A stretch of DNA of 64,000 bases, taken from positions 310,001-374,000 of the forward strand of contig KV419407.1 of NCBI GenBank assembly GCA_001630475.1, written 5' to 3'. This document shows, one piece after another, positions 1 through 64,000 of this stretch (position 1 is the stretch's first letter; each line of letters starts with the position of its first letter). The translations under genes and the position numbers were made by a program. Origin of the DNA: Sistotremastrum niveocremeum HHB9708. Lineage: Eukaryota > Basidiomycota > Agaricomycetes > Sistotremastrales > Sistotremastraceae. The notes under the pieces are model-generated. The model worked only from the letters and a program-made list of their open reading frames with translations. It was not told the DNA's origin and ran no database searches.

Positions 1-103
1 GGTCAGTTGACTGACTTTTCGCGCTATGGCTTGCACGTCATCTCGTTTGTGAACCAAACCACTTAAATGCAGTGTGGAGATATGTTGTCTGCCAGATCTC
101 TCA

Positions 104-2929
104 ATGATGCGTCCCCGGATCCTGGCAGCTTGTCTGGCCCTGCTCCCGAGTCTGCCTTCGTCTGCAGGGCAGAACTCGTCATTCACACTTGACTTTCAAG
201 TCCAATCTGGAGGAAACACCAATTATTTCTTTCGCGATGATATCGCAGCGGCTCAGATTCTATTTCCCAATGCAACTGCTGATTCTGGTCCTCAACGATT
301 CGTTGCCGCATTGCCTGCTGGAAACAGTGGGGCTCTCGTTTATTTTATACCGCGCAATGCATCGACTTCTTTGTCTGTGCAAGCTGTCAACGGAAGTCTC
401 ACGTCTACCGTCCAAGCCTTTAACAATACGGGCATCAGTGGCCAAATGTCATTTGACAACAACGCCTCTATGGGAGTTGCAATCATAGGCGCTGTGCGTG
501 CAATGCGAGATTATGTGGAAGGTGGAGGTCTAACGTCAGTTGATTGTTTTTCTCAACGCACGCTTTAACACCCGCTCTTGATTTTAGTCATGAGATCTTC
601 AATTACACGCTGGGCGATTTCAATTCGTCTTATTTACAACTTCATCGCCATAATATCAATGGAACAATCACTTCTGACTTCATTATGCAAACGAACCCGA
701 ATCTGAATCTCTCGTTCAGTATCACGCCCGGAAACAATGGAACATGGACACCTCCGAAGATCGACTTTCTTCTCCCTGTCAACGCTACGACAGGCTATGC
801 CAATTTCACGTTCTTGACCAATGAATCCAGCTTGGCTCCTTTCAATACACAGGATCTATTTCTTCAGTCGCCGCCTGAGGAAGCTAGCCCGGCTCTGATC
901 AATGCTTTGGCTGGGTTGGCCAATGGGACTAGTTCGCAGGGTGACCAGGTGGGTAGGCGAAACTTGTTTCATTCCTGATAAGGAGTCGTCATTATTTCTC
1001 AGGTTTCTTTTTTGACATACGAAAATAAATTCACGGCCGGAGGATGGCGATTCTTGACGTGCGCGACCGCTGAAGCCTACGAGTTCATTTTTTGTTGACG
1101 TTTTAACGATCTCAGTTACTTCGGCCGTGATTCTCTCATAGCCCTTCGTCTTCTCTCGCCTTTGCTCACTTCGGATGCCGTGGAGACTGCCTTAGGAGCG
1201 GTCCTCGAACGGATGAATAGCACTGGTGCACTCTGCCATGAAGGTTGTTTCACTATCTGTTGACTTCGACACTTGTTGAACGTCGTAATCTAGAAACGAT
1301 TGGGGACTATGCAAGTTTCGTCAACATCGGAAATAACCAGAGCTATTTAGGAGCTCAGCCTTTCTATGATTATAAGTATGACACGATCCAATGAGATCAT
1401 ATGTATGGGTTCCTGATCAATGACTATGCGCAGAATGATCGACACTGACCTCTACCTTCTACCGATAGTCAGTCATTATTTCTTGGATCTTCCCCAAGGA
1501 CACAATCGGTCGTCGGCGTTCCTCGCAAAAAACGCCACTCTACAGAATGGAACTTATGCAGAGCTGCTCAAGAGGTAGGGCCAAGAACTGTTCGAAACAG
1601 GGTGCCAAACGTGTTTTTAGGAATATCGATTATAATCTTGCCCGTGCCCAAGCCTTTGCTCATGACCCTACACGGTTCGACAATCTCCTTCGATTGAGGC
1701 CCGGGCAACCAGTAGGCAATTGGCGAGATTCTAATAATGGCCTTGGGTATGGGGTGTATCCCTACGACGTGAACGGTATTTTTCTTCGACCCATTCAACA
1801 ACTTCAGTGGCTTACAACACCACAGCGGCTCTCATGCCGGCTGCCCTCCGAGCGATAGAGGCGTTGTCTCAACAAGACATCATCGACTCAAAGTATAGAT
1901 CTCAAGCATCCAGCTTCGCAGATACCTGGGAAACGCATGCACATAATTTTTTCTCTATAACCCTCAATGAAAGCGCCGCTAGTGCTCGTCTGAACAACTT
2001 TATTGATGCTGCGAATCTAAGCGTGGTTCTACTGAACGAGACAATGTTACCCAAGAAAACGTCTTTTTATGCTTTATCACTAAAAGATGATGGCAACCCA
2101 GTTGAGGTTAGCTAATCTTCCGGCCCCATCCGCATTTCCGTTAATTCATAGGCTTCAGGTCCTTCATTCTGATACGGGCGAGACTTTGTTGTTCGCGGAC
2201 AATGTAACGAATGATACACTTTCACGTGTCGCGCAGTCGTTGCAAGCGTATCCTCAAGGACTTCTGACGCCTCTAGGCATGGTCGTAGCTAATCCGGCGT
2301 ACGATTCAAATACGAGCAACATACACACACTAGATCGCACTCAGTATCAAGGGTGAGTTTGATTCGTTACCTTAGCCTGTAGTTAACACCTTTATCTAGG
2401 ACCGTCGTCTGGAGCTGGCAACAAGGCATGATGGCCGCAGGGCTAGACCGGCAACTAGCTTTCTGTGATGCTTCAAATGTTACCGTGGACTTTATCCCTT
2501 CGCCTTCGAACACACCCGCGTGGTGTCAAGATAAGCAACTAGTCTCGGACCTCCAAAGCGCTCGCACACGTCTCTGGAATTCTATCAACGGCGCCCCGGA
2601 AGGTATGGATGCCACAAATTGATATACCTTTTTCTGAATCTAGTCGACTCCGATCTTTGTAGAGAGGTTCAGTGAGGTGTGGAGTTATTCTTATAATGTG
2701 TCCACGGGACAATGGGGGATTGCAGACTTAGCGTCTATTTCTCGTGAGTATCGACGTTTCGCTTCTCGTCGTCCTGACCTTTTACTGTTGTTAGCGGACG
2801 GTACTGAGTCCGACGCTGTACAACTAGTACGTGTTCACCATCTTCATACCCGAAATTCTGAATAGTAACGTGCGGCAGTGGTCTTTTGGTTTTCTGGCGC
2901 TAGCGGATCCCACCGCGGGGTCAGGTTAA
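104..2929 (+). CDS. Secreted six-hairpin glycosidase-like protein
   Basis: Multi-exon gene for a secreted protein of the (alpha/alpha)6 six-hairpin glycosidase superfamily; the substrate cannot be told from sequence. The ATG at 104 opens a signal peptide (RPRILAACLALLPSLPSS). The N-terminal half is beta-rich with many N-x-S/T glycosylation sequons. The C-terminal half carries the superfamily-like segment GGWRFLTYFGRDSLIALRLL, split by an intron near 1050-1115, and later segments such as WRDSNNGLGYGVYPYDVN and VVWSWQQGMMAAGLDRQL, as seen in glucoamylase or debranching-like catalytic barrels. Introns of about 50-60 bases lie near 510-590, 950-1003 and 2355-2400, and the last joins DAVQL to the final exon ending in TAA at 2927. 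The middle exons (1250-1860) were not resolved base by base. Family assignment is by motif memory and is moderate. Confidence 0.72.
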
Positions 2930-3177
2930 TCGCAGGTCACGACGTTCGACAGTCACAACTGTGTCATTCGGGCCAGAACTTGAGGCGATGTACTTTATTA
3001 TCCTGTTGTAGTACTTTTGTAATGAAAAGATCGATGTACGAATACTAGTAATATATTACTACAGTGCAGACTTATTCTACGTACTTCGGATATAGGCCCC
3101 TTGTCGCCGTTGTTGTGCTCGATTTGTACCAGCTATACAGCTCCACGTTAAGCGCTGAACTCTGCCCATCGTCCACC

Positions 3178-4122
3178 ATGTACGCCTCCCCCGACCTCCA
3201 ATGGCTTTTGCTCCGTGTCAGTCTCCATCTCTATCTCGGCTATGCCCTCATGTCCTAATACCACTCTAGAAAACAAACTCGTACATTGTGAAGCGAGTGC
3301 CCGAGGGACCTGTTTTCTCAAAGGAGCCGGTGCACAACTTTCCTCCTTCATGTGAAACATGGGGTTAACCAGCTTTAGGGCAACCTCCTCAATCTTCACT
3401 CTCATAAATACTCTGGTTTGACAGACCCGAAGGTATGAATGTTGTGCCCTCATCTCTTGCGGAACTTGAGTTGTTGCGAATAGACCATAGCCGTGGACCA
3501 GGCTCCCAACGGTGGCATCTCCATTACTACCCGCAAACTCTCCTCTGGCATCCGCTCCGTTCGCAAGTCTCAGCACCAGCAGAGCATTCGTCCCCGATCA
3601 GGCCCTCGCCGTGCTCACGGTGTCGCTGTCGGTCAGGCGAAGCGTGGCTACCGTCCCGACTTGAGAAAAGTGAGCACTTTCTTTGTTTTTTCTTCAGTTA
3701 CATCCTTTCGTGTTCCTATCTCCACATCCTTCCCCCACCAAACGCAGCTACGTTAGAACCCGTTGGGATTCCTCACTACGGTGTGTATATGAACTTCGGG
3801 CGTGGACACGCTTGCAATATTGAAAACCTCCTTCTGAGCCGATCAAACTCAGTTGTGAGAGAGCTCCAAGTCGCTATCGGGTGGCGTAACTCATGGATGG
3901 TGTTTGCCCGACTCTTTGCAGCCGACATGTCTTGTCATTTATCTCTATTTTCTTCGTTCACTCTCTTTCATCATTGTAATTTGTGCTAATCTACATACAC
4001 AGGCTGCCCTCGCTCGTGTCTCTGCCCTCCTTGCCGTCCAGAAGGGGCCTTCAACCAAGCCTGTGAAGGAGAAAAAGCCAAGAAGTGCCAGAGCTAAGAA
4101 AGCCGCTGCCGCATCGGCATAG
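3178..4122 (+). CDS. RPL28: 60S ribosomal protein eL28
   Basis: Large-subunit ribosomal protein eL28. Five exons splice in frame: 3178-3216, 3270-3329, 3379-3432, 3484-3669 and 4003-4122, about 154 residues. Diagnostic segments are SPDLQWLLLRKTNSYIVKR, the FSKEPGNLLNLHSHKYSG block, APNGGISITTRK and RGYRPDLRKAALARVSALL, which match the eL28 family end to end, followed by a basic Lys/Ala tail. The first three introns are 49-53 bases; the fourth (3670-4002) is 333 bases, long for this genome and a possible host for an intronic RNA. The start is the first ATG in frame and gives the usual family N-terminus. Nothing looks broken. Confidence 0.95.
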
Positions 4123-4285
4123 TGAACTAGTAGTTCGTTCTTGTAGCTATGTGTTCATGTCTCTAGCGATCTATGCCATGCTTTGACTCATGAGTTGCGC
4201 TTTCTTAATTCATTTATGGACTCTTTTCCATCCTGCAAGAACGACTGGCTAAAAATACAACTTGAGATCGATGCGTTATGAAATG

Positions 4286-4788
4286 CTGTCACTATGTTGA
4301 CCCTAGGACTTTCCCTCCAGGTTGGGCAATCTTTCCTGCACCCCCCACTGCCTTCCGTGGTTCAATATGCTCATGTTTCGGTCGGATGTCATCTACTTTC
4401 TTGTGAGGTTCATCAGGTTTCTTCGCATGTTCGGCCCCTATTGTCTTGTATCCAGTGTTTTTGGGTGTTTCATGATGAGACAGACTTTCCGCAGTTGGGG
4501 CAACAGGACGGGGGTAATCGAGAGGCTCTTCGACATCGGGAGCAGGAGACTGTGCATGGTTTCTGTACCTCCGTCAACCATTTCATCTGGACTCAGATAT
4601 CAAAGATCATACACCGTAGCCGCTGGTTTCGCTCTTGGTGTGGAGAGCGAAAGCCTTCGACCGCCGACCTTAACTAGAGAAAGGTTTCCATCTACCCGAT
4701 GAACTTGCGCGATATGGAGAAAGACATGCCTGCTGGTGTATGTTCAGGCTTTATCTGTCCTGCCATCATCAGAAAGGGGGTATGGCTG
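4286..4788 (-). CDS. Small hydrophilic protein, unrecognised
   Basis: A minus-strand gene of unknown function. The 3' exon reads, from about 4568 down to a TAG at about 4288, as a hydrophilic Pro/Glu/Lys-rich tail containing PDVEEPLDYPRPVAPTAES, YKTIGAEHAKKPDEPHKK and GGAGKIAQPGGK. A 50-base GTATGA..GTACAG intron with a TTGAC branch-like site (about 4571-4620) joins it in frame to an exon containing KVGGRRLSLSTPRAKPAATV. Further upstream a possible first exon (ATG near 4788, HTPAGMSFSISRKFIG) is open, but the junction between it and the middle exon is not resolved, so the 5' end is uncertain. I do not recognise a domain. The opposite-strand frames here are Trp/Cys/Phe-rich and look like shadows. 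Confidence 0.42.
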
Positions 4789-5090
4789 CAGAGACGATGA
4801 TATTTGTACAAGGTTGTACGTCACAAAGGTTGGACCTGGTCTCGTGAGGTACCTTGAGTGGGGTCTAGCATCTGCATTCCGGACGGCTACGCCCGATCCG
4901 ATCGTACATTACACTGCTGTTTGCTGATTGATGTGGGCATTCGAGGCTCCCAAGACCTAGGAATTTCATACACAAAACATTATGCACCTTAAGGCGTCAT
5001 CCCTTTAATTTATAGCACATTAAGCACATGTCTAATCCCGCTCGTTTCCCAGTACAACATATTAATAGCAGAGAGTGATAATTTACTGTT

Positions 5091-6133
5091 TCATGAAGTG
5101 CTAGCACTTGCGCTAGAGGCGTCTTTAGATATTTCTTCCTTCTTAGAATGTCCGGAGCTGTTATCACTTGTTGGTGCGCCATCATCAAGATAGAGACCGT
5201 TTTCTTCAATGTACGAGACCACCGGTGCCGGCAGAAGGTATCGAACCGAAAGGCCCCGTCGGATAAACAGTCGAACCTAAACGTCTGGTGAGAATAGCAC
5301 TATACGCTAGTGTGAGTCTTCGAACCTTAGTAGATGAGACATCATTTTGGATCAATTGAGTTATGATGAAGATGTTATGTCGCCAAGCGCCGAGGGTTTC
5401 CGTCGCTCGCGAGATATCCGTGCCAGAACGCTCGATAATGAACGTGCCATATCGGCCCAATATGTGTTCGAGCTACAGGATAGCGAATGAGGGATGCGAC
5501 TCGGGAAAAGACGGTGTTTGACTCACATCGGGCGCTGACCAGACACCGGGCTCGGACATGGTGCTTATGAGATCCGAGCCAGCCAGAAGCATGACTCGAA
5601 CCTTTCGATGCTCTCCTGCAATCAATGAGAAGGGCTCGCAAAGAGGTACAATAAACATACCATCAGCTGTCCTGACACCACCCAGAACCTGATTAATTTC
5701 GTGATCAAAATGATCGAGCACAACAGCTGTGCGCTGATATTCGGTCTGATAGGCCTCCCATGGATCGACCATGAGCCATGAACTGGTCTGTTCAGTAGCG
5801 ATCGAGCACATATTGACCCTATAATGGGGAGCGGCTTCAGTCCTATAGCATATTTTTGCTGCTCGGCAATGCTCACCGATGCTGGGCACTGAGCAGACCG
5901 GGTTTCTTGTAGCTGTCATTGACGGGACTCAGGTATCCTGCTACAACCTCGAATTCGGTGTTTTGTCGCACGTAGTCGACGGCCATTTCAAACATTCGGA
6001 GGTGGAGGTAAGTGACTGGGGAGAACGAGCCACAACCGACAAGGACGAGAGGCGTTTTGTCAGCATTCCTAAGAGTGCGGTTGAAACGATGGCTGGGGAA
6101 CGTATAGTTGTCTGGCGGAGCTGGGAGAGACAT
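5091..6133 (-). CDS. NMA1: Nicotinamide/nicotinate mononucleotide adenylyltransferase
   Basis: Makes NAD or nicotinate-adenine dinucleotide from the mononucleotide and ATP, the last shared step of NAD synthesis. The first exon carries the nucleotidyltransferase signature LVLVGCGSFSPVTYLHLRMFE (G-S-F-x-P-x-T-x-x-H). Later exons give WLMVDPWEAYQTEYQRT, MLLAGSDLISTMSEPGVW and the substrate-binding end NDVSSTKVR followed by LFIRRGLSVRYLLP, all typical of eukaryotic NMNAT. The final splice joins STK to VRLFIRRG, and the protein ends with a short Ser/Asp-rich tail at the TGA at 5091-5093. Start is the ATG at 6133. It is divergent from the repeat-protein gene at 6507. Confidence 0.94.
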
Positions 6134-6506
6134 GGAATGCGAGAGAGAGGCGGGGGGAGAAGGAGCGGAAGGAGACGATAGTGGAGTACTAGTACTTGTG
6201 TGGTCACCGCAGGAAAGTAGTTTTAGATCTTGCCGAGAGTTTGCGCCATTGCTATCAACGCTTATCTAATCGACTCTCCGGAACACCGAGAGTCTCGGAT
6301 ATATCGGCCCAATATTCCGTCTGCGTGATACGTCGGTCTCGTCGCTTTAGAGCCCCCCTCGACACTGTGTGCAGCCTGCTTCAGTCGTTCACGACCGGAC
6401 ACTGAAGATGTTCGTTCTCTAGCTAGTTCCGTTCGTTCGCTTCCCTCGGCGATCAGAAAGGAGCAATCTTCGTTACGTAATCACCACACCGTCAGCGACG
6501 AGCAGC
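6134..6506. promoter_or_regulatory. Divergent intergenic region
   Basis: This 373-base gap separates the starts of the adenylyltransferase gene (minus) and the Trp-Trp repeat gene (plus), so it must hold both promoters. I see no clear TATA box, repeat or RNA gene in it. Confidence 0.4.
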
Positions 6507-7715
6507 ATGATGTCGAACGACTGTGGCGGTCTTCTTGACGCACTCAGAAACGCCTACGCCCGTCTTACACATGACCAACTAGTTCTATTCTGCTCGTTGA
6601 GAGCACTTGCAACAACGGGCGACTTGGTCTCGTTATTGGCCAACCATGATATTCATGCATACTCACCCGCATCTCTCGCATTATCCGCCTGCCCACCTCC
6701 TGCACACAGTGACACCCCCAAACCCGATTCTACACCTCGTATAAGGCCACGGATGCAACAATTACCTGTCGAGATCATTGCCGAAATCCTCGATCATCTG
6801 GGTGATTGGGAGTTGTCCAAGTCCGTCGGTTTGCCAACTTCTTTGCACCCTCCATCGGAATGGACGAGAGCTACCGAAGTCGACCATGCCATACTTACCG
6901 GCTACCTCCCATTGGTTCGTACCCATGCGTTGACCCAAGTTCCTTTCACTCGGATTGGGGCCAAAATAATTCTGCGATTTGGCTTTGTCCATATCTTGGA
7001 ATACCTTCGTACCCAACACCGGAGTAATTTTGAAAAAGAGTTTGGAAAGCATGCAGAGCTTGTTCCTACTAAAGCATCGCTGTATGGTCGAACCAACCTC
7101 TTGTTTTGGTGGAAGAACTGTACAGAGTCAGGGCCCAAAGTGTACGACCACGAGGCCATGGATCTCGCATCCAAGGCGGGTGCGGTCAATGCACTTCACT
7201 GGTGGCATCAGCATTCGGGCTTGCCCCTGCTTTACTCAGAGGCCGCCCTTGATGGCGCATCCATGAAAGGTCATATAGCGGTGCTCAACTGGTGGAAGGC
7301 TTCGGGCCTTCCATTGAAGATTGGCCGGGTGATGGACGCTGCATCCGTGGCTGGCGACACCTCAGTCCTCGATTGGTGGGCATCATCTGGAATAGAGATG
7401 AAATATGACAAGCAACCTCTATATTCCGCCAGTTGTCACGGCAAAGTCTCTGTCTTGCAATGGTGGCTGCATAGCGGTCTGCAAATGATTTACGACAGTG
7501 ACGTGCTGGTTGGAGCTACTCGTCATAATCGGCCAAGTGTGCTGGAGTGGTGGGACAAAACGGGGTTGCCAGTGCCATACCGAATATGCGACATCGAAGA
7601 AGCATTAGAGGATGCTATTGGAGGTGGCGAAGAAGCGAGATCGTGGTGGCGACAGAAAGGCGTAGATTTTCACGCCGGTGATGCGGAATGGATGAAGACA
7701 CAAACTCTTAATTAA
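6507..7715 (+). CDS. Trp-Trp repeat (ankyrin-like) protein with F-box-like start
   Basis: Single-exon gene of 402 residues, unusual beside intron-rich neighbours. Residues 86-105 (LPVEIIAEILDHLGDWELSK) look like a short F-box helix pair. From about residue 190 to 390 there are six or seven tandem repeats of about 29-31 residues built around V-L-x-W-W-x-x-S-G-L, for example VNALHWWHQHSGLPL, IAVLNWWKASGLPLK and VSVLQWWLHSGLQMI. The spacing and alternation of small residues (A-x-x-x-G) resemble ankyrin-type helical repeats. Such WW-bearing repeat proteins are known as lineage-expanded families in mushrooms; partner and role are unknown. It could be a ubiquitin-ligase adaptor if the F-box is real. 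Confidence 0.8.
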   Translation: MMSNDCGGLLDALRNAYARLTHDQLVLFCSLRALATTGDLVSLLANHDIHAYSPASLALSACPPPAHSDTPKPDSTPRIRPRMQQLPVEIIAEILDHLGDWELSKSVGLPTSLHPPSEWTRATEVDHAILTGYLPLVRTHALTQVPFTRIGAKIILRFGFVHILEYLRTQHRSNFEKEFGKHAELVPTKASLYGRTNLLFWWKNCTESGPKVYDHEAMDLASKAGAVNALHWWHQHSGLPLLYSEAALDGASMKGHIAVLNWWKASGLPLKIGRVMDAASVAGDTSVLDWWASSGIEMKYDKQPLYSASCHGKVSVLQWWLHSGLQMIYDSDVLVGATRHNRPSVLEWWDKTGLPVPYRICDIEEALEDAIGGGEEARSWWRQKGVDFHAGDAEWMKTQTLN

Positions 7716-7952
7716 TTTGCTCTGTTATCTTTCTCTGTAGCCCTTATAATTATGCCCGTGCGTTCATAATCTTTTCTGAGGTTCAGGAGTGAGAAATATG
7801 CAAAGGTCCCAGAATGGAAAGACAGTCACGTGAGTACCTTCACATGATCGTGTGTTGTTTGTGCCTGCATCGTTGTGACGAGCGTGACTAAGCGTGTTCC
7901 CGTACATCCTGTTCCGTCTAGCCCTCGTCGGGTTTTCTATTCAACATCGCTC

Positions 7953-10900
7953 ATGTCTTGGGGGCTTGGAGACGACCGCGGAGAGGCACAGTTATCTGAA
8001 ATAAGGAAGCAGCTCTCTAAGAAAGGCCAGTTGCAGCGTTCCCGTTGACTATTTATATTCATTTCATCGCAGACCTTGAGATTACATCGCTCACTCAGAA
8101 TGTCTATAAACTGACAGAAAGCCTTGCACTGAGCAAGGAGTCTCAGAAGGAGGCTTGCAGCAAGGTGCCTACCGTCTCTCATTCACTGCTGGTACACAAT
8201 TCTTACACGCGTAACTTAGCTCGATGCCGAGACCAATCGAGCCACGAAGTTGGAGGCAGATCTCGCTCGCAAGACGGAAGTAAGTAACTCACAGTATAGT
8301 CATTGCTACCCAGCTTGAATTATCTTCTACCTTTTGCAGGATCATCGGAGAGAATTACTGCATCGGCAGAATGTTGAACTGGAATTGACGGCCGCCCGGG
8401 AACAAATCAAACAAGGGCAACGAGATTTCAAGCGACTCGAGACGCGTACGAAACCAATGCAACTTTGACTACCCCCTCTCACCATAACATAGAGCTTGAA
8501 GACGATATGCGAAATTCCTCTAGTTCGAACACGGAGCAGCAGAAGATATCTAAGGAGAAGGCGACGATGGAAGCTAGGATCCGAGAACTAGAAAGTGCAC
8601 TGGCGAAGGCCGAGTCCCGCAATGACTCTCAACCGGCAATGTTGTCCCCACCCACACCAGCAACTCAACGATCCGCACGACCAAGATCGTCCTCACTTTC
8701 AGGGCTTAAAAGCAAAATGGAACAGGACACTAAGCACATGCGTGCGATGGAGGACTCGGCGAAACTGCTGGAAGACAAGCTAGCAAAAGTGCAAATCGAA
8801 GTCAATAAGATGGCAAACGAGAAACTCGCACTGGAAAAGAAGCATTCCCAGGACCTGGAGGAGTATAAGAATGCTCTATCGGAGGCCCAAGACGAAGTGA
8901 AGTATTGGAGGAGCTTAGAATCTCAAGATCCGCTCAAGTCAGCAACTGAAGTAAGCCGGCTGTATTTTTGGGAACGAGCATGCTAATTTTATGTTTATAG
9001 CAGGATAGCGGCGACCAAATTGAACAGGAACGTCTTCGTCAGAAGATAGCCGAGCAAGAGCTTCTGATCACCCAACTTCGTATCCAAATCGAAGAATATG
9101 TCGAAAGTAAAAGCAAGGCAGTTGAGAGCTCACAGGGTACCCCTGAGACGGATGACGGTGTTCTTCCTGTGCATGCATTCCTCTTTCATTGCTCCTGCAG
9201 ACCTGACCGATCTTTAGGTATCGACTGACGCGGATCTCCACCGCGATTTTGCGATCTTGTCAGAAAAGCTTGTTGCAGAGCAGCAATGTGTTCGAGACCT
9301 CAGATCTCAGATCTCCTCACTCGCTGCTGCAATATCGCTCCATGAGCAAGAGAAGATGGGATTGCTATCGCAGAACACAGTGTATCAGGAGACGATATCC
9401 ACTTTGAAGGCGGAGTCGCTGCAGTATCTCACACTGCGTGCGGAACTTCACAACTCGAATATAGCGAGAAAGGAAGCAGACGAAGCCGTCTCCAGTTTGT
9501 CCGCTCAGTTCACAGAACTCTCTGGAATGGAGACCGAGCGAAATAGGATGGCAGAAAGCCTTGAACAAGCCAACTTGGAGCTTTCAGCGTTGCGTACTGC
9601 TCTACTCGAAGCTGAACAAGAAACCTTCAGTCTGAGATCACGACAGAGGTACGTCGTCATGCCTGTACATGGTGTAAAGGCTAATTGATCTCGACTTATT
9701 TCAGCACGTTGCAGACTCAGGCCGAGCTTCAGCTGGACAAAATAAAATCTCTTGAAGCTCAGGTTGCACAACTGTGCTCGGATCTTGAGACTTCCAAGAT
9801 GGAGGGGCAAGAAATAATCGACTTGCACAATCAGACCATCAAGTCTCTGGACATGTCGAAAGCTCGAGTCGCTGAACTGGAGAGCGATGTCGCCGACAGA
9901 TCTACTCTTTCTGAAGCTGAGCGCCGCAATATGGACCTAATTGATGCCAACATGACAATTCGAGCGTTGGAAGACGAGGCACGCCGATCACAAGGGACCT
10001 CTTCTCCGTTCTTTGACACCGATCCTTTCTGTGTCCCTTTGGCCGGACCATCGCACGAGGTGCAGCCCCCCGAACAGGAGAGGACAAGAGCAGTAGAGAA
10101 ATTAATGCTCATGATACAGCGGCTGCGTGCTGAACGGGACGAGCTGCGTCAAGAGTTGGATTTCGTTCAAATGGAGTATTCATTCGCACAGAAAGCCGAA
10201 CCTGAAAGCGCGTTGGATGCTCAAGACGACCACAGTCTTTCTCGTTCATCGTCTGCAGCCGTCGAAGATCCATCGCTTGTATCTCGTAAGGAGAAGACCT
10301 TCGATGTTCTGGCTTTGGTGACCGAGTGGCGAGCCCGCCATTCTGAAACCCTGGATCGGGAGAATCAGTTGTCCGCGCACGAGCATGACGAGCGGCTCGC
10401 GTGCATCCAAAGGCAATTGGAACAAGACAGGGCTCAGAATGCCGCACAGATCTGTGCTCTGCAGGCCGTCGTGCAGGGCCTCGAGGAGCGACATTCTCGG
10501 ATAACATCTGAGGCTACCCTCTCTGCCCAACAACGGGATCTCCTCCAGACCACAATAGAAGCTCTAGAGAATGACCTGAATCAAATGAGACAACGGCTTG
10601 TAGACAAGGAGTGCGAGGTCCAGAGGCTTCTCCGGTGTCATCCCAGCCCCACGCTTCCCTCCACCGAGAGTCACGATCAAACTCATACTACCGCACCAGA
10701 TAGCCATCATCAAGGTTATCTGGCCAAGATCCAGCGTCGAGAGGAGCAAATTGCACTTCATCAGAACGAGATCAGGCGTCTAGAGACTAATGCAAAAATC
10801 GCCGAGGAGACTATCATCGAACTTGAAGGCGAGAGAGAAAAGCTGCTGTCCTCCCTGCACCAGAGAGAGGATCTATCCGCGCAGATTGCTGAACAAGACT

Positions 10901-13013
10901 CCCTTCATTCGCTCGATCTCGCTTCTACCATCGAAATCATTTTTTCGAGTATATCCACCTCTCGAGATCTTCAAGTGCGTCTTCGAACTCAGTGCTCTAA
11001 ACTCCGTGCTCTGGAACAGGAGCGGGATGCTTCTCAGAACGAGCAGCTCAAAGCAGCTTCATTGCTTCGTGAAGCCCAGCACCGCCTCCAGTGCCAGGAA
11101 GCAAATATTGCTGAGATGCAGGGCCAAATCGCCCAGGCTGAGTCAACTTATTCCGCGGCTCAGCAACGGGTCCAGGATCTTACACATCAGCTTTCCAAAG
11201 TTACCGATCTTGGAACCGAGCGGACAGACAAACTACAGGAAGTTCTGCAGCGTGTCTCATCGCTTGAGCGAGACCTTGAATCGTCTCAAGCCAGCGAAGA
11301 AGCTCAACGAAACGCACTGGAAACAGCGACACAGAATATCGATCGTCTCACTGTGGCCAAGAAAGCTTCAGAGGCTGATATCTCCAGCCTGAGCCTGAAA
11401 ATCTGTGAATTGGAGGAGAAGATATCTGAACAGATTGGTCAGATGGCCCGGAAATCTGCCGAACACACGCAGGCCTCCGAAGAATTCGCCACTGTTCTCC
11501 GTGAGACCAATTCGAGGTTGGCTTCTAGCCAAGAAGACCTCCGCCGATCTCAGGAGGAACTCTCAATCACTGAGAAGCGAGTTGAAGATCTCCAGGCCGG
11601 TATGCTCAAAGTTCAAGCTCTTGCTGATCAGAAAGAATCGGAACTACAAGATATCAGAACTCTACAAGAGTCCGAGAAACTTCATCTGGAGCGGCTTCGT
11701 CAAGAAAATGCTACGTCTGTGGGTCAATTGAAAGCTTCCATGAAACAACTCCAAGCGACGCACTCTGAAGAGTTGGTTCAACTTCAAGAAGAGCTGATGA
11801 GTGCTCAGGACTTCCTTAGGGAGCAAGAAGCTGAAGCGAAGGGACTCAGACTTGACCAACAAAGGATGAAGGAATTGCGGGTCGCGCTTCAACTCGCACA
11901 AGAAGAGGGCCAGGCGTTGACGGCTAAATTGGCCGAGGTTTCTGATGCTCGACAGGAGTACCAGAAGAAATTGGCCCATAGGTATAACGATCTCTCAGCT
12001 TGTGAATCCTTGACTTATATTTCCCAATAGTGAAAAACAGGCGTCGGACACCTCAAGCAAACTTATAGCATTGGAGGCTGAGTCCAGTTTGCGGTTGCGA
12101 CGATATGAGCAACAGGAGCAGATGCTTCATGAGCTCAAGGGAGAGAACGCTCTGCTCACGGAGCGTTTGACAGCAATTAACAAAGAAACGGAGGAGCTGA
12201 CCGATGCTAATCTATCGTAAGTCTGCTTTCATGCTTGTTAGAGACAACAGCTGACGGATTCCCAGGCTTCTGAAGTCAACGAAGAAACAAGCAGCGAAGA
12301 TTGCAGATTTGACTCGGAAACTCGCTAAGCTACAAGGAGGGAAGCGATCAGATGTCGAGCCCATCGCTCCGACAGCTGCATTCAGTGTCGCGCCAGAATC
12401 TACGGCGACGCCGCCTTTACCGTCGCGATCGTCGACTCTGAATAGTACTACAAGGGCTGTTGTAGGCCAACGTCTCTCGCGGCCTGGCACTCCCGAACAA
12501 GGGTCGAGCCGTATCCCTGCCCCTCGCACGCCAGATCTACCGTCACGCACTTCTATTTTCAAACCGAAAACACCCGAAGTACCTCCCATTCGAAGTGTTT
12601 TCAAGTTGAAATCGCCCGCGAAAATCGAGGAGCCTGTCTTCGTCCCTCAACCGCGAGCTGATCCCGTCGAACCTGTCTCTGCTCCTTCTCCAGGCAGCTT
12701 GAAACGTCCGAGGCCGGACGATTTCGAAGTCACAGGAAGGATGCCACCACAGCCGGTTCTGTCGACGAGTCCACATAGGCCGCTGGCTCGTCGAGTCTTG
12801 CAAGGAGTGCGAGGCTTCACACCCACACGGGCTAGCCGGACGGGGGTGTCAGCTACCGCAGGGGAGAAGGTCGCCTCTCCGTTTGCGTTCAGCAACCTTG
12901 CTAACAGTCCTCGAGCCATCACGACCCCTGCACCTAGCAAGAAAGGAAGCAGCTGGTTGGGCAAGATGAGAGGACCAGAGTCCAAGGTTGCTCAGGAGAA
13001 CTTGGAACCCTGA
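7953..13013 (+). CDS. Giant coiled-coil protein with basic Pro/Ser tail
   Basis: Large protein of roughly 1,500 residues, not assignable to a named family. ATG at 7953 starts MSWGLGDDRGEAQLSEIRKQ. From there to about 12,330 nearly every exon is heptad-rich (E/Q/L/K/R), including an uninterrupted 780-codon exon from about 9,700 to 12,000, so most of the protein should be a long rod. A Ser/Pro hinge lies near 8,630-8,700. The last about 230 residues are different: Pro/Ser/Arg-rich with repeated TPE/SPR motifs (RIPAPRTPDLPSR, LARRVLQGVRGFTPTR), which look like kinase sites or a microtubule/DNA-binding tail. Plausible roles are a cytoskeletal, spindle-pole or Golgi tether; none is shown. Small introns lie near 8040-8080, 8950-9000 and 9650-9700. 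Confidence 0.82.
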
Positions 13014-13144
13014 GGCGTTGTAAAAGAGACCATTTGTGAGACATCATCCATTTTGTTTATACCGCATTGTATTATTCATCACCTATCGTCTCGTTTTGTA
13101 TTTTTCCTCTCTACTTGCCTATTGTAATCCTACACGTCTCGTTC

Positions 13145-14052
13145 TCAACTGTCCGTCGTGCTCGTGCTTCCGATTCCCATGTCTGCCACGAATGAATGTC
13201 GACCAAGTGCCTTCATGTATTGAACCGCTTCTGCGATCTTTTCCATTTCCAGCCACTCACGACGGCTCTGTAGGTGATCCGAAGGCGGGAGCGCTTCCAT
13301 GAAACGATTGTGCAAAGCCAACCACTGCATAGACTTTACGTTGGCCACAAATTCTTCGACGTCATCTTGAAGACCTTCACAATAAATCAGTCCTGGATAG
13401 CCGACTTTGGCGAACCCCGTGAGATGCAATGAAGATGACCATTGCTGCAACGAACGCCGTTTTTTGGTCGATATGAGATGATGAGAGGTGAATAGAGCAT
13501 GAAACGCGACTGGAGCGTGCGGTGGTTGTGATCGGGGGTGCTCCACAGATGAGATATGATCCCGTCGAGCCCGATCTAATTGCTGACGAGCGAGCGGGAG
13601 TAGATGAGCACTGAGAACCTGATACACTATCATCCTGAAAACAATGAGCAATCCAAAAACATTGTGTGGGCAAGATCTTACTCTTCGCCAGCCTCTTTCA
13701 GTTGCGTAATCTGCTGTTCAGCCATCGCCTTGGCCTCGTTGTGGATTTCCCGAGAGATGGCTGCTCCTCGAATCATGACAATAGGCAGCTCGTCATGTGG
13801 ATATGATCGCGAAAGTTCGATCTCAACATGCATGGGCGCATCCTGGATGCCGACGGCGATGCGAAGAGGCCAAAGCGACTGTGGTAGTTCATCAACAGCG
13901 ACGTCTTCGCCGACGTCAAGACGGTCAAAGATGTCGTTCCATAGTTCTGAATCAGCTGAAAACGAGAGAGTTTCGTCAGGAAGGAGAGAGCATCGCAGGA
14001 CGTGAATTTCCTGGATTTGGACGAAAATGTTCGAACTCGGAGTTTGAAGCAT
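13145..14052 (-). CDS. RWD-domain protein of the RWDD2 type (DUF1115)
   Basis: Two exons. Exon 1 encodes an RWD domain: an alpha-beta fold with the YPHDELPIVMIRG segment near the usual YPxxxP motif and the following long helix (SREIHNEAKAMAEQQITQL). A GTAAGA..TTCAG intron (about 13,632-13,680) joins ..KEAGEE to MIVYQVLSAHL. Exon 2 carries the C-terminal DUF1115-like part, including LTGFAKVGYPGLIYCEG, DDVEEFVANVKSMQW and the end of the domain. RWD-DUF1115 proteins are conserved in eukaryotes but poorly understood. The start is the ATG at 14052 (MLQTPSSNIF); upstream in-frame codons lack an ATG. It is head-to-head with the NTF2-like gene, only 54 bases apart. Confidence 0.88.
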
Positions 14053-14106
14053 CGTCACTTGTGTACTCGATCTTGTCGATCTTCGCCGGTCCACGATGAC
14101 GCTATT
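14053..14106. promoter_or_regulatory. 54-base bidirectional promoter
   Basis: Only 54 bases lie between the ATG of the RWD gene (minus, 14052) and that of the NTF2-like gene (plus, 14107). The two transcripts probably start within, or overlap across, this stretch. No TATA box is visible. Confidence 0.5.
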
Positions 14107-14916
14107 ATGTCTCTCAGAAACTTATATGCCCTTGCCCTCCCTCGACGGTCCTTTCTTTCGTACCGCACTCACCTCAAAACAATGTCCAACGCTGCAAACC
14201 TTTCTCAAGAACAAAGTCAAAGTCTGAGGGAGAGGACGGGTGGCTTCAGCGACAATGAAGAGAAGATCATTCAGAGCTTGAAGCAGGTGCGTGGCTGACC
14301 CTCTCTGTTCTTATTTGGCGCTGGAATGGCTTGCTTTTTCTAGCTTTACTCCTGCAAACCTGTATCTGTATGTGGCTTGCTTGTCCCAGACATCCGCGTT
14401 CTAACCAGACTGCAGACGACATATGACGTCTATGACGAAAAGGCCACCTTCCGAGACCCCATAGGCATCGCTGAAGGACGTGCCTCTATCAAATCTCAAT
14501 TCGATGCGTTGGCTAGTGTATGTATATGCGCTTTTCGAACCTTGAATATCCTAACTCTTGACATCCCAGATGTGCGCCAAGGGCGACCTTCCCAAATTCC
14601 GAGTATTGGAGAACCCCAGTACTGTTCCTAAATCGACTCTGCTTGTCGATCAAGATGTTGGGTATCATTTCAAGGAAGATGGACCTGCATCAATCGTGCG
14701 GATTCCTTTTTTTGTTCTAGGACCCACGTCGCTGACGATCTTTTCTATTTCTAGACCGTCAACTCACTCGTAACCGTCGAGACGAACGAAGCAGGCAAAA
14801 TCACGAAACATGTCGAGGAGTGGGACCACAAGGCTGATAGTACTGGTGCCTTCAGCGAGGCAAGGAGGAAAATAACTGCCAAGCTCGTCGAAATGGTCAA
14901 GCCACGTGAAACATAA
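14107..14916 (+). CDS. NTF2-like/SnoaL-like fold protein, possibly mitochondrial
   Basis: Small multi-exon gene. Exon 1 encodes a basic, Arg/Ser/Leu-rich N-terminus (LRNLYALALPRRSFLSYR) that could be a mitochondrial presequence, with a second ATG 25 codons on (MSNAANLSQ). After short introns the core reads TYDVYDEKATFRDPIGIAEG, then SIKSQFDALASMCAKG, TVPKSTLLVDQDVGYHFKED and VTVETNEAGKITKHVEEWDH. A D-P-x-G-x-A-x-G-R loop after a Tyr-rich helix followed by a paired beta-sheet is typical of the cone-shaped NTF2/SnoaL fold. No catalytic residue can be named. TAA at 14914-14916. Confidence 0.78.
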
Positions 14917-15037
14917 GTGGTAATACAAGTATTATGAAATTAATGCCAATGCTGGCTATGTAGTAATGTCTAAGAAGTCGATCGTCTATGTAATACAAAG
15001 AATGGATACAATCTTTCGCATGCAATTGCTCTCGGTA

Positions 15038-16008
15038 TCAATGGATTCTGCCTCGCTGACTGGCAGCTTCCTTATGCGAGATGGGGCGATTTGGGCGCAT
15101 GATGGCTGGGCTGTCGAAGAGAGCGTTGTCGTATGACGCCATATCGAACATATTCATGTCCACATCAAATGGCGCCGTTTGCGTATTTTTCATCATTGCC
15201 CAAAGAAGCTGTTCCATCCCTTGGTCGGCCAATGGAAGGCCAGACATGTCAAGGGATGAAGACATGACTGGGAAGGGAAACTGCGTAGACAGCCCTTTGG
15301 CGATCTGAGATGGGTGGTCCATCATGGTCTCCAGAGGAGTAGTGCAACCCGAACTCGGGAGTGGCGTCGTCGCCGAAGACGGTGGTGAAGACGGGCTGGA
15401 GCGATAGGAAGGTAAAGTCAGAGTAATCCGGTTGGAAGAGTCGCTCTCCGAATCGGAGACAAGGTCGTCTTTGTCAAGGAATGATAAGGAGAGGTCGGTG
15501 GGGAGACCCGATGAAGCCCATCTGGGATGAGGTTTCTTTTGGAGTTCGCGGATGACGCGTTCGAGTTCGGCGATTCTGCGTCGTAGTCTCTGGTTTTCTT
15601 CCTGTGCGTCTGATCTATAGTGCATGTTAGAGAGTGTGAATATAAAGGCTAGCACGCCTCGCTTACGAAGTGGGAGAAGAGTCGTCGACTTCAAATGCAC
15701 ATAGACCCGACTACAAATTCGAGAAAAATCAGAAAAAAATCAGCAGGATGTACAAAAGACATACAATCCCGAGTTGGACACATCTGCGACAAGCCGGTCG
15801 CTGTCTGTCGCACTACAATATATCTTAGTACTATATTCCATATTCAAACATCGCGTCAACTTACCATGCGTTTGGACATGCGACAGTTGATACAAGACTT
15901 GGATGTTCTATTTCGCTTGCGCTTCCGGTGGTCGAGATGGCTCTGATCGCCGGGTGAGCGGGCCAGGGCTTGGTCGGAAGCAGAAGCAGGGTCTGTTGGG
16001 AAAGGCAT
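15038..16008 (-). CDS. Zn2Cys6 transcription factor
   Basis: Fungal-specific Gal4-type regulator. Spliced exons give a basic stretch (HRKRKRNR) and the zinc cluster C-I-N-C-R-M-S-K-R-M-C / D-R-Q-R-P-A-C-R-R-C / V-Q-L-G-I-S-G-L-C: six cysteines spaced C-x2-C-x6-C-x6-C-x2-C-x8-C. Introns interrupt the cluster twice (GTAAGT..TGTAG and GTATGT..TTGTAG). A third intron precedes a leucine-zipper-like coiled coil (ENQRLRRRIAELERVIREL) that should mediate dimerisation. The rest is Ser/Pro-rich and acidic, likely an activation region. The protein is short (about 270-280 residues) and lacks the long fungal middle-homology region. The start ATG at 16008 (MPFPTDPASAS) is the first in frame; an overlapping out-of-frame ATG lies upstream at 16094. 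Confidence 0.85.
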
Positions 16009-16484
16009 TGACGAGTGCAGGGCGGAGAGTTGAGAGCCTCAGGAGCAGAAGACGAGTAGATATAGTGAGCATGGTGAGAAGAGACGTCAGACATTAGAGA
16101 GGCGAGTGTGGACAGAAGCGCAGGTCATGGCTGGAGGAGCAGCGAACCAGTGCCAAGGCTCGCTCGCTCTGGGGATGGAACACACTATGCGCAGTTGCTG
16201 GGTAAACGAGAGTGGCTATCAGACTAATATTCGCTCAGACGTTGCTACAGGCTCCGTGGCTATCAGGGACTTTCACTCGCAGTCACCGGAAATCGCTCAT
16301 CAGCTCCGAGTTGACAGAGACGACGTGGGCGGTGAGAACACTCGACCGAGTCCCCGCTTCCCTTCTGCAATGGGCGAGACAGCCCGAACCCAAGGGTTTG
16401 TCACCCATTGCCATCGCTCGCCTCGTTCTCACAAGTCATATCCGCTGTACGGGACTGCTATCACTGCTCTATTAAACTTTGGTG
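16009..16484. other. Intergenic region upstream of the zinc-cluster gene
   Basis: Gap of 476 bases between the stop of the BCS1-like gene and the start of the Zn2Cys6 gene, both on the minus strand. It should hold the regulator's promoter and 5' leader. The leader contains an upstream ATG at 16094 on the minus strand whose 77-codon frame overlaps the main start. Plus-strand frames here look random. Confidence 0.4.
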
Positions 16485-18138
16485 CTACAGGGCGCGGAAG
16501 AGAGTCGAGCACGTCGCCAGTGCCTTCGCAGGCTCGTTCCGGATGAAGTGGCCCTGAAGACTTGCCATACTCAGCCTCCGGTTCTTCTTCATTTCCCCCG
16601 CGACGATCAACTCTAGCTCCCGTGAAGCCCCCGAAATATCAGGGTTTATTCTTGTCTCTTCGCTGTAAAACCGCTCATACAGCTCGCGAGCTTGGCGTGG
16701 ACTTGCGTCGTCGAATAACTCCAGCACATCCACGCGCCCTGGTCGTACAAGCGCCGCATCTAATCTCTCAAGATGGTTCGTCGTGAGGAACACGATCCGT
16801 TGCTCCCCTGATGCAACGCCATCTAATGCATTCAAGAACCCAGAAAAGGTAACTGATGACTGATATCTGTGTGAATCGTCAGCCCATCATCCATCCCCAT
16901 CTTCCGGAAACAGAGCCCGCTTACCCATCCTCAGTCGTCTGGACTCGTTTGTTAAACGCTGCGTCAACGTCTTCCATCAAGATAAAGCTTCTATCTGGTG
17001 CATTCGACAGCAGATGGTTCAGTTTATCATCGGTAAGGCCGCGCTCCGACAAATTCAGAAGGCAAATGTCATACGATAGAGAACCTGCCAAGGCCTGGAT
17101 ATATGACGACTTTCCAGACCCTGGCGGTCCGTGAAGCAAATATCCACGACGATAAGGCACTCCTAGATGCCAAAATTTCTCAGTCGGACGGGATCGGGAC
17201 ACCTAATGAAAAGTGACTGACCACGATCTGTATACCATTCTCGTCGACTGAGAAAGGAACGGATATCCTTCTCGATTCGCTCGCTCTGGCCCTCCTGCAG
17301 AACGACACTGTGAAGAGGTCGTTTTCGGCGCGGTTTCCCGAACGGCCGCCATTCGGTACCCCACGCAGTATGAATGACGAGTTTGCCTTCTTGTTCTTTC
17401 ATCGCCAGATCTCTGGCCTCCTGTAACAAAGAATTCAAAAGCTCCCTGTCCTTGGACAGCGTCGTAATGTTGATGGTCTCCCACGGGGACTGAGTGACCA
17501 GCTGCATTGATTTTGTCTCGCGTTCGCGTTGCATCTATGGCAAGATCTATTTCTGAATGCATTTTCCTGAGAAAGGAGCCATAAGGACGAGATACCTGCA
17601 TCCATGCGCCTCGGTATTTGAAGTAGTGAACACCAGTTCCCGCGACCAGATTAAATAGAGCCGTGGACGACCCATTGGCTTGCTGCTCGACTCGCGTTTC
17701 GACGCTCAGTTGGTGGCTTCGGGACCAGCGACTTCTTGACTTGGAAGCATTATATGCCATCCACGAGAGAACCCATTCATAAGAGCGATCTCTGTTTGGA
17801 ATCTCGAGAGAGACCAACATCCGTCGGCGGAGGACGGTGTTGGCAACAGTCAACCCCTGCTTCAAGGCCGACAGAGCGACTCCCACACCCTGAACGATGC
17901 ACAGCTTAACAATGAATTGCAATTTGTATGTGGCAGACGAACCATTAAACCAAAACCAGCTGTAAAATATGGGCTGAATGTGCCGGTCAGAACATGGAGC
18001 ACAATTGCAGCCGTGAAGAAGACTATACTTGTCACCGAATTTCGTAGATGCCGGTGGGGTCGTCGCATCCATGGGTACATGCCCCTGTACCACATCATTG
18101 GGAATTGAGACTGGCGTCGAAGATGACGGACCAGCCAT
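16485..18138 (-). CDS. BCS1: BCS1-like mitochondrial AAA ATPase
   Basis: AAA protein of the BCS1 family, inner-membrane chaperones that insert the Rieske protein into complex III; basidiomycetes carry several paralogues, so the exact role is open. The N-terminus (ATG 18138) leads to a transmembrane segment and the family block [11 protein letters not shown], joined by an intron to [12 protein letters not shown], then [20 protein letters not shown]. The BCS1-specific domain ([20 protein letters not shown]) precedes the AAA module: Walker [10 protein letters not shown], Walker [12 protein letters not shown], sensor [19 protein letters not shown]. All ATPase motifs look intact. The C-terminus ([13 protein letters not shown]) is as usual. 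It is divergent from the RhoGEF-FYVE gene, 161 bases away. Confidence 0.92.
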
Positions 18139-18299
18139 AAAGTTTTGAAGTCGAGAGAGACGGATTTAGCGGGAATATCGGCCGACTGTTCTGCGACCAA
18201 TACGAACTCAAAGAACCCAATAGGGGTTGCTGCCTCTGCGACGCTGTGGGCATATATGATGCAATAGCAGACGACGAACTTGCCGTTTCCCTTGATGCC

Positions 18300-20960
18300 A
18301 TGACCTCCGTCGACGCAAAGCAGGGCTCGTCTTCTCGTGTGAGGCCGCTGGTGCCTCACCTGCCGTTCAGAAGAATGTCCTTTCCAGCGAACACAACCGC
18401 TCAGGCTCCCCTCGTCACGAACGTTGCACCTCTCTATTCTGGTACCGAAGCTGGCGACTGCGAAGCTCCTCCTCTCACGTCCCCAGACCCTCAATCGCAC
18501 TCTTTCTCGCCACCCCAGGTTCCAACGCCATCTCCACGTATCTCACCACTGGCAAAGGCAGGCAATCACAGACGTCGATCAGTCGTCCCTTCCCAGGCTC
18601 TCTCGGACGCAGTGTCGCGAAGTAAGCGCAGGAAAGTCTGCCAAGAATTTCTCGAAACAGAGCGATCGTACCTCCGTGGCCTCGATTTAATTTACGACGT
18701 GAGCTCTCTTCTCCCATACAGGCAATCCAAGACAACCTACCCCGCTCCAGCATTTTCTTATTCCGCTAGTCCTTTCCCTTAACACTGCGAGTCCAATTCT
18801 GTCGCGCACAGAGCTCACTTCGGTCTTCTCGAACTTTGTAGACATTTGGAATCTGCATCGTTCCTTTTGCTCGTCTCTGGCATCAGTTGTAGCTCCACCA
18901 GAGCATCAACCCTCAGACACCTATGACCCAGCTCCTCTGTCACCGATCTTCACTTCTCATTTTCCGTACCTGTCACTTTATACCCCCTTCGTGACGTCAT
19001 TCCCAGATGCACTGGCCTCTCTTTCGGCCCTGATGTCCTCCAATAACGCCTTTTCGTATTTTATCCGCAAGCAGGAAGAAGACCAAATCTGCGGAAAGCT
19101 GGGACTGCGATCTTGGCTGCTCACGATTGTCCAACGATGTCCCCGGTATTCACTTCTCATCAATGTCAGCTCAACTCAAGGTCACAAGGTTTTTTTGGCT
19201 CACATATCCACAGGATCTCCTCCACTGCACACCGGAAGCAGATCCAGAACACGCCGAATTAATTTCCGTGCACAATCTAGTATTGAAGAGTGAGCGGGCA
19301 AGCTCATTCAGCATTGTATCCCTTTTTACCGTCTTCGTTGCTTAGTCTTGCAATCTATGAATTCGTCATTACTACGCCACGAAGAAACTCTGAACCTTCT
19401 TGCCCTTCAAAGATCGACATCCGACCTTCCAATCAAATTGGTGTCTCCGGGTAGAACTTTCTTGAAGCAAGGGTCGTTACTAAAGGTGGCGTTCTTCTAC
19501 AAGACTCGCTTCGTTTTTCGGTTACTTACTAACCCCAGGCTGATCGAGAATACAAGTTTCACGACTTCCTCCTCTTTTCCGACTGCCTCATATGGCTTGC
19601 ACACGTCGAAGGTGTTCTACATTACTATGCGGAGGTCATAGCTGGAGACAATAGACTCTCGACAATGCTTGCATCACAGGACCGGTCTGGAGAATCTCTG
19701 TCTCGATGCAAGAGCGAAGCTCAGCTTCCGAAATCACGGTCCAGCATGGCAATAGATGCGACTCCCCGGCGATTCAGCCAGTCCAACCAATGGACATTCA
19801 AAGGTCACATTGACTTGGTTGACATTGAAGTTGTTGCGAATAATAGAGGAGCCTCTGAATCGCAGTGTAGTCTTGACATATTGTCCCCTCACGAAAGTTT
19901 CACCCTATTCGCCGGTGGGTTACCACGAGTCTAATTCTGACTATTTGCTCATCTGATTTTAGCGAATTCCGCCGAACGTGACGAGTGGATGTCTGCCATT
20001 CGGGAGGCAAAAGCATCATTGCTCATGAGCCTGAATGTGATGAACCCAGATTCCACCTTGACGTCGTCCACGTCCAACATACATGTGCGACGCGCCCTGA
20101 GAGCATTGCCACATCCTCCTGAAGAAACTCATGCGAAACCTAAACGTCGTGGCATGGTGGATCATTTCCTGCCCGCAATCTGGGTGCCGGACAGCAATAC
20201 TACAAACTGCCAAAGATGTGGGCGTGCGTTCGGTTGGACTCGACGAAGGCATCATTGTCGGCTTTGCGGCAGATGCGTCTGCGTGAGCTGCTCTAACCGT
20301 GTATGTGCATTGACTCAAGATTTACCATTTAGCTCAACCTGTTCACAGACTTTCTACATCGCCGACGGCACATCGAATAGCCGCAGTAAACCCGCACGAG
20401 CCTGCAATACTTGCTATGATACTGTCTTTCCCGCTACTACCGGTTCCTCGTCTGCGGAATCAGAATTAGCAATGGAATCGTTGGATACATTTTCAGGTCC
20501 ACCAGCATGGCATACACAACGCGGTGATCGAAACAGTGCCCCCTCGGTGTTGTCACTCCTGAACAGAAAAAGTTTATCCGACGAAGGTAGCCACAATCAC
20601 AGACTGAGCACTGGTTATGTGGTAGAGGACGATTCATACGATGCCGAAAATCAACGAGTTCCTGCACTAGAAGATAACATTGAGCCCGGGCCTAGTTCGG
20701 TTGTGCGGCGACGACCGGGAGGGCGGGAAACTCATGATATCAGCAAGCGATATTCAACGCCTGCTATGGCCCTGCAGACGGTGCCGGTGACAACACATGC
20801 TGAACGAAGTAAAAGTGGGAGGCGCAATCGATTGTCATTAGTTCTAACAGGACGCTCACAAGATTCTGTACACAATGGAGAAGGACCAGATGTTGGAAAA
20901 GGCATGGCCGTGAGACGATTGCAAGAGCTTCTGGCCAAACAGCCCGCTGTCCCTCGGTAG
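18300..20960 (+). CDS. RhoGEF-PH-FYVE protein (FGD-like)
   Basis: Likely guanine nucleotide exchange factor for a Rho GTPase, recruited to PI3P membranes. Order: Ser/Pro-rich N-terminus; DH domain starting at VCQEFLETERSYLRGLDLI and including LRSWLLTIVQRCPRYSLLI; a PH domain (TFLKQGSLLKADREYKFHD, FLLFSDCLIWL, later ERDEWMSAIREAK); then a FYVE zinc finger with W-x-x-D (WVPD), RRHHCR and four CxxC-type pairs ending ARACNTCYD. The FYVE finger carries an insertion of about 20 residues before its last pair. A Ser/Arg-rich tail follows. The ATG at 18300 is the first in frame. Several short introns interrupt the DH and PH parts. A RhoGAP gene lies 2.2 kb downstream. Confidence 0.88.
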
Positions 20961-21198
20961 CAGACTGCGAAGGAGTGGGTCCACACATCACAAGGTCTAC
21001 ATTGGGTTCAGAGCGTGTAGGTGATAAGTGCAGGATAAATTAGATTCTGATTGATGTAGCTTAAGGGTACAGTGCCCAAGCGTTTCATTGTGTAACAAAT
21101 GACAAGCGATTGTGTGCACCCTCTGGAAGGATCCCTCTATTAGCCAGTGCCAAAGGGAGTTGTAGGGGACGTACCTAATTATTCGTTGGCGTATGCTT

Positions 21199-21655
21199 TC
21201 AAGCATATAATTCCTCCTTGGTCTGGACACCTATCGGAAGCAGAGGATGAGACGGCAGTCACAAAGTCTGGCTGGAACTGACCTAATTCGTCCTTGACGG
21301 ATTTTAATTCTCGCAGATACGCATCGTATTGTCCCTGGTTCTCCACTTTTTCTTTAATTCCTTCAAATATCCTGACTGCGGTAGAGTAGTCGTCCACCCG
21401 TCGGGCTGCTCTCAAAGCTGCTTCAACGACTGCGGTAGAAGGAACAAGATCGTGGGCGAAACAGTTGTTCAATCCTCGTTGAAGTTCGAAGATATCCTGG
21501 ACGGATTGGAAAAAGGTGACATATCGGTCGGAGAAGGCTTCGAACGACTCCTGGCCATGACCGGACGACGAATAGCGCGATGTAATGGGTGCAGCGATCA
21601 GACGAGGAGCTGAAGCGCGGGTGCGCACTAAGCTGCTGAGGATGCGCAAGCTCAT
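21199..21655 (-). CDS. COX6: Cytochrome c oxidase subunit 6 (Va type)
   Basis: Nuclear-encoded complex IV subunit (yeast Cox6, animal COX5A). The N-terminus is a typical mitochondrial presequence (MSLRILSSLVRTRAS..), followed by the mature core FEAFSDRYVTFFQSVQDIFE, GLNNCFAHDLVPS, VEAALRAARRVDDYSTAVRI and the family end. A 51-base GTCAGT..GATAG intron joins DELG to VQTKEELYA, the usual C-terminus. The ATG at 21655 is chosen because the upstream frame has no ATG. It shares a 106-base divergent promoter with the Tra2-like gene. Confidence 0.95.
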
Positions 21656-21761
21656 TTGGGTGGATGTAGCAGCTTTGAGGACGAAGGCAAGCGTGTGGTT
21701 ATTTGTGCGGTGTTTGGCACGAAACCTTATTCGCACTTGTTCTTGTCCATCATCCGCCCCA

Positions 21762-22916
21762 ATGAACGGTGACGACGGTCAGTCATGCTCCCAGCAACGC
21801 CTGTTATCCCTTCCTTGCCAGCCATAGTCGCCTTGTCTTTTCGAATTGTCCGCCAGTAGTTCGCCTTTTCAATCTGTGTCTCACTCGTCGACTCCATCAT
21901 TTCGCTATATCACTCTTTCGGCACGGCTGACGGCCTTTTTTCGCCTTTCTGTCATTCACTACTTGCACCAAATACCGACATCTCCTGACACCTCACCAGC
22001 CTGGCAGAACACAGACGGCCCAACCTCGAGCGGCGGCCCTATCAGCATCCCCACAGGCGATGTCAATATGAACGGGAATGGTGGCTCGGCGGATGACGCT
22101 TGGGCGACCTCTGCTAGGCACACTCCTCCAGGTGGAGGGAGGGGTAGATCTCCTCCCAGGAGAAGCAGGAGCCGGAGCCCGAGGCGAAATGGTGGAGGAG
22201 GGTTCGTAGTTGTTTCAACCCGGTTTCTCCTGTCTCTCAAATCATGTCTAGTGAAAGAGAAGGCGGAGGAGGAAACAATCCCGGAAACAATCTTCATGTT
22301 TCTGGACTAAGCTCCAAAGTCGACACCAAGGACTTGGAAGCTGCTTTCTCGAAGTTGGGACGAGTAAGTTGTCACAGGAAATTTATTTACCCGAATTAAC
22401 TTAGCTTTGGTCAGGTCCAAAAAGCCTCAGTTATGTACGATCCTCACTCTCGAGAATCTCGTGGCTTCGGTTTCGTCACTATGGAGACTGCAGAAGAGGC
22501 TGAGGCCGCAATTGCTGCTCTTAATGCCACAGAATTTTTTGGTAAAACTCTCAACGTCGAAAAGGCAAGTATAACCCCCGTATGCTCTTCTGGATCTTGC
22601 TTCATCTTGAAACAGGCTCGTCGCGGCCGTGCTCGTACCCCTACTCCTGGAAGATACTACGGACCCCCCAAACGTGACAACTGTGAGTGATATGCAGTCT
22701 GCACGCAAGCATTTCATTAACCACCGAGTCACAGATGAACGTCCTTACGATCCGCGTCCCTATGATAGTCGCTACTCCCGTGGTCACGATGATGACCGTC
22801 GCGGAGGAGGCAGATACCGAGAGGAACGTGGTCCGAGAGACTATGATCGCGGCGGAAGAGACTACGACAGGGGCTACCGCGACTATGATAGACGATATGA
22901 CGACCGCAGGTATTAG
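21762..22916 (+). CDS. Tra2-like SR splicing factor
   Basis: RNA-binding splicing regulator. Exon 1 is tiny (21762-21777, MNGDD); a 222-base intron (21778-21999) then joins to AWQNTDGPTSSGG. An RS region (PPRRSRSRSPRR) leads to one RRM with RNP2 NLHVSGL and RNP1 RGFGFVTM, then the Tra2-type linker RRGRARTPTPGRYYGPP and a C-terminal Arg/Asp/Tyr-rich tail (RDYDRGYRDYDRR). One intron, 22565-22615, starts GCAAGT instead of GT; the frame across it (NVEK to ARRGR) leaves little doubt. Tra2 proteins often control their own splicing, so the long first intron could be regulatory. Confidence 0.9.
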
Positions 22917-23136
22917 CCTGTTAAAAATACTACTTATTTCGCGCAGTGTATTATTTACTTGAAACAGCAGAATGAACTGATTGGATTCTCTCCGCACCTG
23001 CCTCCGATATGTCCGTGTCTCGGGATGCGGATGAATCAAACTTGAATCGAAGTTGTGGCGGGTGTCTTGGATGTGAGCCCGGCACCGACATAAGAAGAGG
23101 AAATGGACCCGAATATGTTTCTTCCCAAAGTACACC

Positions 23137-25191
23137 ATGTCTCCAACTCAGCTTCCCATTGCTCGTGCTCGTGCTCCTCGTCCCAGCGTCGATGCGTCCC
23201 GAACCCGGCCACCCATTGAACAGGTTCGTATCCATTCCGCTATACTTGAGACATAGTTAACTCTTATCCAGCTTAAATCAATCTTGCGTGCCCATTCCCC
23301 AGGGGACGTTGCATCCTCATCGCAAACTCCTATGGCCAACACTTCTCCAAAGGCCCAACTCGGATATTCTCCCAGTCAGATCAAACGACTGAGTGACCCT
23401 GGTCCAATACCAATACCAAATCGGTTGGAGCGTCCAAAGCGTCGATTCGCATCTGTACCCTCTACCGTCGAGGAACTGCCAGAAGGACTATCGAATATTC
23501 TAGCCCAACTGCATGAAATCAGTAAAATGGTTCCAGGAGGTGCCGCTACTATCGATGACAACGTAGACATGAACCGCATGATTGAAATCCACAATCAAAG
23601 CGCTGTTATTACCTCAGAACGTGGTAAAGCAGGTAAGCCAATATCAATATCGTTGTCTTGCTCTGACTAATGACCTCCTCAGGCAGTGTTTTTGGTGTTT
23701 CGCTACCCCAAAGTTTGTCGTGTGCATCGTGCGCCGTAGTCCTGGGCGGTCAAAAACTTTATCTGCCGCTCGTCATCTTCACTACCATCGAGGAATTGTA
23801 TGCCACAGGTCAGTCGCCCACTTCATTTCACTAGAAACTAGTGTGCTAACGCCGAGCAGGACTGGATGATCCTCGCCTCTTCCAAGTCCCGTCCAACCCG
23901 GGACGACTTTCTGCACTCGTGCGCACATTTGACTCTGCTCCCGATTATGGAGACAATTACTCCTTTGACGGTGAAGCGACCAGCAATGTCTGCGGTCTCT
24001 TCTTCGTCTTCCTGCAATCTCTTCCCTCGCCGGTCCTCGATGGATGCCTGTTTGATGCACTCGCAAACTTCTGTGTCGCCCCTTCCCTTTCATCCACTTC
24101 AAAGGCCGGAATCTCTCCCATTTTGAGGGTCAAGATAGCTCAGATGTTGATCCGACTCCTCCCTCCAGCAAATTTCAATCTCATCGTTTACGTCGTCGCT
24201 TTCCTCAGTCACATTCCTCAGTCACCCAAGAACTCCCTTGACCATAAGACCGTGGCCAAATTATTTGGTCAAACTCTGATCGCCAAAGGTTCGAGCCCTT
24301 CCACAACACGGGAGAAGTGCACGCCAGATGACATTCTTTTGTGGCTTCTGGAGCACTGGGATGCTTTGTCAGACGGCCTGTTTGTGGCCGAAAGCGATCC
24401 TGGAGTCGGTCTCGGATGGCAGGTTGGACGAAAACCGGGCTTCGACACAGAGCATGACACGGACGCACAAGCGTTTGCGAGAAAAATCCGAAAGGACGAT
24501 CAGGACTCAAAACGCAATCAAACTGGTTCTATTTTGAGGAAAGAGTCCAAAGGGAAAGGAAAAGCAATCCAAGCGTGGGAGGAAGCTCCTAGAGCTGTTG
24601 AATCTCAACATTGTCCCCGCATGAATCGAGGTACGTTACACTGATTTATAGGAACCGTGTTTCTTGTCTGACTCATTCTGATCCAGATGAATCAGCTGCG
24701 CAAGACATGTTGTCCCGATACACGTTCCCGGTACCCCAGGGCGAGTTCATTTCATTTTAGGTCCTCGCTCTATTTCATTAACATTCCATCTAGAGTCTGA
24801 GAATCTCCCAAACATCGATCAAAGTCGAGTGTTTGAGAAGAAGGTTCAAGAACAAGACGAGCAAATCAAAATACAAGCCGACAGGATCGAGGAACTGAGT
24901 GCAGCATTGCGATATGCCTCCCGGAGGCTATCTACACTTGAGGATGCGAAGGACTCACAGAGCCCACCCGTTGCACCCGCTGAACCAGAAGTTGCTCAAA
25001 CCAAACCGGATGTTGTCCAAACCAAACCCCTGGCAATTAAGCCTAAGACAGGGGTTCCCAATAAAGGCGAAGAATCGGCAAGCATTGAGGCGCAATTGGA
25101 CAAAGCTCTCACTATTCTTCGAAGCGTTCAGAAATCGATAACGGGAGACACCGGCAATGCAGTGCAGGTTCCAATGTCATTGACTAATTAA
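23137..25191 (+). CDS. RhoGAP-domain protein lacking the arginine finger
   Basis: Protein of about 600 residues: low-complexity N-terminus, RhoGAP domain from about 23,690 to 24,380, then a basic stretch and a C-terminal coiled coil (QEQDEQIKIQADRIEELSAA). Domain landmarks are YLPLVIFTTIEELYATGLDD, LFQVPSNPGRLSALVRTFD, NVCGLFFVFLQSLPSPVL and TVAKLFGQTLI. In active RhoGAPs the first block reads (I/L)(F/Y)R(V/L)(S/P)G with a catalytic Arg; here that position is Gln (LFQVPS). The conserved Asn and Lys of the following helices are also not obvious. It may bind a Rho-family GTPase without stimulating hydrolysis. The start (MSPTQLPIARARA) is a good ATG; the first intron ends TATCCAG before LKSILRAHS. 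Confidence 0.85.
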
Positions 25192-25589
25192 GGCAAATAT
25201 GTGACTGTATATACATGTAATTTAGTGTAAGATAAGCATGTAAGAGATTGCGCAAGAAAGCCGTTCCTCAGCGATTGTCGCATGTGGCAGACGTATGACT
25301 ACGATGATCAATGCACTGAGAACCGCAGAACGCTCGGGACTGTCGTATCGCCGGCCTGCAGGAATATGCCAGGGAGACTGGTGAACTGAAGCCTTGAGCT
25401 CAACGCAACTTCGTGTGGACCTGAGAATATGTTGCCAGTCACCTCTTCTGAGGGTTTGGCTCGGGGCATCGTTCCAACTATTATGTGCATGAGTGCGTAA
25501 AGGCGATATATGTCCGGGGTCTGAAGATAGCATACACGACGCTGTAGCGAATCCATCCTCCTGTGTCCGGGTAGCAAGTGAAGCCCTGC
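25192..25589. other. Convergent intergenic region with an unassigned frame
   Basis: 398 bases between the RhoGAP stop (plus) and the UTP14 stop (minus). A minus-strand frame from an ATG near 25556 to about 25308 (83 codons, including TPDIYRLYALMHIIVGTM) is open and moderately coding-like, but I find no domain or supporting splice. It may simply be UTP14 3' untranslated sequence. Confidence 0.3.
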
Positions 25590-28500
25590 TCAGGACATTT
25601 TGTGCAGCGGTGCAATTATAGTGCCCATCTGATAAAGATTGATTATTTCGAATTTCCCCACTTATTATGAAAGTCCTACCTTCTTCACAACCTTGGGCAA
25701 AGTTCCTCTCTGGAATCCCGTACGCGTATTCCACTCCGTTCCAACGGGCATTTCCAGACTTCGTTCATACTGGGCTTTGCTGGTGTATGGATATGGAAGG
25801 TCCTTTATTTGGTATTTGCTGGCTTTTGAATCTTTGCGTTCTGAGATAATTACGTGCGTCTTCTTGAAATCTGCCCGATTTGATGGATCAACGCCAGCAA
25901 TCTTCTTCACTAAATGAGGCTTTGGAATCGTCTTTTTGGTCCCCTTCCCGCCCCAGGATCCCTGCCGAAGTGTATCAGCCAAGATATGGGCTTGAAAAAT
26001 AAAACCTACCCATCCCGCCAGCGTTGTATCTTCCTGACGGGGTGCGTCTTCCTCTATGATGCGTTTCTTGGCTTGCTCAAAGTCCTAGGGCAAGTACGTT
26101 AACGGGAGGTCTGTATGCGAGAATCCGCTACGCACTTGGATGACATTGTCACCTGCAAAAGCAAGCGCGACGAGATCCCGCTGCTTGAACACGGGCCTTT
26201 TTCTCGATATATTTTCTCGGCTTTCTTGTTCGTCGACTTCGGAGTTCTGGTCAGAATCGTCACTGGAAGTGGCACGCGTATCTTTGGATTGCCGTGGAAC
26301 TTGAGATCGCTTCTTGTTTGCTACAGGTTCGGCCGGTAATTCCAACACATCGTCCAAGACGAGGTCTACTGTTGCATCTTCGAGTGCCGCTCTTCTCTCT
26401 TCAACAGTCTTCGAATTTGCTTTTTTCAACGCCACGGAAGCCTTCTCGACTGCGGAGCTCGACTTATCCACAACAGTTTCATGCCTTTTGGTCAAAGCTC
26501 GTGACGGGCCGCGTGAGAGTAGCCAGGGATTTTCCTCCACATTTTGGTCTCGCAGATAAGCTTCGTTGGGCGCGGGAGGAGAAAGAGACTTGGAGTAGTC
26601 TTCAGGCACCTCGGAAGATTTGAGAGTAGTAGTAGAACGATCAGACGCCACCGAAGGAGCATCAATTCCGCCACTTGGTTTCATCGGTGCCTGCTAGATG
26701 ATAAGTTTGGCTGTGTGTATGAAGACTGAGAGACATACCGTGTCAATAGGCTGTATCCGAATTCTTCCTCCCGTCCGCTCAACGACAGATACCAGAGGTG
26801 TAGTTTCTGCTCCATCACCCGTGAACATTTCCATTTCTGCTCGGAAGTCGTCTGCACGCTGTTGCGCTGCACGCTCTTCGCGTTCTCGAGCTTCTCGCAT
26901 GAACTTCATGTTGAAGACACTCTTGGCCTTGTGTGATGAATCTTCAGCATCACCTTGCTGGGCCGCATAGCCATCTACGTCACCAATCGCCTGAGATACA
27001 AAATCGCCGAGCTCTGCTTCGCTGTCGCTTGAAGATTCGTCAGCGCCCCCTTGTATCTTCTCGAGTAGAAGCTCGCCCCTCTCCAACTGCTCGGTGATTT
27101 CTCTTCGTTGATCAACATCAGCTCCAGCTCGGCGATTCATTGCTTTAGCCCATTTCCCAGTGTTTTTATGGCGTAGTGTTGCTCGTTCTTTGGCGCGGGC
27201 GACCTCCCGTTCAAGCTGCTCTGCCTCGGGATCGTCATTGTCGTCAAGAAGACCAGCTTCTCTTAACTTCGTTATTTCCTTCTCTCTGCCTTTGCGCTGG
27301 ATTTTCCGATATGTCTTGCTTTTGATTTTCGAGATACGTTTTGATTTGATGTCGGCCCGGAACATAATTTCCCTCATTTTCTTAAGTTCGGCTCGACGAG
27401 CTGCGACTTCTTCGGTAGAGAGATGGTTTGTTTGAAGCTCCTCGGTTTTCAGGATATCCTCTTCTCTGAGGCGGGCTTTCTGGAGAAGCCTATCCACCGC
27501 AGTTTCGAGGCTCGTCGTAGGCTAGGGCGTACTGTCAGAGGCTTATCACATAGTGTTTTCCAACATGGAGAAGCTCACAGTAAACTTGGCAGCTAATTCA
27601 TTGGTGGATGTTTTGGATATGCTGGGAGCTTGCAGAGGAAAGCTTAGATGCTCGGCCTATTGACAGTCAGTACATCAGTGAATAAATAAGAAAATGACAT
27701 GTACCTCTTTGATTTGTTTCATGGTTGATTTCCACTTGTCCACTTCCTCTTTCGTCTGCTCAAAAGCTGCCTCGCGATCGAGTCGCTCCTGAAGTCGGAG
27801 CGGTAACGGGACAGGGAGGGCATTATTCTCTTCTGTCGAACTCGCCAGAGCTTTTGTGTTCTTTTTGAGATCACGCAATGCGTCTGAGGAAGATGCGAGA
27901 GGTGCTAACAAATCCTCTAAAGTCAACTTCCCAGAGACTGCAGGATACATCAGCAAAGGGGAATGGTTGTGATGCATTTCGGACGCACCTAGCTGACTAG
28001 AGAATTCTCCTTCTGGTCCACCAGCAGTCTGATCATTCAACAACTTTCTCTTCCGCACAGGCCGATCAGATGCCTGACCATTGTCCAGCTCGTCAACCTT
28101 CCGTTTAACATTCGTGTCAAGAGCAACAACGCGCTCCCGAAGGCGGTCTAAGGCCGACTCATCCATATCTGCCTTTTCGTCACTGTCCGACGGCAGGATA
28201 TCCTCTTCCTCTTCCTCATCCATATCCACATCGTCGTCCTCGTCTGACGAAACGGAGTGTTCTTGGCTTTCGACAGCAGATCGTCTCGCTGGTCTTTTCG
28301 AGGTCGTCTCTTTTTCTTCGGAGGAGATATTTCGTCCATCCAAGATATCCAGAGCATCAAAGAACCCCTCCCCAGAACCATCTGAAATGTCCTGACCACT
28401 GACATCTGATTCGGAGCCCTCTTCGTCTTCATCAAGATCAATTTCTTTGACGGTGCTCTTGGTTCGGGGTCGTTTATTGCGTTTCTGATATTGATCAGCT

Positions 28501-28901
28501 GCGCCGGGGAGAGAACTAGGTAGGAAACTCACCTTTTGAGTAAATCGGAATTCTGCAAATCTCTCTTCATCGCTTTCCTGAAACGCATCGTCGCTATCGA
28601 TTTCTTCGTCATCCTCGTCTTCGATGACAACGTTGTCGTCGCGAGTGAGGGCGATAATCCGTTCTTTCAACTGGGCATTTTCTCCCTCGTCCTCCGGACC
28701 CAGCCCGAGTCTCTCCTCGGGCTCAAGCAACATAGACACATTTGCTCTTCTGCTCCTCCCTGATCCGCCATTGTCATAGATGTCAGAAGATGGTTGGATT
28801 TTCGTTGGCTTCCGAGCCTGCCTTTTTTGAAAGCCTAGGGCGTTGGCTTTGGATTTAGAGCCACTAGCGTGAGATTTGCTCTTCGAAGCGCGCAGAGACA
28901 T
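25590..28901 (-). CDS. UTP14: U3 snoRNP protein UTP14
   Basis: Essential component of the small-subunit processome, acting in nucleolar 18S rRNA maturation, where it activates the helicase Dhr1 in yeast. The N-terminus is basic (RASKSKSHASGSKSKANALG) and followed by very acidic stretches (EDEDDEEIDSDD, DMDEEEEEDI). The middle has the family hallmark FRADIKSKRISKIKSKTYRK and RKGREKEITKLREAGLL. The C-terminal part includes NPWLLSRGPS, ENISRKRPVFKQRDLVALAFAGD, GSWGGKGTKK and TRTGFQRGTLPKVVKK; a last intron joins this to MGTIIAPLHKMS. Multiple short introns. Length about 950 residues is normal. Confidence 0.94.
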
Positions 28902-29141
28902 GATGCTAGAAGATGCCTAAGATGACCACGCAAAAGCGAGATACACCCTGTGACCCAGAAGCAGAGAGGAAACCCCACAAAACTTGCAAAAGTTTGCGAA
29001 GTTGCCGAAAGGAGGTGAGCGTCTAAGAGTTTCGGCGTTCGGATCAGGCAAAAGGCACAGCTCATTAGCGACAATTGTCCAGAGTTCCGTCTTTATTTTA
29101 CAAATTATCCAATACAAAAAGGTGTTAATAGCCAATCATAT

Positions 29142-31465
29142 CTAAGCGGAAAATTCGTGGAGGACACTGCTCAAGATCCCGACAGCTTTCTTCATGACCT
29201 CGGCCTATGATGACAATCTTTTAGTGCCCGAAAATTCGCAAGCATGAACCAAATTTACCTCGACGTTACTGAAACTGATCCTGAAATGACCTTCGTTTGA
29301 CAAAGCCTCTTCTTCTGTATTAGCGGCGAATATCCAGCCAGGGGAGATGAGAAGTCCTCGCTCAGCCAGGGCAACCCATATCTTTTTCTCCGTGGTTTCG
29401 TCATCCTCATCGAGTGATGTGTACTTCGTGATGCTATCAAGGTGTACTTTCAGCTTCGCAAGAGTTAGAAAAAATGCGGTTTTAATCCCCAGATTGAAAC
29501 ACACCCAGATAAACATGCCAGCGCGAGGCGGTACGTATGAGATCAAAGGTTTCAAGGCCGATTTCTCTTTCATAAATGGAGCTCGAGTTGACTTTGCGTA
29601 GCACACATGAACAACATGGCCATTCCAAAGTTCAGACCCAGGTTCTTGGCTGACGTTGAATTCTTCGGCGAAGTAGTCCAGAATTGTGTCGCGTCGAAGG
29701 GTGTATTGGTATTGAAGGCCTCGACACCAAGTCAACAGACGTGCCACTAAAGTGTCGAGATTCTTACCTTTTAGCCATCGAATATAACCCGAATAACCCC
29801 ATTGCTGAGTAAGAAGCTGTGTAACGAGAACCTGCCATAGTTATTAGTTAGTCCGACGAAGATGGATGATTATCGTTGTTTGGACCTGGCTAAACCCAGA
29901 AGGAGCTTGTGTAGTTGTTTCTCCCTGCCTCTCGAAGCGCTCCGCAAACAGAGGATTACATGTAAACCAACCAAGTCTTGATCCAGGAGCTATAGTCTTG
30001 GATCCGTCAGTTAACTTCCATCCTGATAAGTTCACAAATAAACAAACCTTTGAAAATGTGTCCAAACGGATGACTCTTCCTTGATAGTCCATCCTAGTAC
30101 GGATCATGTTAATTGGACGACGTATCCTTACCACATGAATCACCTGAGATAACTAGGCACAAGCCCTTTCAAAAACTCGTTCTCTGTATTTTGTGCGGAC
30201 ATTGCCTTAGCTTTTCCTGAAGCAAGACGAAGATGTTTAGGAGTATATTCTCCCTCTTGCATAAAATAATACGGATCGTCCTTGACAGAGATTTATTATG
30301 ATGAAACCCCAAGAAGATCGTCCATACCTCGACAATGATGATATCTTCGGAAAATAGTGAGATAGAGATGTTGACATACATAGAGTACGAACTCACCGTA
30401 TTTAACACAAAGATTGTAAATCTCTGTCTTTCGTTTACTGCCCATATTCTGTACCGCCTTAGGAATCTTGTGTGACGTAAATAGAAGAAAAGTCTCACAG
30501 ATCCAGTAGGGTTCTGTCCACATGGAACTGTATACATAACGTGGGGCCTAGAAACGCGGGCAACGCAGGTCAGGGCAACTGCAGGAGAAAGAAACAAAAA
30601 TATGAACCTTTTCATCCCTCTGGCTTCTTCATCCCATGTAGACAGTATCTGTTCCAGATCTTCACTTGACATCCCTTCGTCGTCAATCTTGACTGAAACC
30701 ACATGCATGCCCAACGGACGGGCCCCCGCACATGCGGATGGGTAAGTCCACTCTTCCGTTAGGATTCCGTCGCCGGGATTACACAGCGTCATTACGGCTC
30801 TCGACCAGCTGAGATCGTGATCAGGGCCTGTCAGATAATCATTAAAAAGCCGCATATAAAGTCCTACCCATCGGTGTTTCCAACATGAACAATAGTGGTA
30901 AAATCAGAGTAGGCAGGTTGATACACCTTGGTTACAAATTCTTGTATAAATTTCTGCAGAGGAACCAAGCCTGTAGCAGTTCCTGTTATGGGGTCAGTCT
31001 GGATCAAGCTAGCAGAGGCTAGATAAGCATAGTCTCGAGACTCACCGTACTGCAACGCAACCGCAAGGTTTGGGTCTTCGGGGTTGGCGGTGTACTTGGG
31101 GATGGTGATACGATCTGTTTGCACCTTCTCTGAACCTCTAAACAAATTCCAGAACCACGACAAAGGACTCTGAGATTCAGCAGGACCGGGTCGGAATGAA
31201 TCCTTGATCAACGTATCGGCGTATAACGTTTCGAAAGGAAAATAAGCGGGGTCGGGAACCCCTAACAGCACGCATGTTTCTCAGTGACCTGCTTGGCCGA
31301 TTCTGTAAACGACATACCACCAGCCATAGAAATGATGCCTGGTGTCTTTATATATTTGAAAAGGCCTTTCAACGGGGAGACTTGCCGAGCATTGCCGACG
31401 TCAGAAAGATGATGAGACAAATCGATGGACTTGGGGCATTTTTCAATCGAATAAGCGAATGCCAT
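29142..31465 (-). CDS. ARO8: Aromatic amino acid aminotransferase (Aro8 type)
   Basis: PLP enzyme, fold type I, of the Aro8/kynurenine aminotransferase group; transfers amino groups between aromatic amino acids and 2-oxo acids. Segments in order: LFKYIKTPGIISMAGGMSF, ITIPKYTANPEDPNLAVALQYG, LCNPGDGILTEEWTYPSA, HVMYTVPCGQNPTGS, YDVIIVEDDPYYFMQEG, the PLP-lysine block RLDTFSKTIAPGSRLGWF (split by an intron after FSK), APSGFSQ and PPRAGMFIWLKV. The catalytic Lys and the Asn of NPTG are present. There are many introns, including several in the middle third where frames shift often. Start ATG 31465, stop TAG at 29142-29144. Confidence 0.93.
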
Positions 31466-32424
31466 GGCAAACGTGATGGATGGTTAGAGGGCGGGAAAGA
31501 GAGAGGACAAGTTGCGATAGGAGCTGCGTTCGCTCGCTCGGCACGATAAGGAAAAAGAGGCATGGATTGCCGCGTGGACAGGTTGTTCTTTCTCCCATCG
31601 TCCTGGTCGACTCTGGCAGTGAGCTCCTGGTCAGTAGGCTATTTAAACGAGTAACTCGGAAGGTTTCAGAGGCAGGCACGGGCGCTTTGTCCAGTGGCGA
31701 ACAACACCAAGCTTCCCTGTCATTGCGTCAAGTCGTCGAGAATCACACCTTCTCGGCAATGAAGACCGATATCTCCGCGCGCCGCGGGTCCCTTATGTCC
31801 GGCTCCCTCGTTCCTGAAATTTGCAACTTGAGCTGCAGGTGTAGCCAGTAATCACCGACAATCAGAGGCTCCTGGCGATTTGACAATGTTCTGATACTCA
31901 AAATGACGTGGTCACGGGACCTTTTCTATAGAGAGACTTGCTGCGTTCCGACCGTCGCTCGACACAAGCTGCTTCTTCTCCGTCTTGCAGACAACGAACG
32001 AGCTTTGTGTCTCCGAGAAATATATTTGGAATTCATTCGGATCTGTTTCTTGCAATGGCTCGCCTTCTTGAATGACTGGCCGAAGCGGCGAAGCTTCAAA
32101 CGCAAGCTACAGCGCATCCTTCCCGAGATTGAGGCTACCTTAATCCGTCCTGTTACCTCGGCCCCAGAGCGTTCGGCTTCCACTGCATCTTGACGATGAG
32201 CTACATTGGTTAGCTGCCAAGCCGACGTGATGCCGATTTATCTCATTCCTCCCGACCATTCCTCAATGCTGCTACCTTTTCATGTTGAACCGACATGGAG
32301 CCGTCCATCGCGGGCTCAGCAAGCCAAAGTCATCGACCACCCTGTATAAATAGCCATTCTCAATGGCTGATTATACTCTCATAGACCAATTGCCTTGGTT
32401 TACTCAACTCGAAGACTCTTCACT
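31466..32424. promoter_or_regulatory. Long divergent promoter region of the cellulase gene
   Basis: A 959-base gap, the second longest in the window, between the aminotransferase start (minus) and the cellulase start (plus). Only random-looking frames are present. It probably holds the regulated cellulase promoter. I looked for carbon-repressor sites (SYGGRG) and saw no convincing cluster by eye. Confidence 0.5.
32345..32352 (+). promoter_or_regulatory. TATA box of the cellulase gene
   Basis: TATAAATA, 73 bases before the cellulase ATG at 32425, in a good position for a strong inducible promoter. Confidence 0.65.
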
Positions 32425-35400
32425 ATGAAGACAACTTTGTTTCTGGCAGCGGCCTTGGCAGCTGCTCCGGCCTTCGCTCAAGTCCAAGAGTGGGGCCAGT
32501 GTGGTGGCATGTGCGTGTTCAGAGTCTAAATTTATGACCCAGTCTTAATTTCGCGTTCTCAAATATAGCCAGTGGACGTGAGTCATTGTCTGCCTCTTCC
32601 ATATTCACGATACCGATTGCCGGGACAGCGGACAGACGTCTTGTGCCTCCGGCCTCGTTTGCACAGAGCTGAACCCATACTATTAGTGAGTATGCTATGC
32701 ATAGAGCGTTCTCCTGGATTCTTTGCTGATGTACTGAAAAGTCAATGCCTGCCGCCCTCGTCAACCTCGACGACCACTTCGAGCACCACTAAGTCTACTA
32801 CCACGACTACCTCGAGCAGCACCAAGTCTACTACAACTACCACCACGACTACCACTACTTCAAGCACCACCAAGTCTACGACCACTACCACTTCCTCCAC
32901 AACCACCTCGTCGACTTCTACCGGTTCCTCGACTCCTACGCCATGCGTTGGGCGTGTGAAGTTCGCTGGCGTTAGTGAGTAATGGCGCTGTAGAGTGCTA
33001 TAATTGTCTTACATGTTCCACCCTTTCAGACATTGCTGGATTCGATTTCGGGTGTGATACCAATGTAAGTCTTGTATTCTCTTCTGCCGACCTGATCTGA
33101 TGCCTACATTCCAGGGAAACTGCAACGTCACCCAAGCATACCCGCCCATCACTCAAACCTACGGCCCTGATGGTATTGGCCAGATGAAGCACTTCGTGAC
33201 CGACGACGGCTTCAACATGTTCCGTCTCCCAGTTGGATGGCAGTGAGTCGGGGTCGTATTCCAACAAACCATGATTGATCTCGTTCTTATATAGATACTT
33301 GACCAACGGCGTCGCCGCCGGCGTAAGCAATTTGAATATCTGCCCTGATGTTGCTAAAGTCGCTGTTTTCAGCCGCTCTACCAACCCCTTTTCTCCAACT
33401 ACGACATCCTGGTCCAGGGATGCCTTGCCACTGGCGCGTACTGCATTATCGGTTAGTAGATATGCATCGGCTTCATCACTGATATCTCACCAACATCAAC
33501 CAGATATCCACAAGTTCGTATTGATTCACTCGTATCCACCTTCCCGAGCGCTCATATAAGTACAGCTACGCCCGTTTCAATGGTGCTATCGTTGGCCAAG
33601 GTGGCCCTCCCAGCTCGGCTTTGGCTAGTGTTTGGGGCGACCTTGCGGCTTATTACGCCAACCAGCCCAGAATTGTTTTCGGAACGTGAGCCACCTTCTG
33701 TCACACGCCGTTTGAGTTCCGTCTAATTCATTTGTAGAATGAACGAGCCCCATGATGGTACAGTCCTCTCAATGCCCCAAATTACCCCTCTTGAAGCGTG
33801 TTCTCTGCAGTTCCCAGCATTACCACCTGGGCACAGACCGTACAGGCTGTCGTCACTGCCATCCGTCAAGCCGGTGCTACTTCCCAGATGATTCTGTTGC
33901 CTGGAAATGACTGGACTTCCGCCGCTGCTTACATCTCTGACGGTAGTGCTGCCGCTCTTGGTGCCGTCACTAACCCCGATGGTAAGTTTTTTTATACGCA
34001 AATGGATCATTTATCTCAGTTCTTCTAGGCTCTACCACGAACTTGATCTTCGAAGTGCACAAGTACAGCGATTCCGACAACAGTGGCACCCACACAAACT
34101 GTGTTACAAAGTGAGAGTTTTACTCGTCCTCGCGAATACAGTTTCTAAAGCCCTCAATAGCAACATTGCTGATGCATTCCAACCTCTTGCTACATATGCT
34201 CGGGCAAATAACCGTCTCGTGCTCAACACCGAGTTCGGTGGTGGCAACGGCACCGATTGTATCACCGATATCGGCCAACAGCTCGCTTTCCTCAATGCCA
34301 ACTCTGATGGTGCGATATTTTGGTCTTGACGCGACTTCTTCTTATATGAATATAGTCTTCCTCGGCTGGACTGGTTGGTCCGCTGGATCTTTCGATGGTA
34401 AATCAACTTCTTGTTCCTCAGTCATCTCAAGTAACCTGTGCACGTAGCCACCTACAACCTTGGATTGACCCCCGTCAACCACGGCGGTGTTTGGACCGAC
34501 ACGCCTCTGGTCGCATCGGCACTTATTCCGGCATTCCAAGGCGTCCCTACCCCCTCTTGCAGTGCCACATGGACTACTACGTCTACTTCGACCACGACCA
34601 CAACGACCTCCACGTCGAAGTCCACGACGACCACGACGACGAGTTCTACTACTACAACTACCAGCAGCACCACCAAGACAACCACGACCACGACCACCTC
34701 CAAGACTGGTACTCCCACCATCAGCGGCAATCCTTTCGTTGGCAAGACCGCTCTTCCCAACCCTTACTACACTGCTGAGGTAAGAGAAATCCGAGTTTAG
34801 AGTGCGTATTCTCACGGGCTTCTTAGATTCAAGCCGCCATTCCTTTGATTACCGACGCTCACACTGCTGCCGCTGCCGCCGTGGTTGAGAATATTCCTAC
34901 CTTCTTCTGGTTGGATACCGTCTCCAAAGTTTCCGTAAGCATATTTCACTTATGCGTTTGGACTAGGGTTGTTGACGGATTTCTCAGACTCTCCAAAGCA
35001 TCCTGGCCGCTGCCGCCGCTTCTGGAAGCAACAACTTGGTTGAAATTGTCGTTTACGATCTGCCTAATCGTGATTGCCATGCCAAGGCCTCAAACGGAGA
35101 ATTCACGATCGCAAACAACGGTGTTGCCAACTATGAGAACTACATCGACCAGATTGTCTCAGTCATTGCTCGTGAGTCTTCTTTCTACCGCATCCGTTTT
35201 ACCAGTCTAATATTCAATTGCCAGAATACCCCACCGTATCTGTCGTTGCTGTTATTGAGCCCGATTCGCTTGCGAACTTGGTCACCAACTTGAGCGACCC
35301 CAACTGCTCAGCTGCTCAGACTGCCTACAAGACCTGCATCGTCTACGCCATCCAACGTCTCAGCACTGTCGGTGTTGCCATGTACCTTGATGCTGGTCAC

Positions 35401-35988
35401 GCCGGATGGCTCGGATGGCCCGCCAATCTTCAACCGGCTGCCACCTTGTTCGGTCAGATCTACCAGTCCGCAGGTTCTCCCAACACAGTCCGTGGACTCG
35501 CCACTAGTAAGTCTCTAACATGTATATTGCGACCTTTTACTTATTCTTCATCAGACGTTGCCAACTACAACTCGTACACCACCAACTCTCCCGATCCTTG
35601 CACTCAGGGCGACCCCAACTACGATGAGCTCCTCTATATCACCGCCCTGGCCCCTCTCCTCAGCTCCTCAGGATTCCCTGCCCATTTCATTGTCGACCAA
35701 GGGCGCTCTGGACAGCAGAACCTCCGTCAGCAATGGGGTGACTGGTGCAACATCAAAGGTGCTGGCTTCGGTATCCGCCCCACCACCGTCACCAACTCTT
35801 CATACGTTGACTCCATCGTCTGGGTCAAGCCTGGAGGTGAATGTGACGGAACTTCCAACAGCTCTGCTCCCCGCTACGACTCCACTTGCTCTCTTTCTGA
35901 TGCCGACCAGCCCGCGCCCCAGGCTGGCCAATGGTTCCAGGAATACTTCGTGACCTTGGTCGCTAAAGCCAACCCTCCTTTGATTTAG
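32425..35988 (+). CDS. Fused cellulase: CBM1-GH5-linker-GH6
   Basis: One reading frame of 862 residues over 20 exons encodes two complete cellulase modules. Order: signal peptide (MKTTLFLAAALAAAPAFA); CBM1 (WGQCGGIQWTGQTSCASG..YYQC, four Cys) to about residue 52; Thr/Ser linker; GH5 endoglucanase about 120-446 with acid/base Glu in TMNEPHD and nucleophile Glu in LNTEFGGGN; second Thr/Ser/Lys linker about 457-505; GH6 cellobiohydrolase-like module about 507-862 with the general acid Asp in YDLPNRDCHAKASNGE and the Asp of WVKPGGECDG. Exon 16 (34448-34779) holds the GH5 end, the whole second linker and the GH6 beginning with no stop or splice between them. Exons 2, 9 and 11 are 9, 10 and 20 bases. 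The GH6 part has no signal peptide or CBM1 of its own. Both active sites look intact, so the protein is predicted to have both activities. Confidence 0.93.
32755..32943 (+). repeat. Low-complexity ACC/ACT linker repeat 1
   Basis: Imperfect Thr/Ser codon repeat (accacc, actact, aagtctact) encoding the O-glycosylated linker between CBM1 and GH5. It occurs within exon 4 of the cellulase gene. Confidence 0.85.
34571..34723 (+). repeat. Low-complexity ACC/ACG linker repeat 2
   Basis: A second imperfect Thr/Ser/Lys codon repeat in exon 16 of the cellulase gene, encoding the linker between the GH5 and GH6 modules. Its composition is close to linker 1, including repeated S-K-S-T-T units. Confidence 0.85.
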
Positions 35989-36269
35989 AGGATAAATTAG
36001 AGCGTTCTTTGATCTATTGTCGGTTCTGGTTCTGGTCCTTCCGAGGGCCTGGACTACATGGGTTTCCTGTACTAGATAGTGTAGGAAGAAAATTCAGATT
36101 GATCTTTCTCATTCATTTTGAACGTGTGTCTATCGAGGTCATGCAAGGCAAGATTGGCCAAGCTGAGGGCCTGGAGGCCTTGAGGCCTTCAGCTACGCCT
36201 AACGGCACTCTATTTCTAGCCATGTGATTCAGTTAAGCCGCGGAAAATGTTACTTGGGTATATTTGTCG

Positions 36270-37163
36270 ATGAATCCTGGCAACTCTACCCCTCCAAGTG
36301 AATCACACGAACCGGCCTTTGAGAGATGGCGACACAGGCTGGCTTGGACCACAGGTCTTGGACTCACATCGGAAGAGTCATTACGACGCGACCAGGAAAG
36401 ACAGGCTGAATTAGCACCAGCCCAGTTGGCCCAATGCCGGCAGTGGAAGGCAGATCTCTTGTCCTCCAGCGAGTCCTTGCAGTTGGGCATCACTCACAAC
36501 TCGCTAGCTAATGTGCTGATAAGGTCCCAAAATTACATTCATGCTGAAGCACCTAGAGCTTCTTGGTACACCCATAGGGCCAGAATTTCTGCATTGCACA
36601 CCCTGCCAGCCTACGCACGCTGGAGGGACAGACCCGGATACAGGCAACATTGTGCTATGCCAGGGTCGATTCATGAGCAAGAAGCACATGGAGGACACTA
36701 TTACCCATGAACTCTTGCATCTCTATGACCAAAGCCGATTTTCGGTAGACTGGAGTAATCTTCGACATCACGCGTGCAGCGAGGTGAGGCTGCTTTTCCG
36801 CGTTTCCAGCTTTGACGTCGGAATTGATTTGTTAACAGGTTCGTGCGTCCAACTTGAGTGGAGATTGTCGCTGGGGCCGGGAAGTTCGACGGCTATTCTT
36901 CTCGTTCTCAAAGCAGCACCAGGTAGGCTCAATTCGCAAATGTTTCTGATTGCCATGTCCAATTCGATATCACAGGCTTGCGTGCGACGCCGTGCAGTGG
37001 CTTCGGTCCAGGCCAATCCTTCCTGTCCTGACCGCGCCGCAGCCGAACGCGCGGTGAATGAGGTCTTTGACAGCTGTTTCAAGGACACCAGGCCCTTTGA
37101 CGAGGTAACGCGTTTCTCCAAGCCACATCACACGACCACTCATAAAGTCTTCAGATTTATTAA
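36270..37163 (+). CDS. ATP23: Mitochondrial inner-membrane protease ATP23
   Basis: Intermembrane-space metalloprotease and chaperone that in yeast matures Atp6 and aids ATP synthase assembly. Zinc motif HExxH is present in DTITHELLHLYD. Other family segments: FMLKHLELLG, FLHCTPCQ, GNIVLCQGRF, WSNLRHHACSEVRASNLSGD, and the Cys-containing end CPDRAAAERAVNEVFDSCFKD. A GC-AG intron (36469-36523, GCGAGT..GATAAG) is needed to join LLSSS to PKITFMLKH; later introns are ordinary. The last exon adds only Ile-Tyr before TAA. Start ATG 36270 (MNPGNSTPPSESHE). Confidence 0.9.
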
Positions 37164-37593
37164 TTGCTACCCCCTTAGTACATGTAGAACGTTATGCTGG
37201 TTCATGTCGCACGATGGCGCACTTTCAGTATTTATATCGGGAAGCTTCGGTGCCGAATATGGAGAATTCTATTCTTATTCTCAGTGAAATAAGGATTTCA
37301 GTTGATGCAACTGCGCTGTCCTTGTCAAGAAATCGTCAAATAGCCGCACTGCGGTAACGCAGCACTGCATCTCAGGATCACTGAAGTCTGTCTGTTATTA
37401 TGCAAGATGCGCAAGCAGCCAGGGGGAGGTTGCAACGGGGTTATTCAAAGTCCGACAAGAGATTCATTCTTAGACGTTCGGTTGCTGTCATGTTTGAATT
37501 CGCTTCTCCGTCTTTCCCATCATCCTGTTCCCCCAAAAAATTAGTTTTATCAAAACTACCCTGTCCTTTCAACCTTAGGCTTAATCTCTCATA
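37164..37593. other. Intergenic region, nothing recognised
   Basis: 430 bases between ATP23 and the KRE9-like gene, both plus strand. It should contain the promoter of the latter. Short frames here show no domain. Confidence 0.4.
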
Positions 37594-38573
37594 ATGTTCG
37601 CCTTGACTCTCTTCGGGTACTCTTTCTCTTTTACGCGACTTTCGTTAAAATTCACCCAGCCTCTACTTCGTAGTTCCGCCGTGTTTGCATCTTCCGCCGT
37701 TCGTGCTCTGACTATCAACACCCCCACCAACTGGGCTGGCAATCAGACAAACACGGTTACCTGGACTTCTACAGCTGGAGACCCCCCAATCTTCAGTAAG
37801 GTTCATTGTATGGCTTTGGATTCTCCCATGTTTACGCGGATTCTTTTCAGCTATCGAGTTGCTTCAGACAACATCTCCCACACTAGCTATTGCCAACAAT
37901 GTCAATACATCTCTCGGCTCCATTGCTTTGACTTTGCCCAACTTTGACGTGGGGTAAGTATGCTCGCAAGACCGTCGTGAGACTCTCGCTTAGATCACAT
38001 TTTGCAGCCCCGGTTATAGCCTTGAATTTGTGAACGTCGGGTGAGTTTAGATCTATTGACATACTGCGTTACATCACCTGATGTCCTCCACAGAAATATT
38101 AGCGATGTCTTGGCCACTTCTGGGACGTTCACCATTGCCCAAAAAGATCGTAAGGCTCCTCGTTCATCATAATTCGTGATTTAATAGCGGTACACGCAGA
38201 GGTCACATCGAGCACCTCTTCTACCTCCTCTGGATCTGCGGCATCTACCTTCACCGGGTCGATTAGCACGTATGTAGCCCATCGTCGGTCTTGGGTAAGA
38301 ATTGTTGACCAACATACATTCAGCGTGACACCGGCTTCTACGACGAGCACTATCCCAGCCAGTATTTCTAGCTCTGCATCTTCGGTATTAAGCTCGTTGT
38401 CCAGCGTCGCCTCTAGCGAGCAATCATCTGCATCGAGCTCCGCGCAGTCAGTGACATTGTCTTCCTCCTCTACCACTAGCTCGTCTCCGGCTGCTACCTC
38501 CTCGAGCGCAGCTACCACTGGGAAGCCTATTTCTCTTGGCCTCCTTGGCCTTGCCTTGGCTGTTTTCCTCTGA
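37594..38573 (+). CDS. Ser/Thr-rich GPI-anchored protein, KRE9/KNH N-domain
   Basis: Small secreted cell-surface protein. The signal peptide is split by an intron (MFALTLFG then SAVFASSAVRA). The mature start, LTINTPTNWAGNQTNTVTW, and following segments (SIALTLPNFDVGPGYSLEFVN, ISDVLATSGTFTI) match the immunoglobulin-like KRE9/KNH N-terminal domain found in Ser-Thr-rich GPI proteins of mushrooms. The rest is almost all Ser/Thr/Ala and ends in a hydrophobic GPI signal (GLLGLALAVFL). Five or six short introns. Role is probably in the cell wall; no enzyme activity expected. Confidence 0.85.
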
Positions 38574-38785
38574 ACATTGATAATGGACCATGTATTCCTC
38601 GGACAATGTTTTGTTGTAGTCTAAATCTTGTGTTCTCCAAATGACAGTTTGAACGACTCGCAAAAGGTGTTTACGCGAATTCGAGATCGTAGAATGAAGA
38701 GCAAGAGAAAAGAGTTGCGTATAGAAAGCATGTATGACATAGTGATCCTACGTAGCATACAAGGAAAGAAGGAGACGCAAAACCA

Positions 38786-39359
<574 letters not shown>

Positions 39360-39539
39360 TCAGAAATATAAAATCGCTACCTTGAGTGTTGGCCGATGTG
39401 TAGGCAGACGACTGTACAGTTTATGTCAGCCATCCTGTTCTTTAGGGCCGGTCGTTTGCGGCGACAACCGGAGCATAACGCCGAGGCGTCGCAGTTCGGA
39501 AATAGACGGACCCAAAGTCAAGAGTAGCACTGCGTCAAA

Positions 39540-41437
39540 ATGGTGAGTATCTCCTGGTGCTGTTGTCTTTGTCTGCTTATACGCGTCCAGGTCGTTTTCG
39601 CTGCAGGAATATGTACCAAAGCCGGAAAACGTATGTCAATTCCCTTGTTTCGAGCCCAGTAAACTAACAACATTCTAGCCCTCATTTCGCGCCAGTTTCG
39701 AGAAATGCCACGTTCGCGCATCGAGTCTCTTATCGCTTCATTCCCAAAATTGATTCCTCCCAACTCACAACACACTTCCATTGAGACGGAGGAAGTTCGC
39801 TATGTTTATCAGCCGCTGGAGGACCTCTATATCCTTCTTGTGACCAACAAGGCATCAAACATACTTCAGGACATTGATACTCTCCAAATCTTCGCCAGAG
39901 TTGTCTCTGATATGTGTCGCTCAGCTGAGGCACGGGAAATTTATCGTCATGCATTTGACTTGCTTGGCGCATTCGATGAGATCATCAGCTTGGGTTATCG
40001 CGAGCAGGTCAACTTGATGCAAGTCCGAAACATCCTTGAAATGGAGAGTCACGAAGAGAAAATCCAAGAGATTATTGCTAGGGTCTGTTCTGATTCGTCA
40101 TCCTGTGCAAGTGACTGAACTCTTTAATTTTAAGAACAAAGAAGCGGAAGCAAAGGAGGAGCTCAAGCGACGCGCTAAGCAACTCGAGATGCAGAGACGC
40201 GAGCAACAGAGAAGGGCACAAGCTGGTATCCCTGGCGGAGGCTCAAGCTACTTGGGGGGCTCGGGAGGCATGGGCGCGTATTCTCCAGTTCCTCGCTATG
40301 AGGCTCCCTCGCCTGTTCCCCGGACTGCCTCTCCAGCTGCTGCGCCTGTCCGTTCGCCTGCTTTCAAAGGCTCGGGTATGAAGTTGGGTTCGAAAAAGAC
40401 TAGCAACGCTCAGTTTCTCGACACCCTTGGCGCGGAGGTTGCTTCAACTGAAGATCTGCCGGCATCCAGTAGCTATGCCGAGTCTGTCCCAGCCTCTATC
40501 CCAAAGAATACTGGTATCTCTATCCCAACAGTTGAAGAACAAAGGTATGAGTTCATGATGTAGTTCATATTACTAGAGATTTCACCGTGACTCCAGTGTG
40601 CACATCCAGATAAAGGAGCAACTGTCCTTATCTCTTTTCCGCGAAGGTGGTGTCAAATCGTTAGACCTGAAGGGCGACATGAACTTGAAAGTCTCCGACC
40701 CTTCACTTGGTCGCATTCAGCTTGCCCTAGCACCTCTCAACCCTGGCATTGGTCCAGAGCTGCAGTTCAAGCAACACCCTCAAGTCAACAAATTCACGGG
40801 TACGGGCGAAAGGATCGTTGCTTTGAAAGATCCATCACGGTCATTCCCTGTTGGTCAACCCCTCGCCGTCGTGAAATGGAGATATATCGGAAAAGACGAG
40901 GTATACTCACCACTTGCCAGTGCGCATCAAATTCTACTCCTCTTCGATTATTGTTGACGTGATTTCAGTAAACTGTTGGCCAAGCCCCTCGAATGATGGT
41001 ACCTGTGATGTGAATATCGAATACGAATTGGAAAGGGACAATATCACGCTGTACAACTTAACCATCTCTATACCCCTACCCGCAGGCTCGTACCCCACAG
41101 TCGGCAGTTCACCAGTAGGGGAGTGGGCCCTCAATACATCTTCCCACTCTTTGGACTGGTCGATCCCCGTTGTGTCGCCGTCCGATGACACTCGTTCAGG
41201 AAACTTAGAATTCAGCATTGGGGGCGACGATCCTAGTGCATTTTTCCCCGTCCGAATCTTCTTCACTGCTCTTGGCAGTGTTGCTGGCGTTTCTGTAAGT
41301 TTGTATGCTATTTTTGCCTCAGGCGCTAATCTTGGCATCAGGTTGCCTCTGTCACTCGACTAGACGGCCAGGAAGAGCCATCATTTTCTCAGGAGGCGGT
41401 TGTTCAGGTCGATAATTTCACTGTGTCCCAAGAATAA
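39540..41437 (+). CDS. RET2: Coatomer subunit delta (delta-COP)
   Basis: COPI coat subunit for Golgi-to-ER transport. The first coding exon is only the ATG (39540-39542), followed by an intron of about 49 bases; exon 2 begins [13 protein letters not shown]. Longin-domain segments: [53 protein letters not shown] charged helix ([20 protein letters not shown]) and a Gly/Pro linker lead to the mu-homology domain ([42 protein letters not shown]-like core, [34 protein letters not shown]). C-terminus VDNFTVSQE with TAA at 41435-41437. Confidence 0.96.
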
Positions 41438-41561
41438 TGATTTGGTGTATGGTACACTAATGGGCGTGATCGATACGATGATAACATTGAACCCTACGAA
41501 AGTAAAATCTGTCCGTGATGTCCGCTTCGCTAATTAAAGGTACTACGCCAAGTCCAAGCCT

Positions 41562-43325
41562 CTACCTCAAGTTCATTCTATGCATCGAATCCTCCAGTTT
41601 CCTGGTTCGACTGGGCAAACTCTGCGAATGGTGAGTCGGAGTATGCGGACCCGGCGTACCCGGGCTTGTGGGGGGGAGAAGGCGGGAAGCGCCAGGGTAG
41701 ACAGTGACCATAGGTGCAGCGTTCGACGCGCCGTACGCTGAAGGAGTTCCTTCGTAGCTAGATGAGCGACTGCCGCTGAATGCCACATGCCTGGTTTTCT
41801 TCATCGGCACCGGCATTGGTACTCCAGTCGGGTCTAAGAGAAGCTGGAGAGCTAGTAGAGCAAGGAAAGCATCATTTCCGGAGTTGTGAAGTGCACATTG
41901 AATGTCCACATTCAGTGTGCGAAGCAAATTACCCAACGACAGAGTACTGCCCTGCTGGCGTATTTGTCCATTGGAGCCACTCATCGTGACGTGACTTCGT
42001 AATCCGGTGTTGAAAAGTTGTCTTTCGAAAGTGGACGTGTCAATTATCATAGTATTGTTGGGCAACTCTGTGAATCCAGATCAGTCCATAATCGGAGGAA
42101 GCGTATCGCAGTATTACTGATTTTCATCTCATGAAGTCTCTCGAGATCGCCACTGACACCGTGTGCCACCAGAATCAATGTGTTGGGCGTGGTTTCGGAG
42201 TCCGGAGAAGATAGGCTACTTATGATCGCCTGTATTATCTCGGGAAGTTTAGCTTTAGGGATGACCTGAGTATCTCCCCACTTGGAAAACATTAGTTCGG
42301 GTCGACGGAAGAGAACTTCAGCGAAGCCTCACAGCATACTACAAAGAAGTGAGTTTAGAACCAACCACACCGCATGTGAAAGGACATTACCTCCCAAGGA
42401 ACAGTCGGAGTGCGCTTGTTGTGTACTTTATCAATATATTCGGCGACAACAAAATGTCCCTTCCTACGACGAATAAACATGGATCCATCTGCAGGTACAC
42501 ATGGGAAGCAGCTTACCGATAGTTGACATCCGGTTCGGGAGGCCAAATGCCCAACCTATATGCATTCAGATTGCATACGACCAACGATCAAAGCACTCCG
42601 CACGTATTCAGAAACCCGCAACGTAGAGCGGAATAGCCAAACTCGAGACATGAGGAATTATTGCGTTCTGACCACTCGAAATCAATAGCAAGGAAAGTAT
42701 GGTCTCGCTTCTCCCATAACTCTTTGATCGCCTTAGGTTCCCCGGATCTCACGCGGATCTTCAAGGCGGCAAGGACTGCAGAGGGCAATGTGGCGTGCAG
42801 CTTCCGGTAAGAATTCCAGTCATTCACGGTGCGCAAAGGGCGTTGCTGAGTTTCGAAAGGCCTGATACGCAACTATAATGGAGGTCAGCAGCGGACAAAC
42901 ACATCATTCAGAGGTTTACCATATTGTCCGCGGTTGGTAAAACATCTCCATACCTACGCAGATGTAGAAATGATTCTGGCGAGGTAGCAAGACACTTGCC
43001 TTGTTTTTATCATCTTGAGAAATGCTCCAATAGACGTGGTTCGGGTAACAATGTGAGCACGATTAGTCCATACGTCAGTAACGACCACGACTGGCCAGCC
43101 AAAGTTCAGGAACTCTTCAAAAGAAGAGAAGAGTTGGCCCCAGGACCTCTCCCACCTGCAAGATAATCAGCCTACGCGCGGAATGTGAGTCGGATTGAGG
43201 AAGCCAAACCAGGCGATGTTTCGTGCTTGGAAATAACCCATGTAGGCCGAATAGACCTGGCGTCCAACTGTGAGACACCATAGACAAGCAATATCAGAGT
43301 GAGACACACCGATTGCAAGTCCCAT
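41562..43325 (-). CDS. DEDDh exonuclease-like protein (Gfd2/YDR514C type)
   Basis: RNase H-fold 3'-5' exonuclease-like protein. DEDDh residues are visible: D and E in FLAIDFEWSE, a D in VAHGVSGDLERL, and H-x4-D in HNSGNDAFLALLALQLLLD. Other family blocks: GHFVVAEYIDKVHNKR, IPKAKLPEIIQAIIS, NTMIIDTSTFERQLF, QGSTLSLGNLLRTL. An N-terminal region (WFGFLNPTHIPR, SFEEFLNFGWPVVVVTDVW) precedes the nuclease. One intron, 42954-42999, begins GCAAGT on the minus strand. The 5' end is uncertain: ATG 43325 (MGLAI..) is the first in-frame ATG, but a longer first exon is possible. The C-terminal tail is Pro/Ser-rich. Substrate unknown. Confidence 0.8.
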
Positions 43326-43628
43326 TCCCAGCCTTCGACGTCGACTAGCTGAAAGCCCGAGCTCATCTTTGACAAAAGAGAACAAGACGAGTGCAGAGCC
43401 TTGTAGTCGCGACAACCACGATTTGTCGGCGCCGACAAGAACTCGAAGCCCTGACTTGCACTCGGCAACTCGGCACGGACTCGGTTCGATCGACTTTGAG
43501 TTCGGGATCGGCAATAATCAACTGGCCGAATAAAGATAAGCGTGGTAGTATACATACATGCTTTCGACAAAGATTATCCGTTACAAATCGAGGTATCTCC
43601 CTAGTGGCGATCTCGCACTCTTCATCTC
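43326..43628. other. Short intergenic region
   Basis: About 300 bases between the TPX2 stop and the start assigned to the exonuclease gene, both minus strand. It likely holds the exonuclease promoter and perhaps an unrecognised first exon; the minus frame stays open here but lacks an ATG. Confidence 0.3.
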
Positions 43629-45262
43629 TTACGTGGCTTTCTTTTGTTTCCTTGGAGCATCCTGGTACCACTTGGGTACTTCGTTTGCTCGAGGGATCGT
43701 TCGCTTTCGCTCTTCCTTTAGCCAAGCTTCTTCCTCTGCCAGACGTTTCTTCTCCGCTTCTGCCTTCAATGCGGCCAACTCCTGTTCTTTGATTCGCAAT
43801 TTTTCTTCGAATTTTTCTCGTTCTTTCGCTCTAGCACTCGCATTGCTCGGAGCACCGAGCGACGGGAGAACGAGCGTTTTCAGAGAGGATTTGACGGTTG
43901 CTTTTCTTGCTTCCTCTGCGGCGTGTATGGCTCGGAAGTCGGGCACGGGATGAACTGAGCTATTGACTTCTTTGGGGCGTACAGCTGCCTCATCCTTGGA
44001 ATGTGAAAGTCGAAGGCGAGAGTCGCTTCGGAAGTGAAACTCTTGTGGTACAGTCGGTCGCAAATCTGGTTGGGCTGGAACCTGCGATTCGTCTGAGGTT
44101 CAAAACATTGACAACTAGGGTGAAGTTCAACGACGTACCGGTGGTCTCGCACGTTTCGAACGAATGACTTTGTCACCCCGTGGCTCCCTATTCTCCGCCC
44201 CCCGAGAGATGTGCGGGCGCACTGACGTTTCTTTGGAAGCTTTGAACACTTTCGGTACGTCCACTGATAGATTTTCCTCTTCGCGCGACAACTTCGCACT
44301 GGGCCCCGTGATTCTGGACACGCGTGTCCGGTTGGGCATGTTTGTCTTGCATTGAAAGGGAAGTGGGTTTATGTCAATCCGCGCCTTTTTATTTGCTATG
44401 CGTTCAGTGGGCGAGCGGGAGAGCCTCTTGGATGATTGACGAAGTGGTGATACGTCGGGCCGGCTTTGCCGGTGCTCTGGGAGTGACACATCTGTGGAAG
44501 TTGAAGGGATAGGCCCCTGCGTTGCGGACTCGACATGGAGCCTCGATGCGCGAGGTGTCGGTAGAGCGTACGCGTTTTGTGCACTTCGACTGGAACAGGT
44601 GTTAGTGAAGAAGTCGACTGAAGCATTTCATGGACCTTCATGCCTTTTATCAGAATCCACGTCTAAAGCTATTCGTTCGGCATCTCGAGATTGGGTATCT
44701 CTTATTGGGCCTTCAGATACCAGTGGCTTGAATTGATTCTTGATCTCATGTAGCGGCAGCTGGATATTGAATTCGCTCAACGTAGGAGTAGAATGTAAAC
44801 CTGGAGATCTCGATAGGGGGACCTTAAACTGTTCTTTCCATCAGTACAAGAAACTGAGTTCAGCCGACGAGAGTCTTGCTCACAGCTCCCGGGATTGAAT
44901 CAGATAGATGCGATGAGGATGGTTTTGGTGTCTCTGTCTTGGTCGATGGGGCACGTCGACCTCTTGTGGAATACGGTGTTAAGTCGATGCCATTGGGAGT
45001 ATGCAGATAGCTGTCTCGTTTTCTCCGTGCAAACATATCATCACTCTTTTCTTCTTTCTCTCCAGTGCGTTCCTGTTGCCTGTCTCTTAATACAGGCTTG
45101 CTGGTTCCGGTGAGTTGGAACTTTGCAGTCGTGGAGGCGGGAATCGGAGTGAAGAACGGATCATTCAGACCGGCCAATGGTGTTTGATTCTGTAGTAAAG
45201 ACTGATCTGGGTTTCCAAGCCAGAAAGACGAAGACATTCTTGTTGTGTCGGGTGTGATCATG
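43629..45262 (-). CDS. TPX2: TPX2-domain microtubule protein
   Basis: Spindle assembly factor of the TPX2 family. The C-terminal TPX2 domain is clear: VPQEFHFRSDSRLRLS, VPDFRAIHAAEEARKA, PSLGAPSNASARAKEREKF and a long charged helix (EEKLRIKEQELAALKAEAEK). The N-terminal part is low-complexity with KARID, RRKRDSYLHTPNG and repeated Ser/Pro/Arg motifs; no sure Aurora-binding motif could be picked out. Introns split the middle region. Start ATG 45262 (MITPDTTRMSSSFWLGN); a second ATG lies at 45237. Paired divergently with the GNAT gene across 89 bases. Confidence 0.85.
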
Positions 45263-45351
45263 ACGCTGAACGTGCCGCACTGGATGGGTGGCTCAGAACC
45301 GGCACCAAACAAAGCCATAACAACGGGTCTGATAAAGGTCACGTGCAAGTC

Positions 45352-45984
45352 ATGTCTCTTCGTCCCATACCTGTCCTTCGTGGACGCAACGTCGAATTGG
45401 TGCCTCCAACTGCAGAAGATGATCAGGCGGTGGCTGACATGAGATCGCATCCCGAAACTAGACGTTATCTCCCCTTTCTTCCGACAACTTTCACGCCAGA
45501 CGAGGCCCGACAAATGCGAGAGAACAAAGACGCAGATGCCAGATACTTGGACTTTCGCATCCATTATATCACTCCGTCAGGTCCTGTATTTGCTGGTACC
45601 TGCGGCCTCTTGCACATCAATCCAGAGAATAGCTCTGCCGAAGCCGGGATCATCGTCTGTCCTGAATTTCACAGAACTGGGCTGGGCACAGAATCCTTAC
45701 TTCTTGTTCTGAACTATTCATTCACAACTCTCAAATTCCACCGCATATCCTTTGAAACTGCTCACCATAATGTGCAGATGCGTGGATGGCTCGAGAATGC
45801 TCTTGGAATTGGATTGGAATATCGACTTAGAGAAGCGTGGAAGAGTGGATCAGGATGGATTGATAGCGTGGGTTACAGCATTCTGGACCGAGAATGGAGT
45901 GACTTGAAGGAGAAACTCGAGAACCGTCTACGACGTCCACAGCTACCCTCAGGGCCCTCCGTCTCAGCGGCCGGAAGCATTTAG
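45352..45984 (+). CDS. GNAT-family N-acetyltransferase
   Basis: Single-exon gene of 210 residues with a RimJ/RimL-like acetyltransferase fold (Acetyltransf_3 type). Segments: LRGRNVELVPPTAEDDQ, the central beta strand VFAGTCGLLHINPENSSAE, the acetyl-CoA loop CPEFHRTGLGTESLLLVLNY (R-x-x-G-x-G/A equivalent), then HRISFETAHHNVQMRGWLEN and YRLREAWKSGSG. Such proteins acetylate protein N-termini, small amines or antibiotics; the substrate is unknown. The ATG at 45352 (MSLRPIPV) is chosen over a non-ATG codon at 45343. Confidence 0.88.
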   Translation: MSLRPIPVLRGRNVELVPPTAEDDQAVADMRSHPETRRYLPFLPTTFTPDEARQMRENKDADARYLDFRIHYITPSGPVFAGTCGLLHINPENSSAEAGIIVCPEFHRTGLGTESLLLVLNYSFTTLKFHRISFETAHHNVQMRGWLENALGIGLEYRLREAWKSGSGWIDSVGYSILDREWSDLKEKLENRLRRPQLPSGPSVSAAGSI

Positions 45985-46076
45985 ACCGGTTTCGGTTTCC
46001 CCTCCGAACCGCGTCCTGCTTGCACTCCCTCTTGCTCGCGCTCTTGTATCCTACACGTTAATAAGAAATTCTGACT

Positions 46077-47231
46077 ATGCCTTCTGAAATACAACCACCG
46101 TCTCACGGAGATCACCTAACTCTCTCGTATCCTGCTGATCATGTCTTATTACTGACGATGAATCGGCCAAAGCAACTCAATGCTATGACGCCGAGTCTGT
46201 CCAAAGACATTGGCCGTGTTCTGTCTTGGTTCGACGACGAACCTACTCTATGGTGCGCCATCATCAATGGAGCTGGACGAGCTTTCTGTGCAGGCGCGGA
46301 TCTCAAGGCGCAAGTGTTGGATCGTACCTGGGATCTTTCATGAACTGAACGTGACCTCTAGATGGAAGGCAGACCAAGAAGGGGGTCAAAAGGACGAATC
46401 TGAACAAATTGCAACCTCGCCCCATGGCTTTGCCTCGGTATCGCGTCGAAGCATATCCTCAAAGCCTATTATAGCAGCTGTTCATGGTATGGCCTTCGGA
46501 GGCGGTCTCGAAATGGTTGTAAATTGCGATATCGTCATTGCTGGGGCAAGCTGTAAACTTGGGTTCCCTGAAGTCAAAAGAGGCGTCACTATCGCCCAGG
46601 GAGGTGTGACTTCTGTCTGATCTCCAGATAGTGTGCTAAACCCTTCAAGCGATTCCTCGGGTTGCTTTCATCTCTGGATTCCAGGTGAGTGATCCTGCAA
46701 CATATTCACGAATTTGCTAACACCCGGTCAGTTTGCTTCAGAACTCATGTTTACCGGTCGGACTATTTCCTCCCAGGAGGCTCAGGACAGATTCCGCTTG
46801 TGTGTCCATGTTCTTGCAAAATATCCTCAACCTCTACTAATCCAGCATGAAGTGTTAACAAAGTGGTACCCGATAACGAAGTATTGCCGACAGCTATTGC
46901 GTGGGCGAAAGAAATAACTCAGAACTCACCTGATTCGGTGGCCAGCGTCAAGAAAGCAATCATTCTCGCGAAACAGGCCGCAGGGATCGAACAGTCGACA
47001 CTTAATCACGCATATAGCGTAGAAAACAAGAGACTCTTCAACGGTGAAAATATACAGGTCGGTCAACGTACCGTTGTCGTGTAGAAAACCATCTAATACT
47101 TCATCTTAGGAGGGATTGAAGGCATTCTCGGAGGTACGCCCCTTATTCATCATCCATCTCATTGTACGATCACCGATAGATTCTGCTGTCAGAGACGGCC
47201 ACCGGCCTGGAAAAATCCGGCCAAACTGTAA
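46077..47231 (+). CDS. Enoyl-CoA hydratase/isomerase, peroxisomal
   Basis: Crotonase-fold enzyme. Segments: LLLTMNRPKQLNAM, the CoA/oxyanion loop GRAFCAGADL, second oxyanion loop AAVHGMAFGGGLEMVVNCD, the catalytic-Glu block GFPEVKRGV, AIPRVAFISG and VNKVVPDNEV. A GC-AG intron (46310-46361, GCAAGT..CTCTAG) is required to join GADLKA to WKADQEGG; a GT alternative four bases on gives the wrong frame. The last three exons read EGLKAFSE then RRPPAWKNPAKL, so the protein ends in AKL, a match to the peroxisomal PTS1 signal. Expected in fatty-acid or branched-chain breakdown in the peroxisome. Confidence 0.9.
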
Positions 47232-47415
47232 TCAGTAGGAATATAATTTTTGTAACTTTGAACAACATAAATGGAATCTATCGCCCTCTTCTGATTATGT
47301 TTAGTCTAGGATCGAACCTTTATACGGAGAAGAGTTCGTAAAACGCAGTATGGTCAAGAGGCGACATCGCAAAGCCAAGCCATTATTAGATATTATGATA
47401 GCAATGTGCAGACAA

Positions 47416-48631
47416 CTATAAGCGAATGACGCCGTTGTTGTCCATTCCAGGATCTCGTCGCCCTTCACCAGACGCTTGGATCGAGGATGGATCGACCAAA
47501 GGCGGATCGTTTGGAATGGCTTCCTCGTCGTCCTCTAACGAATATCTGGAATTGCCTACTAGGCCTTCTTCTTCTTGAGGTACCCTGCGGAAACCACTTC
47601 TAGCGTGGTCACTCCAGCTATTGATCGATGGAATAGGTAATCCTGATGACCATCGTTCCGGGACTCGATCACGGGCTTGAGAGTATGCCTCTTGGCAAGC
47701 TTTGAAGAGACCAGCCGGGGCAACAGTTGGGAACTGTTCCACCCCTCGGAATTGAAGAACATATCGGCGGTACAACGTCCCAGTGACGAAGTATGCAAGA
47801 AATATCACGACAACGCTAGATAGAATGGGTCGACTGGTCGCACCGACTGCAAGGTTGTGGATGACTTACAAGGTGAGTAATACTACCATGACCCGACCGA
47901 AGAAGCCAGAGGCTCGAGTAGAGCAGGCGACCTAGCATCCTGTGAGATCCCATTCTTTCCTGATAAAGATATATATCTGACATTGGTACGCCATTCAAAT
48001 ACAAACGCGCAAGCGGACTGCGGATCAGGGGGCAGTTGTGCTACAAAAACGGGGGCACCTTTACACACAATTTCAGCGATTCATCCGTGACAACAGAGAA
48101 AGTTTTTGTGCGACGAACCAGTGGATACAGTAGTATCGCATATAAAGCGAACGGCCGTAGATGCCTTGAGATTTGAAGCTCCAGGGCAGGGTGACCCTCC
48201 GGAGTAAATTAAAATGGGGTTATTGTCCTCCACCACAAGTGTCGAGTTTTTCTGTCTATTGAGCTGAATGTATGAAACAAACTGAGAGAGAAGGGCTAGA
48301 TGTACTTACCCAGTAGAAAAGTCTCCATGTTCGCCCACAAATTTGGCACCCATATCTTCTGGTCGGTCGACACCGACAGGATTCCAGAATTCACTGGCCA
48401 AGCCGCGGCAGACATTGAGCTTATATGTTCGGCCCTCTGTTTTCACTTCGTAGTCGGTCCTGAAATATGTTTGAGTCAGCTCGAGCCCAGGTATCTCAGG
48501 AACCAGGAGAATTTTGACTTTGCTTGCAAAGAATTGAGGTCGTAGTAGTATCCATTTGACGTAGTAGTACAACTGTCCTGGGCGTATGTGCAAGATACAA
48601 AGAGCAATGACGATATGAGTAGCCTGAGCAT
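47416..48631 (-). CDS. MRH-domain type I membrane protein (Atg27/M6P-receptor-like)
   Basis: Signal peptide MLRLLISSLLFVSCTYAQ, then a mannose-6-phosphate-receptor-homology lumenal domain: CTTTSNGYYYDLNSL, YEVKTEGRTYKLNVCRGLAS, EHGDFSTG, VFVAQLPPDPQSACAFVFEW. A transmembrane segment (VVIFLAYFVTGTLYRRYVL) follows, and a cytosolic tail with acidic and Pro-rich stretches. This matches fungal MRH proteins related to Atg27 that cycle between Golgi, endosome and vacuole. At least five short introns. Start ATG 48631; the complex I gene starts 80 bases away on the other strand. Confidence 0.85.
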
Positions 48632-48711
48632 CGCCGCTTGACGGCTAGCAGCAGTCGGTTCGGGTTGTTTGACTTCATACTCCGCACGTCGCTGGATCGC
48701 TGTCTGGAACG

Positions 48712-50785
48712 ATGTCTTCGCTATTGCGACGCCAGTTGGCGTCCGTACCAAACATAATTTTACGGCGAAGTCTGGCAACCACTTCAGTAGCTAGACAGGC
48801 TGTTCCTTCGGAGGACCCATCCTCTGTGTCACGCACACGGGGTGCACAATCCGCTTTTGACACCCATACGGTCGAGGACTTGCACCATCTCACAGCATCC
48901 GAGGTTCTTGCTGAGACTGGTACTCGAAAAGATGCACAAATGCGTCATTTTACCGGTATGTTTGACCTCTTGTCTTCGTCCATGGTGGCTCACATCGAAT
49001 TCCAGTGAACTTCGGGTTAGCCCAGGTGCTCAATTAGGAAGTCTTAATTCTTACAATTCCCTATTTTACAGTCCGCAACATCCAGCAGCCCACGGAGTGT
49101 TAAGAATGATTCTTGAGCTGAATGGAGAGGAGATTCTGCGAGCTGACCCAGTGCGTGATATTTCCCTCGGAAACCTATCTCCACTCACGCCACATATGCA
49201 GCACATAGGCCTGTTGCATAGAGGAACGGAGAAACTGATTGAATATAAAACCTATACTCAAGCCCTCCCCTACTTTGATCGATTGGACTACGTTTCCATG
49301 AGTGCGGCCCATATTTTCGCATGACGCTTCAGTTCCTCACACTCCTTCACTCCAGTGACCAACGAGCTTTGCTACTCGTTAGCTGTCGAGAAGCTACTCA
49401 ACATTGAAGTTCCAGAGCGGGCGAAGTGGATCCGTACCATGTTCGGCGAAATAACTCGTATCCTCAACCGTGAGCCCGAACGTAGTCCATTTAGCCTTGT
49501 CTTTATTGAATACTCGCCCAGACTTGATGGCTGTCCTGACTCATGCTATGGATGTCGGTGCTCTGACGCCATTCCTCTGGGGCTTTGAAGAGCGAGAGAA
49601 GCTGATGGAATTCTACGAACGAGTGTCCGGCGCCCGCTTGCACGCCGCCTATGTTCGGCCTGGAGGCGTAGCTTTCGATTTGCCTCATGGACTGCTAGAC
49701 GACATCTTCATATGGGCTACCCAATTCAGTAGTCGTGTGGACGAGATCGAAGAAGTCGTTACAGGAAACCGAATTTGGAAAGCACGAACTATAGGCATCG
49801 GTAAAGTAACCGCCGAGCAAGCCTTGGACTACAGCTTCTCTGGTGTGATGCTTCGTGGTAGTGGGGTGAAGTGGGATCTCCGGAAGGTCGCGCCATACGA
49901 CAAGTATGACGAGGTCAGTCATTCGAACACGGTCTATCGTGTTTTCCGACTAAGCGCCGTACCAGGTCGAGTTCGACGTTCCTGTTGGGGTCAACGGCGA
50001 TTGCTACGATCGGTATCTGTGCCGTGTTCAAGAATTCCGAGAATCACTTCGCATTATCGGACAGGCAAGATGCATGGTCTTGGAAGAAGAATAGAGGCTG
50101 ATTATCATCGCGCTGCAGTGCTTGAATAAAATCCCCCTGGGAGCTATCAAGGTTGATGATCACAAGCTGGTTCCTCCTCCTCGCGCATCGATGAAGGAGA
50201 GTATGGAGTCCCTTATTCATCATTTCAAAGTCGGTCATATTTCTGTGGGATGCATGTCGGACCGATGATGATGTCTTCCTTGTCAGCTTTTCAGCGAGGG
50301 ATATTCGGTCCCACCTGGTGAAACATATGCGGCAATTGAAGCTCCCAAAGGCGAGATGGGCGTTTACCTTGTTTCGTAAGTAGATGCCAGTGGTCTGGGA
50401 GAAAGCTGACCAAAATGTAGGGATGGAACCAATCGACCATACCGATGCGCTATTCGGGCACCCGGCTTTGCGCATCTTGCAGGTTCTGACTTTATGATGA
50501 GACGTACGTACAATTCTTTTGGTCTTTTTTCGTGATTCTTTGACACTCATATTCGGTTAGATGTGAGTTCTGCAAGATGACAAATTAATTGGTTCTGATC
50601 GAGGGCGTGTAGCATATGTTGGCTGACGCAGTGACCATCATCGGAACGATGGTAAGTAGTTCGCCACGATCGTAATGTCACTGCTAAATGCTTTCTATAG
50701 GACCTTGTCTTTGGGTATGAATCTACGTTCTATTCTCGATCACACGTGTGATGCTAATGTATGATACAGGGAAGTCGACCGGTGA
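48712..50785 (+). CDS. NDUFS2: Complex I 49-kDa subunit (NDUFS2)
   Basis: Core quinone-site subunit of mitochondrial NADH dehydrogenase. The presequence is Arg/Ser-rich ([18 protein letters not shown]). Blocks: [109 protein letters not shown]-like region, [40 protein letters not shown] and the end IIGTMDLVFGEVDR. A 10-base exon (49006-49015) completes TVNFG. Other introns at the M-M, N-H and E-V positions keep frame. Nothing looks broken, so complex I is likely functional. Confidence 0.95.
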
Positions 50786-50879
50786 TTAGTAAGGGGACTG
50801 GGCAGGCAACAGGGGCTTTGAATGCATGTAGCTTGTAGATGTACCAAACGTGTGATAGAAGCGAAAGTGGCTCCAGCGA

Positions 50880-51417
50880 CTATGCGGCCACCAAAGTCTT
50901 GAGTTTCCCGGAGCGCTCCAGAGCGCTCAGATCATCAGAACCCCCAATGTGTTCTTGGTCTAGCGAGGGCAACGTGAGAATGGAAAGGGGTCAAATGAAG
51001 AGAACTGACTGATGAAGATGTTAGGAACAGTGCGTTGGCCAGTTGAGGATTGGAGGTATGACTGGATCTCGCTTCCATCGTCCCTCAAGTCGAGCCTAGA
51101 CGAGCGGGGTAAGTGCTAGGGCGATGCCCTGAAGATGTAACGAACTCTAGGATCTTGACGTCGGATTGATCGAGGCCAGGGTAGGTGGTCAGGAGTTTCT
51201 TTGCGCGTGCACAATAGGGACACCAGCTCTTGGAGAAGATGGCGACTTTGTTGTCGGCGATGGTGGACTAGAGACGGTCAGCAGTTAAACCGACGAGGAC
51301 GGCAAGACTGACCTCGACGAGTTGCTTGACTGGAGACATGGTAGATGAAGATGAAGAGGCCAGAGTGGTCGTTGTTTTGGAAAAGAGACGAGAGAACGAG
51401 TTTAAGAGTGAAGACAT
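50880..51417 (-). CDS. Dithiol glutaredoxin (CPYC)
   Basis: Glutathione-dependent thiol-disulfide oxidoreductase. Four exons: [18 protein letters not shown] through [26 protein letters not shown] through [24 protein letters not shown] through [23 protein letters not shown] to TAG at 50880-50882. CPYC active site, cis-Pro TVP (QRTVPNIF) and GG (HIGGSDDL) motifs are all present. The first about 25 residues look like a mitochondrial presequence; a second ATG at 51339 (MSPVKQLVE) would give a cytosolic form, as known for yeast Grx2. Convergent with the complex I gene, 94 bases apart. Confidence 0.92.
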
Positions 51418-51818
51418 CGGAATGGCTGACAAAGCTCGCAATTACTAAATTGCGTCATGGATCCGCTCCGCGGCGATCGTGGGAGCACAGCCGAGATCCC
51501 AGGGAATATTGATAAGATAAGGGGCAATTGCGTCGTCTGGCCCTGTTTGCCCTCGTCGACTGAGTCATTGATTTCCTAGTTAGGCAATTCTGAGTGATTT
51601 TCCTTTCTAGGACTGCACGTGACCGGAGTGAGCGGCGTCCGCATTGCCGCCGCTGGTCGTCGCCTCTCGAGTTGCGGCAAGATTGAGTCTCCACTCTCTC
51701 CGTAAGCAATCGGCTCTTCTTCTCGTCTTCGCAAGCGCTTTATTTGCTTCCGTTCCTGTCCTATTTCTTGTATATAAGGAGCTCCATTCTTAGATGATCT
51801 GTAGCCTTCACTCGCATC
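51418..51818. promoter_or_regulatory. Divergent promoter region, glutaredoxin and oxygenase
   Basis: 401 bases between two divergent starts. A TATATAAG element at 51771-51778 lies 48 bases before the oxygenase ATG. No other feature is recognised. Confidence 0.5.
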
Positions 51819-53193
51819 ATGGCCTCCTATCCTAACATCCCCTTTCCCGACGACGTCCCCACCCACCCACTCTTCATCGTCGACTTCAAGTTGATCGAGG
51901 CCAAAGACCCCTTTGAGCTCGACAAGCTGCGACAAGCATCGACCAATCTCGGCTTTTGGTAGTCAGTATCTTCTCTCCTATTCTCTCTGCCTGTATCGAC
52001 ATCGTTCCCAGCCTGAAAAACCATGGCGCAGAAGAGCTCGTCGACAAGATGTTCAACATCGGCGAAGACATGATGGATCTCCCGTTGGACGAGAAGATGA
52101 AGTGGGAGCAAGGCGACTCCGGTCGCTCATTTGGGCAAGTACCGCGAAACCATACGCCGAGCCGCTTCTGACTTGCTTCGTTGTAGCTACAAGTGCATCG
52201 GCGGGAACGCAGTTGATGAGGAAGGCACTCCGGATGCCGTGGAATTCCTCAACCTATCAAAGGACGACATTCTGTCCTACCCGACTCCCACCCATCGCAC
52301 GTACCCGTCTCTCGTCAACGAGCGCATGACCTCGATCGTCCAACCCTTCTTGGAAATCTCGCTTCATGTCACCAACGTCTTGATTGGGGCTCTCAACGAT
52401 ATGTTGGGATTGCCGGCCGGCACTCTCGCCGCCTTGCACTCCAAGGAACCGCCTAGCGGCTCTGAAATCAGAATCATCAAGAAGTCACCCCAGCCAGGTG
52501 GCACGGAAGAGAAAGCCGCTGCTCTGGCGGCACACACCGATTTCGGTTCTCTGGTATGCTACCATTTATTTATTTTTCTTTGGAGTTATACCTTCTCACC
52601 CCTTTTTCCAGTCTTTCTTGCACAACCGCATGGGCGGTCTTCAAGTGCTTGTCCCCGGAAACGATGTTTGGCAATACATCAAGGTAAGGCATGCTATATG
52701 CGTGTTTGCCACGTCTAAACCTTGGGTTTCCAGCCTATTCCGAATCATGCCGTGTGCAACATCGGCGACGCCCTGAAGATCTTCAGCGCAGGCATTTTAC
52801 GCTCCAACATTCACCGCGTCATGCACGTGTTCATGATCTTTTGGAAGATAACCCTTACTCATGTGCATGTTTCCAGCTCGCCACCAGGTGAACAACGCAA
52901 CTACAACAGATGGTCCCTCGTCTATTTCTCTCGCCCAAGCAACCAAGTTCTGCTGCGCAACCTCGCAGACAAATCTTCAATCATTGCTGAGGCACTCAAG
53001 GAAAGCGAGGACAAGTTCGTAACCGACTCCAACGCCGGCGATTGGTTTGCTCGTAGGATTAAGAATCAACGCTTGAAGAACAGGACTGTACGTCAATTCT
53101 ACCCTATCTCAGGGCATTGTTTCTGACAAAGACCAGGGTCCTGAGACTTGGAGGGCAAGTCGTGGAACCGAGTTCAACCCGAATCTCTTGTAA
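51819..53193 (+). CDS. 2-oxoglutarate/Fe(II) oxygenase, isopenicillin-N-synthase-like
   Basis: Non-heme iron dioxygenase of the plant/fungal IPNS-like family; substrate unknown. N-terminal DIOX_N part: FELDKLRQASTNLGFW, VDKMFNIGEDMMDLPLDEK. Core: iron ligands H and D in LAAHTDFGSL and distal H in LRSNIHRV; 2OG-binding R-x-S in NRWSLVYFSRP; GLQVLVPG and NIGDALKIFS are usual neighbours. The intron after HTDFGSL leads to SFLHNRMGGLQVL. The protein ends TEFNPNLL at TAA 53191-53193. Such enzymes often serve detoxification or secondary metabolism, but no cluster is visible here. Confidence 0.88.
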
Positions 53194-53573
53194 ATTTAAT
53201 AAACGGGCTCGAACAAATGTAGCTCTAGATGTATAAGGAAAAAATGTATGTACAACAAGGATTGGAATTCTATTCGGAACACTTGGAACGTGTATGTCAT
53301 CTCAGACTTACTCGTGACATGTCGGATGGTTGTGATCGGTTCATGACTCGAGAATCTCTCTGTTGACAGGATAGTCGTGGCTCGCTCGATTTGAACCGAG
53401 TTCCCGGTATTTGCACTCAGTGGCGCAAAAAACGCCGAGTCGTCAAAGGAAATGGCACGTGTAGCTCGCGTACCATCCGCATTTTGCAATTTGTTTAGGG
53501 AGCAGATCTTATTATTGTGATCGAATCTAGTCTAGTATCCCTAATGAACAGGCTCATCATTTTCGGAAACCCT
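53194..53573. other. Intergenic region, nothing recognised
   Basis: 380 bases between the convergent oxygenase and aspartic protease stops. A minus-strand frame (about 53196-53520, containing AISFDDSAFFAPLSAN) is open but has no ATG and no domain. Confidence 0.3.
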
Positions 53574-55260
53574 TTAGTTGCTGGTAGCGGTGGTGAAGGG
53601 AGTGGTGGCAAAGCCGACTCTCTTGTTGGCAGTGTCGAACTAGTTGATCAAACATGATCAGTACCGGAAAGCGTTGGCCCTGATTGTGAACTCACCACAG
53701 AGTAGAAGCGCTCGAGGAAAGCGTAGCCGTTGATGAAGTCCAGACCCTCACCAGTGGGAGTGCCGATCTTTTGGTGAAGATGCCATTTAATAAGAGTCGA
53801 ATGCATAGCAATATTTCACTTACGCTGGCAACAACAAGGTAGTTGTTTCCGGCGGTGCCACCGATTTGAGTGTTAAGAGAGCGGGGGAAGAGCTGAGCGT
53901 TGGGAGTCAACTCGAAGGTGACCTGGATTCAAGTCATGAATTATCGGGTCAACATTAGTAGGGGGTCCACCTACGCCATTGATGTTGAAGTTCAGGTTCT
54001 GGAGTTTGTTTAGGTTGGCGGTCGTGAGCTTCAGGAGACCAGTAGCACGGTCAGCAGTGGCTCCAGTGGCTTTTTGGTAACGGGAGAAAGCATCTGGTAC
54101 GCGAGGGTGAGATGGTACCATGAGAACCAACGAAGAAGCGACAAACCGGAGGAGATGAGGATGAGGGTAGTTCCAGTGTCAACAATGCCAGCGGTGCTGC
54201 TCAAGATGGCGGTATTAGAAGTGCCATAAGTGATGGATTCATTGATTCCCCAAAACTCGTTAGCAGGGGAAGTGCCGGTGATGGGAGCAAAAGTGATCGA
54301 GCCAGTGAATTTGCTGCTGTCAGTTCCACCGAAGGTGAGCTCGCCGTTGGTGATTGAGGAAGTGGTGGTAGGCTCGAAAGAGATACCAATTTCATTGGAG
54401 GAGATAACGCCCTAAACCACAAGATCATGAGTTCATGCATGTATTACTTTCTTGGAGATCACAAACGTTTGTGAACAGGTTGTCCGTGACGGTCGGGATT
54501 GGAGTGTTTGTGTCGGGGCTGAGAGTGTCCAAGGTGAGGTCCACGGGCCCGATTCCCAGAATACCATCAACACCGGAGAAGCCAGTAGAGGTTGAGGCCA
54601 CACCGATGGATTGACCGGGAATAACCAAACCAGAAGCCAATGTCACCGTATCAGTGAATTCTGTTCCGGAGAATGATCCACTGCCATAAGTGACGGAAAC
54701 TTTGTCTTTGGTTTGGACACTGGTAGAGGTTTTGACATAAGCTTTGCCGGCGCCGACCCATGTGTTGGAGCTTCCTAAATTAAGGTCAGCGATCCCGTAC
54801 AAATTTTCTTTGGGGATGGTTTATACCAGTATCAATGAGGAGGTCGTCTGCAAGACAATGTTAAATTTGTAGAACGACGACCTTGTACAATGATAACGTA
54901 CATTGAGTGGCCGGGCTGCCGACGCCGACGCTCGCAGTGTAAGTAACCTGGGATCACGTACACGTCAAAGTGATGCCGGGCTAGCAGCGTAATGGTACAT
55001 ACGACACCGTTGGTGACAGGGACACCGACAACAGCAGCGGCACTCAAGCCTTGAGCACGAGCAGCAGCCTTGGCTTTGCCGTGGGCAATGATCTTCTGTG
55101 CCCTCTGGCGTTCGGCCTCGACAAAGTTAGCAGAGCCAGTGAGGGCGATCTTCTTGGCGATGGGAACAGTGATGATGGACTCGTTGATCTGCACAACGGG
55201 AGTTGCGTATACAACAGACGCGAGGACCAGAGCAGAGAGAAGAGCAGAGAATTTGGCCAT
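53574..55260 (-). CDS. Secreted aspartic protease (A1, polyporopepsin-like)
   Basis: Pepsin-family endopeptidase. Signal peptide MAKFSALLSALVLASVVYA, a basic propeptide (about residues 20-90), then the mature enzyme from about TYTASVGVGSPATQY. First catalytic Asp in DLLIDTGSSNTWVGA; that DTG sits on a 21-base exon (54827-54847). Flap region VTYGSGSFSGTEF, then IPGQSIGVAS, GVDGILGIGP and second catalytic Asp in GIVDTGTTLILI. End segments: GGTAGNNYLVVAS, GLDFINGYAFLERFY, FDTANKRVGFATT. About seven introns. A TATA element at 55335-55342 suits a strongly expressed secreted enzyme. Confidence 0.94.
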
Positions 55261-55334
55261 TTTGGTCAGAGGCAGTGGTAGGCGAGGCAGGCAGGTTGCT
55301 GTTCGACGGCGAATATAGCAGCACCTTCACGAGC

Positions 55335-55342
55335 TTTTTATA
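55335..55342 (-). promoter_or_regulatory. TATA box of the aspartic protease gene
   Basis: TATAAAAA on the minus strand, 74 bases upstream of the protease ATG at 55260. Confidence 0.6.
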
Positions 55343-55807
55343 TTTCACGATGGAGCACCGTTGCTTAATAGTTGTAAGAGCGTACGGTTGTACGCCATGC
55401 GTGCAGGGCCAGGGCTCTCGAAACCTCATGGGAGACGTTCACAATGCGCAGAAGCTGCAACAGCACCGGAGAATAGAGTAAAGCCTAGGATATGCAGACA
55501 CTCCACATGCCACACTGAATCTTGCGGTCATACTAAGAGGCGATGTCGTCAAGTGGGGACATAGGAAGCGTACCTGATGTTAACCGCGTCGTGGCTTCTC
55601 GGACGAAAACGACGATAGCAAGAATAGAGTTAAATCCATGGGAAACTGAAGACCATTTGCCACCAAGACTTTTGAATGTTCGTGGGTTTTGAGAAGAAGC
55701 ACATCCATAGTCTGCATAGTTTGATTGGGTAATCCAAGTTTGAAACTCGACATGAAGGTCGTGTAAGGTCATAGACGGGAAATTCAGTTCCCAGGTCCTG
55801 CTGAGAA

Positions 55808-56313
55808 CGTTGGTCTGGCCTCGCCCAACGGTAGTGACTGGTCAGCGCAGCAGCATGCACTTGGTTCCGCGACGATCAGGGAAGGTCGCGTACAGGATCA
55901 AGTTTGGTTCCGTGTTTGCGATCGGCTCTCCCTAATCATTCACCGGAGCCGTCTATACCATTTGGAGCATGAGCTGCTCATACGCTGATTCACGATGTGA
56001 ACGAAATTCGCGTCTGGCCTCCCAACCTGCTCTTTACTGGCGAACGCGGTCTGCTCGCACCTTCGCACGCATTCCCGGAGCAATACCTAGTCGCTGTCCC
56101 ACCCCGGTCTGCACTCCACGTCAATCCGGATCTGTCCAGCCAAGTTCTATTCTTGCTTAGAGATGAGAACACATCCAAGAACTCTCGACATGAGCACCGG
56201 ATGGTTCATTCAGCTTGTAGGTCGTCTTTCTCTCACGACTGACATTCATCCCGAAAATACATCCTTTCGCAGGCTGCGCCATACGACCAGCCTAGCATGA
56301 AATCTTATCTCGC
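55808..56313 (+). other. Coding-like segment, unrecognised
   Basis: Two overlapping plus-strand frames with coding-like codon choice: first about 55840-55985 (VQDQVWFRVCDRLSLIIHRS), then 55985-56210 in the next frame (EIRVWPPNLLFTGERGLLAP, FPEQYLVAVPPRSALHVNP). A convincing intron follows: GTAGGT, branch-like ACTGAC and TTCGCAG, at about 56219-56274, after which the frame soon stops. No ATG start or domain is seen. It may be a real small gene with an unseen first exon, or a decayed gene. Confidence 0.25.
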
Positions 56314-56623
56314 AAAAACCAAGACAAGTAGCATCATCAACGTGCATGGCGTAAACATATTCGCGTGCTGTCGCGGTAATTGAATTATGGGTTGGCAAGT
56401 GATACATCTCGAATCTAGAACTGATGAACGCGTGAGAGCAAACCGTGTCTGGTGAATGGGCTACAGCGTGACGAGAAAGATGAACGAAGCGGAGAGACGA
56501 ATGTGTATGGAAAACGAGAAGAAGAAAAGGAAAGAGACATATTAATTGCGTGTTACAGAAGCGTAATGTTCATCTTGAATTTCGATCGTGATTTGTTGGT
56601 TGCACGATTATGAGACCAGCTCT

Positions 56624-58779
56624 TCATGCAAAGCGGACCTTTTCGCCTGGACGACCATCCGACAACAGAACCACAGCCTATATAAATTCAGTTTACAATC
56701 CAATAGTTGATTGGACCATATACTCACGTATTTACCGCTGATCTTCCACCCAGCTTCATCTTGATCAAGCTGCTCAGCAATCGCATCACTTTCAAACCCA
56801 ACGACGACATCGGACTGCAGATAGCCGAGCATGAGAACTTGTACATATGCTGCTATATCGATGCGCTCACTTTGATTGTCCTTAGAGAAGCAACGCGAGG
56901 AGCGCCAGGGAAGGTAGCCATGGGGCCAATGGCGACATCAAACGGAGTGGATGCAGGCGCAGCGCAATCATATGTGAGCTTGCGATGATTCAGATCCCCC
57001 TTGAAGATGACGAGATCGGACTGCGACAGATGCAAGAACAAGTCTGGAGCTTCAGTGTGCAAGTCCCACTAGATATTTTGGTCAGGCGTGGGTCTCCGAA
57101 AAGGCATAATCCACCAACGTAAGTGTAGCCAGTGCACCAGAAGGCGTGTTGCTCGTAGACCCATTTTCCCTCCTTCTCGTATTGCTACGGGAAAAGATCG
57201 CATCAATATCAGATTACGGGAACGAAAGATTAGCTTTCTAACCTTCCACCTTCTGCCCAAGCGTCTGAGAGACTCGAGCTCGGCGTCAGTCGCTTTCGGG
57301 AACAATTGCCCATAAACCATGGAGTTCAAGAGCCATTCCCAGTCTTTTCTGGTAACGTCGGACACGAACCAAGCAAAGCGTTTACCGTGGAAGCGCACTT
57401 GAGATGCGATTCCGCTCTGGATAAGGAAGTCGGCTGAGAGGGTCGGGCGTCAGTCATACGACCGGCGCTCAAAGGAAAATTCTTACCGTATACGCAATCG
57501 CAGTACAATTCAAAGCCTGCGTTGTCCAGAACGAAGTCGATTCTCCCGCCAGCGCCCGAGCGTCCTCTGGTTTCTTTGATATCTTTGATAGTTTCCCAGA
57601 GCCGCGACATATGATTTCCAAGAATGTTCTTCTCGGTCGCCGCGAGATGTTCGCCACCAGTCGATTGCAAGGATTTGATTTGATCCTCCGTCATGTTGAT
57701 AAGGAGAGACAGATCAGTAGAGTTTCCCCAGAGGCACACTATATGCATGTAAGGTCGTGCTCTTTCAAGTGGGATGGCAATCAAACCTTGAGTTAATTCA
57801 AGGAACATGAGGCGTTCTTTCTCGAGCTTATCGCCGTCTGATAAATGATTGGCGTGCGTGAATGGCTCTACGAATCTAGTAGAAAGCTCGAAGACGGCGT
57901 CCGAGGAGCGAGAAAAGGTGTCGCATTTTTGCCTGAAAAATACATCGCTGTGGTGCGTCAGGCCAATGGAGTGAAGCGCGACGCAAGAAAAGCTAACTAG
58001 TCCTTCCAATATTGGCTGATACTGAAACATTCGTGGAGACGACGATACTTGTATGCTTCCGCGAAAAGCCAGGGCGCATTCATGAAGTCCTTTCCTACGG
58101 AAAGATTGCCTCAGGGATGAGAAAGTTTATCAAGACAAAACACGAACCTTGAAAGTATTTGGCAATTTCCTTATTCCACAAAGGAATGTCTCCTTCTCCG
58201 TCGTCGATGATGGGCCTCAACTTTTGATTACCACTCAAGTCAGACATGAGGTCGTCCATTCTTTCGACGCATTTGACGAGGTCGACGACTTTATCCTCAG
58301 CAGACTGGTCGTTCAAGGTACGAATGGTATCCTCAATGGCTTTTCCGAGGATGGTAGGGAGCCTATGACCCATGGTAGCGTAGGCGAAAGAGTACTCATG
58401 GTACCCTCTGTAGGCCGGCCAAGGTGGGTTGTTCGGGTCGACCTAAAAATTTAAGACCCATATATGCGGGGTTTTTTGGATATAGAAGAACGTGAAAACT
58501 CACTCGAGAGGGAGTACGAGGATAGAGGGCCTTGAGCTCCTTTTTCTGGGGGAGATTTCCTAGCGATAGGCTGACTTTGACGCCCCCTGCATTGGGTGCA
58601 CCGTTGGAAGCGCCATTGACGCCGTTGGCCTTGGATGCGTTGGCTGTAGGAGGAGCAAGCTTTGCGGATGCAGACATGGTCTTCAAAGGAGAACTGATGG
58701 GGTCTTCGTCGCTGGATGGAGGCGTCGGTGGGAAGTACGAATCAGATTCTGTGAGCACTGGACGAGCCATGGTGAGCAT
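56624..58779 (-). CDS. ARMT1: ARMT1-like damage-control phosphatase (DUF89)
   Basis: Metal-dependent phosphatase of the DUF89/ARMT1 family (yeast Hrt2/YMR027W group); acts on reactive sugar phosphates, and the human member was also reported to methylate carboxylates. Blocks: [34 protein letters not shown] next to LWGNSTDLS, the metal-site motif [49 protein letters not shown]-equivalent [15 protein letters not shown], and the end [20 protein letters not shown]. An N-terminal Ser/Pro/Ala-rich region of about 100 residues precedes the domain. The first ATG is 58779; the ATG at 58770 sits in a better context (ACCATGGC). Confidence 0.9.
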
Positions 58780-59371
58780 TGGGTTCACAATAGAGCATGA
58801 TACGGTCTTTTAAAGGAAAAACTGGGGGTCAACGGCGTGATTGAGGGTACTTACGAGAAAATTGCGGGCCCGGATGTGGACTAGCAACGACGGCAGAGGA
58901 GAGAAGAGAAAAGGGTGGAGAGAGATGAAACGACGACCGGCATGTAAATGCTTGGGCGGCTATGACGTCGGTGTTGCCCGTCTGCCGAGATCGATCGGTG
59001 GCTTCCGAACTCCGCTGCCCGAATCGAATACTTGCCTCTCTTTTTCGAGCAGATTATGTCGCTTGTGTCAAGATAATCAGCCTGCACGCCGTCTGCTCCA
59101 CTTCCTCCAACGGCCCTGCGCTGCATCAGAACGTTCGCTGCGACGTCACGGACGTCGACTCTCGCACGTCCGCCTTCTGAACTCAACGCGATACGTCACT
59201 TTCCTATTTCGCAGCCGATCATCTCATTAGCAGAGCCCGCCGATCATCTATCGTACAATATTGGGCAGCATATTGTACCTACACACCAACATTCCAACAC
59301 TTGTTGCGCAACGTTCACGAACACTCTGCATTTACACCGATATTTCGAGGGCTCGAAATGCGAGCGCTGGT
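58780..59371. other. Intergenic region upstream of ARMT1
   Basis: 592 bases between the phosphatase stop and the ARMT1 start, both minus strand. It should hold the ARMT1 promoter. No repeat or RNA gene is visible. Confidence 0.4.
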
Positions 59372-60654
59372 TCAGGACATCCCGGCTGGTCGTATCTTCG
59401 GTCCGATGAACCACTGCGCTGGAAAATAGATAACAAACATACCGCCGAGTCCCTCCATTAGCTTGCTTACTTCCTCCGACTCGACACCTTTCGATTGAAT
59501 CACTGACGTACAAGCGATTCAGACAATGAAGCATGATGCAATTGACGATCCACTCACAGTATGCCCCGATAGCAACACAGATTCTGGTAGCATGGAAGCT
59601 GTGGACCAGTATGCGCGAACTATGGTCTTCTAGGGAAAGCGCCAAGAACGCGGCAATCTCTGGAAGACGCGGGAGTAGCTCGTTATAGACTTCTTCAGCG
59701 ATGAAGAGGCGTCTTGGTCCCGTTTCTTCCTCAACAGATATTTCGCAGGGTTTTAATGCCACGATATGACTGATACGGTGCATTGATAGGAGCATCTCCA
59801 GTAGCGCCACGTCGTAAGGAAGCTCCCTTGTTTTTGATTAGCGCATACTCAGTCCGATTTGCAAGGGCTTTACTGGCTAGACAGGATGCGTCCTTCGCAA
59901 GCTCTCGGCAGCAATTCGAACATTCGCGCTATAAACTGCTTTGTTTCCTGGATACATTGAGAATACGGCCTTCAACAAAGTCGTAGCACCATACTGCCTG
60001 GTGCTCTTCTTTCCATTTTCGATAAACGTTGTTGTCCTCGGTGGGGTTGTAATGACATTTCTCGAAGACATGCAATTGCCTCAGGAAACCAGGATTGGGT
60101 TCCACTTGAACCCGACCTAAACAACTTCAAACTGGGGTCGTGTGAATTGCCGATGAATATGAGACCTACGTTGCGAAACGAGGTCAAGCGCTTCCTCTGT
60201 AGAGATCCCGCGTGTTTTCATCACTGAAGATGGAGTAAGAAGCCCCATTACGTGCAAAGACCAGCTGTATTCGACTCGCAGTAGGCACAAACCACGGTGG
60301 GGCTCCTTGAGATGCCTTCCACGCAATGTACGAGAACCTTACCACCGGCGGACACGGCGTTCTCGATGAAATTGCATGCTTCGGGTAGACGAATCAATAG
60401 ATCAGAGTACGGCGAATCGTCCAAAGAAATCGTCTTGTGTCGTGGATCATTTTCAGACTTGAAATCGGAGCAGATGGACAGAATGTGGGTGATCTCATTT
60501 TTCGGTTTCAAATGAAGTGCCCTAGCTGTCCAGAGGCTGTTGACACCCAAGATCGGCCCAAATGACTTTGGCGACAGGCAAATAATGGAGAAAGCACGCA
60601 CTCTGAGATGAATATGTTGTTATCCACGATCTCATGCATGTCATCCTCGTCCAT
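59372..60654 (-). CDS. Tandem dual-specificity phosphatase with pseudo second domain
   Basis: Two DUSP-like domains in one gene. Domain 1, from ATG 60654 (MDEDDMHEIVDNNIFIS): THILSICSD, SLDDSPYSDLLIRLPEACNF and an intact P-loop VLVHCVEGISRSPTVVCAY, followed by the family end GISTEEALDLV, NPGFLRQLHVFEKCHY. The chain continues through two introns (about 42-47 bases, phases agreeing) into domain 2: LPYDVALLEMLLSMHRISH, EVYNELLPRLPEIAAFLALS and the degenerate P-loop ILVHSFHATRICVAIGAY, where Cys is Ser and the first Gly is lost while the Arg stays. It ends KIRPAGMS at TGA 59372-59374. A 24-base segment near the end can be read with or without splicing. Domain 1 should be active; domain 2 looks like a substrate- or partner-binding pseudophosphatase. 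Confidence 0.82.
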
Positions 60655-60936
60655 GGTTCGACAAAACCATGCACAACTGGCAGAGCGCTCAGGTTTTGAC
60701 AGGCCCTGATCTCACTTCGGCAATCAATTGATGGGAGCACTCGCGTTCATGGTAGAGAACGCAACGAATGAGCGAAGCTCAAGATTGTCCAGGACAGGAT
60801 TTATGACAGAGAAAATAGGGCTGCGATGTAGCGGCGAAGAGCTTTGTCGCGAAGACTAGGTTCGACTCGAGAGCGTTCCTCGGCTCGGCAGTGCACGTGC
60901 TTTTTTTGCTCATCGCCGACCACCATCTGCTTTAAA

Positions 60937-62408
60937 ATGGCATCCAACGAACCAGCATCAGTGAGAGCCTTCCGCGAATGGTTTTCAGCCAACGGAGGCA
61001 GTATACATGAGGACGCATATTTCGAGCGAGGTATTTATCTGAACCGACGTTCTCGAGACGGTTGTTCGTGAATGTCAGTTCATAACATCAAGAGAAGTCT
61101 GGCATGGGTGTATATGCAAAGAAGGGCATATCTAGCGGCCAAACAATTGTTTCTTGTCCAATATCTCTTGCCGTCACCGACCAAGTGGCTCGGGACTATC
61201 TGGTTGCTGTCCTTTCTGACCCGCACCAGGTTCTGGAGAAATGGTCTTCTCGGGAGCTAATATGTTCATATATCGTTATGCATTGGGTTTCCCAGGAAGT
61301 TGATCCAGAGGAAAATAGGTTTGTCTCCACATCTCTATCTCGTCAGTATGGTTGAACATGAGGTTTCCCCCATCCAGCAGTAGACCCAAGCCGCTTCATC
61401 GCCCGTACCTCGATATTTTGCCTCCAGCCCCTAATCTTAAAACGCCACTTCAGTTCACTGATGCCGAAATCGACCTATTGAAAGGAACCAATCTCCATGG
61501 TGCCGCACTTGATCGAATCGAGGAGCGGAGTAAGGAATGGAAACGCTGTCTTTCCTTGATTCGAGAAACCTCCCAAAAATGGGCCGATGCTTTCACTTGG
61601 TTCGTGCCGTGTTCGTGAACATTGCACACTCTGATCACAAGATAATTTCTCAGGGAAAGATACAAGACTGCCGCGACATACCTTTCGTCTCGTGCTTTTC
61701 CATCAAGCCTCCTGTCTTCCTCGCCTTCGTTATCTGATCCTAATTCTACCCCTGTACTCCTTCCTGGTGTGGACAGTTTGAATCATTCCAGAGGGCAGCC
61801 TGTGTCTTGGGTCGTATCAAACCTGAGCAACGCCCCGACGGAAGAACGGCTTGCCATTTCATTGGTTTCTCGAGCCGATATCCATCCGAACTCAGAAATC
61901 CTTAACAACTATGGACTCAAATCGAACGCGGAGTTAATCCTTGGCTATGGATTTGCTCTTCCGAAGAATCCGGAAGATACACTGGTTCTCAAGCTGGGGT
62001 CTTCTTCCGTTCGGCACGAGATCACTCGCAGTGGCGACGGCATTGAAGAAGTGTGCCAAGAACTGGCACTGGTTCTGAAGCAACAGCTTGCGGAAGAATC
62101 TATTGAGGACTGGGATTTAGATCTCGAGGTCCTTGATCGGTTTAAGGAGATGATGGAGGTTGTTTCTAGCAAACTCTACCATGCAGGCGCAAGAGTGGAA
62201 GAACCCGAAGGCGACGTTCAAGCCGATGTTCGGCAAATGATGCTCACGTATATCGCAGGTTGCAGGCCTCATCTGACTTCTACATGCCGATACTCATTCA
62301 TCCTTAGGACAACTCGATGTGTCAAAGGTCATTCTGCAATCACTGGACGAGAGGTGGCAGAAGGCACTGCAAGTTGCAGAAGAACAAGGAGTCGAAGTTG
62401 AATTCTAA
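60937..62408 (+). CDS. SET-domain lysine methyltransferase (RKM/LSMT type)
   Basis: SET protein of the Rubisco-LSMT/RKM group, which methylate ribosomal proteins and other non-histone targets. ATG 60937 begins MASNEPASVRAFREWFSANG. After the first intron come SGMGVYAKKGISSGQTIVSC and SLAVTDQVARDYLVAVL. The split SET core has the long inserted helical region (LPPAPNLKTPLQFTDAEIDL), then VDSLNHSRGQPVSWVVSNLS and the Tyr-containing NNYGLKSNAELILGYGFALP. A C-terminal substrate-binding-like helical part follows, ending QVAEEQGVEVEF at TAA 62406-62408. About five introns. Target protein unknown. Confidence 0.88.
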
Positions 62409-62597
62409 TCCTTAGGACACTACTGTATATAATGTAGTCCAGTATATTATGATCTCATCCTACCTACAAGGGCCAATAACGAAAGGGAGCGATTAGAATC
62501 GAAGTAGGGGAATTAAAGACTATGCTAAGGTCCGTGACTGCAAAAGAGAACCAGAAGAGAAAAGACTAGAGAATAAGGATCCGGGGGTCGCGGAGAA

Positions 62598-63985
62598 TTA
62601 GAGAAGTGATTTCCATCCACTGTCCTTGCATTTTCCGACTAAACGTTTGACTTCTTGAGAACGGGCGCGTGTGGTAACAAGCAATGCATCGGCCGAATCG
62701 ACGATCACCAAATCGTCAACGCCAAGACAAGCAATAAGACGACCCGAAGCAGGGACGATGATGCCTCCAGCGACTTGCTCAGTGACAACTGTGACATAAA
62801 TCTCAGCACAACACATTCAAAGGCGACAAGAAATTATATCACCTAGCCCTTGGTCGCCAAGAATGCGAGGCTGATTGGCTTCAGCGGGAAGCAAGTCGGC
62901 GAGTGAACCGAAATCACCAACATCATCCCAACCTGGGATATCATGAATCAAGTCTGCCGAGATTTTGGGGTGCTTAAAGTTAGCTTACCGAAAGTGGCGG
63001 GAATCACGGCAACCCTGCCGGCAAGTGCGGCAGGCTCTGCTACCGCGTTGTCAATGGCAATCTTTTCCAAAGTGGGCCAGACTTCATCTAAAGCCTTTTC
63101 TCTCAACACGGGGTCATCCCATTTGGAGGCGATTTGCTGCAAGCCGTCGTGAAGCTCGGGGCAATATTCGGACAACATTTCCAATAAAGTGGTGGCTTTG
63201 ACCACGAACATGCCACCGTTCCATCGGTAATTACCAGTTGCGAGGTATGCAGCAGCAGTGCGAGAATCCGGCTTTTCCTTGAACTGGCTGACCTTGCGAG
63301 CGTTCGGTGCAGCCTCCAAACCCAACTTTTCGCCGAGTCTGATGTAACCGAAACCAGTAGCTGGATGAGAGGGTGCGATACCAATAGTAACCAATAAGCC
63401 CTCCTTGGCAGTGGTGACTGCTTCAGAAACTGCGGAGAGGAAGGCGTCGTCGCCGGAGATCATATGATCGGCTGCAAAGGAGCCAATAATGGCTTCGGGG
63501 TCTCTGAGAGCGAGAACGGCGGCTGCGAGACCGATCGCAGCCATGGATTCCTTGGGGCTAGGCTCGGCAAGCAAGTTCGTGTGGAGGAGGTCTGGGAGCT
63601 GTTCCTGGACGCCTTTGGAGTGGACGCGACCAGTGACGACCATCAATCTGCTCGGACCGGTGAGAGGTAAAAGACGGTCCCAGGTTGATTGTATAAGGGA
63701 GCGACCCTTCAAAGTAAGATCGAGGAAGAATTTGGGTACATTTTGACGTGATAATGGCCAAAGACGCGTACCAGCGCCGCCAGCAGGGACGACGGACCAG
63801 AAGCCAGGGATTTCTCGATTAGGGAAGGGATAGGCGGATAAGGAATGGTCACCCAAGGGACTTGGAACGTAAATGGGCGCGGGAGCAGAAGGGGTGAAGG
63901 GGGACTTTGCTCTCAGCTGGGGGCTGCCAGGCGTTGGGGTTCCAAGTCCTGTAGTTTTTGCACCAGATTGCTGTTGCAACGCCAA
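62598..63985 (-). CDS. Mannose-1-phosphate guanylyltransferase, bacterial (ManC-like) type, 5' end cut
   Basis: Makes GDP-mannose from mannose-1-phosphate and GTP. Nucleotidyltransferase motifs: SVVPAGGAGTRLWPLSRQN, PKFF, the block EPSPKESMAAIGLAAAVLAL, GSFAADHMI, PATGFGYIRLG, FKEKPDSRTAAAYL and YRWNGGMFV. After two introns the end reads FGWDDVGDFGSLADLLP, VTEQVAGGIIVPASGRLIA, LGVDDLVIVDSADALLV and VKRLVGKCKDSGW. Fungi normally use the unrelated-looking Psa1/Mpg1 type with left-handed repeats; this one resembles actinobacterial enzymes. The 5' part starts with a Pro/Ser-rich extension; the first in-frame codon near 63985 is TTG, and a splice acceptor (GCAACAG) suggests that the true start lies beyond the window. 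Confidence 0.88.
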
Positions 63986-64000
63986 TAAAATTACGGTAAG

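Follow-up and report, generated by a model that had tools for sequence, protein, structure and literature searches.

Positions 32425-35988 of the plus strand of the window (the whole stretch of 64,000 nucleotides analysed, from contig KV419407.1 of Sistotremastrum niveocremeum HHB9708) hold a coding region whose 20 exons, assembled in a hand-built model, amount to 2589 nt, TAG included, and encode a protein of 862 amino acids and 90.3 kDa. Exons were placed by hand at chosen GT..AG sites and the model was then checked by script; the 862-aa frame contains one stop codon, the terminal one. It begins and ends where the 862-residue frame proposed in a sequence-only reading of this DNA does, and it has the same length, the same 20 exons in number and the same exon 16. 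The features of the locus are as follows.

32345-32350 (+): TATAAA, consensus match only, 80 bases upstream of the ATG
32425-35988 (+): complete coding region in 20 exons, with stop TAG after 862 aa (gene model)
32425-32478 (+): putative signal peptide, MKTTLFLAAALAAAPAFA, cleavage site placed by eye
32488-32748 (+): CBM1, aa 22-53, exons 1-4, four Cys (26, 37, 43, 53) (Pfam)
32749-32943 (+): linker 1, Thr/Ser/Lys-rich (composition)
32944-34536 (+): GH5 endoglucanase module, aa 119-446, exons 4-16 (Pfam, alignment to solved enzymes)
33745-33747 (+): Glu265 of GH5, NEP motif
34231-34233 (+): Glu377 of GH5, TEFGGGN motif
34448-34779 (+): exon 16, running in one frame from the end of GH5 through linker 2 to the start of GH6
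34537-34728 (+): GH5 tail (Cys454), then linker 2, rich in Thr, Ser and Lys; aa 447-510, without Met
34729-35985 (+): GH6 cellobiohydrolase-type module, aa 511-862, exons 16-20 (Pfam, alignment)
34780-34826 (+): intron 16, length 47 nt (not divisible by 3); retention brings an in-frame stop
35072-35074 (+): Asp592 of GH6, RDC motif
35263-35265 (+): Asp638 of GH6, VIEPDS motif
35845-35847 (+): Asp816 of GH6, ECDG motif

Three Pfam domains, all well over their curated cut-offs, follow one another in the order CBM_1 (aa 22-50, 9.1e-14), Cellulase, corresponding to GH5 (aa 155-412, 1.7e-57), and Glyco_hydro_6 (aa 531-827, 8.4e-118). The CBM1 combines its Pfam match with four cysteines. The two linkers resemble each other: linker 1 contains 36 Thr and 20 Ser in 63 residues (aa 55-117), linker 2 contains 35 Thr and 11 Ser in 61 residues (aa 456-516).

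All 19 introns have GT..AG borders, the sites having been chosen so, and are 46-58 nt long (mean 51.3). The branch-point motif CTRAY is matched in 7 of the 19 and in intron 16 not at all; with such a share of matches the motif lends the model little support, and we count it against both the model and the explanation favoured below. Splices in the catalytic parts were tested by alignment with solved enzymes, in which a wrong splice would appear as a gap or a stretch of mismatches, and they are supported by the near gap-free alignments to 5d8w and 5xcy. Splices within the CBM1 are based on the Pfam CBM_1 match. Three exons are tiny, with 9 nt (32569-32577), 10 nt (33504-33513) and 20 nt (33738-33757). 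The latter two lie in GH5 and are backed by the gap-free 5d8w alignment; the 9-nt exon, in the CBM1, has the CBM_1 match as its sole backing. The TATAAA element is the one match to TATAAA, TATATA or TATAAT within 120 bases upstream of the ATG.

The window is intron-rich, with a G+C content of 0.498. A Pfam match at E 0.001 was obtained for 14 of the 20 ORFs scanned around the gene: ankyrin repeat, RhoGEF, FYVE, COX5A, RhoGAP and Utp14 (two ORFs), an aminotransferase (weak, below the curated cut-off), Peptidase_M76, a ubiquitin-family ORF, GNAT acetyltransferase, the complex-I 49 kDa subunit, an ARMT1-like domain and nucleotidyl transferase. These neighbours, together with the CBM1 and the short introns, indicate that the window is fungal. 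The Peptidase_M76 stretch (36523-37284, +), which we take to be of Atp23 type, lies beyond the 3' end of the fusion gene, in the same orientation. Scans of the window against Rfam and for tRNA genes gave no match. A second copy of GH5, GH6 or CBM1 was sought in the window and rejected: the strongest tblastn match outside the gene is an 11-residue piece of CBM1 (E 0.13), and the remaining outside matches of the three modules have E values of 1.4 or worse.

The GH5 module is identical to the solved endoglucanase 5d8w in 204 of 324 positions (63%, no gaps) and to 3qr3 in 210 of 324 (65%, five gap positions); it may belong to GH5 subfamily 5, as T. reesei Cel5A. Both catalytic glutamates that the sequence-only reading had pointed out in NEP and TEFGGGN are in place, as Glu265 and Glu377, within a protein region matched by Pfam Cellulase. 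The latter motif reads TETGGGN in the solved relatives, so that Phe replaces the second Thr. Two cysteines common to both solved relatives (in MCQQ, and in VSSCL of 3qr3 near the C-terminus) are missing; the corresponding sites are 34273-34275 and 34519-34521, and Cys119 (32944-32946) and Cys454 (34558-34560) flank the barrel. As the two cysteines are lost together and the two others stand on either side of the barrel, a moved disulfide is favoured over decay, and a predicted Cys119-Cys454 bond could possibly staple both ends of GH5 at the linkers.

The closest solved relative of the GH6 module is 5xcy, presumably from the basidiomycete Phanerochaete chrysosporium, with 237 of 355 residues identical (67%) and one four-residue gap. 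Besides the Pfam match, the module retains three active-site aspartates: the pair previously singled out in RDC and ECDG is found as Asp592 and Asp816, and Asp638 of VIEPDS, which had not been named before, is present too; we take it to be the general-acid position, equivalent to Asp221 of T. reesei Cel6A. The segments around RDC-ASNGEF and VKPGGECDGTSNSS..QPAP, which we assume to be the GH6 tunnel loops, both align to 5xcy without gaps. Because both are kept, the module fits a cellobiohydrolase-type enzyme rather than a loop-deleted endoglucanase. It reads PNRDC, compared with PDRDC in the solved relatives; PNRDC also occurs in bacterial GH6 (locus L002, and loci L004 and L005 of the scan described below).

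The claim that exon 16 joins GH5 to GH6 without a stop, splice or start between them withstood inspection of frame, methionines and hidden introns. Exon 16 runs in a single frame from the GH5 C-terminus through the Thr/Ser linker into NPFVGKTALPNPYYTAE and contains no stop. Residues 296-676 include no Met, so the modelled exons offer no in-frame start for a second secreted protein; the lack of both Met and stop rules out two separate genes as far as the modelled exons are concerned. Retention of intron 16 would add six codons and lead to a stop at the seventh. Exon 16 was also scanned for hidden introns of 40-90 nt, with the modelled introns, scored leave-one-out, as a yardstick. The 23 candidates reach a top score of 3.5, compared with 2.0-15.7 for the 19 modelled introns, and this top candidate, 89 nt long, shifts the frame. 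An in-frame candidate of 54 nt (34487-34540) has the score of modelled intron 11, 2.0; splicing it out would cost a part of GH5 that is aligned with 5d8w and would not touch the joint. A hidden intron at the joint was rejected accordingly. Synonymous codon usage does not differ between the GH5 and GH6 halves (chi2 37.5, 32 df, p 0.23), and their GC3 values are 0.607 and 0.616, which is consistent with long residence of both in one genome.

The best reading of the sequence is thus that a single gene encodes CBM1-GH5-GH6, as had been suggested; one signal peptide is visible by eye, and catalytic acids are present in both modules. Very probably, the gene is real and gives rise to one secreted fungal cellulase composed of signal peptide, CBM1, linker, GH5, linker and GH6.

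Three other explanations have to be weighed against this secreted fusion cellulase. Linkers of fungal cellulases are subject to proteolysis, and cellulase linkers are usually shielded by O-glycans. The fusion might be transcribed as one unit while its secreted chain is cut in the Thr/Ser linker, yielding separate GH5 and GH6 enzymes, the latter without CBM1. Linker 2 is long, contains Lys and is presumably disordered, which speaks for such a cut; set against this shielding and the difficulty of squaring a CBM1-less product of a split fusion with its retention in two species, as tabulated in PMC5428031, we consider cleavage unlikely. That one module is catalytically dead, so that a single activity remains and the other half serves as a bulky cellulose binder, is very improbable. 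Departures close to the active sites (TEFGGGN for TETGGGN, PNRDC for PDRDC) and the loss of one GH5 Cys pair could be taken as its signs, but every named catalytic acid is kept, PNRDC is shared with the bacterial enzymes mentioned above, and the joint cysteine loss along with the presence of Cys119 and Cys454 would fit the predicted moved disulfide rather than decay.

The joint itself could be an artefact, two neighbouring genes having been merged by misassembly or collapse within the linker. Low-complexity Thr/Ser repeats such as both linkers are risky for assemblers; still, linker 2 (34565-34720) has no exact copy elsewhere in the window longer than 15 nt on the plus strand and 13 nt on the minus strand, and with copies this short in the window a misjoin to the other linker is unlikely. 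Furthermore, the GH5 C-terminus and the GH6 N-terminus align to their solved relatives right up to the joint in one frame, and the identical architecture is listed for two genomes in PMC5428031. Taken together, we regard an assembly artefact as extremely unlikely.

If the secreted fusion cellulase is accepted, its most likely mode of action is the following. The CBM1 would hold the chain on cellulose, the open-cleft GH5 would cut internally and create new chain ends, and the tethered tunnel-type GH6 would work from non-reducing ends and release cellobiose. The Thr/Ser linkers would act as O-glycosylated flexible spacers; we infer from the sequence that both modules are active and that the linkers keep them at a useful distance. 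The gene likely goes back to an ancestor of Sistotremastraceae in which a CBM1-linker-GH5 gene fused with a CBM1-linker-GH6 gene lying downstream of it, an event in which the stop of GH5 and the signal peptide and CBM1 of GH6 would have been lost. A benefit from synergy is not to be assumed, since engineered bifunctional constructs of two Thermobifida fusca cellulases were somewhat inferior to the free enzymes (PMC3502487). The tether may pay off through fixed stoichiometry or localisation and not through speed, or it may bring no advantage at all.

In textbooks, aerobic fungi degrade cellulose with free enzymes. A chain with a fixed one-to-one ratio of endo- and exo-acting modules breaks this rule, and the gene offers a way to study whether a tether between endoglucanase and cellobiohydrolase is a benefit, a burden or neutral. 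A bolder proposal, which we put forward as doubtful though more than idle, is that Sistotremastraceae have evolved, independently of bacteria, an obligate single-chain endo/exo cellulase with a shared CBM1, whose GH6 uses the ends made by its own GH5. If true, it would constitute a second mode of cellulose degradation in aerobic fungi and a natural test of intramolecular synergy.

GH5 and GH6 also meet on single chains in bacteria. A scan of bacterial genome contigs by GH6 alignment yielded at least 537 confirmed relatives, of which the best 80 were kept. GH5 is present as well in 2 of these 80 ORFs (L045 and L066) and GH9 in one (L018), in a sample rich in Paenibacillus and actinobacteria that gives no frequency estimate for bacteria at large. 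The ORF of Teredinibacter sp. ISS155 (L045:3060-7832) encodes CBM2-GH5-GH6-CBM6-GH5, 1591 aa with three catalytic modules; that of Catellatospora (L066) encodes GH6, GH5, fn3 repeats and CBM3. In phmmer searches the GH5 of L066 strongly matches the first GH5 of L045, and the window GH5 has no match at E 0.01 in the best 80 ORFs, these two included. Because of this lack of a match, the fungal fusion is best seen as independent of these bacterial chains. The window GH6 is 43-44% identical to those of a Sorangium MAG (L004:4602-6083) and a deltaproteobacterial MAG (L005:4788-6068), and 32-36% to the other 78. The alignments to the former two span 359-362 columns, compared with 416-429 for the other matches listed, and their GH6 modules seem to be without the long bacterial insertions. 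A recent bacterial origin of the window GH6 was rejected, with 67% identity to 5xcy as opposed to at most 43-44% among these best 80 of at least 537 loci. The sample also includes a Paenibacillaceae MAG ORF of 1831 aa (L018:4878-10370) that carries GH6, fn3, CBM3 and GH9, and a Herpetosiphon ORF of 1135 aa (L044:4308-7712) that carries a CBM2 and two GH6 stretches. Viral contigs contained four stretches with the GH5 pattern, none of them a relative.

Several bacterial chains of this kind are described in the literature, and two natural ones, TERTU_2895 and TwCel5-6, speak for the favoured explanation. TERTU_2895 of T. turnerae has the layout GH5-CBM5-CBM10-GH6; mass spectrometry detected it in spent medium with two of three substrates, sucrose and CMC, and did not find it with the third, SigmaCell (PMC2699552), which we count against the favoured explanation. 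CelAB is referred to as a multifunctional cellulase that has been characterised (PMC2699552, PMC12055684). TwCel5-6 of T. waterburyi, of 1103 aa, consists of GH5, three CBM10 and GH6; attempts to produce it at full length failed (PMC10071621), and this too is counted against that explanation. Like the window gene, Teredinibacter CelAB/TERTU_2895 and TwCel5-6 carry GH5 ahead of GH6 on one secreted chain and would combine endo and exo action. They differ in being bacterial and in having CBM5/CBM10 and Ser linkers between the modules, where the window gene has one N-terminal CBM1; by Pfam, no CBM5 or CBM10 but only a linker separates its GH5 from GH6. RcCelC is built as GH6-GH5-CBM3 (PMC7586223); like L045 and L066, it shares with the window gene the presence of GH5 and GH6 on one chain, and the module orders differ. 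A wider mining study records six cases of GH6 and GH5 combined in a single protein of the M5nr database (PMC6626019).

The two modules have their fungal counterparts among stand-alone enzymes, the CBM1-GH5 endoglucanase (EG-II, 3qr3) and the CBM1-GH6 cellobiohydrolase (5xcy, T. reesei CBH II type), and are 63-67% identical to solved catalytic modules. Normally, fungal GH5 and GH6 cellulases come from separate genes, and each has a signal peptide and a CBM1 of its own. Fungal GH6 cellobiohydrolases are described with an N-terminal CBM1 and linker (PMC7586223). The sequence-only reading did not know the fused layout as a standard fungal one, and rightly so: CBM1-GH5-GH6 is rare in fungi, accounting for 2 of 9,003 proteins in 218 fungal genomes (PMC5428031). 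The architecture is, however, already in print and not new, a fact of which that reading was unaware. Among the matches listed in CC-licensed PMC literature, no functional study of the Sistotremastrum fusion was found, and among the matching papers the term hetero-cellulase appears only in the 2017 survey (PMC5428031).

In that survey, the architecture is reported for both Sistotremastrum genomes included, with one protein each, Sisni1|485627 and Sissu1|1057361 (PMC5428031). NCBI taxonomy places both species in Sistotremastraceae, Sistotremastrales, with S. niveocremeum listed as Sertulicium. Table 1 of the same survey also contains CBM1-2(GH5), an architecture of two proteins exemplified by S. 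niveocremeum, and for this reason fusion of CBM1-linker cellulase genes may happen readily in this lineage. The two CBM1-GH5-GH6 proteins are known to us from a table entry and one sentence, to which our analysis adds exon-level detail, and they are likened to the window gene by their architecture; judging from its sequence and that entry, the window gene may be the reported Sistotremastrum gene itself. Pfam finds the order CBM1-GH5-GH6 in its single fungal protein, and among known systems it is these Sistotremastrum hetero-cellulases (PMC5428031) that have modules and order identical to those of the window gene, likewise in a fungus.
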